From Eubacteriales bacterium (GTDB lineage: Bacteria; Bacillota; Clostridia; Oscillospirales; Oscillospiraceae), in NCBI GenBank assembly GCA_030536515.1, contig JAUNPV010000008.1, positions 57,099-121,098 of the forward strand: 64,000 nt of DNA, read 5' to 3'. The notes under the pieces were generated by a model. That model did no database searches. It saw nothing but the letters and a program-made list of their open reading frames with translations, and was not told where the DNA came from. This document shows, in pieces, positions 1 to 64,000 of the stretch (position 1 is the stretch's first letter; each line of letters opens with the position of its first letter). A program made the translations under genes and the position numbers.

Positions 1-335
1 CTCTTCAGAGCCAGGCGCTTGGCCTTCTTGTTCAGGGTGTAACTGTAGTCCCGGGGCTTGGGGGCGAACACGATGCCGCCGTGAGTCCACTGGGGAGCAC
101 GGGTGGAGCCCTGACGGGCACGACCGGTGCCCTTCTGACGCCAGGGCTTGCGGCCGCCGCCGGAAACCTCTGCGCGGGTCAGAGCGCTCTGAGTGCCCTG
201 ACGCTTGTTGGCCAGGTGGTTCTTGACCACATCGTGGACAACAGACTCATTGGGGTTAATGCCAAACACAGCTTCGGAGAGCTCGATCTCGCCAACCAGC
301 TTGCCGGACATATCATAAACATTGGTCTTAAGCAT
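1..335 (-). CDS. rplD: 50S ribosomal protein L4 (5' part only)
   Basis: Large-subunit protein L4, which binds 23S rRNA and lines part of the exit tunnel; in several bacteria it also represses its own S10 operon. The start at 335 gives [19 protein letters not shown] and is preceded by AAGGAG about ten bases upstream. The conserved motif [15 protein letters not shown] follows near residue 65, then the [11 protein letters not shown] segment. Only about 111 of the usual roughly 205 codons are inside the window; the gene runs off the left edge. It follows rplC by 19 bases in the normal S10 operon order. Confidence 0.97.
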
Positions 336-354
336 GATTTAAGATCTCCTTTCC

Positions 355-1077
355 TTAGCCTCTTGCGGAAGCCTTCTGGGGGTTTCTGCCGGAAGCCTTC
401 TGCGGGTTCTTGCTGATGCCGGCTGCTGCAGCGGTCTTGACCTTGTTGTTCTTCACAGTGTTGCGGATGTAGACCAGGCCGCCCTTAGGGCCGGGGATAG
501 CACCGCGAACAACGATCATGTTCAGCTCTGCGTCAACCTTAACGATTTCCAGGTTCTCAATGGTGACCTGCTCGTCGCCCATCTGACCTGCGCCGATCTT
601 ACCGGGGAAGATGCGGGACTGGTGAGAGGAGGCGCCCATGGAGCCTGCGTGACGGTGGACAGGGCCGCCGCCGTGGGTCATGTCGATACGGGCAGCGCCG
701 TGACGCTTGATAACGCCCTGGTAGCCATGGCCCTTGCTGATGCCGGTGACGTCGATCATGTCGCCGGCGGTGAAGGTGTCAGCCTTGACAACGTCGCCGA
801 CGTTCATGTCAGCAGCCTTGTCCAGCTTGAACTCCTTCAGGTGCTTCTTAGCCTCGACGCCGGCCTTCTTCAGATGGCCAGCCTCAGGCTTGGTCAGCTT
901 GGCTTCCTTCACATCTTCGAAGCCCAGCTGGACGGCCACATAGCCGTCGGTCTCGACGGTCTTCTTCTGAGTGACGACGCAGGGACCTGCTTCCACAACG
1001 GTAACAGGAATGACCTTGCCGCTCTCATCGAAGATCTGGGTCATGCCCACTTTTTTGCCGATGATTGCTTTCTGCAT
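355..1077 (-). CDS. rplC: 50S ribosomal protein L3
   Basis: Large-subunit protein L3, an early assembly protein reaching towards the peptidyl-transferase centre. The protein starts [20 protein letters not shown] and carries the typical [16 protein letters not shown] and [11 protein letters not shown] segments. At 240 residues it is about 30 longer than usual. The extra residues are a basic, Ala-rich tail in which NPQKAS occurs twice, so the extension looks like a short internal duplication; its role is unknown. It lies between rpsJ and rplD in standard S10 operon order. Identity is certain; only the tail is odd. Confidence 0.97.
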
Positions 1078-1107
1078 TTTGGTTTTCTCCTTTTATTAGG
1101 TTATTGG

Positions 1108-1135
1108 TTGACGGGAGCATTGGGTCTCCTGTCAA
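1108..1135 (-). promoter_or_regulatory. hairpin in the rpsJ-rplC spacer
   Basis: On the minus strand TTGACAGGAG pairs with CTCCCGTCAA around an 8-base loop, with one mismatch. It sits in a 115-base gap between rpsJ and rplC, which is long for this operon. No T-run follows, so it looks like a processing or stability element rather than a terminator. Function is inferred only. Confidence 0.45.
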
Positions 1136-1192
1136 CATGACCCGTCCGCCCGATGCCAGACAGTGCGGGCAGCTGTAAACGTTGTTACGTGA

Positions 1193-1501
1193 TTACAGCT
1201 TTATCTCAATCTCAACACCAGCGGGAAGGTCCAGGCTCATGAGGGCCTCGACGGTCTTCTGGTTGGGGTTGAGGATATCGATCAGTCTCTTGTGGGTTCT
1301 GCGCTCGAACTGCTCACGGCTGTCCTTGTTGACATGGGGAGAGCGAAGGATGGTAACAACTTCCTTCTTGGTGGGCAGCGGGATGGGGCCGGAAACCTGG
1401 GCGCCGTTGCGCTTGCCGGTTTCCACGATCTTTGCAGCGCTGGAGTCGATCAGCTGGTGATCGTAAGCCTTCAGCCGGATGCGGATCATCTGATTTGCCA
1501 T
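1193..1501 (-). CDS. rpsJ: 30S ribosomal protein S10
   Basis: Small-subunit protein S10, which also serves as NusE in antitermination complexes. The 102-residue product starts [20 protein letters not shown] and ends [12 protein letters not shown], matching the family in length and sequence. A strong AAGGAGG site lies just upstream of the ATG at 1501. It is the first gene of the S10 operon and is preceded by a leader of about 270 bases. Confidence 0.98.
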
Positions 1502-1772
1502 GGTTTGTTTTCCTCCTTGAAAATCACGTACTCAGTTTCTTTAGGTACCTGGGTACGGTCGAACTGTTTTGTCCGCGCCGCCGTGCGTATCACTCTAAGC
1601 CATGAAAAATGGCCGACCGAGGCCGACCTTCCCTCCGGCGCAGCGATATACGCAAGCGCTTCCAGAAGCAGTTCAGCCGCCCGATGACCGGACATACTCC
1701 GCAGAAGTTACCGGTTTTCACCGCAATCTCCTGCATCATCGCATTGCTCGCATGGTTATCCCAATCGCAAGC
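1502..1772 (-). promoter_or_regulatory. long 5' leader of the S10 operon
   Basis: The distance from the predicted promoter at 1779-1807 to the rpsJ start is about 270 bases and contains no credible gene. The sequence holds a near-tandem GGTCGGCC motif followed by ATTTTTC, and several GC-rich self-complementary stretches. A leader of this length fits autogenous control of ribosomal protein operons (known for L4 in other bacteria). I cannot match it to a specific known leader class. Confidence 0.45.
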
Positions 1773-1778
1773 TCAATT

Positions 1779-1807
1779 ATATTATCATCCGAAGCCCCAT
1801 TTGTCAA
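1779..1807 (-). promoter_or_regulatory. sigma-A type promoter of the S10 operon
   Basis: On the minus strand TTGACA (1802-1807) is followed after 17 bases by TAATAT (1779-1784). Spacing is ideal and the direction fits rpsJ. Confidence 0.7.
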
Positions 1808-1907
1808 GCATTTTTTCAGAATTTTTCACAAAAATTTGCCGCATTTTTCTGTCATTCCGCCGATGGTGTTTGGTGTAAATGTTATGGCGTTTTTTGCAAA
1901 TACCGCC

Positions 1908-2062
1908 GTAGGGAACGGATTTATCCGTTCCGCAAAAATGCCACCCGCCCGGGTGGCATTTTTTATTGCGTAAGGAAGGGAAAGAAGGGCCGGACAGCCG
2001 CAAGGGCTGTCCCTACGCAAATCGCTTATGGATGCAGCGGAACGGATGAATCCGTTCCCTAC
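1908..2062. repeat. inverted GTAG-foot repeat cluster
   Basis: Three GTAG-foot palindromes: 1908-1931 (plus orientation, stem GGAACGGA/TCCGTTCC), 1992-2016 (minus, stem GGACAGCC/GGCTGTCC) and 2039-2062 (minus, a variant of the first). The outer two can also pair with each other. The cluster fills the gap between rsgA and the S10 promoter and encloses the rsgA terminator. Confidence 0.8.
1934..1963 (-). terminator. intrinsic terminator after rsgA
   Basis: AAAAATGCCACCC pairs perfectly with GGGTGGCATTTTT around a 4-base loop. The A/T flanks make it usable in both directions; in context it ends the long operon whose last gene is rsgA. Confidence 0.85.
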
Positions 2063-2067
2063 GATTT

Positions 2068-2955
2068 TTACTTGAGCTCCCACAGCTTAATCTGTGCCGC
2101 CTTTTCGTACAGCTTCAGATAACTGTCATACCGGGTCGGTTCGATATCCCCGGCCTCGGCGGCGGTGCGGACGGCGCAGCCGGGCTCTTTCCGGTGGGAG
2201 CAGTCCCGGAACTGGCAGGTTCCAAGATAACACCCAAAATCCGGGAAGGCGTACTGCAAATCCTCTTTCAGAATCACGTCCATCTGGTCGGTGTCGAAGG
2301 AGGAAAAGCCCGGGGTGTCCGCCACGTAGGTGTTGTCCCCCAGGCAATACAGCTCCACGTGCCGGGTGGTGTGGCGGCCCCGGCCCAGCTTTTCGGATAC
2401 CTCCCCGGTGGCCAGGTTCAGTGCCGGGGCCAGGCGGTTCAGGATGCTGCTCTTGCCCACGCCGGAATTGCCGGTGAAGGCGGTGAGCTTTCCTTGAATG
2501 AAGGAGGCCAGCGCCTCCACCCCGCTGCCTGTCTCGGCGCTGGTGGAAATCACCGGGAAGCCTGCGTGCTCATAGATGCGCACCAGGTCCAGCGCCGGGT
2601 CCAAATCGCACTTGTTGACGCACAGGTACACCGGCACCCCCTGGGCGAGCGCAATGGCGGCCACCCGGTCGATGAGGTACGGCTCCGTCACCGGATTGAC
2701 GTTGGCGGCGAAAATCACCAGAGCGTCGATGTTGGCCACCGCCGGCCGGACGAAGGAGTTGCGCCGGGGCAGGATTTTTTCCACCATGCCCCTGCCCCGC
2801 TCCACGGAAATCTCCACCAGGTCCCCGGTGAGGGGGGAATTTCCCTCCTTGCGCAGAATGCCTCTGGCCCGGCAGGTAACCAGGCCGCCGTCGGTCTGCA
2901 CGTCATAAAAGCCGCTGAGAGAGCGCAGGATGCGCCCGGTTTTTTTCTCACTCAT
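2068..2955 (-). CDS. rsgA: ribosome small subunit-dependent GTPase A
   Basis: Circularly permuted GTPase that helps mature the 30S subunit. The 295-residue protein has an N-terminal OB-type region, then the G motifs in permuted order: VNKCDL (G4) near residue 115, GNSGVGKSSILN (G1) near 165 and DTPGFSSF (G3) near 215. A zinc knuckle follows, with the cysteines and histidine of CYLGTCQFRDCSHRKEPGC. The start overlaps the end of the kinase gene by 8 bases, so translation is probably coupled. The order kinase-rsgA is conserved in Firmicutes, although rpe and thiN, which follow in Bacillus subtilis, are absent here. Confidence 0.97.
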   Translation of the reverse strand: MSEKKTGRILRSLSGFYDVQTDGGLVTCRARGILRKEGNSPLTGDLVEISVERGRGMVEKILPRRNSFVRPAVANIDALVIFAANVNPVTEPYLIDRVAAIALAQGVPVYLCVNKCDLDPALDLVRIYEHAGFPVISTSAETGSGVEALASFIQGKLTAFTGNSGVGKSSILNRLAPALNLATGEVSEKLGRGRHTTRHVELYCLGDNTYVADTPGFSSFDTDQMDVILKEDLQYAFPDFGCYLGTCQFRDCSHRKEPGCAVRTAAEAGDIEPTRYDSYLKLYEKAAQIKLWELK

Positions 2956-5014
2956 CGCCGAACTTCACTTCCTGTGTGTTATAGAAGGTGCCGTTGATGT
3001 ACAGGTCGAAGGGAACGACGCCCTTGCCGGACAGCTCCACGGTGTTGCTGGTGACCCCGGCGGAAATCCATTTGCTTTCCAGAATGTCGTTGGTGCCGCT
3101 GAGGCAGATTTCCAGCTTGAAGTCCTCGTCCATTTCCGGCAGAGCGAAGGTGACGGGCACGGTGGTCAGCTCCGGCTGGGTGGGCTCGGTCTCCACGGTG
3201 GGGATGGTCTCCGGGGCGTTTTCATCGGGGCCGGTGGACACCCAGAGCTTAATCTGGGTGCTCACGTCCATGAGGGTATCCTCCTTGTGGGACTGCTTCA
3301 CCACCTCGCCGGCGGGCTTGATGTAGGTAATCTGCTCAATGACGATGTTGGTAAAGCCCATCTGCTCCAGATATTTCTGGGCCCGGTTGATTTCCAGCCC
3401 CACCACGTTGGGCATCAGGGCCTCCTGGATATCGGTGCCGGTGCTGACGTAGAGGTACACCGTCTGGCCCGGGGTCAGGGGGGTGTCCTTGCTGGGCTCG
3501 GTGCGGATGACCTTGCCCGCCTCATAGATGTAGTTTTCCTCTGTTTTGCGCAGGGGCTGGAAGCCCTGGCTGATGAGGGCCGCCTCCGCCTGGTCCACGT
3601 CCACGTTGACGTAGTCGTCCATCAGCTTCTGGGGCGGCTCCTTGCCCATGCTGACGGTGAGCCACAGGTCGGAGCCCTTCTGGACCTCCTCCCCGGGGGC
3701 CGGGTTCTGGGACATAATCTGCCCCTCGGCGTAGACCTCGCTGTACTGCTTGGGATTTAAGTGGATGACAAAATCCTCGTAGCGGGCCTCGAAGCCCTCG
3801 CCGTACATCTCGTATTTCAAATTGGGCACCTGGACCAGGTCCTTTTTCCGGTTCAGCAGGGCCCCGTTGAACAGGGCCACCAGGAACACCACAATGGCAA
3901 TCACCGCCACGGCGCTGCAAATGACAATGGCGGTTGTTGCAATGCGGCTGCGCTCCTCCACCCGGCGCTTTTCCTCGGCCTTGCGCCGCTGCTGGGTCCG
4001 GCGGACCAGCTCGGCGCTGCCGCCGATGTCCGCCTGAGGCAGCTTTCCGGTGCTGCGGCGCTTCGGCTCCTCCGGCCGGATGCCGGTTTTGGCCTGGACC
4101 ATCCGGTCGGCGGTGGTCCGGGCGGCAATGCCCGAGGGCAGGGTCCGGGTGGAATCGTCCAGCAGGGTGTGGTGCTGGAAGACGATGTTGGGGTTTTTCC
4201 GGAATTCCTCCATATCCTGAAGCATTTCCGTGGCGGAGGCGTACCGGTCCCGCAGCTCCAGGGCCATGGCCTTGACAATAATCTGCTCCAGGCCCACGGG
4301 CATATTGGGATTTAAGGTGGAGGGCTTGGGGGCCCCGCCGTTGATGTGCTGAATGGCGACGGACACGGCGGATTCCCCGTCGTAGGGCGGCCGGCCGGTC
4401 ATCATCTCGTACATGACCACGCCCAGGGAATACAGGTCCGCCCGGTTGTCGGTGTGGCCGCCCTTGGCCTGCTCGGGGGAGATGTAGTGAACGGAGCCAA
4501 GGGCCTCCTTGGTCAGGGTGTTGGATTTATTCATAACCCGGGCAATGCCAAAGTCCATGACCTTGACAGAGCCGTTTTTCAGCACCATCACATTGTGGGG
4601 CTTGATATCCCGGTGGACGATGCCCCGGCTGTGGGCGTGTTCCAGGCCCTTGGCAATCTGCATGGCAAAGTGCAGTGTCTCCTTCCAGTTGAGCACGCCC
4701 TTTTTCTCCATATACTGCTTCAGGGAAATACCGTCAATCAGCTCCATGACGATATAATTTCCCTCGTCGGTGGAGGAAACGTCATAGACCTGGACGATGT
4801 TGGGGTGGCTGAGCATGGCCACCGCCTCGCCCTCCGCCCGGAACCGGCGGCGGAACTCCTCGTCCCTGGCAAATTCGTCTTTTAATATCTTGATGGCTAC
4901 CAGCCGGTTCAGACGGTGGCAGCGGGCTTTATATACAACGGCCATGCCGCCGGTGCCGATGATTTCCAAAATCTCGTACCGGTTATCCAGCAGCCGTCCG
5001 ATATATTGATCCAT
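2948..5014 (-). CDS. prkC: PASTA-domain Ser/Thr protein kinase (PrkC/PknB type)
   Basis: Membrane kinase that senses peptidoglycan or lipid II fragments and phosphorylates cell-wall and translation proteins. The start at 5014 (MDQYIGRLLDNRYEIL) has AAGGAG 9 bases upstream; a longer upstream reading lacks a site. Seen in the 688-residue protein: glycine loop GTGGMAVVY (20-28), ATP lysine K42, HRDIKPHN, DFGIARV, one membrane segment around residue 375, three PASTA repeats, then a Thr/Pro/Glu linker and a C-terminal extracellular domain of about 75 residues I do not recognise. The partner phosphatase lies directly upstream (20-base gap). Most family members end after the PASTA repeats, so the last domain is an addition. 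Confidence 0.95.
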   Translation of the reverse strand: MDQYIGRLLDNRYEILEIIGTGGMAVVYKARCHRLNRLVAIKILKDEFARDEEFRRRFRAEGEAVAMLSHPNIVQVYDVSSTDEGNYIVMELIDGISLKQYMEKKGVLNWKETLHFAMQIAKGLEHAHSRGIVHRDIKPHNVMVLKNGSVKVMDFGIARVMNKSNTLTKEALGSVHYISPEQAKGGHTDNRADLYSLGVVMYEMMTGRPPYDGESAVSVAIQHINGGAPKPSTLNPNMPVGLEQIIVKAMALELRDRYASATEMLQDMEEFRKNPNIVFQHHTLLDDSTRTLPSGIAARTTADRMVQAKTGIRPEEPKRRSTGKLPQADIGGSAELVRRTQQRRKAEEKRRVEERSRIATTAIVICSAVAVIAIVVFLVALFNGALLNRKKDLVQVPNLKYEMYGEGFEARYEDFVIHLNPKQYSEVYAEGQIMSQNPAPGEEVQKGSDLWLTVSMGKEPPQKLMDDYVNVDVDQAEAALISQGFQPLRKTEENYIYEAGKVIRTEPSKDTPLTPGQTVYLYVSTGTDIQEALMPNVVGLEINRAQKYLEQMGFTNIVIEQITYIKPAGEVVKQSHKEDTLMDVSTQIKLWVSTGPDENAPETIPTVETEPTQPELTTVPVTFALPEMDEDFKLEICLSGTNDILESKWISAGVTSNTVELSGKGVVPFDLYINGTFYNTQEVKFGDE

Positions 5015-5034
5015 AGCGAAAAAGCTCCTTCCGT

Positions 5035-5766
5035 CTAAATCAAAACAAGAACGCTGGTCACATTGTCCGGGGCCCCCCGGGTTTTGGCAATGTTCAGCAG
5101 CCTGCGGCAGCAATACTGCTTGTTGACGCCGTGGACCACCTCAAAGAGAATCTCCTGGTCGTCCATGGTGTTGCTGAGGCCGTCGGAGCACAGCAGGAGG
5201 AAGTCCCCCCGGCTTACGTCCACGTGGTACATATCGCACAGGACTCTGGGCTCCGTGCCGATGGCCCGGGTGATGAAGTTCTTCCCCGGGTAGGATTTGG
5301 AAAGCTCCGGAGTCAGCTCCCCCCGGTCCACCATCATCTGCACCAGGGAGTGGTCCCTGGTAATTTGATTGATACCCCCGGCATTGATGGCGTAGCAGCG
5401 GCTGTCGCCCACGTTCACCACGGTCACGTGGCGGCCCCGGACCAGGGCAGCAACCAAAGTGGTGCCCATGCCGTCGAATTCCTCAAACTGGACCGCCTGG
5501 TCATAGACGGTGAAGTTGGCCAGCTTCACGGCGCTGTGCATCATCATGTCAATCTGCTCCTGCTTCATGCCGGGCTTCCAGCACCGGCGGACCTCCTCCA
5601 CGAAGACCTCCACCGCCAGAGTCGAGGCGATATTGCCGGATTTCGCCCCGCCCATGCCGTCACAGACAATGACCAGCAGGGTGCTGCGGTCCAGCTTTTC
5701 CATTTGGTAGGCGTCCTGGTTCTGCTTGCGGACATTGCCAGGATCGGTCAGTCCCCAGCTTTGCAT
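5035..5766 (-). CDS. prpC: PP2C-family Ser/Thr phosphatase (PrpC/Stp type)
   Basis: Metal-dependent phosphatase that reverses PASTA-kinase phosphorylation. The start at 5766 (MQSWGLTDPGNVRKQNQDAY) has GAGGAG upstream; a longer ORF start would lie within the repeat at 5811-5922. The 243-residue protein shows PP2C metal motifs: the NQDAY aspartate, CDGMGGAKSGNIAS, NVGDSRCYAI, and the C-terminal LLCSDGLSN and GAPDNVTSVL. It has no membrane segment. It is co-oriented with and just upstream of its kinase partner, as in other Firmicutes. Confidence 0.95.
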   Translation of the reverse strand: MQSWGLTDPGNVRKQNQDAYQMEKLDRSTLLVIVCDGMGGAKSGNIASTLAVEVFVEEVRRCWKPGMKQEQIDMMMHSAVKLANFTVYDQAVQFEEFDGMGTTLVAALVRGRHVTVVNVGDSRCYAINAGGINQITRDHSLVQMMVDRGELTPELSKSYPGKNFITRAIGTEPRVLCDMYHVDVSRGDFLLLCSDGLSNTMDDQEILFEVVHGVNKQYCCRRLLNIAKTRGAPDNVTSVLVLI

Positions 5767-5810
5767 GGGCGTTGCTCCTCTCTCTTTGGTTTCTCTTTTC
5801 TCTTTCCCTA

Positions 5811-5922
5811 TGTCATTGCGAACCAGCTCGCAAGCTGGTGTGGCAATCCGCTCTCCTTTATATGGAACAACGGGAATACGGATTGCCACAGCCAGTGTTG
5901 CGACACTGGCTTCGCAATGACA
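5811..5922. repeat. four-way-junction palindromic repeat (TCATTGCGA family), complete copy
   Basis: Outer arms TGTCATTGCGAA (5811) and TTCGCAATGACA (5911); left hairpin ACCAGCT/AGCTGGT; inner arms GTGGCAATCCG (5840) and CGGATTGCCAC (5879); right hairpin GCCAGTG/CACTGGC. Folded, it makes two nested stems with a hairpin on either side. It lies between rlmN and the phosphatase gene. Other copies are at 12602, 22657 and 43869. Confidence 0.85.
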
Positions 5923-5929
5923 GAGTGTG

Positions 5930-6955
5930 TTATTTTTCCCTGGTATACTTCCTTCTCAGCTGGCCGCAGGAGGCGTCGATGTCGCCGCCCAGGGTCCGGC
6001 GGACGGTTGCCGTGATGCCGCCGTCCTCCAGGGTCTTTTGGAAGGCCGCCACCGCCGCCCGGGTGCTGGGCTTCAGGGGGCTTTCCTCCACATGGTTCAG
6101 CGGAATCAGGTTGAAGTGGGCCGGCAGGCCCTTCAGCCGCCGCAGCAGCTCCTTTGCATCCTCCACCCGATCGTTGACTCCGTCAATCATGGCGTATTCA
6201 AAGGAAATGCGCCGGGAGGTGGCCTGGTAATACCGGCGGCAGGCATCCAGCAAAGCCTCGCTGGGATAGGCCCGGTTCACGGGCATAATCCTGCTTCGCA
6301 CCTGGTCGTTGGGGGCATGGAGGGACACCGACAGGGTCAGCTGCAATTTCCGTTTGGCCAGCTCGTCGATTTTCGGCACCAGGCCGCAGGTGGACAGGCT
6401 GATGTGCCGCATGGAGATATTCATGCCCGCCGGGCTGTTCACCAGCTCCAGAAAGCGCATGACGTTGTCAAAATTGTCCAGGGGCTCGCCAATGCCCATG
6501 AGCACGATGTGGGACACGGGCAGCCCCGAGTCCACCTGGGTGAACAGCACCTGGTCCAGCATTTCAAAGGGCTCCAGCCGCCGCACCAGTCCCCCCAGGG
6601 TGGAGGCGCAGAAGGCGCAGCCCATCCGGCAGCCCACCTCCGTGGAGATGCAGACGGTGTTGCCGTAGTGATAGCGCATGAGCACCGTCTCCACGCAGTT
6701 GCCGTCCGACAGCTCCCACAGATATTTTATGGTGCCGTCCTTCTGAGATTCCTGCTTTCTGAGGACCTTAGGGGCGTTGATGGGGTATTTGTCCGCCAGA
6801 GTGTCCCGGAGGCCCTTGGGCAGGTTGGTCATTTCATCGTAGGAGCGGACGCCCTTATGGAGCCAGGTAAAGACCTGCCCCGCCCGGAAGGCGGGCTGGC
6901 CCAGCTCCTTTAAGATGTCCGCCAGCTCCGGCTGGGTCAGAGATTTCAGATTCAT
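5930..6955 (-). CDS. rlmN: 23S rRNA (adenine2503-C2)-methyltransferase / tRNA methyltransferase RlmN
   Basis: Radical-SAM enzyme that methylates A2503 of 23S rRNA and A37 of some tRNAs. The 341-residue protein has the cluster motif CRMGCAFC near residue 115 and the conserved C-terminal cysteine in ASCGQLRRKY. The start MNLKSLTQPELADILKELG overlaps the rsmB stop by 4 bases, so the two are coupled. Length and motifs are normal. RlmN rather than Cfr is supported by the N-terminal helical domain and by its place in the standard operon. Confidence 0.96.
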   Translation of the reverse strand: MNLKSLTQPELADILKELGQPAFRAGQVFTWLHKGVRSYDEMTNLPKGLRDTLADKYPINAPKVLRKQESQKDGTIKYLWELSDGNCVETVLMRYHYGNTVCISTEVGCRMGCAFCASTLGGLVRRLEPFEMLDQVLFTQVDSGLPVSHIVLMGIGEPLDNFDNVMRFLELVNSPAGMNISMRHISLSTCGLVPKIDELAKRKLQLTLSVSLHAPNDQVRSRIMPVNRAYPSEALLDACRRYYQATSRRISFEYAMIDGVNDRVEDAKELLRRLKGLPAHFNLIPLNHVEESPLKPSTRAAVAAFQKTLEDGGITATVRRTLGGDIDASCGQLRRKYTREK

Positions 6956-8265
6956 GGTTTCCTCCGCAGACGGCAGATGAAGAAGCCGTCGGTGTCAAGC
7001 TGGCCGGGAATCAGGGTCAGCATTCCGCTTTCGTTTTTGGGAAATGCCTCCGGCAGGTCCAGAGGCTCGCAGGCAAAGTCCGGGTGGCCCGCCAGGAAGG
7101 CGGCCACAATGTCCTCGTTCTCCCGGCGGAGCACCGTGCAGGTGGAGTACAGCAGCACCCCGCCTTTTTTTACGTATCGGCTCTGGTTTTCCAGGATTTT
7201 CAGCTGCAAGGCCGGAAGGTCCTCCATTTCGGCCAGGCTTTTATAGCGGATATCCGGCTTTTTCCGGATAATGCCCAGGCCCGAGCAGGGTACGTCGGCA
7301 ATGACGGTGTCCATAGCCTCCACCCACTCCCGGACCGTTTCGGTGGCGTCCTGCCGGCGGGCGGTGATATTGGCCAGGCCCAGCCGCTCTGCGCCCTTTT
7401 CGATGAGGGCGGTTTTGTGGGCATGAACGTCGCAGGCGGTAATCTGTCCCATGCCGCCCATGGCGATGGCGGCGGCAAAGCTCTTGCCCCCGGGGGCGGC
7501 GCAGCAGTCCAGCACCCGGATATCCGCCTGGGGCAGACGGGCACACAGCACGCTGAGCTTCGCCGCCGGGTCCTGGACGTAGTACAGCCCCTCCCGGAAG
7601 GAGGGCAATGTGTCGATGGAGCCGGTGCCGGACAGCACCAGGCAGTTTTCCATCCAGCCGTGGGGCCGGACGGCGACGTGCTCCGCTTCCAGAATCTTTT
7701 GAAGCTCTCCCATGGTGGTTTTCAGGGTGTTCACCTGGACCACGGTCTCCGGGGATTCGTTGTCGGCGATGAGCATGGGCTCCAGCATTCCCTTGGGCAG
7801 GTTGGCCTTCAGCAGGGAAATCAGCTCATCCGGGTGGCTGTACCGGTCGGCGTAGGACACCGGCTCTTTCAGCTGCCCCCGGGTGCGGACGGCGCTCCGC
7901 AGAACGCCGTTGACCAGGGACCCTGCTTTGGGGCTTTTTCCGTATTTCTTCGCCAGGGTGACGGCTTCATTCACCGCCGCGGAGTCTGGAATTTTGTCAA
8001 GCTCATAAATCTGGTACAGGCCCAGATGGAGAATGTCCCGAACCACCGGATGCAGACTGCTGCGCTTTCCGGTGAGCAGCTGCTTCAAATAAAAATCCAG
8101 CTTTCCCCGGTTTTGCAGCACCCCGTAGCACAGTCGGGTGGCCAGGGCTGCATCCCGGCTGTCCAGCCGGTCCCGGGCAATGTATTCCTTCAGCACACCG
8201 TTGGACCAGGCCCCCTCCCGGCGGCAGGCCATCAGTGCATGAAGGGCGGTCTCCCGGGCGCCCAT
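6952..8265 (-). CDS. rsmB: 16S rRNA (cytosine967-C5)-methyltransferase
   Basis: SAM-dependent methyltransferase acting on C967 of 16S rRNA. The 437-residue protein has an N-terminal NusB-like RNA-binding domain (about 1-130) and a C-terminal Rossmann methyltransferase domain with VLDCCAAPGGKSF (SAM site), DVPCSGLGIIRKKPD and the nucleophile in YSTCTVLRRENED. It abuts fmt (1-base overlap) and overlaps rlmN by 4 bases, as expected for a translationally coupled run. Confidence 0.95.
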   Translation of the reverse strand: MGARETALHALMACRREGAWSNGVLKEYIARDRLDSRDAALATRLCYGVLQNRGKLDFYLKQLLTGKRSSLHPVVRDILHLGLYQIYELDKIPDSAAVNEAVTLAKKYGKSPKAGSLVNGVLRSAVRTRGQLKEPVSYADRYSHPDELISLLKANLPKGMLEPMLIADNESPETVVQVNTLKTTMGELQKILEAEHVAVRPHGWMENCLVLSGTGSIDTLPSFREGLYYVQDPAAKLSVLCARLPQADIRVLDCCAAPGGKSFAAAIAMGGMGQITACDVHAHKTALIEKGAERLGLANITARRQDATETVREWVEAMDTVIADVPCSGLGIIRKKPDIRYKSLAEMEDLPALQLKILENQSRYVKKGGVLLYSTCTVLRRENEDIVAAFLAGHPDFACEPLDLPEAFPKNESGMLTLIPGQLDTDGFFICRLRRKP

Positions 8266-9173
8266 TACGGCTCCAGGGGGTGGCCCCGGAAGTAGTCGGG
8301 GGCCGCCATCCGCTTGCCGCCCTCCACTTGCAGGGAGCGGATTTCCAGAGCGCCCTCACCGCAGGCCATCACCAGGCCGGTTTTGGTCAGGCCAAGCACC
8401 TGGCCGGGGGTTCCGTGGCCTTCGGCCACACGGGTCTCGTGGACCTTGAATTTCTTCCCTTGCAGCTCCATGGTGGCCACGGGCCAGGGGTGCAGGCCCC
8501 GGACCTGGTTGTGAAGCTGCTGAGCAGGCTTCGTAAAGTCCAGAGGGCACATGGATTTATTCAGCATGGGGGCAAAGGTGGCCTGGCTGGGGTCCTGAGG
8601 GGTCCCGGCCACAGGACCGGCTGCAAAGCGGCCCAGGGTCCTGCTCAGCAGGTCCGCCCCCAGCACCGCCAGCCGGTCCAGCAGCTCCCCGGCGGTCTCA
8701 TTGTCCCCGATGGGGGTTTTGAAAATTTCGATGATATCCCCGGCATCCATCTCCCAGGCCATGTGCTGGGCAGTGACGCCGGTCTCCTTCAAGCCGTCCA
8801 GCACCGCCCACTGGTAGGGGGCGGAGCCCCGGTACTGAGGCAGGCAGCTGGCGTGGATGTTGACGCAGCCGAGACTCGGCACGTCCAGCACCCGCTGGGG
8901 CAGAATCCGCCCGTAGGCCACCACGGCGCAGACATCGGGCTTTAGGGCCCGCAGCTGCTCCACGGTCTCCTCCTCCCGGAAATTTTCCGGCTGGAACACG
9001 GGGATGCCCTTTGCCAGGGCCACCTCCTTGACCGGGGAGGCCACCAGCTTCATGCCCCGGCCCTTGGGCCGGTCCGGCTGGGTATAGACACCGACCACCT
9101 CAAAGCCGTCGGCGAGAATTTTTTTCAGGCAGGTGGCCGCAATGTCCGGCGTGCCCATAAATACGACTCTCAA
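8265..9173 (-). CDS. fmt: methionyl-tRNA formyltransferase
   Basis: Formylates initiator Met-tRNA using 10-formyltetrahydrofolate. I choose the TTG at 9173 (reads LRVVFMGTPDIAA, initiating as Met) because GGAGGG lies 7 bases upstream and the protein then has 302 residues, near the family norm. The folate-site motif HASCLPQYRGSAPYQWA is near residue 110. The C-terminal tRNA-binding domain is present and ends RSLQVEGGKRMAAPDYFRGH. It lies beside def, the classical pairing of formylation and deformylation genes. Confidence 0.95.
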   Translation of the reverse strand: MRVVFMGTPDIAATCLKKILADGFEVVGVYTQPDRPKGRGMKLVASPVKEVALAKGIPVFQPENFREEETVEQLRALKPDVCAVVAYGRILPQRVLDVPSLGCVNIHASCLPQYRGSAPYQWAVLDGLKETGVTAQHMAWEMDAGDIIEIFKTPIGDNETAGELLDRLAVLGADLLSRTLGRFAAGPVAGTPQDPSQATFAPMLNKSMCPLDFTKPAQQLHNQVRGLHPWPVATMELQGKKFKVHETRVAEGHGTPGQVLGLTKTGLVMACGEGALEIRSLQVEGGKRMAAPDYFRGHPLEP

Positions 9174-9202
9174 GCTGTTTCCCTCCAACTCAATCTTTTC
9201 TC

Positions 9203-9240
9203 TGTCATGGCAAGCCGGTGCACACCGGCTTGCCATGACA
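9203..9240. repeat. 38-base near-perfect palindrome between fmt and def
   Basis: Two 18-base arms (TGTCATGGCAAGCCGGTG and its complement) around a 2-base centre. The TGTCAT/ATGACA ends resemble the foot of the TCATTGCGA repeat family, so it may be a reduced relative. It has no T-run and sits inside an operon. Confidence 0.7.
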
Positions 9241-9249
9241 CGGAATGCT

Positions 9250-9726
9250 TTATTCCTCGTCGGCGTTCAGCTCCTCCTCGGTGAGGAAGCGCTCCATGAC
9301 CTCGGTGTACATGATGCCGTCCAGGTGGTCCAGCTCGTGGCAGAAGCACCGGGCAATCAGCTCCTCGCCCTCGGCCTCATACCACTGGCCGTCCCGGTCC
9401 TGGGCCCGGACCCTGGCGAAGTTGGGCCGCTTCACCAGGCCGTACTTGCCGGGAACGCTGAGGCAGCCCTCGGCTCCCTCCTGCTCTCCGTCGGTTTCCA
9501 GCAGCTGGGGGTTCACCAGCTCCAGAATCTCGTCGCCCAGGTCCACAATCACCACCCGGCGGAGGATGCCCACCTGGGGGGCGGCCAGGCCCACGCCGTT
9601 GGCCTCCACCAGGGTCTCCCGCATATCGTCCAGCAGGCGGTGCAGCCTGCCGTCAAAATTCACCACCGGCCTGCACACCTTGTGCAGGGCCGGGTCCTTG
9701 TCTGTCAAAATCTTTCGCAGTCCCAT
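9250..9726 (-). CDS. def: peptide deformylase
   Basis: Metalloenzyme that removes the N-formyl group from nascent proteins. The start at 9726 (MGLRKILTDKDPALHKVCRP) has AAAGGAG upstream. The 158-residue protein has all three family motifs: GVGLAAPQVGI near residue 42, EGCLSVPG (metal-binding Cys) and CHELDHLDG (HExxH). It is a type 1-like short form. It lies downstream of priA and upstream of fmt. Confidence 0.97.
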   Translation of the reverse strand: MGLRKILTDKDPALHKVCRPVVNFDGRLHRLLDDMRETLVEANGVGLAAPQVGILRRVVIVDLGDEILELVNPQLLETDGEQEGAEGCLSVPGKYGLVKRPNFARVRAQDRDGQWYEAEGEELIARCFCHELDHLDGIMYTEVMERFLTEEELNADEE

Positions 9727-9771
9727 AGTGTCTCCTTTGTATTGCAAGGCAAAAATGCCGCTATTTTTCTG

Positions 9772-12216
9772 TTATTCAAAGCCGTTGACATCAATAAAGC
9801 CGTTGACATCCCGGTTTGCTCTGTCCTTTTTGAATTCCCGCAGCAGATAGGCCAGCAGCAGCCGCAGGTTTTTGCTCATGCGGCACCGCAGGGTCAGGCG
9901 GTAGCGGAAATTGTAGTTGATTTTCGGCACCGGGCAGGGGGCTGGCCCCAGGGTAGTGCAGGTTTCCCGGTCGTAGGGGGGCTGCCGCAGGCAGGCGATG
10001 AGGCTGTCCCGGAATTTGGCTGCGCCCCGAAGGACCGCCACCTCCTCCGGCCCGGTGAAGGTCACCGTGGCCGCATCCCCGAAGGGAGGCACGCTCTGGA
10101 CCCGGCGGAGATTGATTTCCAAATCGTAAAACCCGTCGTAGTTCTGCTCCGCCGCCAGCTTGATGACCTGGTGGTCCGGAACCAGGGTCTGAATCACCGC
10201 CCGGCCCGGCTCCTGGCCCCGGCCGGCCCGGCCCACCACCTGGGTGAGCATATTGAAGGTGGTCTCCCCGGCCCGCCAGCCGCCGGTGTAGAGGCTCAGG
10301 TCCGCATCCAGCACCCCAACCAGGGTGACGTTTGGCAGATTCAGGCCCTTGGCCACCATCTGGGTGCCGATTAAAATGGGGACGTTCTCCTTCTGGAAGT
10401 GTTCCAGGATTTTCTCGTGGGTATTCACGGCGCTGACGGTGTCGGCATCCATCCGGCTGACCTCCATGTCGGGAAACAGGTAGGCAAGCTCCTCCTGGAC
10501 CTTCTGGGTGCCGGTGCCGATGGTTTTCATAGGGCCGCCGCAGCTGGGGCAGCGGCTGGGGGCCGGCTGGGAGTGGCCGCAGTAGTGGCACATAAGCCGG
10601 TGGTTGGCGCTGTGATAGGTCAGCCGCTGGCTGCACCGGGGGCACTCGGGGGTCTGGCGGCAGTCCACGCACACCAGGCACCGGCTGTTGCCCCGGCGGT
10701 TCAGCAGCAGAATGGTCTGCCTTCCCGCCTCCCGGGTCTGCAAAATATCCTGGCGCAGGGGCACGCTGAGAGACAGGTCGTTGCCCAGCTTCAGCTCCTC
10801 CCGCATATCCACGATATCCACCTGGGGAAGCGCCCGCCCGCCAAACCGGGCGGGCAGGGTATAGAGCCGGTAAAGGCCGGCTTTGGCCCGGTACATGGTC
10901 TCAATGGATGGGGTGGCAGAGCCCAGCAGCACCAGGGCGTGCTCCTTGGCCCCACGCCAGATGGCCACCTCCCGGGCGCAGTACCGGGGGCTGTTTTCGG
11001 ATTTATAGGAGTGCTCCTGCTCCTCGTCCAGGATGATGAGGCCCGGGTCGCAGGGGGCGAACACCGCCGAGCGGGTGCCCACGATGACCTTGGCCTCGCC
11101 GCTGCGGACCCGCTTCCACTGATCGTAGCGCTCCGTGGCGGCCAGAGAGGAGTGAAGCACCGCAACCTGCTGGCCAAAGTAGGCCGCCATCAGCCCCAGC
11201 AGCTGGGGGGTCAGGGCAATCTCCGGCACCAGAAGCATGGCGGCCCTGCCGGATGCCAGGCAGCTTTGAATGAGCTTGATATAAACGGAGGTTTTCCCGG
11301 ACCCGGTGACGCCGTAAAGCAGCCCCACCCCGGGATTCTCCTCCAGAAGCTGGCGGTTCAGCCCCTCAAAGGCTGCCTGCTGCTGCTCGTTCAGCACCAG
11401 AGGCCCCTCCAGCGGGGCGGGTTTAATCTCCCGGCACCGCAGCACAGGCCGCTGGGAAAGCTCCACATAGCCCAGCTTTTCCAGCCTTGCCACGGTGGCG
11501 GGGGTGGCCCCCGTAAAGTAGCACAGCTCCTTGACGGCGGCGCTGCCCACGCTGCACAGCAGCTCCAGCACACTTTTTTGCAGCACCGCCGATTTGGGCC
11601 GCCGGGCGGCAAAGTCCATGGCCTCCTCCGGCGAGGCCGCCAGGGAGGCGATTTTCTCGGTTTTGTCGGACAGGGAGCGAATCAGCTCCTGCTGGGCGGA
11701 TATCCACTTTTTCCGGGCCAGGTAGGACAAAACCTCTGACAGCTTCTCTTCGGGAAGGCCCAGGCCCTGCAAAGCCGCGGCATCCGCCCGGCCTCCCAGC
11801 TCCTCCAGCCGGGTCAGCACCGCAAGGGCGTTCTCCTTGCGGATGGTCCGCTCCTTCCAGCTCCGGTCCTCGGTCAGGGAGAAGGACTCCCGGGTTTTAA
11901 GCCACACACCCGCCGGTAAAATGGCCCGGATGGCATCGTAAAAGGTGCAGAAATACCGGTCCCGGAGGAAGGCGGCCATTCGCAGCTGATGCTCTGACAG
12001 CACAGGCTCCTCGTCCAGGCAGCACTCGATGGATTTGAGCTTTTCCTCACTGCCCGGCTCCACCGAAAGCACCACGCCCTCGCTGCGCTTGTTGGCCCGG
12101 CCGAAGGGGACCTGGACCCGCTGGCCGGGAAGGAGCTCCATATCCTCGGGAATGCGATAGGAATAGGGCTTGTCGATGGCAAAATTCGCCGCAGATACTG
12201 CGATTTTTCCAATCAT
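9772..12216 (-). CDS. priA: primosomal protein N' (replication restart helicase PriA)
   Basis: 3'-5' helicase that reloads the replisome at stalled forks. The 814-residue protein has an N-terminal DNA-binding region, the Walker A GVTGSGKTSVYIK near residue 305, the Walker B segment LDEEQEHSYKSE (DEEQ in place of the usual DEEH), and a zinc-binding region with paired cysteines (CLVC, CVDC, CPRC, CHYC, CPSC). The C-terminus ends with the unusual near-repeat DVNGFIDVNGFE. coaBC, often between rpoZ and priA in Bacillus, is missing here. Confidence 0.96.
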   Translation of the reverse strand: MIGKIAVSAANFAIDKPYSYRIPEDMELLPGQRVQVPFGRANKRSEGVVLSVEPGSEEKLKSIECCLDEEPVLSEHQLRMAAFLRDRYFCTFYDAIRAILPAGVWLKTRESFSLTEDRSWKERTIRKENALAVLTRLEELGGRADAAALQGLGLPEEKLSEVLSYLARKKWISAQQELIRSLSDKTEKIASLAASPEEAMDFAARRPKSAVLQKSVLELLCSVGSAAVKELCYFTGATPATVARLEKLGYVELSQRPVLRCREIKPAPLEGPLVLNEQQQAAFEGLNRQLLEENPGVGLLYGVTGSGKTSVYIKLIQSCLASGRAAMLLVPEIALTPQLLGLMAAYFGQQVAVLHSSLAATERYDQWKRVRSGEAKVIVGTRSAVFAPCDPGLIILDEEQEHSYKSENSPRYCAREVAIWRGAKEHALVLLGSATPSIETMYRAKAGLYRLYTLPARFGGRALPQVDIVDMREELKLGNDLSLSVPLRQDILQTREAGRQTILLLNRRGNSRCLVCVDCRQTPECPRCSQRLTYHSANHRLMCHYCGHSQPAPSRCPSCGGPMKTIGTGTQKVQEELAYLFPDMEVSRMDADTVSAVNTHEKILEHFQKENVPILIGTQMVAKGLNLPNVTLVGVLDADLSLYTGGWRAGETTFNMLTQVVGRAGRGQEPGRAVIQTLVPDHQVIKLAAEQNYDGFYDLEINLRRVQSVPPFGDAATVTFTGPEEVAVLRGAAKFRDSLIACLRQPPYDRETCTTLGPAPCPVPKINYNFRYRLTLRCRMSKNLRLLLAYLLREFKKDRANRDVNGFIDVNGFE

Positions 12217-12244
12217 AAAGCCCCTCCTTACCCATTTTTATTCC

Positions 12245-12336
12245 GTAGGGCGGCCTGCCCTCAGGCCGCCGCGCCTTTTCTTGCAGAAAAGGCGAAAGGA
12301 GCGGATTGCCACGTCGCTTCGCTCCTCGCAATGACA
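12245..12336. repeat. composite repeat: GTAG-foot palindrome plus half of a TCATTGCGA element
   Basis: 12245-12270 is GTAG plus the stem GGCGGCCTG/CAGGCCGCC. It is followed by the hairpin CGCCTTTTC/GAAAAGGCG and then the right half of a TCATTGCGA-family repeat (CGGATTGCCAC, small hairpin, TCGCAATGACA). The left half is absent, so this is a truncated mosaic. Confidence 0.75.
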
Positions 12337-12344
12337 GGTGAATT

Positions 12345-12551
12345 TTAGTTTCTGTATTCGTCCTTGACGGTGGCGGACAGCTCGCCGTCGGCCACCTCCT
12401 GGATGGCCATGGTCACGGGCTTCTCAGGCAGCTCCTCCTGGAAGGCCTCGGCCTCGGCGGCAATCTGGCGGGCCCGGTGGGCCACCACGTTCACCAGCAG
12501 GTAACGGCTATCCACATTTTTCAGCAAATCAGCAACAGGGGGGTACAGCAT
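12345..12551 (-). CDS. rpoZ: DNA-directed RNA polymerase omega subunit
   Basis: Small subunit that assists folding and assembly of the beta' subunit. The start at 12551 gives MLYPPVADLLKNVDSRYLLV and a 68-residue protein; a GGAGG site lies upstream. The segment NVVAHRARQIAAEAE is the family core (compare VAKRARQL in other bacteria). It lies between gmk and priA as in most Firmicutes. Omega genes are often missed because of their size; here motif and context agree. Confidence 0.93.
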   Translation of the reverse strand: MLYPPVADLLKNVDSRYLLVNVVAHRARQIAAEAEAFQEELPEKPVTMAIQEVADGELSATVKDEYRN

Positions 12552-12601
12552 AATTAAGTTCCTCCAAAAAAGAAATATTGATAATCGTTTATTGAAAACC
12601 G

Positions 12602-12702
12602 TGTCATTGCGAGGAGTGCAGCGACGTGGCAATCCGTTCCTTTTCTCCGTTGTCCGGGAATGCGGATTGCCACACCAGCGTGCGCGCTGGTTCGCAATGA
12701 CA
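12602..12702. repeat. four-way-junction palindromic repeat (TCATTGCGA family), complete copy
   Basis: Outer arms at 12602-12612 and 12692-12702, inner arms GTGGCAATCCG and CGGATTGCCAC (12663-12673), right hairpin ACCAGCG/CGCTGGT. The left hairpin is weak (GGAGTGCAGCGAC). It lies between gmk and rpoZ and almost touches the gmk stop codon. Confidence 0.8.
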
Positions 12703-12709
12703 GGGGTGT

Positions 12710-13258
12710 TTACGCTCCGATGATGCGCAGGATTTCCTCGGCGCAGCGGTCTGCGTCGTCGTTGACCACCACGTGGTCGTACCAGCTTCTCTGGTCCATC
12801 TCCCACTTGGCCCGCTCCATGCGCATTTTTATCTGGTCCTCGGGGGTGTCGCCCCGGCCCCGCAGGCGGCGCTCCAGCTCCTGGACCGACGGGGGCATGA
12901 TGAAAATGAACACCGCCTCCGGCTCCTTCTGCTTGACCTGCATGGCCCCGGCAGGCTCAATGTCCAGCAGCACGTGGCCGTGCTGCCGCTTTTCCTCCGC
13001 CTGGGCCCGGGGGGTGCCGTAGTAATTGGCGGCGTGAGCGTCGTATTCCAGGAATTCTCCCCGGGCAATCATTTCCTCAAACCGCTGCTTGGTGACGAAG
13101 TAATAGTGCACGCCCTCCTGCTCGCCGGGCCTGGGTGGCCGGGTGGTGGCGGAGACAGAGAAGGTCAGGCTGGGCTGCCTGTCCATCATGCGCTTTAAAA
13201 CCGTCCCCTTGCCCACGCCGGAGGCGCCGGAAATGACAATCAGCTTTCCCTTGGTCAT
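12710..13258 (-). CDS. gmk: guanylate kinase
   Basis: Phosphorylates GMP to GDP in nucleotide metabolism. The 182-residue product starts [20 protein letters not shown], with the P-loop at about 11-18. GMP-binding and lid segments follow ([33 protein letters not shown]). Slightly shorter than the typical 200 residues but complete. Its start overlaps the end of remA by 4 bases. Confidence 0.97.
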
Positions 13259-13515
13259 GGTTCTTCCTCCTCAGGTTCCGGCCGGTCCTGCCACCGGGCG
13301 GCAATGGTCTCGGTGGAGATGGCGGAAAGAATGACGTGGTCGGTGTCCATCAGGATCACCGCCTTGGTTTTGCGGCCGTAGGATGCGTCGATGAGCATTC
13401 CCCGGTCCCGGGCCTCCTGGATGATGCGCTTGATGGGGGCGGAATCCGGTGCCACCACGGACAGCACCCGGCCTGCCGCCACCATGGAGCCAAATCCGAT
13501 GTTGATGAGCTTCAT
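13255..13515 (-). CDS. remA: RemA/YlzA family DNA-binding regulator (DUF370)
   Basis: In Bacillus subtilis RemA is a small DNA-binding activator of matrix and osmoprotection genes. The start at 13515 ([20 protein letters not shown]) gives 86 residues, the family length. The family signatures are the [13 protein letters not shown] start, the region [20 protein letters not shown] and [19 protein letters not shown]. It sits between yicC and gmk as in Bacillus. The regulated genes here cannot be inferred. Confidence 0.93.
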
Positions 13516-13525
13516 GGCAGGTCCC

Positions 13526-14404
13526 TCACTCGATGTTCTGGGTCTGCTCCCGGATTTTTTCCAGCTCCGCCTTGATGTCCACCACAATCCGGGCCAGGCG
13601 CACATCGGAGCACTTGGAGCCGATGGTGTTGGACTCCCGGTTCATTTCCTGGAGCAGGAAGTCCAGCTTCCGGCCAACGGCCCCGCCGCTTGAGAGCATA
13701 TGGTCCATCTGCTCTAAATGGCTTCTCAGGCGGACGGTTTCCTCGTCCACGGCCACCTTGTCGGCAAAGATGGCGGCCTCGGTGAGGATGCGGCTTTCGT
13801 CGATGGCGGTATTGGCCAGCACCTCCTTGAGCTTGCTGTAAAGCCGGGCGCGGTAGTCGATGACCGTCTGGCCGCTGCCGGCCTCCACCTGGGAAACCAG
13901 GTCCAAAATGGTCTGGCCCCGGCTGCGCAGGTCCTTTTCCAGGGCCATACCCTCGGTGCAGCGCATAGCGTCGTAGGCTTCCAGGGCCTTATTCACCACG
14001 CTCATCAGGTCCGCCAGCAGCTGCTCCTCGTCCACCTGGGGCTTGTCCACGGTGAACACCTCGCTCATTCGGGACAGGAGGGATACGCTGATGTCGTCGA
14101 TAACGCCGTACTTCTGGGCCATCTGCTTCATGGCGGCCAGATACCCCTCCACCATGGCCTCGTTGAGGGTCACCTGCACATCCGAGGCCCCCTCGGCCCG
14201 GAGGGTGATGAACACATCCACCTTGCCCCGGGACACAGACTGCTTCACCGCCTGCTTCACCGCCTCCTCTGCAAAGGACAGGCTTCTTGGCAGCTTCACG
14301 GTGCAGTCCAGATACCGGTTATTGACGGAGCGAAGCTCCACGGTGTATTCCCGGCCGTTTACCGTTTCCACGGCACGGCCATAGCCGGTCATGCTTTTAA
14401 CCAT
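13526..14404 (-). CDS. yicC: YicC/YloC family endoribonuclease
   Basis: YicC-type proteins are recently recognised endoribonucleases. The start at 14404 reads [20 protein letters not shown], with the family's opening SMTGYGRA motif and [17 protein letters not shown]. The C-terminus carries the conserved [20 protein letters not shown]. The 292-residue length is normal. It leads the yicC-remA-gmk-rpoZ run typical of Firmicutes. Confidence 0.95.
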
Positions 14405-14828
14405 GGTTATGTTCCTCTTCTTTCCTAAATTGTGCAAAGGCGGTAATGGTGTAGTCCGTCTTTGCGTGGCGGGCCACCCGCCGGTCGTAAAATACCGCCG
14501 CCGCCACCCCCAGGGCAAAGCCCAGGCCGCCCCCCAGGGGGCCGGACCCGGCCAGGCTTCCCAGCCAGTAGCCCAGGAAAAACAGGGCCAGAGGGGTCAC
14601 ATACAGCACCGCCGCCCCCTTCAGCACCGGGGCGGAGTCCGATTCCACCCGGACCAGGTCCCCGGCTGCTGCGCCGATGGGGTTGGCGGCGGTGAACACC
14701 ACCGCCTCCTTGGCGGCCCCGCAGCCGGAGCATTTGTGGCAGTCCCCGGAGCAGGCGCTTTCCCGGACGTGGACCACCGTGGCCGTGCCGTCGGGGTGGG
14801 TCCTTTGAATGCGCACCAGCTGCTCCAT
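14397..14828 (-). CDS. SoxR-reducing system protein RseC family
   Basis: A 143-residue membrane protein. The N-terminal cytoplasmic part has the four-cysteine cluster of the RseC family (CSGDCHKCSGC near residue 26), then a small beta-rich region and two membrane segments (about 70-90 and 95-115). In other bacteria the family is tied to SoxR reduction or Rnf-type electron transfer; no soxR or rnf genes are in this window, so its partner is unknown. It overlaps yicC by 8 bases and follows cdaR by 2 bases, so it is cotranscribed with housekeeping genes. Confidence 0.85.
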   Translation of the reverse strand: MEQLVRIQRTHPDGTATVVHVRESACSGDCHKCSGCGAAKEAVVFTAANPIGAAAGDLVRVESDSAPVLKGAAVLYVTPLALFFLGYWLGSLAGSGPLGGGLGFALGVAAAVFYDRRVARHAKTDYTITAFAQFRKEEEHNHG

Positions 14829-14830
14829 GG

Positions 14831-16069
14831 CTAGCCCTCCGCAGGCCGGACCGTGGCCGATACGGCGCTGGTTTTCAGAGCGCCCACATTCTTGAAGCTG
14901 TCGCTGAAGCTGATGGAGGCCTTATAGGTGGCGGTGCCCGCCACTGCGTCGGTGAAGTCCACCACGGCGGTGATGTCCTCCGCCGTCAGGGCGTTGATTT
15001 CCGCCTCGGAGCCCCGGACCTTCACCGTCAGGTTGGCCCCGATAATCTCCGCCGCCATGCCCTCGGGCACGTTGACGCTCTGGATATTTTCCACAGTGAA
15101 TTCCTTGGTCCGCAGGCCGGAGAACCGGATGCTGACCAGTACCTCGCCTACGCCGGTCTGGTTGGTAACGCCCTCAGGCAGGACGATGGGGTAGGTGTCC
15201 TCCCGGGACCGCTCCACCTCCGCCAGGTTGATGGAGCAGACGGTGAGGGTGTCCCCCAGCGCGTCCAGAGCCGCTGCGCTGCCGGAGACCCGGATGGACT
15301 CCATGGCCAGCTTCACGCTGGTGTTGTTGGGGGTGGCCCCGCCGCCGTAGATGACATCCACCGCCAGGTTCAGGTCCTTGATGCGCTGGATGGACATATC
15401 CATGCGGATTTCCTCCACATTGGTGACAATCTGCTCGGCATCCACCGGCTCGCCGTCGGCGTTGCACAGGGTGTAGCGGAAGCTCTCGCTGATGGACTCC
15501 GTCCGCTGGGACAGGTCCACCTCAATCACCGCCTGGGTAATCTGGTCCGCCACGGCGGCGGGACCCACCACGGTGACGGTGTTGTAGTCCAGCTTGGCGT
15601 TCTCCGTGTCGTAGAGGTAATCCTCAGACCGGGTGCCCGTCCACTTCACCGCCACATTGACCTCCTTGGTCCGGCGGTAGTCCACGTTGACGTACAGCAC
15701 ACCCGGGTTCCGGGACTCCACCTGCAGGGCGTTGGAGGGCACGTCGCCGGGGAAGGCATAGGTGTACAGCAGAGGGATTTTCTCCCCGGGCTCGTTGATT
15801 TTGGAAATGTCGCACTTGATGAAGATGTTGCCGGCGTTGATCTTGCTCAGCTCGCTCCGGGCGCCGGAAACGTGGAGCGACACGGTCTCAGCGGACACGT
15901 GGGTCAGCATCAGGTTGTTGTCGTTCAGCACTGCCTCCCCCTCCCAGATGACCGGGATGCCGGAGATGGTGGTGGAATCCTCCTGGCTGACGTTGTTCAC
16001 CACGTACAGCCACAGGCCAAAGGCGATAACCAGGGACAGCAGGAAGGAATACAGCTTATTTCTTGGCAT
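14831..16069 (-). CDS. cdaR: CdaA regulatory protein CdaR (YbbR-domain protein)
   Basis: Extracytoplasmic regulator of the c-di-AMP synthase CdaA. The start at 16069 (MPRNKLYSFLLSLVIAFGLW) has GGAGGA upstream. The 412-residue protein has one N-terminal membrane anchor (about 8-25, then the conserved WLYVV) followed by four YbbR-like beta domains. It overlaps cdaA by 14 bases. The usual third partner, glmM, is not next to it. Confidence 0.93.
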   Translation of the reverse strand: MPRNKLYSFLLSLVIAFGLWLYVVNNVSQEDSTTISGIPVIWEGEAVLNDNNLMLTHVSAETVSLHVSGARSELSKINAGNIFIKCDISKINEPGEKIPLLYTYAFPGDVPSNALQVESRNPGVLYVNVDYRRTKEVNVAVKWTGTRSEDYLYDTENAKLDYNTVTVVGPAAVADQITQAVIEVDLSQRTESISESFRYTLCNADGEPVDAEQIVTNVEEIRMDMSIQRIKDLNLAVDVIYGGGATPNNTSVKLAMESIRVSGSAAALDALGDTLTVCSINLAEVERSREDTYPIVLPEGVTNQTGVGEVLVSIRFSGLRTKEFTVENIQSVNVPEGMAAEIIGANLTVKVRGSEAEINALTAEDITAVVDFTDAVAGTATYKASISFSDSFKNVGALKTSAVSATVRPAEG

Positions 16070-16931
16070 ATCCGTCCTCCTCCTTCTTACGGGAAATTTT
16101 CTTGAGGGCCTTGGCGGCAGGGTTTGTCCTCTGAAGCTCCTCATTGCGGGGGCACAGCTCGTAGTGCAGGAGCTTTTCCAAGGTCTGAGGAGCCAGGTGC
16201 CGCTTGAGCATTCCGCCCACCGCCACAGAAATGGTGCCGGTCTCCTCGGACACCACCACCGCCACGCCGTCGGACACCTCGCTGATGCCCACGGAGGCCC
16301 GGTGCCGGGTGCCCAGGTCCGCGCTCAGCATAGGGCTGGTGGACAGGGGCAGCACACAGCCGGCGGCGGCCACCCGGCCGTCCTGGATGATGACGGCACC
16401 GTCGTGGAGGGCCGCCTTGGTGAAAAACAGGTTCCGCAGCAGCTGCTCGGACACAATGGCATCCACCTCGGTGCCGGTTTTGAAGTATTCATCCAGCCGG
16501 TGCTCCCGGGAAAAGACAATCAGCGCCCCCACCCGCTGGCGGCTCATGGCCTCGCAGGCCATCACCGTCTGGGTGATGACCTTGTCCATTTCGTGGACGG
16601 ACTTTCTGCCGCCCAGCAGATTGCTCAGCTTCATGTCCGCCAGATGGTCCAGCATCCGCCGCAGCTCCGGCTGGAACAGCACCACAAAGGCCAGCAGGCC
16701 GATGGTCAGAAACTGGGTCAGAATCCAGTTGAGGGTATACAGCTTCATCAGCCCGGTGACCCAGGTCACCAGCACCAGCAGCACCACCGTCCGGGCAATG
16801 CGCATCACATTGCGGCTGCGCAGCAGCGGCATGAGCCGGAATATCAAATATGCCACCAGGGCAATGTCCAGATAGTCTGACCACTGCATCCCGAGCAGGT
16901 CCTGTACAAAATCCTGAATGACGTCCATCAT
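16056..16931 (-). CDS. cdaA: diadenylate cyclase CdaA
   Basis: Makes cyclic di-AMP from two ATP, a signal controlling potassium and osmolyte balance and cell-wall state. The 291-residue protein has three N-terminal membrane segments (about 19-35, 43-62, 68-88) and a DAC domain with both catalytic motifs: HDGAVII and GTRHRASVGIS. The start could be the ATG at 16931 or the next one at 16928; AGGGG lies 7-10 bases upstream. It heads the long housekeeping operon from its own promoter at 16992-17020. Confidence 0.96.
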   Translation of the reverse strand: MMDVIQDFVQDLLGMQWSDYLDIALVAYLIFRLMPLLRSRNVMRIARTVVLLVLVTWVTGLMKLYTLNWILTQFLTIGLLAFVVLFQPELRRMLDHLADMKLSNLLGGRKSVHEMDKVITQTVMACEAMSRQRVGALIVFSREHRLDEYFKTGTEVDAIVSEQLLRNLFFTKAALHDGAVIIQDGRVAAAGCVLPLSTSPMLSADLGTRHRASVGISEVSDGVAVVVSEETGTISVAVGGMLKRHLAPQTLEKLLHYELCPRNEELQRTNPAAKALKKISRKKEEDGYAKK

Positions 16932-16991
16932 GTGCTTCCCCTTTTATGTCAACTGTTCCCAGTGCCTATTTTGCTATTCTATATCCGTTCT

Positions 16992-17020
16992 ATTATAACG
17001 GAAGATTTGCAAGTTGGCAA
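16992..17020 (-). promoter_or_regulatory. sigma-A type promoter of the cdaA operon
   Basis: On the minus strand TTGCCA (17015-17020), 17 bases, TATAAT (16992-16997). The consensus -10 and spacing support it as the start of the cdaA-cdaR-yicC run. Confidence 0.75.
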
Positions 17021-17043
17021 TAGACATTCTGTAAAAATTTTAT

Positions 17044-17081
17044 GGAAATCCCCGGGCAAATCCTTCCGCCCGGGGATTTCC
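17044..17081 (-). terminator. terminator after the desulfurase-like gene
   Basis: GGAAATCCCCGGGC pairs perfectly with GCCCGGGGATTTCC around a 10-base loop, starting 1 base after the stop codon; the 3' side on the minus strand is AT-rich (ATAAAATTTTT). It separates this unit from the cdaA promoter. Confidence 0.8.
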
Positions 17082-17082
17082 G

Positions 17083-18192
17083 TTACTGGGGGCAGGGTGG
17101 CAGCCGGGACACAGCCCGGAGGAGGGCCTCGGTCTCGGCATCCCCTGCGTCATAGCCGAAGCTGACCCGCACCGTGCCCGTGGCCAGGGTCCCGGCGCTT
17201 TCGTGGGCGGCGGGGGCGCAGTGCAGCCCCGCCCGGACGGAGATGCCCTGCCTGCCCAGCTGCTCCGCCGCCGCCTCGCAGTCCATGCCCGGCAGGAAGG
17301 ACACCGTGGCCGCCTGGTGAGGGCCGGAGAACACCGCCATCCCCCGGCTTTGCAGCCCCGCCACACAGCGGCGCAGCTGGCGGTGCTCCCGCCTTCCCAC
17401 ACGCTCCACCCCCACCCGGTTCAGATACCGAAGGCCCTGGGTCAGCCCGGCAATGCCGGGAACGTTGAGAGTCCCCGCCTCCAGCCGCTCCGGCAAATCC
17501 GGCGGCATTTCCCGGGAGGCAGACAGACTCCCCGTCCCCCCAAAAACCAAAGGCCGCCCGCCCTCCCGGCAAAGCAGAATCCCCGTCCCCTGAGGCCCCA
17601 GCAGGCTCTTATGCCCGGGCATGGCGATGAACGCCGGGCCCAGGGCTTCGAAATTGAGTTCCATGGTTCCGGCGGACTGGGCGGCGTCGATGATGAAGGG
17701 GACGCCCCGGTCCCGGCACAGGGCTGCCAGCTGCTCCACCGGCAGGATATAGCCGAAGACGTTGGACACGTGGGTGAACACGGCGGCCTCCGCCCCCCGG
17801 TCCAGGGCCCGGCGGAAGCTGTCCAAAGTGTCCTGCCAGTCAAAAAGCCGCCGGCCGGCAATGACAATCTCCGCCCCCAGGGCGTGCAGGGGGCGGATAA
17901 CGGCGTTGTGCTCAAAGCCGGACACCACCACCCTGGCTCCGGGCCGGACCAGGGTGGCGATGGCGATGTTCAGGCCCTGGGTGCAGCTTCCCGTCATCAC
18001 CACCTGCTCCGGGCGGCAGGAAAAGAGCCAGGCCGCCTCCTCCCGGCAGCGGTAAACCTGGCGGGCGGCCTCCATGGCGGCGGGATATCCGCCCCGGCCC
18101 GGGTTGGCGCAGGTGTTCATAGCCCGGATCACTGCCCGGGCCACCGCCGGAGGCTTGTGAAAGGAGGTGGCCCCGGAATCCAGATAAATCAT
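17083..18192 (-). CDS. cysteine desulfurase-like class V aminotransferase
   Basis: PLP enzyme of the class V family, 369 residues, starting MIYLDSGATSFHKPPAVARA. Visible: the PLP aspartate D169 (FIIDAAQSAG), Schiff-base lysine K195 in MPGHKSLLGP, and a probable catalytic cysteine in RAGLHCAPAAH. The short form and the neighbouring DUF3343 gene fit the subfamily once linked to selenium-dependent molybdenum hydroxylase gene sets in Clostridia and Enterococcus. No selD or hydroxylase gene is nearby, so a general sulfur-mobilising role is equally possible. The start codon overlaps the DUF3343 stop. Confidence 0.85.
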   Translation of the reverse strand: MIYLDSGATSFHKPPAVARAVIRAMNTCANPGRGGYPAAMEAARQVYRCREEAAWLFSCRPEQVVMTGSCTQGLNIAIATLVRPGARVVVSGFEHNAVIRPLHALGAEIVIAGRRLFDWQDTLDSFRRALDRGAEAAVFTHVSNVFGYILPVEQLAALCRDRGVPFIIDAAQSAGTMELNFEALGPAFIAMPGHKSLLGPQGTGILLCREGGRPLVFGGTGSLSASREMPPDLPERLEAGTLNVPGIAGLTQGLRYLNRVGVERVGRREHRQLRRCVAGLQSRGMAVFSGPHQAATVSFLPGMDCEAAAEQLGRQGISVRAGLHCAPAAHESAGTLATGTVRVSFGYDAGDAETEALLRAVSRLPPCPQ

Positions 18193-18443
18193 ACCGTCAG
18201 CTCCTCCAGCTGCCCGTCATCCCGGGAGCCGTAGACCCGCCGCAGCTGCACCCGCTCCGCCCGAAGCCGCTCCACCGCCGGGGCCACATCCGCCGCCCAC
18301 ACCCGCAGGGCATAGCCGCAGCCCAGCTCCTCCATCCACCGGGGGGTGCGCTGCATGGTGCACCGAATTCCCGCCCCGGTCAAAACCCGCTCCCCCCGCT
18401 GGGCAAAGGTCACCGAGCGGAAGGTGATATAAAACAGTTTCAT
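18189..18443 (-). CDS. DUF3343 protein, putative Se/S carrier-like
   Basis: An 84-residue soluble protein starting MKLFYITFRSVTFAQRGERV at 18443. The family pattern is visible: a short beta strand and helix, then CTMQRTPRWM and the LGCGYALRV glycine-cysteine motif. DUF3343 proteins have been proposed as sulfur or selenium carriers. The 4-base overlap with the desulfurase-like gene supports a joint role. Its ribosome site GGGAGG lies in the 3' arm of a terminator-like hairpin (18453-18477). Confidence 0.8.
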   Translation of the reverse strand: MKLFYITFRSVTFAQRGERVLTGAGIRCTMQRTPRWMEELGCGYALRVWAADVAPAVERLRAERVQLRRVYGSRDDGQLEELTV

Positions 18444-18452
18444 ACAAAAAAC

Positions 18453-18477
18453 CTCCCGGCACAATCTATGCCGGGAG
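18453..18477 (-). terminator. terminator-like hairpin overlapping the DUF3343 ribosome site
   Basis: On the minus strand CTCCCGGCA pairs with TGCCGGGAG (7-base loop), followed at once by GTTTTTTG and then ATG. It should end transcription from the upstream HTH gene and, when read through, would hide the GGGAGG ribosome site. Confidence 0.7.
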
Positions 18478-18513
18478 TGTCGAAACTGTGCGGGCGGAGG
18501 GGCCGCCAATGGG

Positions 18514-18999
18514 TTACCGGCCCCCCTTGGATTTCATCCGTGCAGCAAGGTTCCGGATGCCGACTGCACAAAATGTGAGAATCCCACTGAAAATAAACAA
18601 AAATCCAATGGGAAGCAGGAAAAAGTTTTCATGGAGAATGCCCTGTGGGTCAACATACTCCACGGACGCTCCCTTGATAGCCAGACAGGCCAGTCCGGCC
18701 AGCAGCAGCAGCGCGCCTATGCTGACCGTTATCAGGTTGAGCCTGGCCCGCCTGGTTTCGCTTCCGTCCCGAATCAATTTTTCCGTCATGTTGTTCATTT
18801 CTGTTCCTCCTAAAATCAGTTGGTCCAGCGACAGAGAAAAAACTCTGGACATCAGAACCAGCAGCTCCAGGTCGGGCAGATTTTTGTTGTTTTCCCAATT
18901 CGATACGGCTTGCCTTGTCACATTCAGCATCAGCGCCATCTGTTCCTGGGTCAAATGTCTTTCTGCACGAATCTGTTTAATCTGTTTTCCGAAATCCAT
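18514..18999 (-). CDS. XRE-family HTH regulator with membrane tail
   Basis: Start at 18999 (MDFGKQIKQIRAERHLTQEQ) with AGGAGG upstream, giving 161 residues. Residues 1-60 are a Cro/CI-type HTH (MALMLNVTRQAVSNWENNKN). Residues about 90-112 and 130-150 are hydrophobic, so the protein is a membrane-anchored regulator, a known Firmicutes architecture. The ligand and targets are unknown. It stands alone between the DUF3343 unit and the HD gene. Confidence 0.85.
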   Translation of the reverse strand: MDFGKQIKQIRAERHLTQEQMALMLNVTRQAVSNWENNKNLPDLELLVLMSRVFSLSLDQLILGGTEMNNMTEKLIRDGSETRRARLNLITVSIGALLLLAGLACLAIKGASVEYVDPQGILHENFFLLPIGFLFIFSGILTFCAVGIRNLAARMKSKGGR

Positions 19000-19220
19000 T
19001 CTGAAACCTCCTGTCGCTTCCAGCCCATCATAGGATTTGTGGCCGCATTTATCAAGCAAGCACCTCTTGCATCCGGGTTTTTGCGGGAAATTGGGCCTTG
19101 CACTTTCAAATTCGATGCCAATTCCCAGCAGCATCCAGGCGATACCGGTCCGTGCGTCGCATCCCCCGGCCCCAGGGCACGCCGTTTTTGGCTGTCTTTT
19201 CTGTGCAACGGGGGCGGATA

Positions 19221-19805
19221 TTACGGCCTAAAGGTATCCTTTTCCACCACCTCATAGACATCCCGGCCCATTTTCCTTTCGAAATACGCTTTCAGGGCCA
19301 GGTTGCTGTCCCATTTGGCCTGAGGGTATGCGCCGTAGCGGCGTTTCACGTCCTCCATCCGGGCCCGGATATCCAGCACCCCCGCCGACCCGGACAGGGC
19401 GTCGCACAGCTGAATCAGCCGGTCGTAGTCGTCCATTTGGAGACCTGCCAGCTTCTCCCGAATCAGGGCCAGCTCCGCCTCGGTGGTGTCGAATTTGCCG
19501 ATGTACTCCTCCACCCGGCCGTTGTTGAAGGAATGGGTCAGGCAGACCCGGGCCGCCTCGTCATAGCCCAGCTTCATCATGTAGCTGTAGCCGTCGGACA
19601 CGTGGCCCAGCTGCCGGACACCGAATTTCCGGCCGATATCGTGGAGCAGCCCCAGGATATAGGCCTTCTCCCCATCCATACCGCTGGCCCGGGCGATTTT
19701 CTCAGCACAGTGGGCGGCCACCCGGCAGTGGTCCCCCCAGGGGCCGGGGTTGCAGGGCTCCGCTTCCTTTAAGAGCTTTTCCGCTTGTTCTCTGGTTGGC
19801 AGCAT
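19221..19805 (-). CDS. HD-domain phosphohydrolase family protein
   Basis: A 194-residue soluble protein starting MLPTREQAEKLLKEAEPCNP, with AAAGGAG upstream of the ATG at 19805. HD-domain metal ligands are visible: H26 and H32 in GDHCRVAAHC, the HD pair at 55-56 in LLHDIGRK, and a later histidine in CLTHSFNNG and the aspartate in QLCDALSG. The substrate is unknown; relatives act on nucleotides or (p)ppGpp-like molecules. The 220 bases upstream of the HTH gene (19000-19220) show nothing recognisable. Confidence 0.85.
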   Translation of the reverse strand: MLPTREQAEKLLKEAEPCNPGPWGDHCRVAAHCAEKIARASGMDGEKAYILGLLHDIGRKFGVRQLGHVSDGYSYMMKLGYDEAARVCLTHSFNNGRVEEYIGKFDTTEAELALIREKLAGLQMDDYDRLIQLCDALSGSAGVLDIRARMEDVKRRYGAYPQAKWDSNLALKAYFERKMGRDVYEVVEKDTFRP

Positions 19806-19841
19806 ATTTTTTCTCCTTTATGTTCATTTATATTCATAGCC

Positions 19842-20015
19842 GTAGGGAACGGATTTATCCGTTCCGCTTTGCACCCGCCGGAAACTGCGTAGGGACAGCC
19901 CTTGCGGCTGTCCGGCCAATCTTCCAGGGAAGATTGGCATCATTCCCTCCGGGAATGACCGGGAGGTGCGGTGGGAAACCACCGTCATTGTGGAGCGCAT
20001 AAATCCGCTCCCTAC
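19842..20015. repeat. array of GTAG-foot and other hairpins
   Basis: 19842-19865 (GGAACGGA stem, plus), 19889-19913 (GGACAGCC stem, plus) and 19992-20015 (variant GGAGCG stem, minus). Between them are GCCAATCTTCC/GGAAGATTGGC and TCATTCCC/GGGAATGA hairpins. This fills the gap between ispF and the HD gene. Confidence 0.8.
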
Positions 20016-20024
20016 GGGGTGGGC

Positions 20025-20495
20025 TTATTCTTCCAGCAGGCAAACCGCATGGCAGCTCATTCCCTCGCCGGTTCCCGTGAAGCCCAGTTTTTCCTCGGTG
20101 GTGGCTTTCACGTTCACCCGGTCGGGGGCGATGCCCACGGCCTTTGCGATGTTTTCCTCCATCCGGGGGATGTAATCTTTCAGCTTGGGGCGCTGGGCAA
20201 TCATGGTCACGTCGATGTTGCTGACCCGGTAGCCCGCCGCCCTTACCTTTTCCGCTACAATTTCCAAAAGGCGCAGGGAGTCGGCTCCCTTGTATTTCGG
20301 GTCCGTGTCCGGGAAGTGGCGGCCGATGTCCCCCAGGCCCGCCGCCCCCAGCAGGGCGTCGGAGACTGCGTGGAGCAGCACGTCGGCGTCGGAGTGGCCG
20401 TCCAGGCCCTTTTCGCAGTCGATTTTCACGCCGCCCAGAATCAGATCCCGGCCCGTTACCAGCCGGTGTACGTCGTATCCGTGTCCAATTCTCAT
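20025..20495 (-). CDS. ispF: 2-C-methyl-D-erythritol 2,4-cyclodiphosphate synthase
   Basis: MEP-pathway enzyme that cyclises CDP-ME 2-phosphate. The 156-residue product starts [20 protein letters not shown], with the metal ligands D8 and H10 in [23 protein letters not shown] carries the third ligand, and the [13 protein letters not shown] and [13 protein letters not shown] segments are typical. It overlaps ispD by 4 bases. The order ispD-ispF is common in bacteria. Confidence 0.97.
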
Positions 20496-21214
20496 GCTTG
20501 TTCCTCCAAAAGCAGCTCTGCAATTTTCAAATCCAGGGGGGTGGTGACCTTGATGTTTTTTTCGTCCCCCTCCACAATTTTCACGGACATTCCCAGCAGC
20601 TCCACGGCGGAGCAGTCGTCGGTGACCTGTGCCCCGGTCTGGGTCACGTTTTTGTGGGCCGCCCGCAAAAGGTCAAAGTCAAAGACCTGGGGGGTCTGGA
20701 CCGCCCGCAGGGTGGCCCGGTCCGGGGTCTTCTTCACCACGCCGCCCTCCACCACCTTGACGGTGTCCTTGACGGCAATGGCCGGGGCGGCGGCGCCGTA
20801 GGTGTTGGCCGCCCGGATGACACGGTCGATGACCTGCCAGGAGACCAGGGGCCGGGCCCCATCGTGGACGGCGGCCAGCTTCACGTCCTCCCCCAGGGCG
20901 TTGAGGCCCAGGTGGACGGATTCCTGGCGGCTGCTGCCTCCGGCCACCACCGCCCGGACCTTGTCCATTTTGGCGGTCAGGCCGGTGATTTTGACAATCA
21001 GGTCCGGCCGGGTGACAATGACGATTTCCGAAACAGCGTCGCAGGTCTGGAAGGCCCGGACGGTGCGGGCAATCATAGGCTCGCCGCCCAGGGGGGCCAT
21101 GACCTTGTCGATGCCCCCCATCCGGGAGGCGGTGCCGGCGGCCACGATGACCACGCCGCACTTTTGCAGGGGCAGCAGCTTCCGGGCGGGGCGGGTGAAT
21201 TTGGTGATGTCCAT
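20492..21214 (-). CDS. ispD: 2-C-methyl-D-erythritol 4-phosphate cytidylyltransferase
   Basis: MEP-pathway enzyme that joins CTP to methylerythritol phosphate. The 240-residue protein has the nucleotide-binding loop [20 protein letters not shown] (about residues 22-41), ending in the conserved lysine. [10 protein letters not shown] and the C-terminal [11 protein letters not shown] segment are typical. The N-terminus ([20 protein letters not shown]) is about 15 residues longer than most. It is 1 base from murD. Confidence 0.95.
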
Positions 21215-21215
21215 G

Positions 21216-22568
21216 TTACAGCTCCTTTACTATTCTTTTGAAGAATTCGCCCCGGACCATGAAGTTTTTGAACTGGTCAAAGGCGGCGGAGGCGGGGCTC
21301 ATCAGAACCACGTCCCCCGGCTCGGCACCGGCGGCGGCGGCCCGGACGGCGGACTCAAAATTGCCGCAGTCGAAAATTTCCGGAATATTCTCTCCACAGG
21401 CTTCCACCGCCGCCCGGATTTTCGGGCCGGTGGCACCGCCTAAGTACAGCTTTTTCACGTGGGCGCAGATTTCGGGGCCGAGAACGTCGTAGGGGATGTG
21501 CTTGTCGTAGCCTCCGGCAATCAGAATGACCTTTTCCCCGAAGCTCCGCAGGCCCGCAATGGTCCGGCTGGGGGAGGAGGCGATGGAGTCGTTGTAGAAT
21601 TTCACGCCGTCCTTGATGCGAACCAGCTCGATGCGGTGCTCCACCCCGCCAAAGGTCCGGGCCACGGTGCGGACGGTGTCGTCTCCCACCAGGCCCTCCA
21701 CCATGGCGATGGCGGCCATGTAATTTTCCACGTTGTGGACCCCGGGAATCAGAATATCCGAGGTGTTCAGCACCGCCGTGCCGTCCCGGCAGATGATGTC
21801 GTTTTCCACATGGATGTGCCCCTGGCCCCGGCGGGAGAAAAAGACGGTTTTGCCGTTGCCCCGGAGACCGGCGGTGATGGGGTTGTCGGCGTTCAGCACC
21901 AGCAGGCCGGTTTCGTCCTGGAAGCGGTAGATGTTTTTCTTGGCCTGGACATATTCCTCCATGTCCCTGTGGATATCCAGATGGTTGGGGGCCAGGTTCG
22001 TAATAAGGGCCCGGGCGGGGCTTCGCTCCATGTCCATGAGCTGGAAGGAGGAAAGCTCCACCACGGCGTAGTCCTCCGGCTTCATCCGGCGGACCAGAGG
22101 CAGCAGGGGCGTGCCGATGTTGCCCCCCAGCCAGACGGTGTATCCGGCGGCCTTCAGCATCTCGCTGATGAGGGTGGTGGTGGTGGTTTTGCCGTCGGAG
22201 CCGGTGACTGCCATCAGGTGGCAGGGGCAGACCTCGAAGAAGGCCTCCATTTCCGAGGTGACTCTGGCCCCCCGGTCCCGCAGCGCCTGGATGGCGGGGT
22301 TCCCCGGGTGCATCCCGGGAGTCCGGAACACCACGTCGGCCTCCACGCCGGAAAGGTAATCCTCCCCCACATGGAGCCTGCAGCCCAGGCTTTCCAGGTC
22401 CAAAACCTCCCGGTCCAGATTTTCCCGGGGGGTTTTGTCGCAGCCCATCACATCACAGCCGAATTCCAGCAGCAGCCGCACCAGGGGCCGGTTGCTGACC
22501 CCCAGGCCCAGCACCGCAATCCGCTGCCCCCGGAGGCTTTCAAAGTAGGTTTCAAAAGAAGTGTTCAT
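21216..22568 (-). CDS. murD: UDP-N-acetylmuramoyl-L-alanine--D-glutamate ligase
   Basis: Cytoplasmic Mur ligase that adds D-Glu to the peptidoglycan precursor. The 450-residue protein has the N-terminal UDP-binding loop IAVLGLGVSNRPLVRLL, the ATP site VTGSDGKTTTTTLISEM near residue 125, and the Mur ligase motifs NHLDIHRDMEEY and NDSIASSPSRT. Length is normal. It heads the murD-ispD-ispF set; other mur genes are absent nearby, so this is a detached copy of the division/cell-wall gene set. Confidence 0.96.
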   Translation of the reverse strand: MNTSFETYFESLRGQRIAVLGLGVSNRPLVRLLLEFGCDVMGCDKTPRENLDREVLDLESLGCRLHVGEDYLSGVEADVVFRTPGMHPGNPAIQALRDRGARVTSEMEAFFEVCPCHLMAVTGSDGKTTTTTLISEMLKAAGYTVWLGGNIGTPLLPLVRRMKPEDYAVVELSSFQLMDMERSPARALITNLAPNHLDIHRDMEEYVQAKKNIYRFQDETGLLVLNADNPITAGLRGNGKTVFFSRRGQGHIHVENDIICRDGTAVLNTSDILIPGVHNVENYMAAIAMVEGLVGDDTVRTVARTFGGVEHRIELVRIKDGVKFYNDSIASSPSRTIAGLRSFGEKVILIAGGYDKHIPYDVLGPEICAHVKKLYLGGATGPKIRAAVEACGENIPEIFDCGNFESAVRAAAAGAEPGDVVLMSPASAAFDQFKNFMVRGEFFKRIVKEL

Positions 22569-22596
22569 GTAAATGCTCCTTATCCATGGATTGTGC

Positions 22597-22855
22597 GTAG
22601 GGACAGCCCTTGCGGCTGTCCGTCCCCAGTAGCCTGCAACGCCTAACCTTTTGTGATGTCATTGCGAAGAAGCCGTTCACGCTGGCGTGGCAATCCGCAT
22701 CCCCTCTGCTTGGTGCTTTGCGCCAAGCAGTTCATTTTTCCAAAGGAAAAATGAAAAAAGAGAACGGATTGCCACACCGGCCCGCTGGCTGGTTCGCAAT
22801 GACAATCTATCGTTTTGAACCACTAGGGCCGGGAGGGGGCAAGCCCCTCCCCTAC
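22597..22855. repeat. composite repeat between murD and rnpB
   Basis: 22597-22621 is a GTAG-foot palindrome (plus). 22657-22804 is a full TCATTGCGA four-way-junction copy with two extra internal hairpins (CTGCTTGG/CCAAGCAG and TTCATTTTTCC/GGAAAAATGAA). 22831-22855 is a GTAG-foot palindrome in minus orientation (CCCCTCCCCTAC end). The GTAG elements thus bracket the junction element. Confidence 0.8.
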
Positions 22856-22908
22856 GCAGGTTTTTGTTTCTTACAGTATAATCTTTTCCAAAAGATTTTG
22901 CAAGATGT

Positions 22909-22937
22909 TTGACATTTTCCAAAAGTTAGAGTACAAT
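22909..22937 (+). promoter_or_regulatory. promoter of rnpB
   Basis: TTGACA (22909-22914), exactly 17 bases, TACAAT (22932-22937); the RNA 5' end at about 22943 is the expected distance downstream. Confidence 0.9.
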
Positions 22938-22942
22938 ATTCC

Positions 22943-23299
22943 AGCGACCAGGTTGGACAGCCGCGGATGGCGGCCGAAAGGCCCCAGATGAGGAAAGTCC
23001 GGGCTCCGCAGGGCAAGGGATAACGGGTAACGCCCGCCGGGGGTGACCCCAGGACAAGTGCAACAGAGAGATACCACTGGTTGGCTCTGGCCAGCCAGAA
23101 AGGGTGAAAAGGTGCGGTAAGAGCGCACCCGGCCTATGGCAACATGGGTTTTACGATGTAAACTCTATCCCGGAGCAACGCCGTGGAGGAACACAAGGAC
23201 GGCCCGTCCGTTCCGAGGAGGCGGCTTGACCCCGCAAGTAATTGCAGGGCTAGATAGATGGCTGTTAAAACAGAACCCGGCTTACAGACCTGCGTCGCA
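22943..23299 (+). ncRNA. rnpB: RNase P RNA (class A)
   Basis: Catalytic RNA that cuts tRNA 5' leaders. It contains the universally conserved GAGGAAAGTCCGGGCT near the 5' end, the CAACAGAGAGATACC segment, GTAAGAGCGCACC, the AGATAGATGGCTGTT region and the 3' signature ACAGAACCCGGCTTACAG. The ends GCGAC (22944) and GTCGC (23294) pair to close the molecule. About 357 nt, a normal size for class A. It is one of few plus-strand genes here, with its own promoter and terminator. Confidence 0.97.
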
Positions 23300-23300
23300 C

Positions 23301-23337
23301 AAAAATGCCCCACTCGATTTGAGTGGGGCATTTTTTT
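23301..23337 (+). terminator. terminator of rnpB
   Basis: AAAAATGCCCCACTC and GAGTGGGGCATTTTT form a perfect stem with a GATTT loop, followed by more T residues. It starts just after the RNA 3' end. Confidence 0.92.
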
Positions 23338-23375
23338 GATAAAGCCAGTGGGTGTATCCCACCCTTCGCCATCCC

Positions 23376-23565
23376 TCATCCGTCTTGCCCTTCGGGCAAG
23401 CCACCTTCCCCCCGGGGGAAGGTATTGGATGCGTCGCCGGGACCGGTTCGCAATTATGCGCCCCGCCCCCCTATTGAACCCGTAGGGCACGGCCTCCCGG
23501 ACGTGCCGTTCCGGCGTCGGCCCCCTCGCCGGGGGCCGACGGGCGGGTCAGTGACCCGCCCCTAC
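23376..23565. repeat. repeat cluster between rnpB and tuf
   Basis: CTTGCCC/GGGCAAG hairpin with a CTTCCCCC/GGGGGAAG palindrome (23376-23425), then GTAG-foot element 23482-23507 (GGCACG/CGTGCC), the hairpin GGCCCCC-type at about 23515-23537 and GTAG-foot element 23541-23565 in minus orientation. The same modules recur at 54480-54735. Confidence 0.75.
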
Positions 23566-23576
23566 AGAGCCAAAAA

Positions 23577-23605
23577 AATCCCCCCAGCCGGAGGCTGGGG
23601 GGATT
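23577..23605 (-). terminator. terminator after tuf
   Basis: On the minus strand AATCCCCCCAGCC pairs with GGCTGGGGGGATT (3-base loop) followed by TTTTT. It lies 27 bases past the tuf stop and ends the str operon. Confidence 0.92.
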
Positions 23606-23631
23606 CATCAGTCACTTATCGCAGCTGGAGA

Positions 23632-24834
23632 TTAGTCCAGGATTTCGGTGACGACACCGGAACCGACGGTACGGCCGCCCTCGCGGATAGCGAAGCGCAG
23701 GCCCTTCTCGATGGCGATGGGGGTGATCAGCTCAACGCTCATAACCACGTTGTCGCCGGGCATACACATCTCCACGCCCTCGGGCAGGGTGATGATGCCG
23801 GTCACGTCAGTGGTACGGAAGTAGAACTGAGGACGGTAGTTGTTAAAGAAGGGGGTGTGACGGCCGCCTTCTTCCTTGGACAGGACGTAAACCTGGCCCT
23901 TGAACTTGGTCAGGGGGTGGATGGAGTTGGGCTTGCACAGAACCTGGCCGCGCTCGATGTTCTTCTTGTCGATACCACGCAGCAGAGCGCCGATGTTGTC
24001 GCCGGCCTCAGCGTAGTCCAGCAGCTTGTGGAACATCTCGATGTCGGTGACAGTGGTGGACTGCTTGTCCTCACGCAGACCGACGATTTCGACCTGCTCG
24101 TTCTTCTTGATGACGCCGCGCTCCACACGACCGGTAGCAACGGTGCCACGGCCGGAGATGGTGAACACGTCCTCGACGGGCATCAGGAAGGGCTGGTCAG
24201 CCTTACGGTCGGGGGTGGGGATGAAGTCGTCAACAGCGTCCATCAGCTCCTTGATGCAGGCATACTCGGGAGCGTTGACGTCCTTGGACTCGGAAATCAG
24301 GGCGTTCAGAGCGGAACCCTTGATGATGGGGGTGTCGTCGCCGGGGAACTCGTAGAAAGACAGAGTCTCACGAATCTCCATCTCAACCAGCTCCAGCAGC
24401 TCCTCGTCGTCCACCAGGTCAGCCTTGTTCATGAACACGACGATGGCGGGCACGCCGACCTGACGGGCCAGCAGCAGGTGCTCCTTGGTCTGAGCCATGG
24501 GGCCGTCGGTGGAGGCGATAACCAGGATAGCGCCGTCCATCTGAGCAGCGCCGGTGATCATGTTCTTGATATAGTCGGCGTGGCCCGGGCAGTCAACGTG
24601 AGCGTAGTGACGCTTCTCGGTCTGGTACTCGACGTGAGCGGTGTTGATCGTGATACCACGAGCCTTCTCCTCGGGAGCCTTATCGATGGAAGCGTAGTCC
24701 TCGAAGTCAGCGAAGCCCTTCAGAGCCAGGTACTTGGTGATAGCGGCGGTCAGAGTGGTCTTGCCGTGGTCAACGTGGCCGATGGTGCCAATGTTAACGT
24801 GGGGCTTATTTCTTTCAAACTTCTGCTTTGCCAT
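23632..24834 (-). CDS. tuf: elongation factor Tu
   Basis: GTPase that brings aminoacyl-tRNA to the ribosome. The 400-residue protein starts [20 protein letters not shown] and has the G1 motif GHVDHGKTT, the switch region [17 protein letters not shown], and NKAD. Length and sequence are typical. It has its own promoter (24912-24940) besides read-through from fusA, which fits the high demand for EF-Tu. Confidence 0.99.
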
Positions 24835-24911
24835 TTGAAATATTCCTCCTGTTATGATTGTTTTATTAAAATAATAAACAGTTTGATGGTGCGTTCCCGC
24901 ACAGCGAGTAT

Positions 24912-24940
24912 ATCATACTACACTTTGCGCAGAAACACAA
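24912..24940 (-). promoter_or_regulatory. candidate promoter of tuf
   Basis: On the minus strand TTGTGT (24935-24940), 17 bases, TATGAT (24912-24917). It gives a leader of about 70 bases before the AGGAGG site of tuf. The -35 is weak. Confidence 0.5.
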
Positions 24941-24955
24941 GATAAATTTTTCATT

Positions 24956-24977
24956 TTCGGGGCAAAAATGCCCCGAA
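24956..24977 (-). promoter_or_regulatory. hairpin between fusA and tuf
   Basis: TTCGGGGC pairs with GCCCCGAA around a 6-base loop, 9 bases past the fusA stop. No T-run follows on the minus strand, so it is a weak terminator or processing site at best. Confidence 0.55.
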
Positions 24978-24986
24978 TTTGGAAAA

Positions 24987-27065
24987 TCAATCCCGGCTGC
25001 GGGCCTTGACGAGCTCTTCGGTCTTGGACTTGGGCAGCTCGGCGTTGTGGCTGGGCTCCATGGAGTAGTTGCCGCGGCCCTGGGTCTTGGACCGCAGGTC
25101 GGTGGCGTAGCCGAACATCTCAGCCAGAGGCACGTTGGCATCAATCTGGACAGCACCGGTACGGGTGATCTGGCCCAGGATGTTGCCCCGGCGGGCGGTG
25201 ATGTCGCCGATGACCACGCCCATGTACTCATCGGGCACGGTAACGGAGACCTTCATAATGGGCTCCAGGATGGTGGGGTTGGCCTTCCGGCAGGCTTCCT
25301 TGAACGCCATGGAACCGGCGATCTTAAAGGCCATTTCGGAGGAGTCCACCTCGTGGTAGGAGCCGTCGTACAGGGTAACCTTCACGTCCACCACGGGGTA
25401 ACCGGCCATAACACCGGCCTCCATGGCGCCCTGAATGCCCTGGTCGACTGCGGGGATATATTCCTTGGGCACGGAGCCGCCCACAACGGCGTTGATGAAC
25501 TCGTAACCCTTGCCGGGCTCGTTGGGCTCCACACGAATCTTAACGTGACCGTACTGGCCCTTACCGCCGGACTGACGGGCATACTTGGTATCCTGCTCCA
25601 CGCTCTTGCGGATGGTCTCCTTATAGGAAACCTGGGGAGCGCCGACGTTGGCCTCCACCTTGAACTCACGCAGCAGACGGTCCACAATGATTTCCAGGTG
25701 CAGCTCGCCCATGCCGGCGATGATGGTCTGCCCGGTTTCCTTGTTGGTGTAGGTGCGGAAGGTGGGGTCCTCCTCAGCCAGCTTGGACAGGGCAATGCCC
25801 ATCTTCTCCTGACCGGCCTTGGTCTTGGGCTCGATGGCGACCTCGATAACAGGCTCGGGGAACACCATGGATTCCAGAATAATGGGATGGTTCTCGTCGC
25901 ACAGAGAGTCACCGGTGGTGGTGTTCTTCACACCCACAACGGCGGCGATATCACCGGCGTAGACCCGGTCGATATCCTCCCGGTGGTTGGAGTGCATCTG
26001 CAGGATGCGGCCCATACGCTCCTTGGTGCCCTTGGTGGCGTTCAGAACGGAGCTGCCCTTCTCCAGGGTACCGGAGTACACACGGAAGAAGCAGAGCTTA
26101 CCGACGAAGGGGTCGGTGGCGATCTTAAAGGCCAGAGCGGCGAAGGGAGCCTCATCGGAGGCGGGACGGAAGTCCTCCTCCTCGGTCTCGGGGTTGATGC
26201 CCTTGATGCCCTTCTTATCCAGAGGGCTGGGCATATAGTCCACCACGGCATCCAGAACTTCCTGAACACCCTTGTTCTTGTAGGAAGTGCCGCAGACCAC
26301 GGGGACCATTTCATTGGCGATGGTGGCCTTCCGGATGACAGCCTTAATCATGTCAACGGGGACTTCCTCGCCTTCCAGGTACATCATGGCGATGTCGTCG
26401 TCCAGGCTGGACACGGCGTCCATCAGCTTCTCGTGATACTCCTCGGCCAGCTCCACCATATCCTCGGGGATTTCCTCCACACGGACATCCTTACCCAGCT
26501 CATCATAGAAGACGTTGGCCTTCATGGTGATCAGGTCGATGTTGCCCTTGAAGAAGGCCTCGCTGCCGATGGGCAGCTGGATGGCAACGGCGTTGCACTT
26601 CAGCCGCTCGTCAATCATGGTCAGGACCCGATAGAAGTCGGCGCCCATGATGTCCATCTTGTTGACGTAAATCATCCGGGGGACCTTGTACTCGTCGGCC
26701 TGACGCCAGACGGTCTCGGTCTGGGGCTCGACGCCGCCCTTGGCGCACAGAACGGTGACAGCGCCGTCCAGCACGCGCAGGCTCCGCTCGACTTCCACAG
26801 TGAAGTCCACGTGGCCCGGGGTGTCGATGATGTTCAGCCGGCAGCCTCTCCAGAAGCAGGTGGTTGCAGCGGAGGTGATGGTGATGCCGCGCTCCTGCTC
26901 CTGAGCCATCCAGTCCATGGTGGCGGAGCCGTCGTGAGTTTCACCAATCTTGTAATTCTTGCCGGTGTAGAACAGAATACGCTCGGTGGTAGTGGTCTTA
27001 CCGGCATCGATGTGGGCCATGATGCCGAAGTTTCTGGTATTTTCCAGGGAATACTGTCTTGCCAT
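24987..27065 (-). CDS. fusA: elongation factor G
   Basis: Translocase GTPase. The 692-residue protein begins [20 protein letters not shown], with [15 protein letters not shown] (G1), [14 protein letters not shown] (switch I), DTPGHVDF (G3) and NKMD (G4). Domains IV and V follow, with [19 protein letters not shown]. Length is normal. It lies in the canonical rpsL-rpsG-fusA-tuf order, 15 bases after rpsG. Confidence 0.99.
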
Positions 27066-27080
27066 TGTATACCTCTTAAA

Positions 27081-27551
27081 TTACCAACGGAAATGGGCGA
27101 AAGCCTTGTTGGCCTCGGCCATCTTGTGGACGTCCTCGCGCTTCTTCACAGATGCGCCGGTGTTGTTGGCAGCGTCCATGATTTCAGCGGCCAGCCGCTC
27201 TTTCATGGTGTTCTCGCTGCGGTTACGGCTGTACAGGGTGATCCACCGCAGACCCAGGGTCTGACGGCGGTCAGCACGGACCTCGATGGGCACCTGGTAG
27301 GTGGCGCCGCCCACCCGGCGAGCCTTCAGCTCCACGGCGGGCATGATGTTTTCCATGGCCTGCTGGAAAACCTCCAGGCCATTCTTGCCGGTCTTGTTCT
27401 CGACAATTTCGAAAGCACCGTAGACGACCTTCTGGGCAACACCCTTCTTGCCGTCCAGCATGATGCTGTTAACGAGCTTGGTAACCAGAACGGAATTGTA
27501 ATTGGGATCCGGGAGAACCTCTCTCTTGGGAACATTACCTCTTCTGGGCAC
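27081..27551 (-). CDS. rpsG: 30S ribosomal protein S7
   Basis: Small-subunit head assembly protein. I choose the GTG at 27551 (protein starts [20 protein letters not shown] after the initiator) because AAGGAGGG lies 7 bases upstream and the product is then 156 residues, the family norm. An in-frame ATG 18 bases further up overlaps that ribosome site and is unlikely. It lies between rpsL and fusA. Confidence 0.97.
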
Positions 27552-27569
27552 TTTGCTTCCCTCCTTCAT

Positions 27570-27718
27570 AATTTAATGATTTCATCGGTACTCGAAAGTA
27601 AGACTTTCGTTGTGCCTGGCCAGAGGTTTTAATACTCTATATTAAAACGCTGTGGCAAGGCGTCGCCTTGCGAATTGGCGTGGGGTAAATTCAAATTTTT
27701 GTCTGAAGGCGGGGAAGA
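27570..27718 (-). promoter_or_regulatory. rpsL-rpsG spacer with two hairpins
   Basis: A 150-base spacer inside the str operon holds the perfect stem GTTTTAATA/TATTAAAAC (about 27625-27648) and CAAGGC/GCCTTG (about 27656-27670). S7 is the autogenous repressor of the str operon in Escherichia coli, where the site is in this same spacer; whether this is the equivalent site is inferred. Confidence 0.5.
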
Positions 27719-28144
27719 TTACTTCTTCTTGCCGGCCTTGGGACGCTTTGCACCGTACTTGGAGCGAGCCTGCATACGGTTCTGCACACCCTGGGTATCC
27801 AGCGTGCCACGGATGATGTGGTAACGAACACCGGGAAGGTCCTTCACACGGCCGCCGCGGATCAGAACAACAGAGTGCTCCTGCAGGTTGTGGCCGACAC
27901 CGGGGATGTAAGCGGAAACTTCCATACCGTTGGTCAGGCGGACACGGGCGATCTTACGCAGTGCAGAGTTAGGCTTCTTGGGGGTGATGGTACGCACAGC
28001 GGTGCAAACGCCACGCTTCTGGGGGGAAGGAAGGTTGGTTTCCTTGTTCTCCAGGGTGTTCATACCTCTCTGCAGAGCGGGGGAGGTGGACTTGTAGGTG
28101 ACCTGCTGACGACCATTTCTGACGAGCTGATTAAAAGTAGGCAT
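27719..28144 (-). CDS. rpsL: 30S ribosomal protein S12
   Basis: Decoding-centre protein. The 141-residue product has [20 protein letters not shown] and [16 protein letters not shown]. The lysines equivalent to positions 43 and 88 in Escherichia coli are both present, so the usual streptomycin-resistance substitutions are absent. It begins [20 protein letters not shown]. It follows the L7Ae-like gene. Confidence 0.98.
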
Positions 28145-28223
28145 CCATTTTCTCCTTTCTTTTGTTCTCGTTCCTTGGCGGAACGGGTTATATATTCCTC
28201 GGTTTGAACCGTTGGAACCTAAG

Positions 28224-28505
28224 CTACCGGACCACGGCGGCTGCCGCCGCTCCCACCTCGATGCCGCAGCTCCTGCCGAGCTCCTGCATGGTGGGAATCC
28301 AGGTGATGTGGATTTGATGCTTGCGGCACAGGTCCGCCAGGGGCCCCGTCACCGCCGGATCGGCGTTTTCCGCAAGGAAAACATACCGGGCGGTGCCACC
28401 GGCCACAGCTTTTTTCAGCTGCTTGGCCCCCACCACCACATTGGCAGGCTCCAGGCCCTCCAGTGCGCCGCACTTCGGTATTATACAATCTTTTTTCTTA
28501 TCCAT
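28224..28505 (-). CDS. L7Ae/L30e-family ribosomal protein (RplGB/YbxF-like)
   Basis: A 93-residue K-turn-binding family protein starting [20 protein letters not shown]. Typical segments are [35 protein letters not shown] and [20 protein letters not shown]. It lies before rpsL, the usual place in Firmicutes. There is no ribosome site before the ATG, and a near-consensus promoter lies only about 10-35 bases upstream, so the mRNA is probably leaderless or nearly so. Confidence 0.88.
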
Positions 28506-28515
28506 ACAAAAACAT

Positions 28516-28543
28516 ATTATACGCATTTTTTCAAAAAAGTCAA
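28516..28543 (-). promoter_or_regulatory. promoter of the str operon
   Basis: On the minus strand TTGACT (28538-28543), 16 bases, TATAAT (28516-28521). The expected start site is about 5 bases before the ATG at 28505. Confidence 0.75.
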
Positions 28544-28608
28544 CAAACTTTCCGGAAAAATTTTTGTTATAATGCTATTTTCTGTTTGCCTTTTTCTCCA
28601 CCGGCCCC

Positions 28609-28848
28609 GTAGGGAACGGATTTATCCGTTCCGCCGGATTGCTGCGCAGAGAGCGTCCGCCCCAAAGCCTTCCTCCGGGACGGCGGGGACCATTCGCCGG
28701 CGGCGGCCTGGGGGCAGGCCGCCCTACGGTGCGGTTGTTCTCTTTCGCTGCTGTGCAGCGCATTACCCCAGGGAAGGTTTTCCCTTCGTCTGACTGTTTC
28801 CCGATTTTTGGGTTCCTCAGGCCCGGAACGGATAAATCCGTTCCCTAC
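28609..28848. repeat. GTAG-foot repeat pair enclosing further hairpins
   Basis: 28609-28632 (plus) and 28825-28848 (minus) are exact inverted copies with the GGAACGGA stem. Between them is 28702-28727 (minus, GGCGGCCTG stem) and several smaller stems. It fills the 384-base gap between rpoC and the str promoter; a terminator for rpoC (GGCCGCCAC/GTGGCGGCC-like stem at about 28863-28884) lies at its edge. Confidence 0.75.
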
Positions 28849-28889
28849 GGCTGCGGCGAAAGGCCGCCACGAAAGTGGCGGCCTCAGCA

Positions 28890-32585
<3,696 letters not shown>

Positions 32586-32596
32586 GTGTAGCCTCC

Positions 32597-35500
32597 TTAT
32601 TCGTCGGTGTCGGAGCCGTCCATGGCGCCGAACACATCCATAATATCCTCAGGGCCGTCCTCGTCGATGACAAATCCGGCCTCCAGCACCTCATCGGTGG
32701 AGCCGACGACCACTTCTTCACTCTCGCTGTCGCCGCTGTAGACGATCTCATCGTCGTCGTCCTCGTCCTTCAGCTCAATTTCGTTGCCGTTTTCGTCCAG
32801 GACCCGGATATCCAGGCACAGAGCCTGCAGCTCCTTGACCAGGACCTTGAAGGACTCGGGCACGCCGGGCTTGGGGATGTTGGCGCCCTTGACAATGGCC
32901 TCGTAGGTCTTGACACGGCCGGTGACATCGTCGGACTTGACGGTCAGAATCTCCTGGAGGGTGTAGGCAGCGCCGTAGGCCTCCAGAGCCCAGACCTCCA
33001 TTTCGCCGAAGCGCTGGCCGCCGAACTGGGCCTTGCCGCCCAGAGGCTGCTGGGTGACCAGGGCGTAGGGGCCGGTGGAGCGGGCGTGAATCTTATCGTC
33101 AACCAGGTGGTGGAGCTTCAGGTAGTAGGGGTAGCCAACGGTGACCAGATTGTCGAAGGGCTCGCCGGTGCGGCCGTCGTACAGCACGGTCTTGCCGTCC
33201 TCCCGCAGGCCCGCCAGCTTCAGGGTGTCCCGGATGTCCTTCTCGTTGGCGCCGTCAAAGACGGGGGTGGCCACGTGCCAGCCCAGAGCCCGGGCCGCAT
33301 AGCCCAAGTGGACCTCCAGCACCTGACCGATGTTCATACGGGAAGGCACGCCCAGGGGGTTCAGCACCACGTCCAGAGAGGTGCCGTCGGGCAGGAAGGG
33401 CATATCCTCCTCGGGAAGGACCCGGGAGACAACGCCCTTGTTGCCGTGGCGGCCGGCCATCTTATCGCCCACGGAGATTTTCCGCTTCTGGGCGATGTAG
33501 ACCCGGACGGACTTGGTAACGCCGGGGGCCAGCTCGTCGGAGTTTTCCTTGGTGAACACCTTCACGTCCACCACAATGCCGCTTTCGCCGTGGGGGACCT
33601 TCAGGGAGGTATCCCGGACCTCTCTTGCCTTCTCGCCGAAGATGGCCCGCAGGAGCCGCTCCTCGGGGGTCAGCTCGGTCTCGCCCTTGGGGGTAACCTT
33701 ACCAACCAGGTAATCGCCGGAGCGGACCTCTGCGCCGATGCGGATGATGCCGGTCTCGTCCAGGTCCTTCAGGGTGTCCTCGCCCACGTTGGGGATGTCC
33801 CGGGTGATTTCCTCGGGTCCCAGCTTGGTGTCCCGGGCCTCGGTCTCGTGCTCCTCGATGTGGATGGAGGTGAACACGTCCTCCCGGACCAGACGCTCGT
33901 TGAGCAGAATGGCGTCCTCGTAGTTGTAGCCTTCCCAGGTGACGAAGCCGATGAGCACGTTTTTGCCCAGGGCCACCTCGCCGCCGGAGCAGGAGGGGCC
34001 GTCGGCGATAATCTGCTCCGCTTCCACCCGCTCGTCCACCACCACGATGGGCCGCTGGTTGACGCAGGTGCCGGCGTTGGACCGGGCGAACTTGGTCAGG
34101 GTGTGGACGCAAACTTCCCCGTCGTCATACTTGACGGTGATGGAGTCGGCGGACACGGCGGTGACGGTGCCGGCCTTCTTGGCCTTGATGCAGACCTCGG
34201 AGTCCACGGCGGCCTTGTGCTCGATGCCGGTGGCCACGACGGGGGGCTCGGTGGTCAGCAGAGGCACAGCCTGCCGCTGCATATTCGCGCCCATCAGGGC
34301 ACGGTTGGCATCGTCGTTCTGCAGGAAGGGAATGAAGGAGGTGGCAATGGAAATCATCATCCGGGGGGACACGTCGATGTAGTCGATAACGCCCCGGTCC
34401 ACCTCGATAATCTCGTTGCGGTGGCGGCAGGTGATACGCTCGTTGGTCAGGCAGCCGTTTTCATCCAGAGGCTCGTTGGCCTGCCCGATGTAGAAGTCGT
34501 CCTCCACGTCGGCGGTCATGTACTCGATGGTCTGGGTGACGCAGCCGGTGGCCTTGTCCACCTTCCGGTAGGGAGCCTCCACGAAGCCGTACTCGTTGAT
34601 GCGGGCAAAGGTTGCCAGGTAGTTAATCAGGCCGATGTTGGGACCTTCGGGGGTCTCGATGGGGCACATCCGGCCATAGTGGGTGTAGTGAATATCCCGG
34701 ACATCGAAGGAGGCCCGGTCACGGCTCAGACCGCCGGGGCCCAGAGCGGACAGGCGGCGCTTGTGGGTCAGCTCGGCCAGGGGGTTATTCTGGTCCATGA
34801 ACTGAGACAGGGGGCTGGAGCCGAAGAACTCCTTGATGACGGCGGTGACGGGCCGGATGTTGATGAGGCTCTGGGGGGTGACGGCATCCAGGTCCTGAAC
34901 GGTCATCCGCTCCCGGATGACCCGGTCCAGACGGCTGAAGCCGATGCGGAACTGGTTCTGCAGCAGCTCGCCCACGCAGCGCAGGCGGCGGTTGCCCAGG
35001 TGGTCAATGTCGTCGGGAACGCCCACGCCCATGGCCACGCAGTTGAGGTAGTTGATGGAGGCCATGATATCGTCCACAATGATGTGGTTGGGAATCAGGT
35101 CGGTCATCCGGTCGGCAATGGCTTCCTTCCAGCCGCCCTCGGGGACGGTTTCCAGCATTTCCTTCAGCACGGGGAAGTAGACCCGCTCCTGAATGCCGTA
35201 CTCGGCGGGGTCAAAGTCCACGAACCGGGCCATGTCCACCATGTTGTTGGAGAACACCTTCACCAGGCTGTCGCCAACCTTCAGCACGGCCTCGTTGACA
35301 CCCCGGTCGGACAGGTCGTGGGCCTGGGCACGGGAGATGAACTCGCCGGGCATCACCAGAATCTCGCCGGTCATGGGGTCGGCGATGGGCTCGGCCACCT
35401 CCTGGCCGGACAGACGGGACCACAGGTCCATCTTCTTGTTGAACTTGTAGCGGCCCACCTTGCTGGCATCGTAGCGGTGAGCGTCGAACAGCAGCCCCTC

Positions 35501-36280
35501 CAAATGGGCGGTGGCGGTCTCCACCGTGGGAGGCTCGCCGGGGCGCAGGCGGCGGTAGATTTCCAGCAGGGACTCCTCCCGGGTCTTGCAGGTGTCCTTT
35601 TCCAGGGTGGCAAGAATCCGCTCATCCTCGCCGAACATGGCCTTAATCTGCTCGTCGGTAATAACGCCCAGGGCGCGAATCAGGCAGGTGATGGGGAGCT
35701 TCCGGTTTTTGTCGATACGGACCCAGAACACGTTGGTGGTGTCGGTCTCGTATTCCAGCCAGGCGCCCCGGTAGGGAATGACCGTGGCGGTGTAGGTATG
35801 CTGGTCGGCCTTATCGACCTCGTGACCGTAGTACATACCGGGGGAACGGACGATCTGGGAGATGATGACGCGCTCTGCACCGTTGATGACGAAGGTGCCG
35901 CCGTTGGTCATCACAGGGAAATCGCCCATGAAAATCTCCTGCTCCTTGATTTCATTGGTCTCAGTGTTGCGCAGACGCACCCGGACCTTGATGGGCTTGG
36001 CGTAGGTGGCGTCCCGCTCCCGGCACTCCTCGATGGTGTACTTGGCCTTGTCCTCCATGGTATAGTCCAGGAAGGACAGCTCCAGCTTGCCGGAGAAGTC
36101 GGTAATGGTGCCCACATCCCTGAAAACCTCCCGCAGACCGGTTTCCAGGAACCACTGATAGGAGTCCTTCTGGATTTTCAGCATATTGGGGATTTCGAGG
36201 ATTTCATCGTACTTTGCGTAGGATTTACGCATGGTCTTGCCGAACATTACGTCCTTGACCATTGCCATATGGATCATCAC
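32597..36280 (-). CDS. rpoB: RNA polymerase beta subunit
   Basis: Catalytic subunit of RNA polymerase, 1227 residues. The rifampicin-site segment [20 protein letters not shown] matches the wild-type form (Asp, His and Ser positions intact). The C-terminus has a very acidic tail (DEDDDDEIV and later) of about 55 residues, common in Clostridia. The start is uncertain: [14 protein letters not shown] offers ATGs at 36280, 36277, 36268 and 36262; I keep the first, which has GAAAGG upstream. Confidence 0.98.
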
Positions 36281-36322
36281 AGCCTTTCTTTCGAATTGTG
36301 TGTTGCTTACTTACTTGAGGGG

Positions 36323-36352
36323 CTAATATGATACGCTTGGGTCAGTTGTCAA
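36323..36352 (-). promoter_or_regulatory. promoter of rpoBC
   Basis: On the minus strand TTGACA (36347-36352) is followed after 17-18 bases by ATATTA/TATTAG (36323-36329). It gives a leader of about 35 bases. Confidence 0.6.
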
Positions 36353-36370
36353 GTTTTATAAATTTCAGCC

Positions 36371-36525
36371 TTGACAGCCGCCCCATTCCGTGGTAAAATG
36401 ACCATGTTAAAAGGGGTGCTATGGAAAGGGCATACTACCACAGTATGGACTTTCATTATATACCACCCGTTCAGCTTTGTCAACAAAAATTTTCGCTTTT
36501 TTGAGGCCCCGGCCTCGTTTTTTTA
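36371..36525 (+). ncRNA. candidate small RNA unit (promoter, structured RNA, terminator)
   Basis: Seen directly: TTGACA (36371), 17 bases, TAAAAT (36394-36399), then about 120 bases and the stem GAGGC/GCCTC (36503-36516) followed by GTTTTTTT. The expected RNA (about 36406-36524) can fold into a long rod: GGGTG (36414)/CACCC (36464), TAT (36420)/ATA (36460), GAAAG (36424)/CTTTC (36450), CATACT (36431)/AGTATG (36442). A 27-codon ORF (36421-36504, MERAYYHSMDFHYIPPVQLC...) lies inside with AAGGGG before it, so a small peptide is the alternative. It points away from rpoB and no plus-strand gene follows. Confidence 0.55.
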
Positions 36526-36555
36526 TGCGCTTTCCCCAAAGTTTTTCAGAGCACC

Positions 36556-36579
36556 GTAGGGAACGGATTTATCCGTTCC
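36556..36579 (+). repeat. single GTAG-foot palindrome
   Basis: GTAG followed by GG, then stem GGAACGGA/TCCGTTCC, identical to the copies at 1908, 19842, 28609 and 46332. No inverted partner is close by. Confidence 0.8.
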
Positions 36580-36715
36580 GTTTTTTATGTCCGAAACCAA
36601 AAAAGCGATGCAGAACACCGCATCGTAGGATTCGCCTCGCAGAGTTTGCGCCCGCAGGCGCAAATAAAGTTCAATCATTTTCCGCCGGGGCCTGTACCTG
36701 GCGGAAAATACTTCT

Positions 36716-36776
36716 CAGTCTGCTTAGTGCAAAAAATCCCCGCCATAGGCGGGGATTTTTTGCACTAAGCAGACTG
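36716..36776. terminator. 61-base perfect palindrome, probable terminator of the phosphoribosyltransferase gene
   Basis: Two 29-base arms match exactly around the 3-base centre ATA. The core (AAAAAATCCCCGCC/GGCGGGGATTTTTT) is a normal bidirectional terminator; the outer 15 bases on each side (CAGTCTGCTTAGTGC) extend it far beyond need. It lies 43 bases past the stop codon. Confidence 0.8.
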
Positions 36777-36818
36777 CATCCTTTTGGCGGAAAGCCCCGC
36801 AGGGGATTTTCGCCAGAC

Positions 36819-37454
36819 TCAAAGTGCGCTGTAGCCGAAGCTGTTGACCAGTGCGTCCAAAGGCTTGCCGGCCTTGCAGTAGGGGCACTCCCGGTAGTCG
36901 TAGCTGGCGTAGTCCGGCAGGTCGGAAATGTCGTAGACCGAGCGGACGGGATAGCCCGCCACCTCCTTGACGGCGGAGTAGGCCGAGGCCACGCCCGCCA
37001 CACGGCCGCCGTAGTAGCCAATGGCCTCGATGGTCCGCTTGGCGGTGTAGCCGGTGGTGACCGAGGCCATCAGCACCAGAACGTGCTTGCCGGTAATCAT
37101 CTTCTTATTGTTGTCCCGGAAGATAATCTGGGAGTTGGCGTTGTACTCCGGCTCCAGAACGTAGATGGTCTGGTGGGCGTTGATGGTGTGGAAGCCGCTT
37201 TCGGTGAGCTTCTGGGCGAGACACGTGCCCATGACCGCCGTGCCGTCCAGGCACAAAATGGTGTCCACGGGGGTGTCGTTGATGAAGTTGGTCACCAGCT
37301 GCTCCGCCATGTCCATGGCCTCGCTGAGACGGGTCTTCTGATAAGTGATATCCACATAGTAATTGATGTGGGAGTGATTGGTTGCAAAATGCCCGCGGGC
37401 GATTCTCAGAGGGGCCTTGCCCTTGCGGATGGGAAGATTCATCAATGTGACCAT
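36819..37454 (-). CDS. type I phosphoribosyltransferase family protein
   Basis: A 211-residue cytoplasmic protein starting MVTLMNLPIRKGKAPLRIAR. The PRTase core is visible: INYYVDITYQKTRLSEAMD, the substrate region DTILCLDGTAVMGT and the PRPP-loop-like hydrophobic strand plus VLVLMASVTTGYTAKRTIEA. The normally acidic pair before the loop is replaced by ALA/Ser, so it may not be a standard orotate or xanthine enzyme. The C-terminus has a CPYCKAGKPLDALVNSFGYS segment with a Cys pair. Function beyond the family is unknown. Upstream lies the palindrome array 37525-37743. Confidence 0.75.
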   Translation of the reverse strand: MVTLMNLPIRKGKAPLRIARGHFATNHSHINYYVDITYQKTRLSEAMDMAEQLVTNFINDTPVDTILCLDGTAVMGTCLAQKLTESGFHTINAHQTIYVLEPEYNANSQIIFRDNNKKMITGKHVLVLMASVTTGYTAKRTIEAIGYYGGRVAGVASAYSAVKEVAGYPVRSVYDISDLPDYASYDYRECPYCKAGKPLDALVNSFGYSAL

Positions 37455-37524
37455 ATGTGTGTACCTCCAAATTTAATAAAAGCGTTTGTCAGGTGTCCGG
37501 AGGAAGCGTTTTCTCCGGACTCAT

Positions 37525-37743
37525 GATACTATTCCATTTCTAAACCATATACATGGTTTAGAAAGCACATCCTACGGATGTGCAGGGCTTTTCGCCAGCA
37601 TAAAAACAAATAAATTTGCTTTTATGCACCGAAACGCCCTAATGGAATGTATCGACTGCATCCTCGATTGCCTTCGGCAATCGCACAGCGCATGGGCGCT
37701 GTGCGATAAAAATATCGATTTTGTCGATATTTTTATCGAGGAT
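37525..37743. repeat. twin cloverleaf palindrome array
   Basis: First unit: GATAC-T-ATTCCATT (37525-37538) pairs with AATGGAATGTATC (37641-37653) and encloses three hairpins: TCTAAACCAT/ATGGTTTAGA (37539-37562), GCACATCC/GGATGTGC (37565-37583) and AGGGC..GCCCT with inner GCATAAAA/TTTTATGC (37584-37640). Second unit: ATCCTCG (37660) pairs with CGAGGAT (37737) and encloses ATTGCC/GGCAAT, CGCACAGCGC/GCGCTGTGCG and CGATAAAAATATCG/CGATATTTTTATCG. It lies upstream of the phosphoribosyltransferase gene and could be part of its leader or a mobile palindrome. No coding potential is seen. Confidence 0.8.
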
Positions 37744-37824
37744 TAGTATGAAAAACGCTTTTTTTCATTATATCCCGGTATGGTCAAAAAGGCAAGCAGA
37801 ACGGCCTGTTCTGCCTGCCAAAAA

Positions 37825-38343
37825 TTACCTGCCAAACTTATGCAAATTGTGCAAACGCAGCCGGGGCTCCAGCCGCCTGAACTGCTGGCCGATGATGGCG
37901 CAGATGCTGCCCGCGGCAATCATCCGCCTGACCTTCCAGCCGCTGGCCCACATCACATCGTCGGTCTCCCCGGGCAGCAGCACGATTTTGTCCAGCGGCA
38001 CCCGGCGGCGGAGGCAGTAGTGGTCATAGAACATATTTTTGTCCCGGTCGGTGTCCAGGTACTCGAACTCCTCCTGCCCTGCCCGGATGCCCGTTTCCTC
38101 ATAAAGCTCCCGGGCCACCGCCTGGAGGCTGGTCTCCCCGGCCTTGACGGCGCCGCCGGAATTTTCCCAGGTCCCGGCGAAGCTCTTGCCCCTGGCCCGG
38201 CGGGTCAGCAGATACCGGCCCCGGCCGTCGTAGACCCACACGCAGGCCGCCACGCCGTACTCCCCCGGCTGCCACGGCTCCCCCCGGCGGTGGACCCGGC
38301 CGGTGGGGTTGCGGTTTTCATCGTAAACATCATTCAGCTCCAT
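37825..38343 (-). CDS. Nudix hydrolase
   Basis: Hydrolyses a nucleoside diphosphate linked to another group; the substrate is unknown. The start at 38343 (MELNDVYDENRNPTGRVHRR) has GAAAGGAG upstream, giving 172 residues. The Nudix box is complete: GGAVKAGE then RELYEETG (about residues 65-87). The N-terminal NDVYDENRNPTGR resembles the IPP isomerase/YfcD type of Nudix proteins. It stands alone, with a terminator upstream at 38408. Confidence 0.92.
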   Translation of the reverse strand: MELNDVYDENRNPTGRVHRRGEPWQPGEYGVAACVWVYDGRGRYLLTRRARGKSFAGTWENSGGAVKAGETSLQAVARELYEETGIRAGQEEFEYLDTDRDKNMFYDHYCLRRRVPLDKIVLLPGETDDVMWASGWKVRRMIAAGSICAIIGQQFRRLEPRLRLHNLHKFGR

Positions 38344-38407
38344 AGACCTGCTCCTTTCGAATATGACTAAATGTAGCACAGGTGCGGCGAAAACACAACA
38401 AATCTTT

Positions 38408-38434
38408 GGGCGCACCTTAAATAAAGGTGCGCCC
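38408..38434 (-). terminator. terminator of the sugar ABC operon
   Basis: GGGCGCACCTT pairs perfectly with AAGGTGCGCCC around a 5-base loop, 7 bases past the last gene of the operon. The 3' flank on the minus strand is AAAGATTTGTTG, so only moderately T-rich. Confidence 0.7.
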
Positions 38435-38441
38435 GGTTTGA

Positions 38442-38795
38442 TTATTTTTCTTCCCACCCTGCGTACAGGGTCAGATTTCCCCGGACGGTGTCCAGCTCCA
38501 AATCCCAGGCATCGTCGCAGGAGCGGTCTGTGTACCAGCCGGTGAAGCGGTAGCCCTCCCGGGTGGGAGGCTCAGGCTCCTGTAACAGCTCGCCGTACTG
38601 CTGGGTCACGGCTGCCACGTCGGTGCCGCCTTTGGAATCGAAGGAAACGGTGAGGCCGGGGCTTCTGAGCTCCAGGGCCAGCACCAGCAGAATCAGGGCG
38701 ATGGAGCCCAGAATCATCATGTCCAGAGCCCGGACGGAGATTTTCACATTCCGGTAAATGCCCTTCAGCTCCCGCTTCTGGGAACGGTCCTCCAT
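38442..38795 (-). CDS. small membrane-anchored protein with one Listeria-Bacteroides (Flg_new-like) repeat
   Basis: A 117-residue protein starting MEDRSQKRELKGIYRNVKIS. Residues about 27-45 are a membrane helix; the rest resembles one InlB B-repeat / Flg_new domain (VSFDSKGGTDV, REGYRFTGWYTDRSCDDAWD, LTLYAGW). Such domains are usually found in multiples on surface proteins. Its ATG overlaps the stop of the permease gene (TAATG), so it is translated with the transporter. A link to sugar uptake is inferred only from this coupling. Confidence 0.8.
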   Translation of the reverse strand: MEDRSQKRELKGIYRNVKISVRALDMMILGSIALILLVLALELRSPGLTVSFDSKGGTDVAAVTQQYGELLQEPEPPTREGYRFTGWYTDRSCDDAWDLELDTVRGNLTLYAGWEEK

Positions 38796-39877
38796 TACTT
38801 CTTCACCAGATACTTCCGCATATCCAGGGAGCAGGCGCACAGGATGATAGCGCCCTTGATGATGTACAAAGAGGAGGAATCCACGCCCAGCATGGTCAGT
38901 GCCACGAAGATAATGCGAAGCACCAGAACGCCCAGGATGATGCCGCTGATTTTACCGGTGCCGCCGACGAAGGACACGCCGCCGATGACGCAGGCTGCGA
39001 TGGCATCGCACTCGGCGTTCAGGCCGGTGCTGGCGGCCACGGAGCCGCTGCGCACGCCCTCAATGAAGCCGGAGTAGCCGTACATAGCGCCGGCCAGGGT
39101 GTGGACCAGCACGGTGGTCATAAACACATTGACACCGGAGACCCGGGCAGCCTCGGCATTGGAGCCCACGGCGAACATATTCTTGCCGAAGGTGGTCTTG
39201 TTCCAGATGAACCACATCAGCACCGTCAGCACCACCGCATACAGGGCGTACATGGGGATGGGGGTGTTGCCCATGCGGAACAGCTCGCCGCCGACAAAGT
39301 CCTTGTACTCCCGGCTCAGACCGGAGATGGGCTGGCCGTTGTTGCCGTTGAGGCCGAAGAACCACAGGATGATGCCGTAGGTAATCAGCTGGGTGGACAG
39401 GGTGACGATGAAGGGGTGCAGGCTGAATTTCGCCACAAAGAAGCCGTTGACCAGGCCGATGACGGCGCCGATGAGCACCACAATCAGCATGGAGGCCAGA
39501 ATCCAGCCCACGGTGACCTGGGGCAGGTTGGTGAACATTTTGTTGGCGAAATCGCTCTTTTGCAGCAGGACACCGGCCACGGCGGCGGTCAGACCGGCCA
39601 CACGTCCGGCGGACAGGTCGGTGCCCGTCAGCACGATGCAGCCGCCGATGCCCAGAGCCATGGGCAGGTAGGCCGCCACCTGGGTCAGCAGGTTGGCAAG
39701 GGACCCCAGGGACAGGAAGTTGGGCTTCTGAATGGCGGTGTACACCACGAAAATGGCCATCAGGATATACAGGGCGTTGTTCAGAATTCCGTCAGTCCAG
39801 TACCGTCTTTTGTCTTTTGCGTCCATCAGCTTGTACTCAGCGGCAGTGCGCTGGAGCTTGTCTACAGGGTTAGTCAT
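38795..39877 (-). CDS. mglC: galactose/glucose ABC transporter permease (MglC type)
   Basis: Membrane permease of a CUT2-type sugar importer. The start at 39877 (MTNPVDKLQRTAAEYKLMDA) has AGGAGG 9 bases upstream. The 360-residue protein has about 10 hydrophobic segments and the family motifs LTGTDLSAGRVAGLTAAV, GLNAECDAIAACVIGG and the final SSSLYIIKGAIILCACSLD. It follows mglA by 14 bases. Confidence 0.93.
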   Translation of the reverse strand: MTNPVDKLQRTAAEYKLMDAKDKRRYWTDGILNNALYILMAIFVVYTAIQKPNFLSLGSLANLLTQVAAYLPMALGIGGCIVLTGTDLSAGRVAGLTAAVAGVLLQKSDFANKMFTNLPQVTVGWILASMLIVVLIGAVIGLVNGFFVAKFSLHPFIVTLSTQLITYGIILWFFGLNGNNGQPISGLSREYKDFVGGELFRMGNTPIPMYALYAVVLTVLMWFIWNKTTFGKNMFAVGSNAEAARVSGVNVFMTTVLVHTLAGAMYGYSGFIEGVRSGSVAASTGLNAECDAIAACVIGGVSFVGGTGKISGIILGVLVLRIIFVALTMLGVDSSSLYIIKGAIILCACSLDMRKYLVKK

Positions 39878-39891
39878 GGAATCGTACCTCC

Positions 39892-41391
39892 TCAAACATA
39901 TTTAGCAGCCAGGGTCATAATCTCCTCCTGGGTGGTGTTTGCAGCATCCACCTCACCGGCCACACGGCCGCCGGACATGACGATGATCCGGTCGCACACA
40001 CCCAGCAGCTCCGGCATTTCCGAGGAAACCATCAGCACGGTTTTCCCCTTGTTGGCAAGGTCCAGAATCAGCTGGTAAATTTCGTACTTTGCGCCCACGT
40101 CGATGCCCCGGGTGGGCTCGTCCAGGAGCAGGACCTCCGGCTCTGTCAGCAGCCAGCGGCCGATGATGACCTTCTGCTGGTTGCCGCCGGACAGGCTGCG
40201 GATTTTGGTCTCCTGGGTGGGGGTTTTGGTGTGCATGGCGTCGATATAGCGCTGGGTGTCCTCCCGCTGGGATTTTTCACTGAGGTAGAAGCCCAGCCGC
40301 TTGTGACGCTTCAGGCTGGAAATGACGGTGTTGTCCTTGACGCTGAGGACTCCGAAAATGCCGGTGGCCCGGCGCTCCTCGGTCAGCAGGGCGAAGCCGT
40401 TTTTAATGGACTCGTGGGAGCTGCGGTTCTGGCAGGGCTTGCCGTCCAGGAAGATTTTGCCGTCCTTCCGGGTCCGGATGCCGAAGATGCTCTCCAGCGT
40501 CTCGGTACGGCCGGAGGAATCCAGACCGGCCAGGCCCAGAATCTCGCCCCGGCGGGCCTCGAAGGAGACATTGCGCAGCTGGTTGTACATTCCCGTGATG
40601 CCCTCGACCTTTAAGTAAACCTCGCCGGGCTCGTTGGTCTTGGGCGGGAACTGGTTGGTCAGCTCACGGCCCACCATCAGGCGGATAATGTCGTTCATTT
40701 CCAGCTTGTCCGCCGGCTCGGTGGCCACCCACTGGCCGTCCCGCATGACGGTGATGTAATCGGAGATGCGCTTGATTTCCGCCATTTTGTGGGAGATGTA
40801 GATAATGCCCACGCCCCGGTCCCGGAGCATATTGATGATGCGGAACAGGTGCTCCACCTCCTCCTCCGTCAGCGAGGAGGTCGGCTCGTCGAACACGATG
40901 ACCTTGGAATGGTAGGAAACGGCCTTGGCAATCTCCACCATCTGGCGCTGGGACACGGGCATGGTGCTCATAATCCGGTGGGGGTCCACGTTGATGCCCA
41001 GCTCCTCAAAGACGGCCATGGTGTCGTGGTACATCTTCCGCTCGTTGACGGCAATCCCTCCGATTTTGGGATACCGGCCCAGCCAGATATTGTCCATGAC
41101 GCTGCGCTTCAGGGCCTGGTTCAGCTCCTGATGGACCATGGCCACGCCGTTGTCCAGCGCTTCCTTACTGCTTTTGAAATTGATTTCTTTCCCTTCCAGG
41201 AAAATCTGCCCGCTGTCCTTGTTGTAAATACCGAAAAGACATTTCATCAAGGTGGACTTGCCGGCGCCGTTCTCGCCCATGAGGGCATGAACCGTGCCCC
41301 GCTTCAACTCGAAGTTGACGCCGTCCAGGGCTTTGACGCCCGGGAATGTCTTTGTAATGTCTACCATTTTCAGCAGAACATCGTGCTCCAT
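39892..41391 (-). CDS. mglA: galactose/glucose ABC transporter ATP-binding protein (MglA type)
   Basis: Double ABC ATPase of the CUT2 family, 499 residues, starting [20 protein letters not shown] at 41391. First domain: [10 protein letters not shown] (Walker A near 41), [16 protein letters not shown] and VFDEPTSSL. Second domain: degenerate Walker A region [19 protein letters not shown], signature [15 protein letters not shown] and [15 protein letters not shown]. The second-domain Walker A lacks the usual lysine, which is normal for this family. Confidence 0.96.
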
Positions 41392-41506
41392 ATTGCGTTT
41401 CTCCCTTTCCAAAGATGCTGTGTTGGGTGCCGGCTGCTCAGACAGCCGGCGGTAAACCCGCCCGGACCATCGCCCGCCGGGCTTGCCCCGCTGCCTCAAG
41501 ATAGAC

Positions 41507-41593
41507 AGCGGTAAGTACCGCTCAGCAAAAAGAGCGGTATTTACCGTTATCCACCTGAAAAATGGGCAGCTGCCGCCGGAACGGCAGCTGCCC
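41507..41593 (-). terminator. two hairpins between mglB and mglA, the first a terminator
   Basis: On the minus strand GGGCAGCTGCCG/CGGCAGCTGCCC (41564-41593, 12-bp stem) begins 14 bases after the mglB stop and is followed by ATTTTTC. A second, imperfect 17-bp stem (41507-41548, AACGGTAAATACCGCTC against a near match) follows. This probably lowers expression of mglA-mglC relative to the binding protein. Confidence 0.8.
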
Positions 41594-41607
41594 GGATACT
41601 CAGGGAA

Positions 41608-42771
41608 TTATTCGCCGGTGTAGGGAGCGTAGGCGACGAACAGCTTGCTGGCGCAGTCCTCGGCCAGGCTGAAGCGCTCGTCGGACAGGCCGGCCAGAGC
41701 GTCCACGGGAGCGGTGCCCTCGGCGATGGCCTTGACGGTCTGGGCCACGGCCACGGCCATGCCCACGGCATCCTGCTTGATGGTGCCGGTCATGGCACCG
41801 TCAGCAATCAGAGCCTTTGCATTGTCGGTAGCGTCAACGCCGAAGACGGGGATCAGATGTGCGCCTTCCTTGTTGTAGCCCTTCTCCTGCAGAGAAGCGA
41901 CCACGCCCTCGGCCATGCCGTCGTTGTTGCAGATGACCAGCTCGATGGCGTTGCCGGCAGCCTCGTTGTAGGTAACGAAGTTGGTGTCCATGTACTCCTT
42001 GGCAGCAGCAGCGGACCAAGCGCCGCCCTGGTCAACCTGGTAGCAGTCGGGGTTGGAAGCGTCGAAGTACTGCAGAGCGGGCTTGCCGCCGGCAGTCAGA
42101 ACCAGGTTGGCATCCTCAACGCCGTACTGGGTGCGGAAGATGGCCTCCACGTTGGCCTCGTCGCCCTTCATCATGGCGTAGGAGATGATGCCGTCGCCGT
42201 TCAGGTCAACATCATCGTAGTTGGCCATCAGGTACTCGCCGATCATCTTGCCCTGCATATGGCCGGCGGCGGGAGCGTCGGTGCCGATGAAGCAGGTGGT
42301 GGGGTTGGCCTCCAGCACGGGCAGCTCAGAGCCGTCGGTGCCGATGGCACGGTTGAAGAACACCACGGGGATGGAGCCGGCAGCAGCCAGGATGTCCTCG
42401 GCGGTGTCGATGGCGCCGGAGGTGACCTGGTTGACCACCAGGATGTCAGCGCCGCCGGCAATAGCGGTCTTGATCTGGTCCAGCTGCTTGGCCTGATCGT
42501 TGGCGGCGAACTGGTTGTCGTACTCCACATTGCCCAGAGCGTCCAGCTCCTTGTTCATGGCATCACGGACGGAGCTCAGATAAACGTCGCTCTCATCGTA
42601 CCAGAACACGGAAACCTTCACGGACTCAGCGGCGGGAGCTGCGGGAGCCTCGGTAGCGGGGGCGTCGGCAGCGGGAGCCTGGGTGGTGGCGGGGGTCTCA
42701 GTCTTGCCGCCGCAGGCAGCCAGGGTCAGAGCCATGGCCAGGACCAGCAGCATTGCAATAATCTTCTTCAT
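41608..42771 (-). CDS. mglB: galactose/glucose-binding lipoprotein (MglB type)
   Basis: Sugar-binding lipoprotein that feeds the MglA/MglC importer. The start at 42771 (MKKIIAMLLVLAMALTLAAC) has AGGAGG upstream and shows a lipobox LAAC at about 17-20, then an Ala/Pro/Thr linker (about 22-50). The 387-residue protein matches type I periplasmic-binding folds. The segment DLNGDGIISY followed by a distant Glu resembles the calcium loop of Escherichia coli MglB, which supports galactose/glucose over ribose as ligand. Confidence 0.93.
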   Translation of the reverse strand: MKKIIAMLLVLAMALTLAACGGKTETPATTQAPAADAPATEAPAAPAAESVKVSVFWYDESDVYLSSVRDAMNKELDALGNVEYDNQFAANDQAKQLDQIKTAIAGGADILVVNQVTSGAIDTAEDILAAAGSIPVVFFNRAIGTDGSELPVLEANPTTCFIGTDAPAAGHMQGKMIGEYLMANYDDVDLNGDGIISYAMMKGDEANVEAIFRTQYGVEDANLVLTAGGKPALQYFDASNPDCYQVDQGGAWSAAAAKEYMDTNFVTYNEAAGNAIELVICNNDGMAEGVVASLQEKGYNKEGAHLIPVFGVDATDNAKALIADGAMTGTIKQDAVGMAVAVAQTVKAIAEGTAPVDALAGLSDERFSLAEDCASKLFVAYAPYTGE

Positions 42772-42959
42772 TATGTTTCCTCCTATAATGAATAGTTTGA
42801 TATGCTCATCGGCGCACTGCGCCGGTAAAGCCAAAATAGGATTGTTCTCCCCTGGGGAGAACAAAAAAGGACGTCCTTTTTTGTCGGGTTATTAAAATTT
42901 TTAGTGCATATTCGTTAAGTAAGTATTAACACTATACCACTTCACGGATTCAATGTAAA
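42772..42959 (-). promoter_or_regulatory. mglB promoter and structured leader
   Basis: On the minus strand TTTACA (42954-42959), 17 bases, TATAGT (42931-42936). The leader of about 150 bases holds two perfect palindromes: AAAAAAGGAC/GTCCTTTTTT (42864-42883) and GTTCTCCCC/GGGGAGAAC (about 42843-42861). They may act as an early attenuator or stabiliser; no known riboswitch is recognised. Confidence 0.65.
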
Positions 42960-43162
42960 GAGAATCTTATTTTTTCGGCGTTAAGCCGAAATGCGGGGTT
43001 TTCTTTTGTGCACTATCCATAAATTGTCTTTTTATGACGCACATTGTTCTCTTGTGGAACACATTCCAACTGCCCCGCCCCGACCCCTCCGGCGGCGTAT
43101 TGTCCAAAATCAACTTTTTTCATCCCCATTTCGCCACTGCCCACCCCGAGGCCCCCGGGACC

Positions 43163-43191
43163 TTGACTTTGGGGCTGTTTCGTATTATAGT
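43163..43191 (+). promoter_or_regulatory. promoter of the YitT-family gene
   Basis: TTGACT (43163-43168), 17 bases, TATAGT (43186-43191), 32 bases before the start codon. Confidence 0.65.
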
Positions 43192-43222
43192 GTATTATAA
43201 TATTTCAAAAAGGAAGGTTCCC

Positions 43223-43825
43223 GTGTTTCGTAAAATTCCCTGGGGCAGGGTCTGCTCCAACATTCTTGGAAGTGCCATTTTGGCCTTTGGCCTGTATAAC
43301 GTCCACGCCCTGTCCGGGGTCACCGAGGGTGGCATTCTGGGCATGACTCTGCTGCTGCGCCACTGGCTGGGCATCTCCCCGGCCCTGTCGGGCTTTGTGA
43401 TGAACGCCGCCTGCTACTGCCTGGGGCTGCGGGTGCTGGGCCGGGGGTTTCTGGCCTGCTCCGCCCTGAGTGGCGGGTGCTTCTCCCTGTTTTACGGCCT
43501 GTTCGAGCAGTTCCCGCCTCTGTGGCCCCAGCTGGCCGCCATGCCCCTCACCGCCGCCGTGGTCGGCGCCCTGTTCGTGGGCGTGGGCGTGGGCCTGTGC
43601 GTCCGGGCCGGCGGCGCCCCCAGCGGCGACGACGCCCTGGCCATGACCCTCAGCAAGGCCCTCCGCTGGGACATCCGCTGGGCATACCTGGCCAGCGACC
43701 TCATCGTCCTGGCCCTCTCCGCCACCTACCTGGATTACAAACGCCTGATTCTGTCCCTGCTGACGGTGGTCCTGTCGGGACAGGTGATTGGGGTGGTCCA
43801 GGGGTTTTCTTGGAAGGGGAAATAA
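43223..43825 (+). CDS. YitT-family membrane protein
   Basis: A 200-residue integral membrane protein with about five hydrophobic segments. I choose the GTG at 43223 (next residues FRKIPWGRVCSNILG) because AAGGAAGG lies 6 bases upstream. The N-terminal part has the YitT-like pattern AFGLYNVHALSGVTEGGILG, and the central GVGLCVRAGGAPSGDDALAM matches the family's conserved glycine-rich loop. The C-terminal DUF2179 domain of longer YitT proteins is absent. The role is unknown. Confidence 0.85.
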   Translation: MFRKIPWGRVCSNILGSAILAFGLYNVHALSGVTEGGILGMTLLLRHWLGISPALSGFVMNAACYCLGLRVLGRGFLACSALSGGCFSLFYGLFEQFPPLWPQLAAMPLTAAVVGALFVGVGVGLCVRAGGAPSGDDALAMTLSKALRWDIRWAYLASDLIVLALSATYLDYKRLILSLLTVVLSGQVIGVVQGFSWKGK

Positions 43826-43868
43826 ATGAGTGCCGCCCTCCCGTCCGACGATGATATAAAACTGAGTA

Positions 43869-43996
43869 TGTCATTGCGAACCATGCCGCAGCATGGTGTG
43901 GCAATCCGTTCTCTGTGGCGCAATGCGCCACGCCATGCTTTGCATGGCAGGAAATACGGATTGCCACGCCAGTTTGAGAACTGGCTCGCAATGACA
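43869..43996. repeat. four-way-junction palindromic repeat (TCATTGCGA family), best-formed copy
   Basis: Outer arms TGTCATTGCGA (43869) and TCGCAATGACA (43986); left hairpin ACCATGC/GCATGGT; inner arms GTGGCAATCCG/CGGATTGCCAC; right hairpin GCCAGTT/AACTGGC. The apical part holds GTGGCG/CGCCAC and GCCATGC/GCATGGC. The side hairpins differ from other copies yet keep pairing. Confidence 0.87.
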
Positions 43997-44038
43997 TACT
44001 TCGTTTCTTGCCATCATTCGGACAGGAGGGCGGCTCCT

Positions 44039-44836
44039 TCACCGCCGTGCCTTGCGAAGAAGCCAGACATATCGGCCGGTTTCTTCCCTGCTCCAATGGT
44101 AGTTTCCGTAGACCTCCGCCACCTCAAACCCGCACAGTTCAATCAGATACAGCATCTCCTGCTTATAGGTCTGGCGCATTTTCAGCGGGCGGATGCGCTG
44201 GCCGATTTTCTTCCCAGCCTCGTCAAAGGTTTCAAACTTCCAGTTTCCGCCCATGATCTGGGTCAGCGGGTCATAGGAGATGGCATTGTAAATTTTCTCT
44301 CTGTACCCCTGCTTGTTCACATATTCCAGCCGCAGGGAGTAATCGTCCTCTTTCGTCTGCATTTGCTCTGCCTGGAATACCGGGTGAGGCGCAAAGGTGT
44401 TCAGCGTCAGAACCCCGTCCTCCGTCAGATTCTCCCGGATGTTCAGCAGAGCCTTTCTTTGCAGCTCCGGGGTCAGCAGGTGCATAAAGCCGCTGCGGGC
44501 AATGATAGCCAGGGAGTATTTTCTGCCGCTGTGAAACGCCGTCATATCCGCCGGGAAAATGTTCAGGTTCAGTCCCATAGCCCGGGCCTTCTCCCTTGCC
44601 ACATTGCACATAGGCTCCGACAGGTCCGTGCCGTCGATGTCAATGCCCGCCTTCGCCAGATGCAGCAGAACCGCCCCCGTTCCGCAGGCAATATCCACGG
44701 TCCCATGCTGTCCGTACCTCCTTGCCAGCTCCAGATAGAAGTCCCGGAAGCCCTCGTAGTTGTCATGCTCCCGGTACATCACCTCCAGATAGCGGTCGTA
44801 ATTTTCGGCAACATCCTGATAATCGTGCAAATCCAT
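44039..44836 (-). CDS. class I SAM-dependent methyltransferase
   Basis: A 265-residue cytoplasmic protein starting MDLHDYQDVAENYDRYLEVM at 44836, with GGGAGGAA upstream. The SAM-binding motif is VDIACGTGAVLLHLAKAG (about residues 46-63), followed by DGTDLSEPM and MTAFHSGRKYSLAIIAR. The substrate is unknown; the fold resembles small-molecule methyltransferases. It is preceded by a T-box leader, unusual for a methyltransferase. Confidence 0.88.
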   Translation of the reverse strand: MDLHDYQDVAENYDRYLEVMYREHDNYEGFRDFYLELARRYGQHGTVDIACGTGAVLLHLAKAGIDIDGTDLSEPMCNVAREKARAMGLNLNIFPADMTAFHSGRKYSLAIIARSGFMHLLTPELQRKALLNIRENLTEDGVLTLNTFAPHPVFQAEQMQTKEDDYSLRLEYVNKQGYREKIYNAISYDPLTQIMGGNWKFETFDEAGKKIGQRIRPLKMRQTYKQEMLYLIELCGFEVAEVYGNYHWSREETGRYVWLLRKARR

Positions 44837-44864
44837 AACCGTTCCTCCCATTCTGAATTTTGTG

Positions 44865-45140
44865 TAAAATAAAAGCACCCTTGACAGGACACAGACACAC
44901 TGTCTCCTGTCAAGGGTGCATTCCAAACAACGCACGGTTCCACCTTGATTTTTCACTCGTCGGATTCCAACAAATCCTATTCTTTAACGCAGAAATACGG
45001 CAACGCTTACTGCGGCTTCGGCATTGCAGCTCAGGAACGGTTTTCCCCTCTGCCTCCCATAAGGAACTTACAGCAAACGTTCCCCTCTCTGAATGTTCCG
45101 CAGAAGCTACTCTTTTCCCTCATAGCCTTCTTTGTATATT
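44865..45140 (-). promoter_or_regulatory. T-box leader controlling the methyltransferase gene
   Basis: On the minus strand the leader has the T-box core AGGTGGAACCGTGCG (44931-44945), a stem-I-like region with GAGTAG, CAGAGAGGGGAAC and GCTGTAAG, and then a terminator: GCACCCTTGACAGG/CCTGTCAAGGGTGC (44875-44919) followed by TTTTATTTTAC. T-box RNAs sense uncharged tRNA. I could not assign the specifier codon with confidence; the 3' side of stem I (about 45035-45062) should contain it. Confidence 0.85.
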
Positions 45141-45146
45141 AAAGTA

Positions 45147-45175
45147 AGTTTAGCACAGGAAACAGAGCTTGTCAA
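45147..45175 (-). promoter_or_regulatory. promoter of the T-box leader
   Basis: On the minus strand TTGACA (45170-45175), 17 bases, TAAACT (45147-45152). Confidence 0.7.
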
Positions 45176-45224
45176 TTCAGTGATAGGGATTATCAGCGGC
45201 TGGATATTGCTCACGGTTGGTTTC

Positions 45225-45401
45225 GTGAAATATTTTGCTTGCCGCAAAATGTGAAATATCAGCTTGCGCTGATGTGAAATATTCTGCTTACGCAGAATGT
45301 GAAATGAAATAAATCCACCCACGCCCGCAGGCATTTCACGCTGCACAGCAGCATTTCACGTGCGAAGCACATTTCACAAATCCCGAAGGGATTTATTTCA
45401 C
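45225..45401. repeat. hairpin ladder with inverted GTGAAAT/ATTTCAC rungs
   Basis: GTGAAAT occurs at 45225, 45251, 45274 and 45299; its complement ATTTCAC at 45333, 45353, 45371 and 45395. The gaps are each exactly one hairpin: ATTTTGC/GCAAAAT, ATCAGC/GCTGAT and ATTCTGC/GCAGAAT on the left, GCTGC/GCAGC, GTGC/GCAC and AAATCCC/GGGATTT on the right. Pairing the words in nested order gives four rungs joined by three four-way junctions. No coding sequence is credible here. It lies between the T-box promoter and tRNA-Gln. Confidence 0.85.
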
Positions 45402-45402
45402 T

Positions 45403-45632
45403 GAATCCCTCATCCTCTGCCGGCGAAAGCGCAGAGGATGAGGGATTCGATTGCCGAATTTCCCTTCCGTGGGACGGGAAATTCGTAAGGTGGTCGGCCA
45501 GTTTTTGAACTGGCCTCCCCCAACCTGCCACTGGCAGGTCGGATTTTATCGGTTCGAATCCCTCATCCTCTGCCATAAAAAACGCCGCCCGGTCGGGCGG
45601 CGTTTTTTATGGCAGAGGATGAGGGATTCGAA
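45403..45632. repeat. alternating inverted copies of the tRNA-Gln 3' end with an enclosed cloverleaf
   Basis: The sequence GAATCCCTCATCCTCTGC (T-arm/acceptor end of tRNA-Gln) occurs at 45403 (plus), 45431 (as complement), 45556 (plus) and, inside the true tRNA, at 45613-45630 (complement). Copies 45431-45450 and 45554-45573 pair over 20 bp and enclose three hairpins: CGAATTTCCC/GGGAAATTCG, GGCCAGTT/AACTGGCC and ACCTGCC/GGCAGGT. 45553-45590 and 45595-45632 form a perfect 38-bp inverted repeat that includes the tRNA terminator. Confidence 0.85.
45575..45610 (-). terminator. terminator of tRNA-Gln
   Basis: AAAAAACGCCGCCC pairs with GGGCGGCGTTTTTT around a GGTC loop, directly at the tRNA 3' end on the minus strand. 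It is symmetrical and also works on the plus strand. Confidence 0.92.
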
Positions 45633-45684
45633 CCCCCGCAAACGGAGTCAGAGTCCGGTGTGCTACCGTTACACAAATCCTCTA
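45610..45684 (-). tRNA. tRNA-Gln (anticodon CTG)
   Basis: A 75-nt tRNA including an encoded CCA. Read on the minus strand: acceptor TAGAGGA with TCCTCTG, D-arm with GTGTAACGGTAGCAC, anticodon arm CCGGACT-CTG-ACTCCG with central CTG (reads CAG), T-arm GCGGGGGTTCGAATCCC. It has its own promoter and terminator. It is the only intact tRNA in the window. Confidence 0.95.
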
Positions 45685-45696
45685 TCTGCTGGGTCT

Positions 45697-45724
45697 ATTA
45701 TATGCAGGTTTCGGGAAAAGTCAA
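45697..45724 (-). promoter_or_regulatory. promoter of tRNA-Gln
   Basis: On the minus strand TTGACT (45719-45724), 16 bases, TATAAT (45697-45702). Confidence 0.7.
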
Positions 45725-45743
45725 GGGTTATTTTGAAAATCAG

Positions 45744-46298
45744 TCAAAATGATTCTTCCCAGGGGAAGGGCTTGCCCTTCAGCACGCTGTTTTTCAGGTA
45801 GGAGAAGGTCTCCTTCTCGCCCTTCTGTGCCAGCATTTGCAGGATGTAGTGAAGCTCCCGGCGGGTTTTTTCGTGCATCAGCTCCCGCTCCCGGCTGGAC
45901 TCGAAGTAGCGCAGGGCGGAGTCGTCCCGGTAGCGGCTGCCCTGGTAGGTCATGCAGGCGGCCCGGCGGTCCATGACCATTTCCACCAGGTATTTCCGGG
46001 GCATGGGGATGGACTCATAGTTGCGGGTCTGGCGGTTCATGTCCGTCCAGTATTCGTAGTGGTGGCGGTTGCGGCCCTTGTGGTGCATCCAGGCCTCGCT
46101 GTAGCCCTTGTCCTCCCGCTCGGCGGCGTTGGGGCTGCGGTTGCCCTGGTAGTATTTTGCCCCCTCCAGAAACTCCGTGGGGGAATATTTGGAAAGATCA
46201 TGGGTCAGTCCCTGCCAGTAAAGCCCCACCCGAAAGCACCCCCGGCACACCAAAATGCGGTGATGGGTGATGGTTTTAAAGTGCTGCCACGGTTTCAT
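45744..46298 (-). CDS. DUF5662-like protein
   Basis: A 184-residue protein starting MKPWQHFKTITHHRILVCRG at 46298, with GAGGAAGG upstream. It is rich in His, Trp and Tyr: WMHHKGRNRHHYEYWTDMNR and LTHDLSKYSPTEFLEGAKYY look like metal- or nucleotide-binding segments, reminiscent of HD-like folds. The family is common in gut Clostridia, also on phages, but its function is not known. It has no visible operon partner. Confidence 0.75.
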   Translation of the reverse strand: MKPWQHFKTITHHRILVCRGCFRVGLYWQGLTHDLSKYSPTEFLEGAKYYQGNRSPNAAEREDKGYSEAWMHHKGRNRHHYEYWTDMNRQTRNYESIPMPRKYLVEMVMDRRAACMTYQGSRYRDDSALRYFESSRERELMHEKTRRELHYILQMLAQKGEKETFSYLKNSVLKGKPFPWEESF

Positions 46299-46331
46299 GC
46301 GGTCCTTCCTCTCCAAAAAATTACACATTCC

Positions 46332-46428
46332 GTAGGGAACGGATTTATCCGTTCCGCCTTGCATCGCCCCGGGTGTCACACCGTGCCATGGGCACGGTGT
46401 GACCGGAACGGATAAATCCGTTCCCTAC
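46332..46428. repeat. GTAG-foot inverted pair with internal hairpin
   Basis: 46332-46355 (plus) and 46405-46428 (minus) are exact inverted copies of the GGAACGGA element. Between them is TCACACCGTGCC/GGCACGGTGTGA. The pair can fold as two small hairpins or one 24-bp outer stem. It lies between prfC and the DUF5662 gene. Confidence 0.85.
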
Positions 46429-46436
46429 AGGGGGTA

Positions 46437-48029
46437 TCAGCCCTCGGATACCACGATTTCGCTGACTTTCAGGCCGGGATTGCGGCGGCAGGTGAAGTCG
46501 ATGGCCCAGAAGCTGGAAAATACCAGCAGGCTCCGGCCCCGGTAGTCCTCCAGCAGCTCTGCGTCGCTGCCCAGGTTCATGTCCTCCAGGTCCCCGGGGT
46601 AGGCGTCGATGAGGCGGATTTCCTCATAGGGCAGGTTCTCCATCCGAAGCTCCACGCCGTACTCGTTTTTCATCCGGTACTGGAACACCTCCAGCTGCAA
46701 AACGCCCACAACGCCCACGATGACCTCCTCCATGCCGGAGTTCGGCACCTTGAAAATCTGAATGGCACCCTCCTGGGCAATCTGCTCGGTGCCCTTGACG
46801 AACTGCTTGCGCTTCATGGAGTCCTTGGCGGACACCCGGCAGAAGTGCTCCGGGGCAAAGGTGGGGATGCCGGAATACCGGAACTTTTTGCCGGGGGTGG
46901 TGATGGTGTCGCCGATGGAGAAAATGCCCGGGTCGAACACACCGATAACGTCGCCGGCGTAGGCCTCCTCCACAATCTCCCGCTCGGCGGCCATCAGCTG
47001 CTGGGGCTGGCTCAGCCGCATTTTTCTGCCCCCCTGGACGTGGTAATACTCGCTGTCCCGCTGGAATTTGCCGGAGCAGATGCGCATAAAGGCCAGGCGG
47101 TCCCGGTGGGCCTTGTTCATGTTTGCCTGGATTTTGAACACAAAGGCGGAAAAATCCGGGCTGAAGGTGTCAATCACGCCGCAGTCGGCCTCCCGGGCCA
47201 GGGGCGGCGGGGTCAGCTTCAGGAAGTTTTCCAGGAAGGGCTCGATGCCGAAGTTGGTCAGGGCGGAGCCAAAGAAGGTGGGCGACAGCTGGCCGTTTTT
47301 GACGGCCTCCATGTCCATCTCCCGTCCGGCGGACAGCAGCTCCACGTCGTCAATCAGCTGCCGGTGCTTGCTTTCGCTGTCCAGCAGCTGGGCCACCTGG
47401 GGGTCATAGAGGTCAATTTCCAGCTTGTCGGCCCGGCTCCGGCCGCCCTGGCCGGAGAAGAACAGCAGCTCGCCCCGCTCCCGGTCGTAAACGCCCCTAA
47501 AATCCTTGCCGCAGCCGATGGGCCAGTTCATGGCGTAGGTCTCGATGCCCAGCTCCCGCTCCACCTCGTCCAGCAGGTCGAAGGGGTCCTTGGTCTCCCG
47601 GTCCATTTTGTTGACGAAGGTGAAAATGGGAATGTGCCGCATGGCGCAGACCTTAAAGAGCTTCCGGGTCTGGGGCTCCACGCCCTTGGCCCCGTCGATG
47701 ACCATGACGGCGGCATCGGCGGCCATGAGGGTCCGGTAGGTGTCCTCGGAGAAGTCCTGGTGGCCGGGGGTATCCAGGATGTTGATACAGAAGCCGCCGT
47801 ACTGGAACTGCATCACAGACGAGGTGACGGAAATGCCGCGCTGCTTTTCAATCTCCATCCAGTCGGAGGTGGCGGCACGGGAATTTTTCTTGCCCTTGAC
47901 CACGCCCGCCTGGGCGATGGCGCCGCCGTAGAGCAGGAATTTTTCGGTGAGGGTGGTTTTACCGGCGTCAGGGTGGGAAATAATGGCAAAGGTTCTGCGC
48001 CGGGAGATTTCTTCTACTAAATTAGACAT
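46437..48029 (-). CDS. prfC: peptide chain release factor 3
   Basis: GTPase that recycles RF1/RF2 after peptide release. The 530-residue protein starts MSNLVEEISRRRTFAIISHP. It has SHPDAGKTTLTEK (G1), RGISVTSSVMQF (switch I), DTPGHQDF (G3) and NKMD (G4), and the RF3 C-terminal region ending WAIDFTCRRNPGLKVSEIVV. AGGAGG precedes the ATG. Length is normal. Confidence 0.97.
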   Translation of the reverse strand: MSNLVEEISRRRTFAIISHPDAGKTTLTEKFLLYGGAIAQAGVVKGKKNSRAATSDWMEIEKQRGISVTSSVMQFQYGGFCINILDTPGHQDFSEDTYRTLMAADAAVMVIDGAKGVEPQTRKLFKVCAMRHIPIFTFVNKMDRETKDPFDLLDEVERELGIETYAMNWPIGCGKDFRGVYDRERGELLFFSGQGGRSRADKLEIDLYDPQVAQLLDSESKHRQLIDDVELLSAGREMDMEAVKNGQLSPTFFGSALTNFGIEPFLENFLKLTPPPLAREADCGVIDTFSPDFSAFVFKIQANMNKAHRDRLAFMRICSGKFQRDSEYYHVQGGRKMRLSQPQQLMAAEREIVEEAYAGDVIGVFDPGIFSIGDTITTPGKKFRYSGIPTFAPEHFCRVSAKDSMKRKQFVKGTEQIAQEGAIQIFKVPNSGMEEVIVGVVGVLQLEVFQYRMKNEYGVELRMENLPYEEIRLIDAYPGDLEDMNLGSDAELLEDYRGRSLLVFSSFWAIDFTCRRNPGLKVSEIVVSEG

Positions 48030-48184
48030 AATATCCTCCTAAAAATTATCTTTTTTTCAGGAGGAACCTAGGGCGGAAAGGGAAATCGCATACGGGCCTC
48101 CAATCGTTTCGTTTACTGCATAACAAATCAGCTTATTTTACCACAGTTTTCCCAAAGATACAAGGGGCAAAATCGTCTTTTCTG

Positions 48185-48213
48185 TTGACCGCCGCTGCTT
48201 TTCATGGTATGCT
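48185..48213 (+). promoter_or_regulatory. promoter of the first lipoprotein gene
   Basis: TTGACC (48185-48190), 17 bases, TATGCT (48208-48213), about 20 bases before the start codon. Confidence 0.65.
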
Positions 48214-48233
48214 AATGGTGGAGGTGTATTATT

Positions 48234-48911
48234 ATGAAACGAATATCCGCAATTTTGTGTGTGATTTTTTTGTGCGGCCTGCTTGCCGCCTGCGGCGGGC
48301 CTGATGCGGCGAAGGCGGGCACGGAAAGTCTCGGTATCGACTGGTCCGTCACCCCGGACCAGGTCCGGGAGGCTCTGAAGCTGCCGGAGGATGCCCTTTC
48401 CGGCGGCGTGCTCACCGCCCAGGGCATCGAGGCCTTCGGCGGCACCGCCCTCAAGGGGGAATTCCACTTCCTGGAGGACTCCAAGGGGCAGCTGCGTCTG
48501 AGCCGGGTCCACCTGATTTACCCTGACGATGCCGATATGGCCCAGGTCCGCCAGGCTCTGGAAAAGGCCTTCGGCACTCCGGTGGAGCAGTACCAGGAGT
48601 ACGACCACAGCGGCGTTCTGAGCACCCTCCGGGCCTCGGACAGCCTGGCCTTCTGGCACAGCAGCCAGACCGTGGCCAGCTGCGCCGCCGACCCGGCCTT
48701 CCCTCTCCGGGAGGACTGGCAGGCCTCTCTGGATGCCATTTCCCGCCAGGACGAGGCCGTGAACGCCGGCGGCAAGCTGGCGGAATTCTATCAGCAGGCC
48801 CCGGCGGTCCGCCTGTTCTGGACCGACAATGGGCAAATCCCCTATATCCAGGGGGACCAGCCCAAAAACGCCGTCTATTTCGACGCCGGAATGCTGGCGC
48901 TCATGCGCTGA
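48234..48911 (+). CDS. predicted lipoprotein, paralogue of the 53350 gene
   Basis: A 225-residue secreted lipoprotein starting MKRISAILCVIFLCGLLAAC, with the lipobox LAAC at residues 17-20 and GGAGG upstream. The mature part has no domain I can name. It has a segment LSRVHLIYPDDADMAQVRQA close to LSGVQIFYPEDADVEAVLKN in the product at 53350, and the same overall layout (start motif, strand-rich middle, helix). Function unknown; likely surface-exposed on a single-membrane cell. Confidence 0.85.
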   Translation: MKRISAILCVIFLCGLLAACGGPDAAKAGTESLGIDWSVTPDQVREALKLPEDALSGGVLTAQGIEAFGGTALKGEFHFLEDSKGQLRLSRVHLIYPDDADMAQVRQALEKAFGTPVEQYQEYDHSGVLSTLRASDSLAFWHSSQTVASCAADPAFPLREDWQASLDAISRQDEAVNAGGKLAEFYQQAPAVRLFWTDNGQIPYIQGDQPKNAVYFDAGMLALMR

Positions 48912-48918
48912 TTCATGC

Positions 48919-48949
48919 AAAATGGTCTCCCCGCCGGGGAGACCATTTT
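48919..48949 (+). terminator. terminator after the lipoprotein gene
   Basis: AAAATGGTCTCCCC pairs perfectly with GGGGAGACCATTTT around a GCC loop, 7 bases past the stop. Confidence 0.9.
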
Positions 48950-49000
48950 TGCTGTGATACGAATTTTTAATGTGCTTATGGGCTTAACTCAATAAATACT

Positions 49001-49422
49001 GTAGGGCGGCCTGACCCCAGGCCGCCACTCCTGTTTTCCAATGGAAAACAGGAGAACCAGGTTGCCACACCAGAAAAGCGGACTGGTTCGAAATGACAAG
49101 CTGCGCTCAAAGGCTTCTCCTCAAGGAGAAGCTGTCATAGGCCCCAACCGGGGCCTATGACTGATGAGGTGTTGCCGCAGTACGTCTATTAAACAGCCCG
49201 ATAAACCAGCAGCACCTCACCTGTCACGGCTTTGCTGAGCTAAACCGATAAGCACATATTCATTTACTCATTTTTGACTTTTCGTGAGGAGCGATTTTTT
49301 CACAGTCCCTTCTGCGGCCCCCTCGGCGGGGGCCGACGGGAGGGTGGTGCTCTGCGCAGCAGATTAAAACAGGTCGATTGCCGGTGGCAATCGCTCCATG
49401 ATTCAAAGTGACCCTCCCCTAC
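49001..49422. repeat. repeat array downstream of pmbA
   Basis: Modules in order: GTAG-foot 49001-49026 (GGCGGCCTG stem); CTCCTGTTTTCC/GGAAAACAGGAG; a decayed TCATTGCGA half (49060-49097); GCTTCTCCT/AGGAGAAGC (about 49110-49131); CATAGGCCCC/GGGGCCTATG; a GATGAGGTG...CACCTCA pair; GGCCCCC-type stem; and GGGAGGGT (49338) ... ACCCTCCCCTAC (49411-49422), whose arms are separated by a 65-base insert. No gene is seen in this 517-base gap. Confidence 0.75.
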
Positions 49423-49428
49423 GGGCTA

Positions 49429-50625
49429 TCAGCGAATGTTTCCCTTCAGCACCAGCACCCGGCTGCTGTCCGGCTTTTCCTTCGGGCAGCCTAAGTAGCC
49501 GCTGCCCAGCAAGTCGAAGATGCTGCCGCCGAAGTTGAATTCGGGCAGGCGGGCGGTGAGTCTGCCGCCGTGCATCAGGTAGGCGGTCTGGACCGGGGTG
49601 GCGAAGTCGCCGGCGGGGGTTGTGTCGCCGCCGGAGGCGGTGCTGATGTAGATGGCGTCGCCGCCCTGCAAAATCTCCTCCAGGGTGCCGGTAGGGACCA
49701 CGTCCATGCCCCGCCAGGTGAGCTGGGGCACATCGTCGTAGTCCGCTGCGCCGGAGGCGGTGAGGTCTGCGCCGAATTCGTCGGCGCACTGCTTGTCCGC
49801 CAGGCCCCGGACCAGCACGCCGTGCTCGATGAGGGCGGTCCGGTCCCCGGGCAGGGTGGTGCCCTCGCTGTCGAAGAAGGGCACGTCGCTGTCCTCGCCC
49901 CGGTCGATGACCATGGTGAGCTTCCCGTCAAAGAGCTTCTGGCCCACCTTCCCGGACAGCAGGGATGCCCCCCGGGAAAGGTTTTTGGCGCTCAGCGCAT
50001 CGTACAGGGCTCCCAGCAGATTTTCCACGCCCAGCACCACAGGCAGCTGGGCCTGGGGCATGGGGATGCAGTTTTCATGGGCGGCCATGACCTGGCGGCC
50101 AGCGTCCAGCACGGCGGCGGTGTCCAGGGCCGGACTCAGATGGTGGATGAAGGTGTCAAAGACGTTGGCGGACTGCTCGTCCTTCACCACCAGGCTCACC
50201 ACAATCTGGCACTGGCGCTCCCGCAGGTCCAGCCCCGCGTCGTTTTTCAGGGTGGTCACCGTCTCCCGGGCCTTGATTTTGTTGGACAGAATGAACCGGG
50301 GGAACTCGGCCTTCAGCGTGGCGAGGATGTGCTCCGCCCAGGCAATCAGCTCCCCTTCCCCGGGCATCTGGCCCCGCTCCCGGGTCCGGACCAGGTTGGC
50401 GGTGGGTCCCTGAGGGCAGGCAATGCCCAGGGCCAGGGCCTCCTGCGCCGCCCGCCAGGTATCGTCGGTGGGCCCACCCAGGGTGCCGGCCACGCCGATG
50501 CAGCCGTTTTCATAGACCCGGCAGCCGGATTTGACAATATTCTTTTTCCGCACGGAGTCAATGGCCCCGCCGGTCACATTCAGGGTAATCTCCCGATTAT
50601 GAATCTGATAAAGCTCTTTTACCAT
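49429..50625 (-). CDS. TldD/PmbA family protein, PmbA (TldE)-like subunit
   Basis: Non-catalytic partner of the TldD protease, which in Escherichia coli processes peptides such as microcin B17 and CcdA. The 398-residue protein starts MVKELYQIHNREITLNVTGG and lacks the HExxxH motif of its neighbour. The C-terminus has the family's glycine-rich TASGGDTTPAGDF segment and FNFGGSIFDLLGSGYLGCPK. It follows the TldD gene by 12 bases. Confidence 0.88.
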   Translation of the reverse strand: MVKELYQIHNREITLNVTGGAIDSVRKKNIVKSGCRVYENGCIGVAGTLGGPTDDTWRAAQEALALGIACPQGPTANLVRTRERGQMPGEGELIAWAEHILATLKAEFPRFILSNKIKARETVTTLKNDAGLDLRERQCQIVVSLVVKDEQSANVFDTFIHHLSPALDTAAVLDAGRQVMAAHENCIPMPQAQLPVVLGVENLLGALYDALSAKNLSRGASLLSGKVGQKLFDGKLTMVIDRGEDSDVPFFDSEGTTLPGDRTALIEHGVLVRGLADKQCADEFGADLTASGAADYDDVPQLTWRGMDVVPTGTLEEILQGGDAIYISTASGGDTTPAGDFATPVQTAYLMHGGRLTARLPEFNFGGSIFDLLGSGYLGCPKEKPDSSRVLVLKGNIR

Positions 50626-50637
50626 AGTTTATTCTCC

Positions 50638-51975
50638 TTACTGAACGGTGATGTCACGGACCCGGATGTAGGAGCCGCCGTCGGACACCCGCAGGGGGCC
50701 CTGCTCCATTTTGCCGCAGCCGCCGAAGGCGGAGTGGCACAGCTCCACGTCCTTTGTAGCCCCATCAATCTTGTGGAGGGTCTCCATGACGTTGCCGGAG
50801 ATGACGCTGACCCGGACCGGCTCGGCGATTTTGCCGCCCCGGATGCGGTAGGCCCGGCTGGGGGCGATGGTGAAGGTGGACATTCCCGTGCCGTAGGACA
50901 GGTCGCTGATGTAAATGCCCCCCTCGGCCCCGGCAAGCAGGTCCTCCAGGGTGTCCTCGCCGCCGCCGATGTAGGTGGTGGTCATGCGGACGATGGGCTC
51001 AAATTCAAAATCCTTGGCCCGGGCGTTGCCGGTGACAGCCTCGTCCAGGGCGGCGGCGGTGGCGGCGGAGTGGAGCCGTCCGGCCAGGATGCCGTTTTTC
51101 ACCAGATAGGTCTTGGTGGCTCTGGTGCCCTCGTCGTCATAGGGCACGTAGCCGGAGCCCTCGGGGATGCCGGAGTCCAGAATGTTCAGGCTGTCAGACC
51201 CCACCCGGGTGCCGATAGCCCACTCCTTGCGCATGGTCTCAGAGCCCAGCATAAAGTCGGACTCGCTTTTGTGGCCGAAGCTCTCGTGGGCGAAAACGCC
51301 GGTGACCACCGGGGCCAGCACGCAGGTGTAGGTCCCCGGCTCCACGGGAACGGCGTTTTTGGCATAGTCCAGGGAGCTGGCCAGCTCCTTTCGGAAGTAG
51401 TCCTCGTGGCCCTTGAGGCCCTCAAAATCCAGGGAGAATTTCCGGTCGTAGCCGCTGGTGGGGGCATTGCCCACCTTCAGGGTGTAGCCCATGGCCAGGC
51501 CGGCGTGCTGGTAGTCATAGTGGATGTCAGCCCCCAGGGAGGAATAAAACCACCGCTCGGAATGGGTGTCAACGTAGCCTGCAAAGCAGGTGGCGATTTC
51601 CCGGACCCCCTCGAACAGCTTCGCATAGTGCTCGACCATAGCCTGCTTTTCGGCGGCGGGGACCCGGCGCAGGTCCTTTTCCTGATAGCGCAGGACCTCG
51701 TCCCGGTTCACCTGGAACCGGCGGACCACCGGGTCACGCAAAATATCCTCATTGGGCCGGGCCATGGCGGCCAGAGCGTTCAGCTCGGACTGAACGGAAG
51801 CCAGGTCCGTCACGGAGGCATAATACCACCGCTTTCCGTCGTACAGCCGCAGAAAAGCCCCCTTCTGGGTCCGGACCTTCCGCTGGCGGAGCTTTCCGTT
51901 TTCGAACTTGATGGTGGTGTTTGTCACGTCCTCAATGCGGACGTCGCTGTAGAAATTTGCGGGAAATTGATACAT
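50638..51975 (-). CDS. tldD: TldD-family metalloprotease
   Basis: Probable catalytic subunit of the TldD/E heterodimeric protease. The 445-residue protein starts MYQFPANFYSDVRIEDVTNT. The TldD metal motif is visible in HESFGHKSESDFMLGSE (HExxxH, near residue 225); the distal cysteine ligand may lie in the C-terminal AFGGCGKMEQG. There is no signal peptide. Paired with the PmbA-like gene; no peptide precursor is recognised nearby. Confidence 0.9.
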   Translation of the reverse strand: MYQFPANFYSDVRIEDVTNTTIKFENGKLRQRKVRTQKGAFLRLYDGKRWYYASVTDLASVQSELNALAAMARPNEDILRDPVVRRFQVNRDEVLRYQEKDLRRVPAAEKQAMVEHYAKLFEGVREIATCFAGYVDTHSERWFYSSLGADIHYDYQHAGLAMGYTLKVGNAPTSGYDRKFSLDFEGLKGHEDYFRKELASSLDYAKNAVPVEPGTYTCVLAPVVTGVFAHESFGHKSESDFMLGSETMRKEWAIGTRVGSDSLNILDSGIPEGSGYVPYDDEGTRATKTYLVKNGILAGRLHSAATAAALDEAVTGNARAKDFEFEPIVRMTTTYIGGGEDTLEDLLAGAEGGIYISDLSYGTGMSTFTIAPSRAYRIRGGKIAEPVRVSVISGNVMETLHKIDGATKDVELCHSAFGGCGKMEQGPLRVSDGGSYIRVRDITVQ

Positions 51976-51997
51976 ACTGCCACTCCTTCTTTTCTAT

Positions 51998-53053
51998 TTA
52001 TTCTTCTTTATTGAGATTTTTCGTCAGTGCAAAGGTCATGGACCGCTTGGGCGGGTTCTCGCCGCTTAATGCTGCCCGGCAGGTTTCCAGGAATTCCTTC
52101 CGTTTTTCCGTTGTCATCACCAGCTTCCAGGGCTTTTTGCTTTGCAGGAAGGGGGCTTTTGACCGTATCTGCTGGACCTGCTCCGCCGCATCCACCAGGG
52201 CTTCCGCCTTGGCAAACTCTGCAAGGGCCTTTTCCCGGTCCCCACAGCGATCCCGCATAGCCGACAGCTGCACATAATAAATCATCCGCAGAGCCGGTGC
52301 ATAGTCCACCCCTTCCAGAGCGGCGTTCAGCCATTCCAGAGCCAGACAGGCGGTTTCCGGTTTCCCCATCTCCCGCCAGGTTTCGGCCAGGGTGTTCACA
52401 TGGACGCTGAGGTGGAGAATATCTTCCAAAATAGCGTCAGAGACCATACTCACCGCCTCCTCCGCCCTGCCCTGGCCCAGCAGGCACCGGGCAAGGTTGC
52501 CGTCCTCCATCCCGTTGACATTGGCCTGTTCAAAGAACTCCTTCGCCTTATCCCACTGGTCCAGCAGCTCGTACTGGTTGGCAAGGCTCCGAAGCCGGCG
52601 CAGGCGCTCCGGCTCCGGCTCCCCCTTTTTCAGGAGGAACAGCCGGTTTGTCTGGGCGATGCAGTCCTCCATCCAGGATTTTTCCCCGGTCTGGACGAAC
52701 AGCTGATAATAGACCTCGGCGCACCGCTGGGCCACCTCCGCTTCATTGGGGTAAAACCGCAGCAGCCGCTGGCACTGGGCACTGGCCTGGGCGGCATCCA
52801 GGCGGTCGGCGGCGGCCTCCGCCGCTTTCAGCTGCCGCTCCAGGCTGTCCCCCTCCAGACGGTGGTCCAGAAGGGCATCCACGGAAACTTCAAAATAGTC
52901 CGCCAGGGAAGTCAACGTGGAAAGGTCCGGGGCGCACTGGCCCTTTTCCCACTTGGAAACGGCGGCGCAGCTGACCCCCATGGCCTCCGCCAGAGCCTCC
53001 TGGGTCAGCGCCCGCTCCCTGCGAAGCCGCCGGATGTTGTCGCTGATGTTCAT
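51998..53053 (-). CDS. XRE-family regulator with TPR-like C-terminus
   Basis: A 351-residue protein. Residues 1-65 are a Cro/CI-type HTH (MNISDNIRRLRRERALTQEA, CAAVSKWEKGQCAPDLSTLT). The rest is helical with repeats resembling TPRs (WDKAKEFFEQANVNGMEDGN; GDREKALAEFAKAEALVDAA). This layout resembles peptide- or ligand-sensing regulators in Firmicutes. An extended -10 (TGGTATAAT at 53075-53083) lies just upstream. Adjacent to TldD but with its own promoter; targets unknown. Confidence 0.85.
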   Translation of the reverse strand: MNISDNIRRLRRERALTQEALAEAMGVSCAAVSKWEKGQCAPDLSTLTSLADYFEVSVDALLDHRLEGDSLERQLKAAEAAADRLDAAQASAQCQRLLRFYPNEAEVAQRCAEVYYQLFVQTGEKSWMEDCIAQTNRLFLLKKGEPEPERLRRLRSLANQYELLDQWDKAKEFFEQANVNGMEDGNLARCLLGQGRAEEAVSMVSDAILEDILHLSVHVNTLAETWREMGKPETACLALEWLNAALEGVDYAPALRMIYYVQLSAMRDRCGDREKALAEFAKAEALVDAAEQVQQIRSKAPFLQSKKPWKLVMTTEKRKEFLETCRAALSGENPPKRSMTFALTKNLNKEE

Positions 53054-53254
53054 GCGCTCCCTCCTTCTGCTACCATTATACCACGCCTCCGGGAAATGTC
53101 CATCAACTGTTTTTCCTGTTTGGAAAGTTTTATTTCAACTTGCGGTTGACTTCCCGGGAAGGTTCTTTTCCGTGTAATTGGATAAAGAGCTGAAACGGCA
53201 TTTGTTGAATTCTGACAAAAATAACAAGGTTGATTGCGTTTTTTGTCGGCATAA

Positions 53255-53282
53255 TTGACAAATATTCATTTTGTGATATACT
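53255..53282 (+). promoter_or_regulatory. promoter of the second lipoprotein gene
   Basis: TTGACA (53255-53260), 16 bases, TATACT (53277-53282). Confidence 0.7.
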
Positions 53283-53349
53283 TAAAATACAGCAGATATT
53301 ACAATTCACGTTTTGTATGACAATATGGATAGAACAGGGAGGTAGAACG

Positions 53350-54072
53350 ATGCGTAAATGGATAGCCTTGATGCTTTTGCTGTGCCTGACGGTGCTTCTT
53401 TGCGCCTGCGGCGGGAAGGATGCGCCGCCCGGGCTGGAATTCCGGGACATCCCCTGGAACAGCAGCCCGGAGGCGGTGTTGGCGGCTCTGGACCTGGAAG
53501 CCCAGACCCGGAGCGAGGTTGAGCAGTGGGACGCAGGGGCCTACTTTACGGTGACGGCGGAGAACTGGAAGGTGTTCGGGGAGACGGCGGTGACGGCACG
53601 GTTCGTCTTTTACAATTTCACCCCGGAAGCCGGGGACCATTTCGGTCTCAGCGGTGTGCAGATTTTCTATCCCGAAGACGCTGACGTTGAGGCGGTTTTG
53701 AAGAATCTCCGCAATGCCTACGGCCCGGAGGCCCAGGCCTATACCCTGTACACCATCCTGGACGGAGAGCCGGAGCCCCGGGAGTACAAATGGGAGGATG
53801 GAAAGTTCGACTGGTACTCCCGGAAGCTGGCCGGGGATGTGCTGTCGGAAACGGGGAAGGCGGCTTACCGGGCTGTGCTGGGGGATATCACCGAAGCGGG
53901 CTTTGAAGCCTGCCTGGCCTCCCCGGCAGCCCGCATCACCTGGCGGGAGGATTTCTACGGTCAGTTTGAAAACCCGGAGGAACTGACGGCGCAGAACGGA
54001 AATCTGTCCTGGCTCAACTTCGACGCCGCAACCGGAGTCATGCTGGAACAGAAGTTTGAAAGCGCACCATAA
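53350..54072 (+). CDS. predicted lipoprotein, paralogue of the 48234 gene
   Basis: A 240-residue lipoprotein starting MRKWIALMLLLCLTVLLCAC at 53350, with GGGAGG upstream. The lipobox is LCAC (17-20). The mature part is strand-rich with alternating acidic residues; LSGVQIFYPEDADVEAVLKN is shared in pattern with the product at 48234. No catalytic motif is visible. The two genes are 5 kb apart and co-oriented on the plus strand, each with its own promoter. Function unknown. Confidence 0.85.
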   Translation: MRKWIALMLLLCLTVLLCACGGKDAPPGLEFRDIPWNSSPEAVLAALDLEAQTRSEVEQWDAGAYFTVTAENWKVFGETAVTARFVFYNFTPEAGDHFGLSGVQIFYPEDADVEAVLKNLRNAYGPEAQAYTLYTILDGEPEPREYKWEDGKFDWYSRKLAGDVLSETGKAAYRAVLGDITEAGFEACLASPAARITWREDFYGQFENPEELTAQNGNLSWLNFDAATGVMLEQKFESAP

Positions 54073-54086
54073 CCCAACCCCCAATA

Positions 54087-54733
54087 CCTTCCCCCGGGGG
54101 GAAGGCTTTTGCCCCGCCGTAGGGGCGGGTTACCAACCCGCCCGTCGGCCCCCGGCGAGGGGGCCGCTTCCCCGGCATTGCTGCTTGCGCCGCCTGATTT
54201 GCCCTGGGCAAATCAGCGGGAGGGCGGTGCTCTGCGCAGCAGATGAATATTGAACGATTGCCGGTGGCAATCGCTCCTTAATTTATGGTGACCCTCCCCT
54301 ACGGCGGGTGCAGCAACGCCTTCCCATCCCGGGGGAAGGTTTTTTGCGCCGCCGGGGCCGCTCACGCATCGAAGCCGGCGGCGGCCTGGGGGCAGGCCGT
54401 CCTACGGTGCGGTTGTGATAGGCCGGTGGAAGCACGTACCTGTGCCGCACATCAGGTTTCCGCCCGCATTCCTCATCCGTCTTGCCCTTCGGGCAATCCA
54501 CCTTCCCCCCCGGGGGAAGGTTTTTTCGTCGCCGGGAGCTGGTTCGAAATGACATTTCCTTATGCTTTTGCGCCCGTAGGGCACGGCCTCCCGGACGTGC
54601 CGTTCTGCCATCTACGATGAACCGTCTTTCCAGGCGGAAAGACGGTTGCGGCCCCCTCGCCGGGGGCCGACGGGAGGGTCAGTGACCCTCCCCTACGGGT
54701 GCGGAAAATACCTTCCCCCCGGGGGAAGGTATT
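54087..54733. repeat. dense palindromic repeat array left of the mobile element
   Basis: About 650 bases with no gene. GTAG-foot elements: 54119-54143 (plus, GGCGGGTT stem), 54380-54405 (minus), 54576-54601 (plus) and 54672-54696 (minus). CCTTCCCC/GGGGAAGG palindromes recur at about 54087, 54321, 54500 and 54711. 54218-54302 is the same opened hairpin with insert as at 49338-49422. A TCATTGCGA relic ends near 54554. Confidence 0.75.
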
Positions 54734-54839
54734 GTGGCGCTCTGGATAACAAAAAGGCCCCCGGAAAGGTAGCTACGCATAAAACAGTATCAACCAACAA
54801 ACTGAATTAAGGTAGCTGCCGTACAGGGTGTAGAAAAGA

Positions 54840-54877
54840 GCAAGTGAGAAAGCTGATTGCCTATCACTTGCTTTTTT
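54840..54877 (+). terminator. terminator-like hairpin near the left end of the element
   Basis: GCAAGTGA pairs with TCACTTGC around a 16-base loop, followed by six T residues on the plus strand. It may insulate the element from host transcription. Confidence 0.65.
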
Positions 54878-54883
54878 CATTTT

Positions 54884-55116
54884 GTTACGCAGTAGAACCC
54901 CGTTTTTGAGGGAAAAGGTATAAATCCCTTACCCTTGATGTTTCCGTGTCTGTAAGCCGCTTAAATCAAGGGGATTTTACCCTCTACTGCGTAACATTAC
55001 TATGGCAATTCATGTAGCTGCTTGAATAGGAATATTTATAGTGGTTTTACTTCCAATGTTGGATTGCCCGATATTGGATTTTCCGACATCGGGTAATCCG
55101 ACGTCGGAAAATCCAA
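54884..55116. repeat. structured non-coding left end of the element
   Basis: GTTACGCAGTAGA (54884) and TCTACTGCGTAAC (54983) form a 13-bp outer stem around competing inner pairs (CCCTTGAT/ATCAAGGG or GGTATAAATCCCTT with a near match). Further right, GGATTGCCCGAT (55061), TTGGATTTTCCGAC (55074), ATCGGGTAATCC (55088) and GTCGGAAAATCCAA (55103) pair 1 with 3 and 2 with 4, an interleaved pattern. The region could be an origin of transfer or recombination arm; 55117-55328 holds nothing recognisable. Confidence 0.6.
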
Positions 55117-55328
55117 CGCAATTAAATAAAGATATATAAAGTAAAGATTAAAGAATTACGGATTTAATCAATTACCCATTCCATTCCTTTCCGTCCTTTT
55201 AATTCTTCCTCCGCCCATAAGCTGTCGGAACGGAAGCGAAAGGAAACGGAAATACAGAAGTCATTATCCGTTCAAAATCGCATAATATATCGAGGGCGTA
55301 AGCGGTTTATCTGCTTGCGCTCTCTTGG

Positions 55329-55550
55329 TTACCCAACAGCAAAGACGGTTGGACAATCGTTGACAACAAAATATTCGTCCGTAGTGCTTGGTTCAAGCTG
55401 AAATTCTTGGAGATAGTCAAGGGAAGTTTCATGCTTCTGTTTTCGCTTCATATCACGATAAGCATGGATTGCTTCATTGCGTATTACTATTTTGCAAAAG
55501 GCATTAAAGGAAAACATGATATGTTCCCGCTGTGCGTCTGTGTAAGTCAT
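55329..55550 (-). pseudogene. truncated conjugative-transposon sigma-like gene (Tn916 ORF7 type)
   Basis: A 73-residue remnant starting MTYTDAQREHIMFSFNAFCK, with a good GGGGGTG site upstream. It resembles the N-terminal half of the sigma-70-like regulators of Tn916-family elements (FCKIVIRNEAIHAYRDMKRK, STTDEYF, VFAVG). Those proteins are about 140 residues and continue into a region-4-type HTH; here a TAA follows VFAVG and no HTH is found after it. It suggests the element descends from a larger conjugative one. Confidence 0.7.
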
Positions 55551-55755
55551 TTTCGTTCACCCCCTTTCTTCCCAGTAGGGGGCTATTACGCAAAATATCC
55601 GCATAGCAAAATGCTACTCGGATACTAAGGCAATACGAATTATAAAAGCATACAGAATGATTTGACAGTTCATATCCATAGGTAGACTTGCCCTGTGGTG
55701 GAGCTATGCTTTTTTTAATTGATGAAGCTCATGAGTATTGTGGAATACAAAAGTA

Positions 55756-55932
55756 GACACGGCGGCAACCTCCTAAATGCCGCCGTGTCAGTTCATGGTG
55801 TCCGGGTCGTCGTAAACGTGGGATAGGTAGACGAAAAGAAACGGCGGCTCTGAAAAAATCAAAGCCGCCGCGATAGAATAGGCGCGTGGAAATGTATCTG
55901 CTTTACGACGGCTTTTTTTCTTTTGCCGTCGT
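55756..55932 (-). terminator. three hairpins downstream of the ABC operon
   Basis: GACACGGCGGCA/TGCCGCCGTGTC (55756-55789), CGGCGGCT/AGCCGCCG (55842-55870) and ACGACGGC/GCCGTCGT (55905-55932). On the minus strand the middle one is followed by TTTCTTTTC, so it is the likeliest terminator of the permease operon. The rest of 55551-55966 shows no gene. Confidence 0.6.
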
Positions 55933-55966
55933 GCGGCAGATTTCAAAATATTTAGTTATTTGCCGA

Positions 55967-57775
55967 TTATAATTCATTTATCGTTTCTGTGACTGATATT
56001 TTCTTAATACGTTTTGCCGGAGCATACACGGCTAAGATTGCTGCAAACGAAACGAACAGAAGAATGATTGCTAACGAGGTAATCGGGAGCTGCCAAATAG
56101 CAGAGGGAAAATGCCCCGTAATAAGGAAACCATACAACATCTTACTAAGTGGTAATCCGATACCACAACCAACAATACATCCCAAAGTAGCATAAGTGAA
56201 CGCTTCACAAGCAATCATTTTTGTTATTTGTCGTTCATCCATTCCTACGGCTCGCATAGCTCCGTATTGCTTCATTCTTGCAGATACGCTCATGGAAATG
56301 CTGTTCACAATGTTTAGCACAGTTACCAGTGCAATAATTGTCAAGAACGCATAGACACAGAAAACAAAAGCCATATAGGTTCCTGTGGTACGTTCATCGC
56401 GTTTATCCCGGAAGATATATGTTTCACCCACGGAATTTTGGATTGCTCGAACATTTTCATCTGTCGCATTGCCCGTTGTCTGTATCAGTACAAGTGAATA
56501 ATCTTTATCCCCAGTCAGACGAACAAATGTCTCACTGGAAGTAATCAGTGTTATTTTACCGTTTGTCAGACCATCTTCACTAAACGGGTCGTTTTTTAGC
56601 AATCCGGCTATCGTAAGGGTTTCATCTCCGAGCCGAACCTCATCACCGATTTCCCATGTACTATTCACATCTGATGTAGCTAAAACAAAGTTGGTGTTTC
56701 CATAAACTTTGGATAAATCGCTGCCTTTTTTCAAAGCACCATCTTTTTTTAGACTTTGTAAATCAAAATCATCATAAGAAATCAAGTCAACTTTGCCGGA
56801 AAGACTTGTGTCTCCATTTAAGCCAGCAGGAACATCAAAAATACTGCGACGCCCATAAACCTCCTTTACCCCGTCCATTTCCCGAATGGATGCAAGCAGT
56901 TCATGGGGGATTGAGTTACCGTCAGCACTTGCAATATCAATATCCGATGTGGCAGCCGACTGTGGTATCAAGTAATCTACGAAATTGACCATAACGGAAA
57001 AACTCAAAAACAGGATAATGCTGAGTGCAAAAGAACCTGTCATTAAAATCAAATTTTTCTTCACAGAGATAGCGTGGTTGATACCAAGAATTGTTTCAAT
57101 TCTCCCGAACCGTGTATGCGCCGAATGGCGCATTGTTTTTTCGTTGCCAGTATTTCCAGATACCGCAGCAATCGGCGATACTTTAGAAGCACGTTTAGCC
57201 GGAGCATTTGCGGCAATCAACACGGTAATCACTCCCACGAAGATACCGCAGGCAATTCCAACAAGGCTGATACCAAAGAGGGGAATGTTAGAAAATTCCT
57301 CTCTTACCACAAAATGCAGCACCGCACAAAGCCCCCATGTAGTAACAACACCTAAAATAAGACCGATAGGAACCGCAGTTTTGCACCAGTTTAATGCTTC
57401 CAGTCGCACAAAGCGGATAATTTGCTGTTTGCTCATGCCAATACAGCGCATCATTCCGAAAAATTTGACTCTTTGTGCAACGCTGCTGTTCATGCTACTG
57501 GAAATCATCAAAACGCCCGCAATCAGAATTAGCAGGAACAGAACAACAGCAACGGAAAGAAGCGATTGTCCCATTGAGCTGCCAAGCAAATCCCCAATGG
57601 AGAAATTTCCGTGTTTCCCTACTAATCGAGCCTGTTCCATTCTAAATCCCATTTCAGCCATACTGAATACCGCTGTTACCATAAATACAGCAAAAACAAT
57701 ACAAAGTAGCGTCATACGACTTTGACGCTTATGCACCTTTGCAGAAATGGGGATAAGGCTTAAATAACTTTTCAT
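55967..57775 (-). CDS. FtsX-like ABC transporter permease
   Basis: A 602-residue membrane protein with two FtsX-like blocks of three to four membrane segments each, around a soluble domain (about 275-450). Motifs: MMRCIGMSKQQIIRFVRLEA and MRAVGMDERQITKMIACEAF, the paired cytoplasmic helices typical of MacB/BceB-type permeases, and NAPAKRASKVSPI / YAPAKRIKKISVTE. Likely role: export or removal of antimicrobial peptides or lipids, by analogy with TCS-linked transporters. It overlaps the ATPase gene by 4 bases (ATGA). Confidence 0.9.
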   Translation of the reverse strand: MKSYLSLIPISAKVHKRQSRMTLLCIVFAVFMVTAVFSMAEMGFRMEQARLVGKHGNFSIGDLLGSSMGQSLLSVAVVLFLLILIAGVLMISSSMNSSVAQRVKFFGMMRCIGMSKQQIIRFVRLEALNWCKTAVPIGLILGVVTTWGLCAVLHFVVREEFSNIPLFGISLVGIACGIFVGVITVLIAANAPAKRASKVSPIAAVSGNTGNEKTMRHSAHTRFGRIETILGINHAISVKKNLILMTGSFALSIILFLSFSVMVNFVDYLIPQSAATSDIDIASADGNSIPHELLASIREMDGVKEVYGRRSIFDVPAGLNGDTSLSGKVDLISYDDFDLQSLKKDGALKKGSDLSKVYGNTNFVLATSDVNSTWEIGDEVRLGDETLTIAGLLKNDPFSEDGLTNGKITLITSSETFVRLTGDKDYSLVLIQTTGNATDENVRAIQNSVGETYIFRDKRDERTTGTYMAFVFCVYAFLTIIALVTVLNIVNSISMSVSARMKQYGAMRAVGMDERQITKMIACEAFTYATLGCIVGCGIGLPLSKMLYGFLITGHFPSAIWQLPITSLAIILLFVSFAAILAVYAPAKRIKKISVTETINEL

Positions 57776-58455
57776 TCACGACACCTCCCCAAATCGGTCA
57801 GCACACCATCTGATACCTGTAATACTCGGTCTGCTGTTTGTGCAATGCTCCTGCTATGGGTAATCATAATGATTGTCTGCTCATATTTTTTTGATGCTTC
57901 TTTCAAAAGTGCTATTACCTCGCTGCTGTTCTGCGTGTCAAGGTTGCCTGTCGGCTCGTCGGCAAGGATTAACGACGGGCGCGTAATAAGGGCGCGTCCG
58001 ATTGCCACGCGCTGTTGCTGACCGCCGGATAACTGGCTCGGCAAATGATTACGGCGCTCTTTCAGATTAAGAACAGCAAGCAGTTCTTCAAGGTATTTTT
58101 TGTCTGGCTTCTGATAATCGAGCAGAACCGGGAAAATAATATTTTGCTCAACGGTCAGTTCGGGAATAAGGTTAAACGCCTGAAAAATAAACCCGATATT
58201 TCTTCGACGGAAAACTGTAAGTTTTCTATCATTCATAGAAAAAATGTCTTTGCCGCCAATTGTGACTTTGCCGGACGTAGGCGTATCAAGTGCGCCTATC
58301 ATGTTAAGCAGCGTACTTTTGCCGGAGCCGGATTCTCCGACGATAGCCACATACTCGCCCTTTGGAACGGAAAAGCTAACATTTTTCAAAGCGTGTACGG
58401 CAGTTTCGCCGCTTCCGTAAGTTTTACAAATATTGTTGACTTCCAATAAGTTCAT
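57772..58455 (-). CDS. ABC transporter ATPase (MacB/LolD type)
   Basis: A 227-residue ATPase starting MNLLEVNNICKTYGSGETAV. Walker A GESGSGKSTLLN (near 40), Q-loop FIFQAFNLIPELTVEQN, signature LSGGQQQRVAIGRALI, Walker B LILADEPTGNLD and H-loop THS. It has GAGGTG upstream. It drives the adjacent permease. Confidence 0.96.
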   Translation of the reverse strand: MNLLEVNNICKTYGSGETAVHALKNVSFSVPKGEYVAIVGESGSGKSTLLNMIGALDTPTSGKVTIGGKDIFSMNDRKLTVFRRRNIGFIFQAFNLIPELTVEQNIIFPVLLDYQKPDKKYLEELLAVLNLKERRNHLPSQLSGGQQQRVAIGRALITRPSLILADEPTGNLDTQNSSEVIALLKEASKKYEQTIIMITHSRSIAQTADRVLQVSDGVLTDLGRCRE

Positions 58456-58526
58456 GTGTAAACACCTCTTTCTGTTTTGATAGTCCCAATATAACCGAGA
58501 AACCCTACATTCATATTACAATCAGC

Positions 58527-59564
58527 CTACAATTTTGTAGGGATAAGAAAATTTATTGTGAAAGTGGTTCCTGTTCCTAATGTGCTGTCAACTTCAATCG
58601 TTCCGTTATGAGCTTCTACAATCGCTTTCGCAAGTGACAAGCCAAGCCCTATTCCCTGCGTATCTTTGGAAAAACGGCTTCGATAAAACCGCTTAAAAAT
58701 ATGATGTAAGTCCTCCGGGTGTATGCCGCTTCCGTTATCCTTTACGGTTATCTGAACAATAGAAGTGAACGCCCGCCACTCGATACGGATAGTTCCGCCT
58801 TTTTCGGTGTGGTCAAGAGCGTTCTTTACAAGGTTGCTTATTGCTTCGATTATCCAGTTACGGTCACATAAAAGCGTAATTTCTTCATTGCCCGATAAGC
58901 AGATTTCTTTTCCCTCCTGTTCGGCACGAAACAGGAAATGCTTTTTTATGTTCTCTGCAAGCTCGGACACATTTTCTAAAGATTTTTCTAATATAATCGT
59001 ACCCGCGTCCAGCTTTGTGATTTTCAAAAGACTTTGTACCAGTGTTTCTATACGGTCAAGCTCCTGCTCGGAAAGCTGGCTAAATTCTTGTATGGTCGGC
59101 ACTTCCTTTGCTTCGCCCTGTATAATACCATTGTAAATATTGAGGGCAGCAAGCGGCGTCTTTAGCTGATGTGAAATATCCGATATGGTATTTCGTAAAA
59201 ATTTCTTTGCATTCTTTTCGTTTTCAGCATGGGCGTTCAAAATTGCAACTAAAGAATTAACCTCATGGAACAGTCTGTATAGTTCGCCTTCATCATTACA
59301 TTCAATGCTAACCTCTTTGTTCCCGGAAATATATTCTTTAATCTGCGATATGGCATTTTCCATGATTTTATGTTGTTCCTTAAAATATCCGTAGCAGAAC
59401 GACATGATTGCAGCTCCCATACACACGCCGCAAAATATGATGTAATATACCGTATTTTTTACATCAAGGGTAACTAACACGGTTGAAATCAATACAAAAG
59501 CCAAGACACAAGACAAGATACTGCAAAAAAGAAATTTTATTTTTCGGTTCGCCAATATTTTCAT
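58527..59564 (-). CDS. sensor histidine kinase with short extracellular loop
   Basis: Membrane kinase, 345 residues from the ATG at 59564, which has GAGG 6 bases upstream; the ATG at 59567 and a longer start at 59591 are alternatives. Two membrane helices (about 8-30 and 36-55) are separated by a very short loop, the intramembrane-sensing pattern linked to cell-envelope stress. Then a linker, HisKA with DISHQLKTPLAAL, and HATPase with NLVKNALDHT, DNGSGI and GIGLGLSLAKAIVEAHNG. Confidence 0.92.
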   Translation of the reverse strand: MKILANRKIKFLFCSILSCVLAFVLISTVLVTLDVKNTVYYIIFCGVCMGAAIMSFCYGYFKEQHKIMENAISQIKEYISGNKEVSIECNDEGELYRLFHEVNSLVAILNAHAENEKNAKKFLRNTISDISHQLKTPLAALNIYNGIIQGEAKEVPTIQEFSQLSEQELDRIETLVQSLLKITKLDAGTIILEKSLENVSELAENIKKHFLFRAEQEGKEICLSGNEEITLLCDRNWIIEAISNLVKNALDHTEKGGTIRIEWRAFTSIVQITVKDNGSGIHPEDLHHIFKRFYRSRFSKDTQGIGLGLSLAKAIVEAHNGTIEVDSTLGTGTTFTINFLIPTKL

Positions 59565-59572
59565 CATACACC

Positions 59573-60259
59573 TCAATCTGTCGTATTCCATTTATAGCCC
59601 ATGCCGCGAACCGTAACAATCCACTTTGGTTCTCCCGGATTGTCCTCAATTTTTGTGCGAAGCCTGCGGATATATACGGTAAGGGAATTATTATCTATAT
59701 AATTTTCGTTACAATCCCATAGTTTTCCCAAAATCTGTTCTGCGGAAAGTACCTGGTCGGGATTTTCCATAAACAAACATAACAATTTATACTCGCTTGC
59801 TGTCAGTTCAAGCAACTTTCCCTGTTTATAGACCTCGCCTTTCAAAAGCCTTATGCTTATATCGTTGGAGTTCAATTCCGTAACTTCCGTATTGAAATTT
59901 TCACTCCTGCGGAGCAGCGCATTAAGCCTTGACAGGAATATTGCTAATTTGAAAGGCTTTGTAATATAATCGTCGCCGCCTATATCAAGCCCCATAATAA
60001 TGTCTGTTTCTTCATCTGCGGCAGTAAGAAAGATGATAGGTACTTTTGAAGTATTGCGTATCTTTTTGCAGAAATCAAAGCCGGAACCATCGGGAAGCGA
60101 TACATCTAAAATTGCCAAATCATATTTTTCATTTTCCCATAAAGTATCAGCTTCCAAAGTGGTACGGGCAACATCTATTTCATATCCCTGCTTTTTTACA
60201 GCAAAAGAAAGACCACTAATTAAGCTCAAATCATCTTCTAATAGAAATAACCGTTTCAT
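59573..60259 (-). CDS. OmpR-family response regulator
   Basis: A 228-residue regulator starting MKRLFLLEDDLSLISGLSFA. Receiver domain with the acidic pair ED, phospho-acceptor in LAILDVSLPDG, and the lysine in DYITKPFK; a C-terminal winged helix with LTASEYKLLCLFMENP and IDNNSLTVYIRRLRTKIEDN. It overlaps the excisionase-like gene upstream by 4 bases and precedes the kinase. Likely activates the ABC operon. Confidence 0.94.
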   Translation of the reverse strand: MKRLFLLEDDLSLISGLSFAVKKQGYEIDVARTTLEADTLWENEKYDLAILDVSLPDGSGFDFCKKIRNTSKVPIIFLTAADEETDIIMGLDIGGDDYITKPFKLAIFLSRLNALLRRSENFNTEVTELNSNDISIRLLKGEVYKQGKLLELTASEYKLLCLFMENPDQVLSAEQILGKLWDCNENYIDNNSLTVYIRRLRTKIEDNPGEPKWIVTVRGMGYKWNTTD

Positions 60260-60444
60260 TTCTTATCACGTTCCTTTCCCTGTTTTGTTCTGCCGTCAAT
60301 CGGCTTTTCTGCGTCCTTTGGTATCAGCCACATATACCCCAGTTTTGAAACGCCCGGTATGCGGTTTTGGCTGCAAAGTATCTGTACTCGTCTTTCTGAA
60401 ATACCCCATTTTTCCGCTGCCTGTGGCGCAGACATATATTCCAT
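60256..60444 (-). CDS. excisionase-like small HTH protein
   Basis: A 62-residue protein starting MEYMSAPQAAEKWGISERRV. The SAPQAAEKWGISERRVQILC segment is a winged-helix of the MerR/excisionase type, with GVSKLGYMWLIPKDAEKPID after it. In related elements such genes assist excision. Here it is the first gene of the response-regulator operon (4-base overlap), so its expression is tied to the TCS. A pure regulator role is an alternative. Confidence 0.8.
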   Translation of the reverse strand: MEYMSAPQAAEKWGISERRVQILCSQNRIPGVSKLGYMWLIPKDAEKPIDGRTKQGKERDKK

Positions 60445-60480
60445 AATCTACCCGTCCTTTCTTCAAACTCAATCAGTACA

Positions 60481-60509
60481 ATTATAATCGTATAGGCGAA
60501 TAATAGCAA
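60481..60509 (-). promoter_or_regulatory. promoter of the excisionase-TCS-ABC operon
   Basis: On the minus strand TTGCTA (60504-60509), 17 bases, TATAAT (60481-60486), 37 bases before the ATG at 60444. Confidence 0.65.
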
Positions 60510-60737
60510 GAAACAGAATATGAATGGACTTTGAACTCTGCAATTTTATTTTTTAGATTGCGGATTTTTCTTTTCTTCTTTTTTGGCATTTTGAAATTTT
60601 GTCCGTAGTAGGAAGTGAACCGGGAAATCTCAAACTTTTTTGAAAAAGCTCTCTCAAAACTTCGTCAAAATCGCTCTGTGCGGTGTTGTAGGTAGTGAGA
60701 GGAAAATCAGAGGGTTTGGGAAACTTCCCAGCAAGCA

Positions 60738-60798
60738 AAAATCGCCCGCTGTCGGCAGACAGAAAACGGACGATTTTACGGAAAGGGTACCCCTTTCC
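60738..60798. promoter_or_regulatory. two adjacent hairpins upstream of the recombinase genes
   Basis: AAAATCG..CTGTC pairs with GACAG..CGATTTT (60738-60777), then GGAAAGGG/CCCTTTCC (60780-60798). They lie in the 407-base divergent gap between the two operons of the element. They may end or control transcription into the recombinase region; apart from the promoter at 60481 nothing else is recognised in this gap. Confidence 0.55.
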
Positions 60799-60851
60799 TA
60801 TGCTTGCTATTCAGTTTTCACTTAGGCAAACTACGAAAGGACGGGAAAGGA

Positions 60852-61070
60852 ATGGAACGGAAACGAATTATCAAAGACGGTCAAATCGTCGTGAAAAATC
60901 CCCTGTATCAAGAACTTCCAAAGCGTGAAGTCGTCATAAAATCAGGGAAAACGCTCTACCGATTTACAGGCAGCTATGACGGGCAGAAATCATTGCCGAG
61001 CAAGGTTTTACGCCTTATGGAACAGAAAAATTTACAGAAAGAAGTTGATAAAAAGGACGGGAGCCGATAA
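60852..61070 (+). CDS. small hypothetical protein of the mobile element
   Basis: A 72-residue basic protein starting MERKRIIKDGQIVVKNPLYQ at 60852, with AAAGGA upstream. It is rich in Lys and Arg with no known domain; strand-rich segment REVVIKSGKTLYRFTGSYDG suggests a small nucleic-acid-binding fold, which is inference. It is directly followed by the 23-codon ORF and the recombinase, so they are probably one operon. Confidence 0.7.
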   Translation: MERKRIIKDGQIVVKNPLYQELPKREVVIKSGKTLYRFTGSYDGQKSLPSKVLRLMEQKNLQKEVDKKDGSR

Positions 61071-61071
61071 A

Positions 61072-62791
<1,720 letters not shown>

Positions 62792-62832
62792 CCGAAAACA
62801 TTCTTATGCTGTTTTATGAGTGCCGCCCAAAT

Positions 62833-62847
62833 CGGAGGCCTTTTGTT
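62833..62847 (-). terminator. 5' arm of the fba terminator, split by the mobile element
   Basis: On the minus strand AACAAAAGGCCTCCG lies 16 bases past the fba stop. Its partner CGGGGGCCTTTTTGTT lies at 54749-54763 on the other side of the element. The two arms pair over 12 bp with one G-T pair and end in a T-run, so together they were a normal terminator before insertion. Confidence 0.75.
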
Positions 62848-62863
62848 GGCTTGGAATATTGAA

Positions 62864-63832
62864 TCAGGCCTTGCCGGCGCAGCCCAGGACGTCCACCAGC
62901 TTGTGGCGGACCAGCTCCTTGATGTTGGCGCGGGCGGGCTTCAGGTACTCACGGGGGTCGAACTTGTCGGGATGTGCGTCGAAGAACTCACGGATGGTGC
63001 CGGTCATAGCCAGGCGCAGGTCGGAGTCGATGTTAATCTTGCAGACGGACAGCTCGGCAGCGTGACGCAGCTGCTCCTCGGGGATGCCGACAGCGTCGGG
63101 CATCTTGCCGCCGTGGGCGTTGATCATCTTGACGTAGTTCTGGGGCACGGAGGAGGAGCCGTGGAGCACGATGGGGAAGCCGGGCAGACGCTTGGAGACC
63201 TCCTCCAGCACGTCGAAGCGCAGCGGAGGGGGAACCAGGATGCCCTTCTCGTTTCTGGTGCACTGGTCGGCGGTGAACTTGTAAGCGCCGTGGCTGGTGC
63301 CGATGGCAATGGCCAGGGAGTCACAGCCGGTCTTGGAAACGAACTCCTCGACCTCCTCGGGACGGGTGTAGGAGGCGGCGTGGGCAGCGACCTTCACGTC
63401 GTCCTCGATGCCGGCCAGGGTGCCCAGCTCGGCCTCGACCACAACGCCGTGGTCGTGGGCGTACTCAACGACCTTCTTGGTGATTTCGATGTTCTCCTCG
63501 AAAGCCTTGGAGGAAGCGTCAATCATAACGGAGGTAAAGCCGCCGTCGATGCAGGCCTTGCAGGTCTCGAAGTCGGGGCCGTGGTCCAGGTGCAGAGCGA
63601 TGGGAATTTCGGGGCACTCCAGAACGGCAGCCTCCACCAGCTTGACCAGGTAGGTGTGGTTCGCATAGGCACGGGCGCCCTTGGAAACCTGCAGAATCAC
63701 GGGAGACTTCTCCTCGCGGCAGGCCTCGGTGATGCCCTGAACGATCTCCATGTTGTTGACGTTGAAAGCGCCGATGGCGTAGCCGCCGTCGTAGGCCTTC
63801 TTGAACATCTCGGTGGTAGTAACAAGAGCCAT
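62864..63832 (-). CDS. fba: class II fructose-bisphosphate aldolase
   Basis: Zinc-dependent glycolytic aldolase, 322 residues from the ATG at 63832 (MALVTTTEMFKKAYDGGYAI), with GAAAGGA upstream. Metal and active-site segments: ALHLDHGPDFETCKACID, VVVEAELGTLAGIEDD, AIGTSHGAYKF and VLHGSSSVP. Length and sequence are of the class IIB type. It is an isolated gene with its own promoter; its terminator is interrupted. Confidence 0.96.
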   Translation of the reverse strand: MALVTTTEMFKKAYDGGYAIGAFNVNNMEIVQGITEACREEKSPVILQVSKGARAYANHTYLVKLVEAAVLECPEIPIALHLDHGPDFETCKACIDGGFTSVMIDASSKAFEENIEITKKVVEYAHDHGVVVEAELGTLAGIEDDVKVAAHAASYTRPEEVEEFVSKTGCDSLAIAIGTSHGAYKFTADQCTRNEKGILVPPPLRFDVLEEVSKRLPGFPIVLHGSSSVPQNYVKMINAHGGKMPDAVGIPEEQLRHAAELSVCKINIDSDLRLAMTGTIREFFDAHPDKFDPREYLKPARANIKELVRHKLVDVLGCAGKA

Positions 63833-63886
63833 TGGAATCAATCCTTTCTTATTTAGCAGACCTGTGGCCCGCATTTCTTCGATTAC

Positions 63887-63914
63887 ATTATAACACAACT
63901 TTTTATTTTTTCAA
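63887..63914 (-). promoter_or_regulatory. promoter of fba
   Basis: On the minus strand TTGAAA (63909-63914), 16 bases, TATAAT (63887-63892), giving a leader of about 45 bases. Nothing further is seen up to the window edge. Confidence 0.7.
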
Positions 63915-64000
63915 TATAAATATTTTAAACTGTAAAATTTCACCAGCACCCCCCAATACCAATGTCACTAAGTTAGCGACATGATTCCAAAAGACAGTCC

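Follow-up and report, generated by a model that had tools for sequence, protein, structure and literature searches.

A hairpin ladder behind a tRNA-Gln gene, probably a small selfish element in a copy without a gene, linked to a four-helix-bundle protein family

What is the stretch of 177 bases behind a tRNA-Gln gene in which one seven-letter word occurs four times and is then answered by four copies of its complement? In the window (the whole stretch of DNA analysed here, 64 kb in length) the word GTGAAAT is found 12 times on the two strands together, compared with a mean of 7.1 in shuffled sequence, and eight of these 12 words, as GTGAAAT or ATTTCAC, lie within positions 45225-45401 in strict order. 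The initial annotation, made from the sequence alone, had described four GTGAAAT words followed by four ATTTCAC words with a single hairpin in each gap. This is what we find: the eight rungs lie at the positions given in Table 1, and each of the six gaps between them holds one hairpin, in addition to a centre of 27 nt. This centre had been described as looking single-stranded, but it contains a short hairpin as well as a run of 12 nt that is the exact reverse complement of part of the outer arm. Because of this complementarity, a competing fold exists.

Table 1. Positions of the ladder, its parts and its neighbours in the window.
Feature	Position	Strand	Remarks
Hairpin-ladder element	45225..45401	- (own 5' to 3', tRNA-Gln side first)	From sequence and folding; direction from copies behind tRNA terminators
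Rung GTGAAAT 1	45225..45231	+	Pairs with 45395-45401
Rung GTGAAAT 2	45251..45257	+	Pairs with 45371-45377
Rung GTGAAAT 3	45274..45280	+	Pairs with 45353-45359
Rung GTGAAAT 4	45299..45305	+	Pairs with 45333-45339
Centre	45306..45332	n/a	Short hairpin; stretch 45305-45316 complementary to outer arm 45389-45400
Four ATTTCAC rungs and three hairpins	45333..45401	+	Hairpins unlike in sequence (45340-45352, 45360-45370, 45378-45394)
Gut-1 (RF01706) match, 5' half of element	45328..45403	-	74.3 bits (gathering score 50)
Gut-1 (RF01706) match, 3' half of element	45223..45310	+	48.3 bits, just below gathering score 50
Hairpin with 18-bp perfect arms, built from tRNA-Gln 3' end	45403..45448		Replaces the terminator hairpin that precedes many other copies
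41-bp perfect palindrome	45551..45634		tRNA-Gln terminator and inverted copy of tRNA 3' end
tRNA-Gln (CTG)	45610..45683	-	Structured-RNA gene upstream of ladder

Both strands were folded. For positions 45200-45420 of the plus strand the minimum free energy is -70.8 kcal/mol with RNA parameters (z = -4.15) and -48.2 kcal/mol with DNA parameters (z = -6.25), and in each case none of 200 shuffled sequences folded as well; the DNA fold contains all four rungs, and the RNA fold lacks the outermost one. On the minus strand, which is the direction of the neighbouring tRNA, the minimum-energy fold has all four rungs with either set of parameters, in agreement with the nested pairing proposed in the initial annotation. 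The energy of this strand as RNA is -69.7 kcal/mol, compared with -56.9 kcal/mol when only local pairs are allowed (span of at most 40), and as DNA it is -47.5 compared with -33.1 kcal/mol. The rungs of the window ladder therefore gain about 13-14 kcal/mol over the local hairpins alone, and the long-range pairing is favoured in this copy. Across a set of 44 ladders described below, each rung is present in the minimum-energy fold of 22-25 of the 44 with DNA parameters and of 4-18 with RNA parameters. A chance origin of the ladder was rejected on the fold z-scores against shuffles together with the conservation seen in these 44 sequences.

It had been stated that no named class has this plan. 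In fact each half of the ladder separately resembles the Rfam family Gut-1 (RF01706), the gathering score of 50 being passed by the half on the minus strand and narrowly missed by the half on the plus strand, but Gut-1 describes neither the ladder nor the facing pair. Since the two halves match on opposite strands, the Gut-1 model is one half of a nearly palindromic element. What Gut-1 shares with the ladder halves is the repeated UGAAAU words with three hairpins between them. In Rfam, however, it is a single half and a stand-alone sRNA, whereas the ladder consists of two facing halves, is present in many copies and is linked to tRNA terminators and to a protein gene. When 20 relatives were scanned with cmscan at the gathering scores, tRNA and Gut-1 were the only Rfam families found. 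In the accessible part of a 2010 paper (PMC2864571), Gut-1 is entered under "Human gut only", is not classed as cis-regulatory and is considered most likely a noncoding RNA; in contrast, about half of the 80 listed loci (of 94) from the named genomes considered below come from ruminant-host records. That paper was the only one mentioning RF01706 or Gut-1 that our literature search returned.

The element is multi-copy. The source genome (2.63 Mb) contains 31 Gut-1 matches, of which 28 form 14 facing pairs, two are halves that stand alone and the last is weak, with 23 bits. Among 61 genomes of the genus, including the source, the number per genome ranges from 0 to 30, as taken from a per-genome table made with stricter filters, and 31 of the 61 have any. 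These data bear on the reading under which Gut-1 is annotated, namely that of a structured noncoding RNA, transcribed by read-through from the tRNA, that might for example bind the four-helix-bundle protein described below or shape 3' ends. The cataloguing of Gut-1 as an sRNA by Rfam, the strong RNA folding, the agreement in direction between ladder and tRNA, and the pairing of outer arm and centre, which would provide a second RNA fold, are all consistent with such an RNA, whereas the facing of Gut-1 pairs on opposite strands and a copy number that swings from 0 to 30 are not what it would lead one to expect.

Which features of the ladder are kept from copy to copy? The 44 ladders compared here represent all gathered loci, with identical ones counted once, nearly exact rungs required and all eight rungs present. 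At the six hairpin positions they have 17, 29, 22, 36, 36 and 33 distinct sequences, and yet at least 4 bp can form in 44, 39, 41, 44, 44 and 38 of the 44, compared with 4-9% of shuffles. The side hairpins are thus kept despite the change in sequence, and for them the earlier proposal that structure rather than sequence is conserved is borne out. The order of the words and their pairing are likewise present in the homologues, as seen in these 44 ladders, in the families of rung words and in the matches between outer arm and centre. The rung word, which had been called constant, is so inside a sub-family but differs between sub-families, its complement changing on the other side. Upstream of the PF05635 genes discussed below, 14 different rung words were found, including GTGAAA, ATGAAA, GTGATG, ATGAAT, TGATAT, CGATAT, GTGAAG, AGTGAT, ATGATA, ATGATG, AGCTAA and TCGATA.

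With the rungs blanked, the longest exact match between outer arm and centre averages 7.5 nt within a copy and 4.9 nt between copies with other words. Matches of at least 8 nt occur in 7 of 19 own combinations compared with 8 of 322 mismatched ones, one of the seven (L114, the longest) being a local palindrome, and another 7 of the 19 own matches are merely 5-6 nt long, which is the level expected by chance. Among the GTGAAAT-type ladders taken alone, the matches are as good between copies as within them, and the arms of these ladders share sequence.

The hairpin loops provide information on the nature of the folded molecule. Loops of the types c(GNA)g and c(GNNA)g are exceptionally stable in DNA. 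Read on one strand, they close 67 of the 105 distinct hairpins in the 3' half but none of the 68 in the 5' half; read on the other strand, they are found in 40 of the 68, which then form the 3' half, and in 0 of the remaining 105. An earlier remark on the GAA loops of the window copy fits this pattern, in which such loops occupy the 3' half of either strand and never the 5' half. This mirror symmetry points to DNA or to the use of both strands. The loop types would thus favour one suggestion of the initial annotation, a folded single-stranded DNA, as far as can be judged from sequence. Another of its suggestions, repeated template switching as the sole cause, is not supported, since dozens of copies at unrelated sites share the plan. 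For the noncoding RNA considered above, the mirrored loops, which favour neither strand, are a further difficulty, as is the position of the element behind terminators and ahead of what appears by eye to be the following gene's own promoter. On balance we regard such an RNA as unlikely.

The ladders have a site preference. Leaving the weak match aside, a called tRNA gene lies upstream of the ladder at 10 of the 14 loci fetched from the source genome (Leu, Leu, Gln, Arg, Gly, Cys, Lys, Gly, Thr and Gln), and two further loci lie, by reading, behind an apparent tRNA 3' end; at four of the 14 a called tRNA is absent, which speaks against the tRNA-site rule. One of these four, L020 (contig C38), has its ladder about 0.7 kb behind a reverse transcriptase match. 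In this genome most ladders begin immediately after a terminator hairpin and its T-run. Named genomes were scanned with a junction pattern, which yielded 94 stretches; 80 of them are listed (L164-L243; 81 matches counted), and these 80 derive from uncultured Oscillospiraceae, Ruminococcaceae, Clostridia, Clostridiales, Clostridiaceae, Eubacteriales and Bacillota. Among the matches listed, a same-strand tRNA gene was found upstream in 52 of the 76 that could be tested, counts that are not independent, several matches coming from the same genome. In 51 of these 52 listed matches the tRNA ends 31-44 nt before the end of TTTTCA, and 16 kinds of tRNA are represented. Since the junction pattern required TTTT, the T-run itself is no evidence here; the tRNA is.

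The tRNA-Cys locus permits a comparison of filled and empty sites. In the 20 best-matching genomes of the genus, inspected by eye, a ladder is present in eight (right behind the terminator in seven, further away in one) and none is present in 12, and the ladders at this one locus belong to different word families. The terminators of filled and empty sites are sometimes alike (L077 and L089, by eye). These observations are relevant to the idea that the ladder is a host feature under selection, which would extend the terminators of tRNA operons, insulate these operons, or serve the four-helix-bundle gene introduced below as an operator. In favour of this idea, several ladders do lie, by eye, between a tRNA terminator and the next promoter, and the hairpins are conserved. 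With 12 of the 20 tRNA-Cys loci lacking a ladder, with word families that differ where one is present, and with no Gut-1 match in 30 of the 61 genomes of the genus, a host function of this kind appears improbable.

Other structures were noticed in the vicinity of these tRNA genes. A second structured repeat, recognized by eye, occupies positions 45403-45634 of the window and recurs at L011 and L012 and at L078, L081, L082 and L086. It carries copies of the adjoining tRNA's 3' end (tRNA-Gln, tRNA-Arg or tRNA-Cys), some inverted and some direct, arranged around hairpins like AATTTCCC..GGGAAATT, and it may be another tRNA-linked element. Behind tRNA-Cys there are also elements with simple arms (L079, L085, L087, L090, L118 and L119), in which, by eye, the centre complements the 5' arm of the terminator including the CCA end of the tRNA, and the order of parts is as in the ladder. 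Just past the window ladder, at 44909-45132 on the minus strand, is a T-box leader (RF00230, 103.2 bits).

Do the ladders move? Presence and absence at a single site were found in two genomes with similar flanks (88% over 1.18 kb and 90% over 0.37 kb). A unit of 258 nt, consisting of a terminator-like hairpin, a ladder and about 12 nt, lies directly behind a four-helix-bundle gene in G128 and is absent from G108 at one junction, which is fixed within a few bases. The difference could be due to an insertion or to a precise loss, both of which fit. In G061, which belongs to a different genus, nine copies of a related ladder were aligned and have sharp ends and unrelated flanks; two shorter matches (the second copy of L037, and L040) were left out of this alignment. 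For ten copies in this genome the flanks pair across the element, with a value of 11.45 compared with 6.78 for mismatched flanks, and three of the ten exceed the best mismatched value of 11.5. This pairing suggests that the G061 copies may sit in the loops of terminator hairpins, and together with the filled and empty site it suggests that the element may be mobile. No target-site duplication was seen by eye at the loci of the source genome, in the G108/G128 pair or at the G061 copies. For L129, no empty site was obtained in G126 and four other genomes, and a joint flank search over the ladders returned filled neighbours and tandem copies. L129 ends in a stretch of about 120-150 bp that is found again on many contigs of G131 and G129, frequently at the contig ends. 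As to the upstream end of the element, the tRNA-Cys sites disagree with the G108/G128 pair, in which the hairpin came with the ladder.

A candidate partner is provided by the neighbouring genes. The source genome has a single match to PF05635. Two ladders stand in tandem ahead of it, and its start lies 108 bp beyond the second; the window copy has no PF05635 gene beside it, this sole match adjoining another ladder. The encoded protein scores 95 bits against TIGR02436 (cut-off 24) and 83.4 bits against PF05635 (cut-off 33.8), exceeding both curated cut-offs, and it matches the structure 2rld_A in the PDB with E = 3.6e-20. Among 46 genomes of the genus, the source included, PF05635 was detected in all 23 with Gut-1 (below the cut-off in G130) and in 7 of the 23 without it (23/0/7/16; Fisher p = 5e-7, a test that ignores kinship).

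The association was also examined at the level of individual loci. From the 46 genomes 68 PF05635 matches were fetched, with upstream sequence for 65 and downstream sequence for 67, and a locus was scored as positive if the 380 nt upstream held three or more copies of a 6-letter word and, after them, three or more copies of its complement. By this test 21 of 65 loci were positive (by eye, 19 ladders with side hairpins and two simple arms), compared with 1 of 67 downstream, which proved to be another ladder (L153), and with 0 of 65 for dinucleotide shuffles, ten each; the remaining 44 of the 65 testable loci were negative. A same-strand tRNA gene lies no more than 700 nt upstream of the PF05635 gene in 30 of the 68 cases, and in many gene-bearing copies -35 and -10 boxes can be discerned by eye after the last rung. 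In the named genomes, among the matches listed, 10 of 65 have a four-helix-bundle gene on the same strand that begins 200-241 nt past the junction, compared with 1 hit in 69 upstream controls; at least two of these named loci, L223 and L241, are the same places as L117 and L138, already counted in the 46-genome set.

The type of element and the rung word follow the tree of the proteins. This tree was made by a quick method, with no bootstrap, from 53 of the 68 proteins, 15 short or stop-containing ones having been dropped. One side of it comprises 22 rows, 21 of which were assigned neither a ladder nor simple arms, and those inspected lie in operons between palindromes of short words. On the other side are 31 rows: ladder proteins account for 20 of them, 10 with simple arms of the TTCACT type form a fully supported clade, and one is of another kind. 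With the labels "ladder" and "simple arms" and the rung words assigned by hand, TGATAT and ATGATA being treated as one, the type of element changes four times over the 53 proteins, compared with a mean of 24 when shuffled, and the rung word changes nine times over the 20 rows, which is the least possible, compared with a shuffled mean of 14.1. Gene and ladder adjoin each other, so that shared descent suffices to explain the agreement of word and tree, and recognition of the word by the protein is not proven by it.

Some members of the family occur in other settings. L096, L099, L102, L105 and L106 belong to the other PF05635 clade; they are operon genes flanked by inverted arms that consist of short repeated words, at a site that, from the flanking frames, we take to be the one between purH and purD. 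A scan of viral contigs for the four-helix-bundle protein gave one relative, L264 (IMGVR_UViG_3300031555_007195), which has 68% identity and stands on a contig filed as viral.

Could the element be moved by better known machinery? Closest in function are the REP/BIME sequences with their transposase, TnpA-REP (RAYT), in which hairpin units form facing pairs and many copies are gene-less while few bear the gene. The ladder resembles these in its facing pairs of hairpin units and in the predominance of gene-less over gene-bearing copies, and differs in that its partner is a four-helix bundle. A Y1/HUH transposase as the partner was rejected, PF01797 (Y1_Tnp) having 0 matches at E <= 0.001 in the source genome, a result that leaves room for a transposase acting from elsewhere. 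It might still be supposed that an ordinary transposase moves the ladder as a passive repeat of the MITE or REP kind, with the protein gene as its cargo or a frequent neighbour. A small, multi-copy and hairpin-rich sequence would answer to that description, but the lack of any match to PF01797, the sole transposase family searched, and the links of the ladder to the gene and to the protein tree leave little probability for it.

The fold of the protein raises a further alternative. The Avd protein of diversity-generating retroelements, likewise a four-helix bundle, has five-fold symmetry and is described as a ring of five, and matches to reverse transcriptase are present in the source genome, so that one may imagine the ladder-linked protein acting like Avd while a reverse transcriptase copies ladder RNA. 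PF00078 was found, however, in 11 of 23 genomes with Gut-1 and in 13 of 23 without (Fisher p = 0.77), and a reverse transcriptase partner was rejected for this absence of association. The ladders differ from Avd systems in having no such link across the 46 genomes, and retro-mobility of this kind seems very improbable to us. To our knowledge, the four-helix-bundle partner has no catalytic site.

TIGR02436 and PF05635 describe the family of proteins (S23/IVP) encoded by the intervening sequences of 23S rRNA. In the part of a paper on Coxiella that was available (PMC4990558), this family is said to be without known function, and a relative from Xanthomonas is cited as a ring of five four-helix bundles. 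With the intervening sequences as that part describes them, the ladders share the protein family, complementary arms and probably a selfish character. They differ in their host site, which is a terminator, mostly of tRNA genes, and not 23S rRNA; the window copy, for one, lies behind tRNA-Gln and not in a 23S rRNA helix. They differ also in that the arms are split into repeated rungs with side hairpins, and in that the gene stands behind the folded part, whereas in intervening sequences it is inside. The intervening sequences lie in helices of the rRNA (PMC4990558), much as the G061 ladders appear to lie in the loops of terminator hairpins. Our literature search found no paper naming TIGR02436, and nothing it listed on mobility, inverted repeats or intervening sequences in connection with four-helix-bundle proteins, or on small repeats at tRNA terminators, describes the link reported here. 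Gut-1 and the intervening sequences are known separately, and their union in one class of element was not found in the literature searched.

Considering these results together, we think it probable that the window ladder belongs to a small selfish element, of which it is a copy without the gene, and that this element works with the four-helix-bundle protein in trans. Such an element would spread in uncultured Oscillospiraceae and other Clostridia by settling behind hairpins, mostly the terminators of tRNA genes, and its gene-bearing form would carry the PF05635/TIGR02436 gene directly behind the ladder. Like the relative of known structure, the protein is probably a ring of five; it would bind the repeated rungs and hairpins of a folded single strand, more likely of DNA in view of the loop types, and this binding would cause or guide copying to new hairpin sites, including that of gene-less copies such as the one in the window. 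That a ring should meet a row of identical rungs is an appealing idea, which we offer as a model. More tentatively, and with the balance of probability against it at present, the ladders may represent a class of elements that possess no transposase, recombinase or reverse transcriptase of their own, in which a ring protein reads the ladder of rungs and places the single strand in or behind terminator hairpins; the 23S rRNA intervening sequences would then be one branch of this class and mobility the function of S23/IVP.

These findings carry a caution for the annotation of RNA families, in that the RNA which a covariance model describes as independent can be one half of a palindromic element of DNA. 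Gut-1 has so far had no context beyond its listing. Tying it to S23/IVP gives both a testable meaning, with a nucleic acid partner, a rung word that can be swapped and a relative of solved structure. If it is true that the protein moves the ladders, bacteria would possess a means of moving DNA that resembles none of the transposases, recombinases and retroelements known so far.
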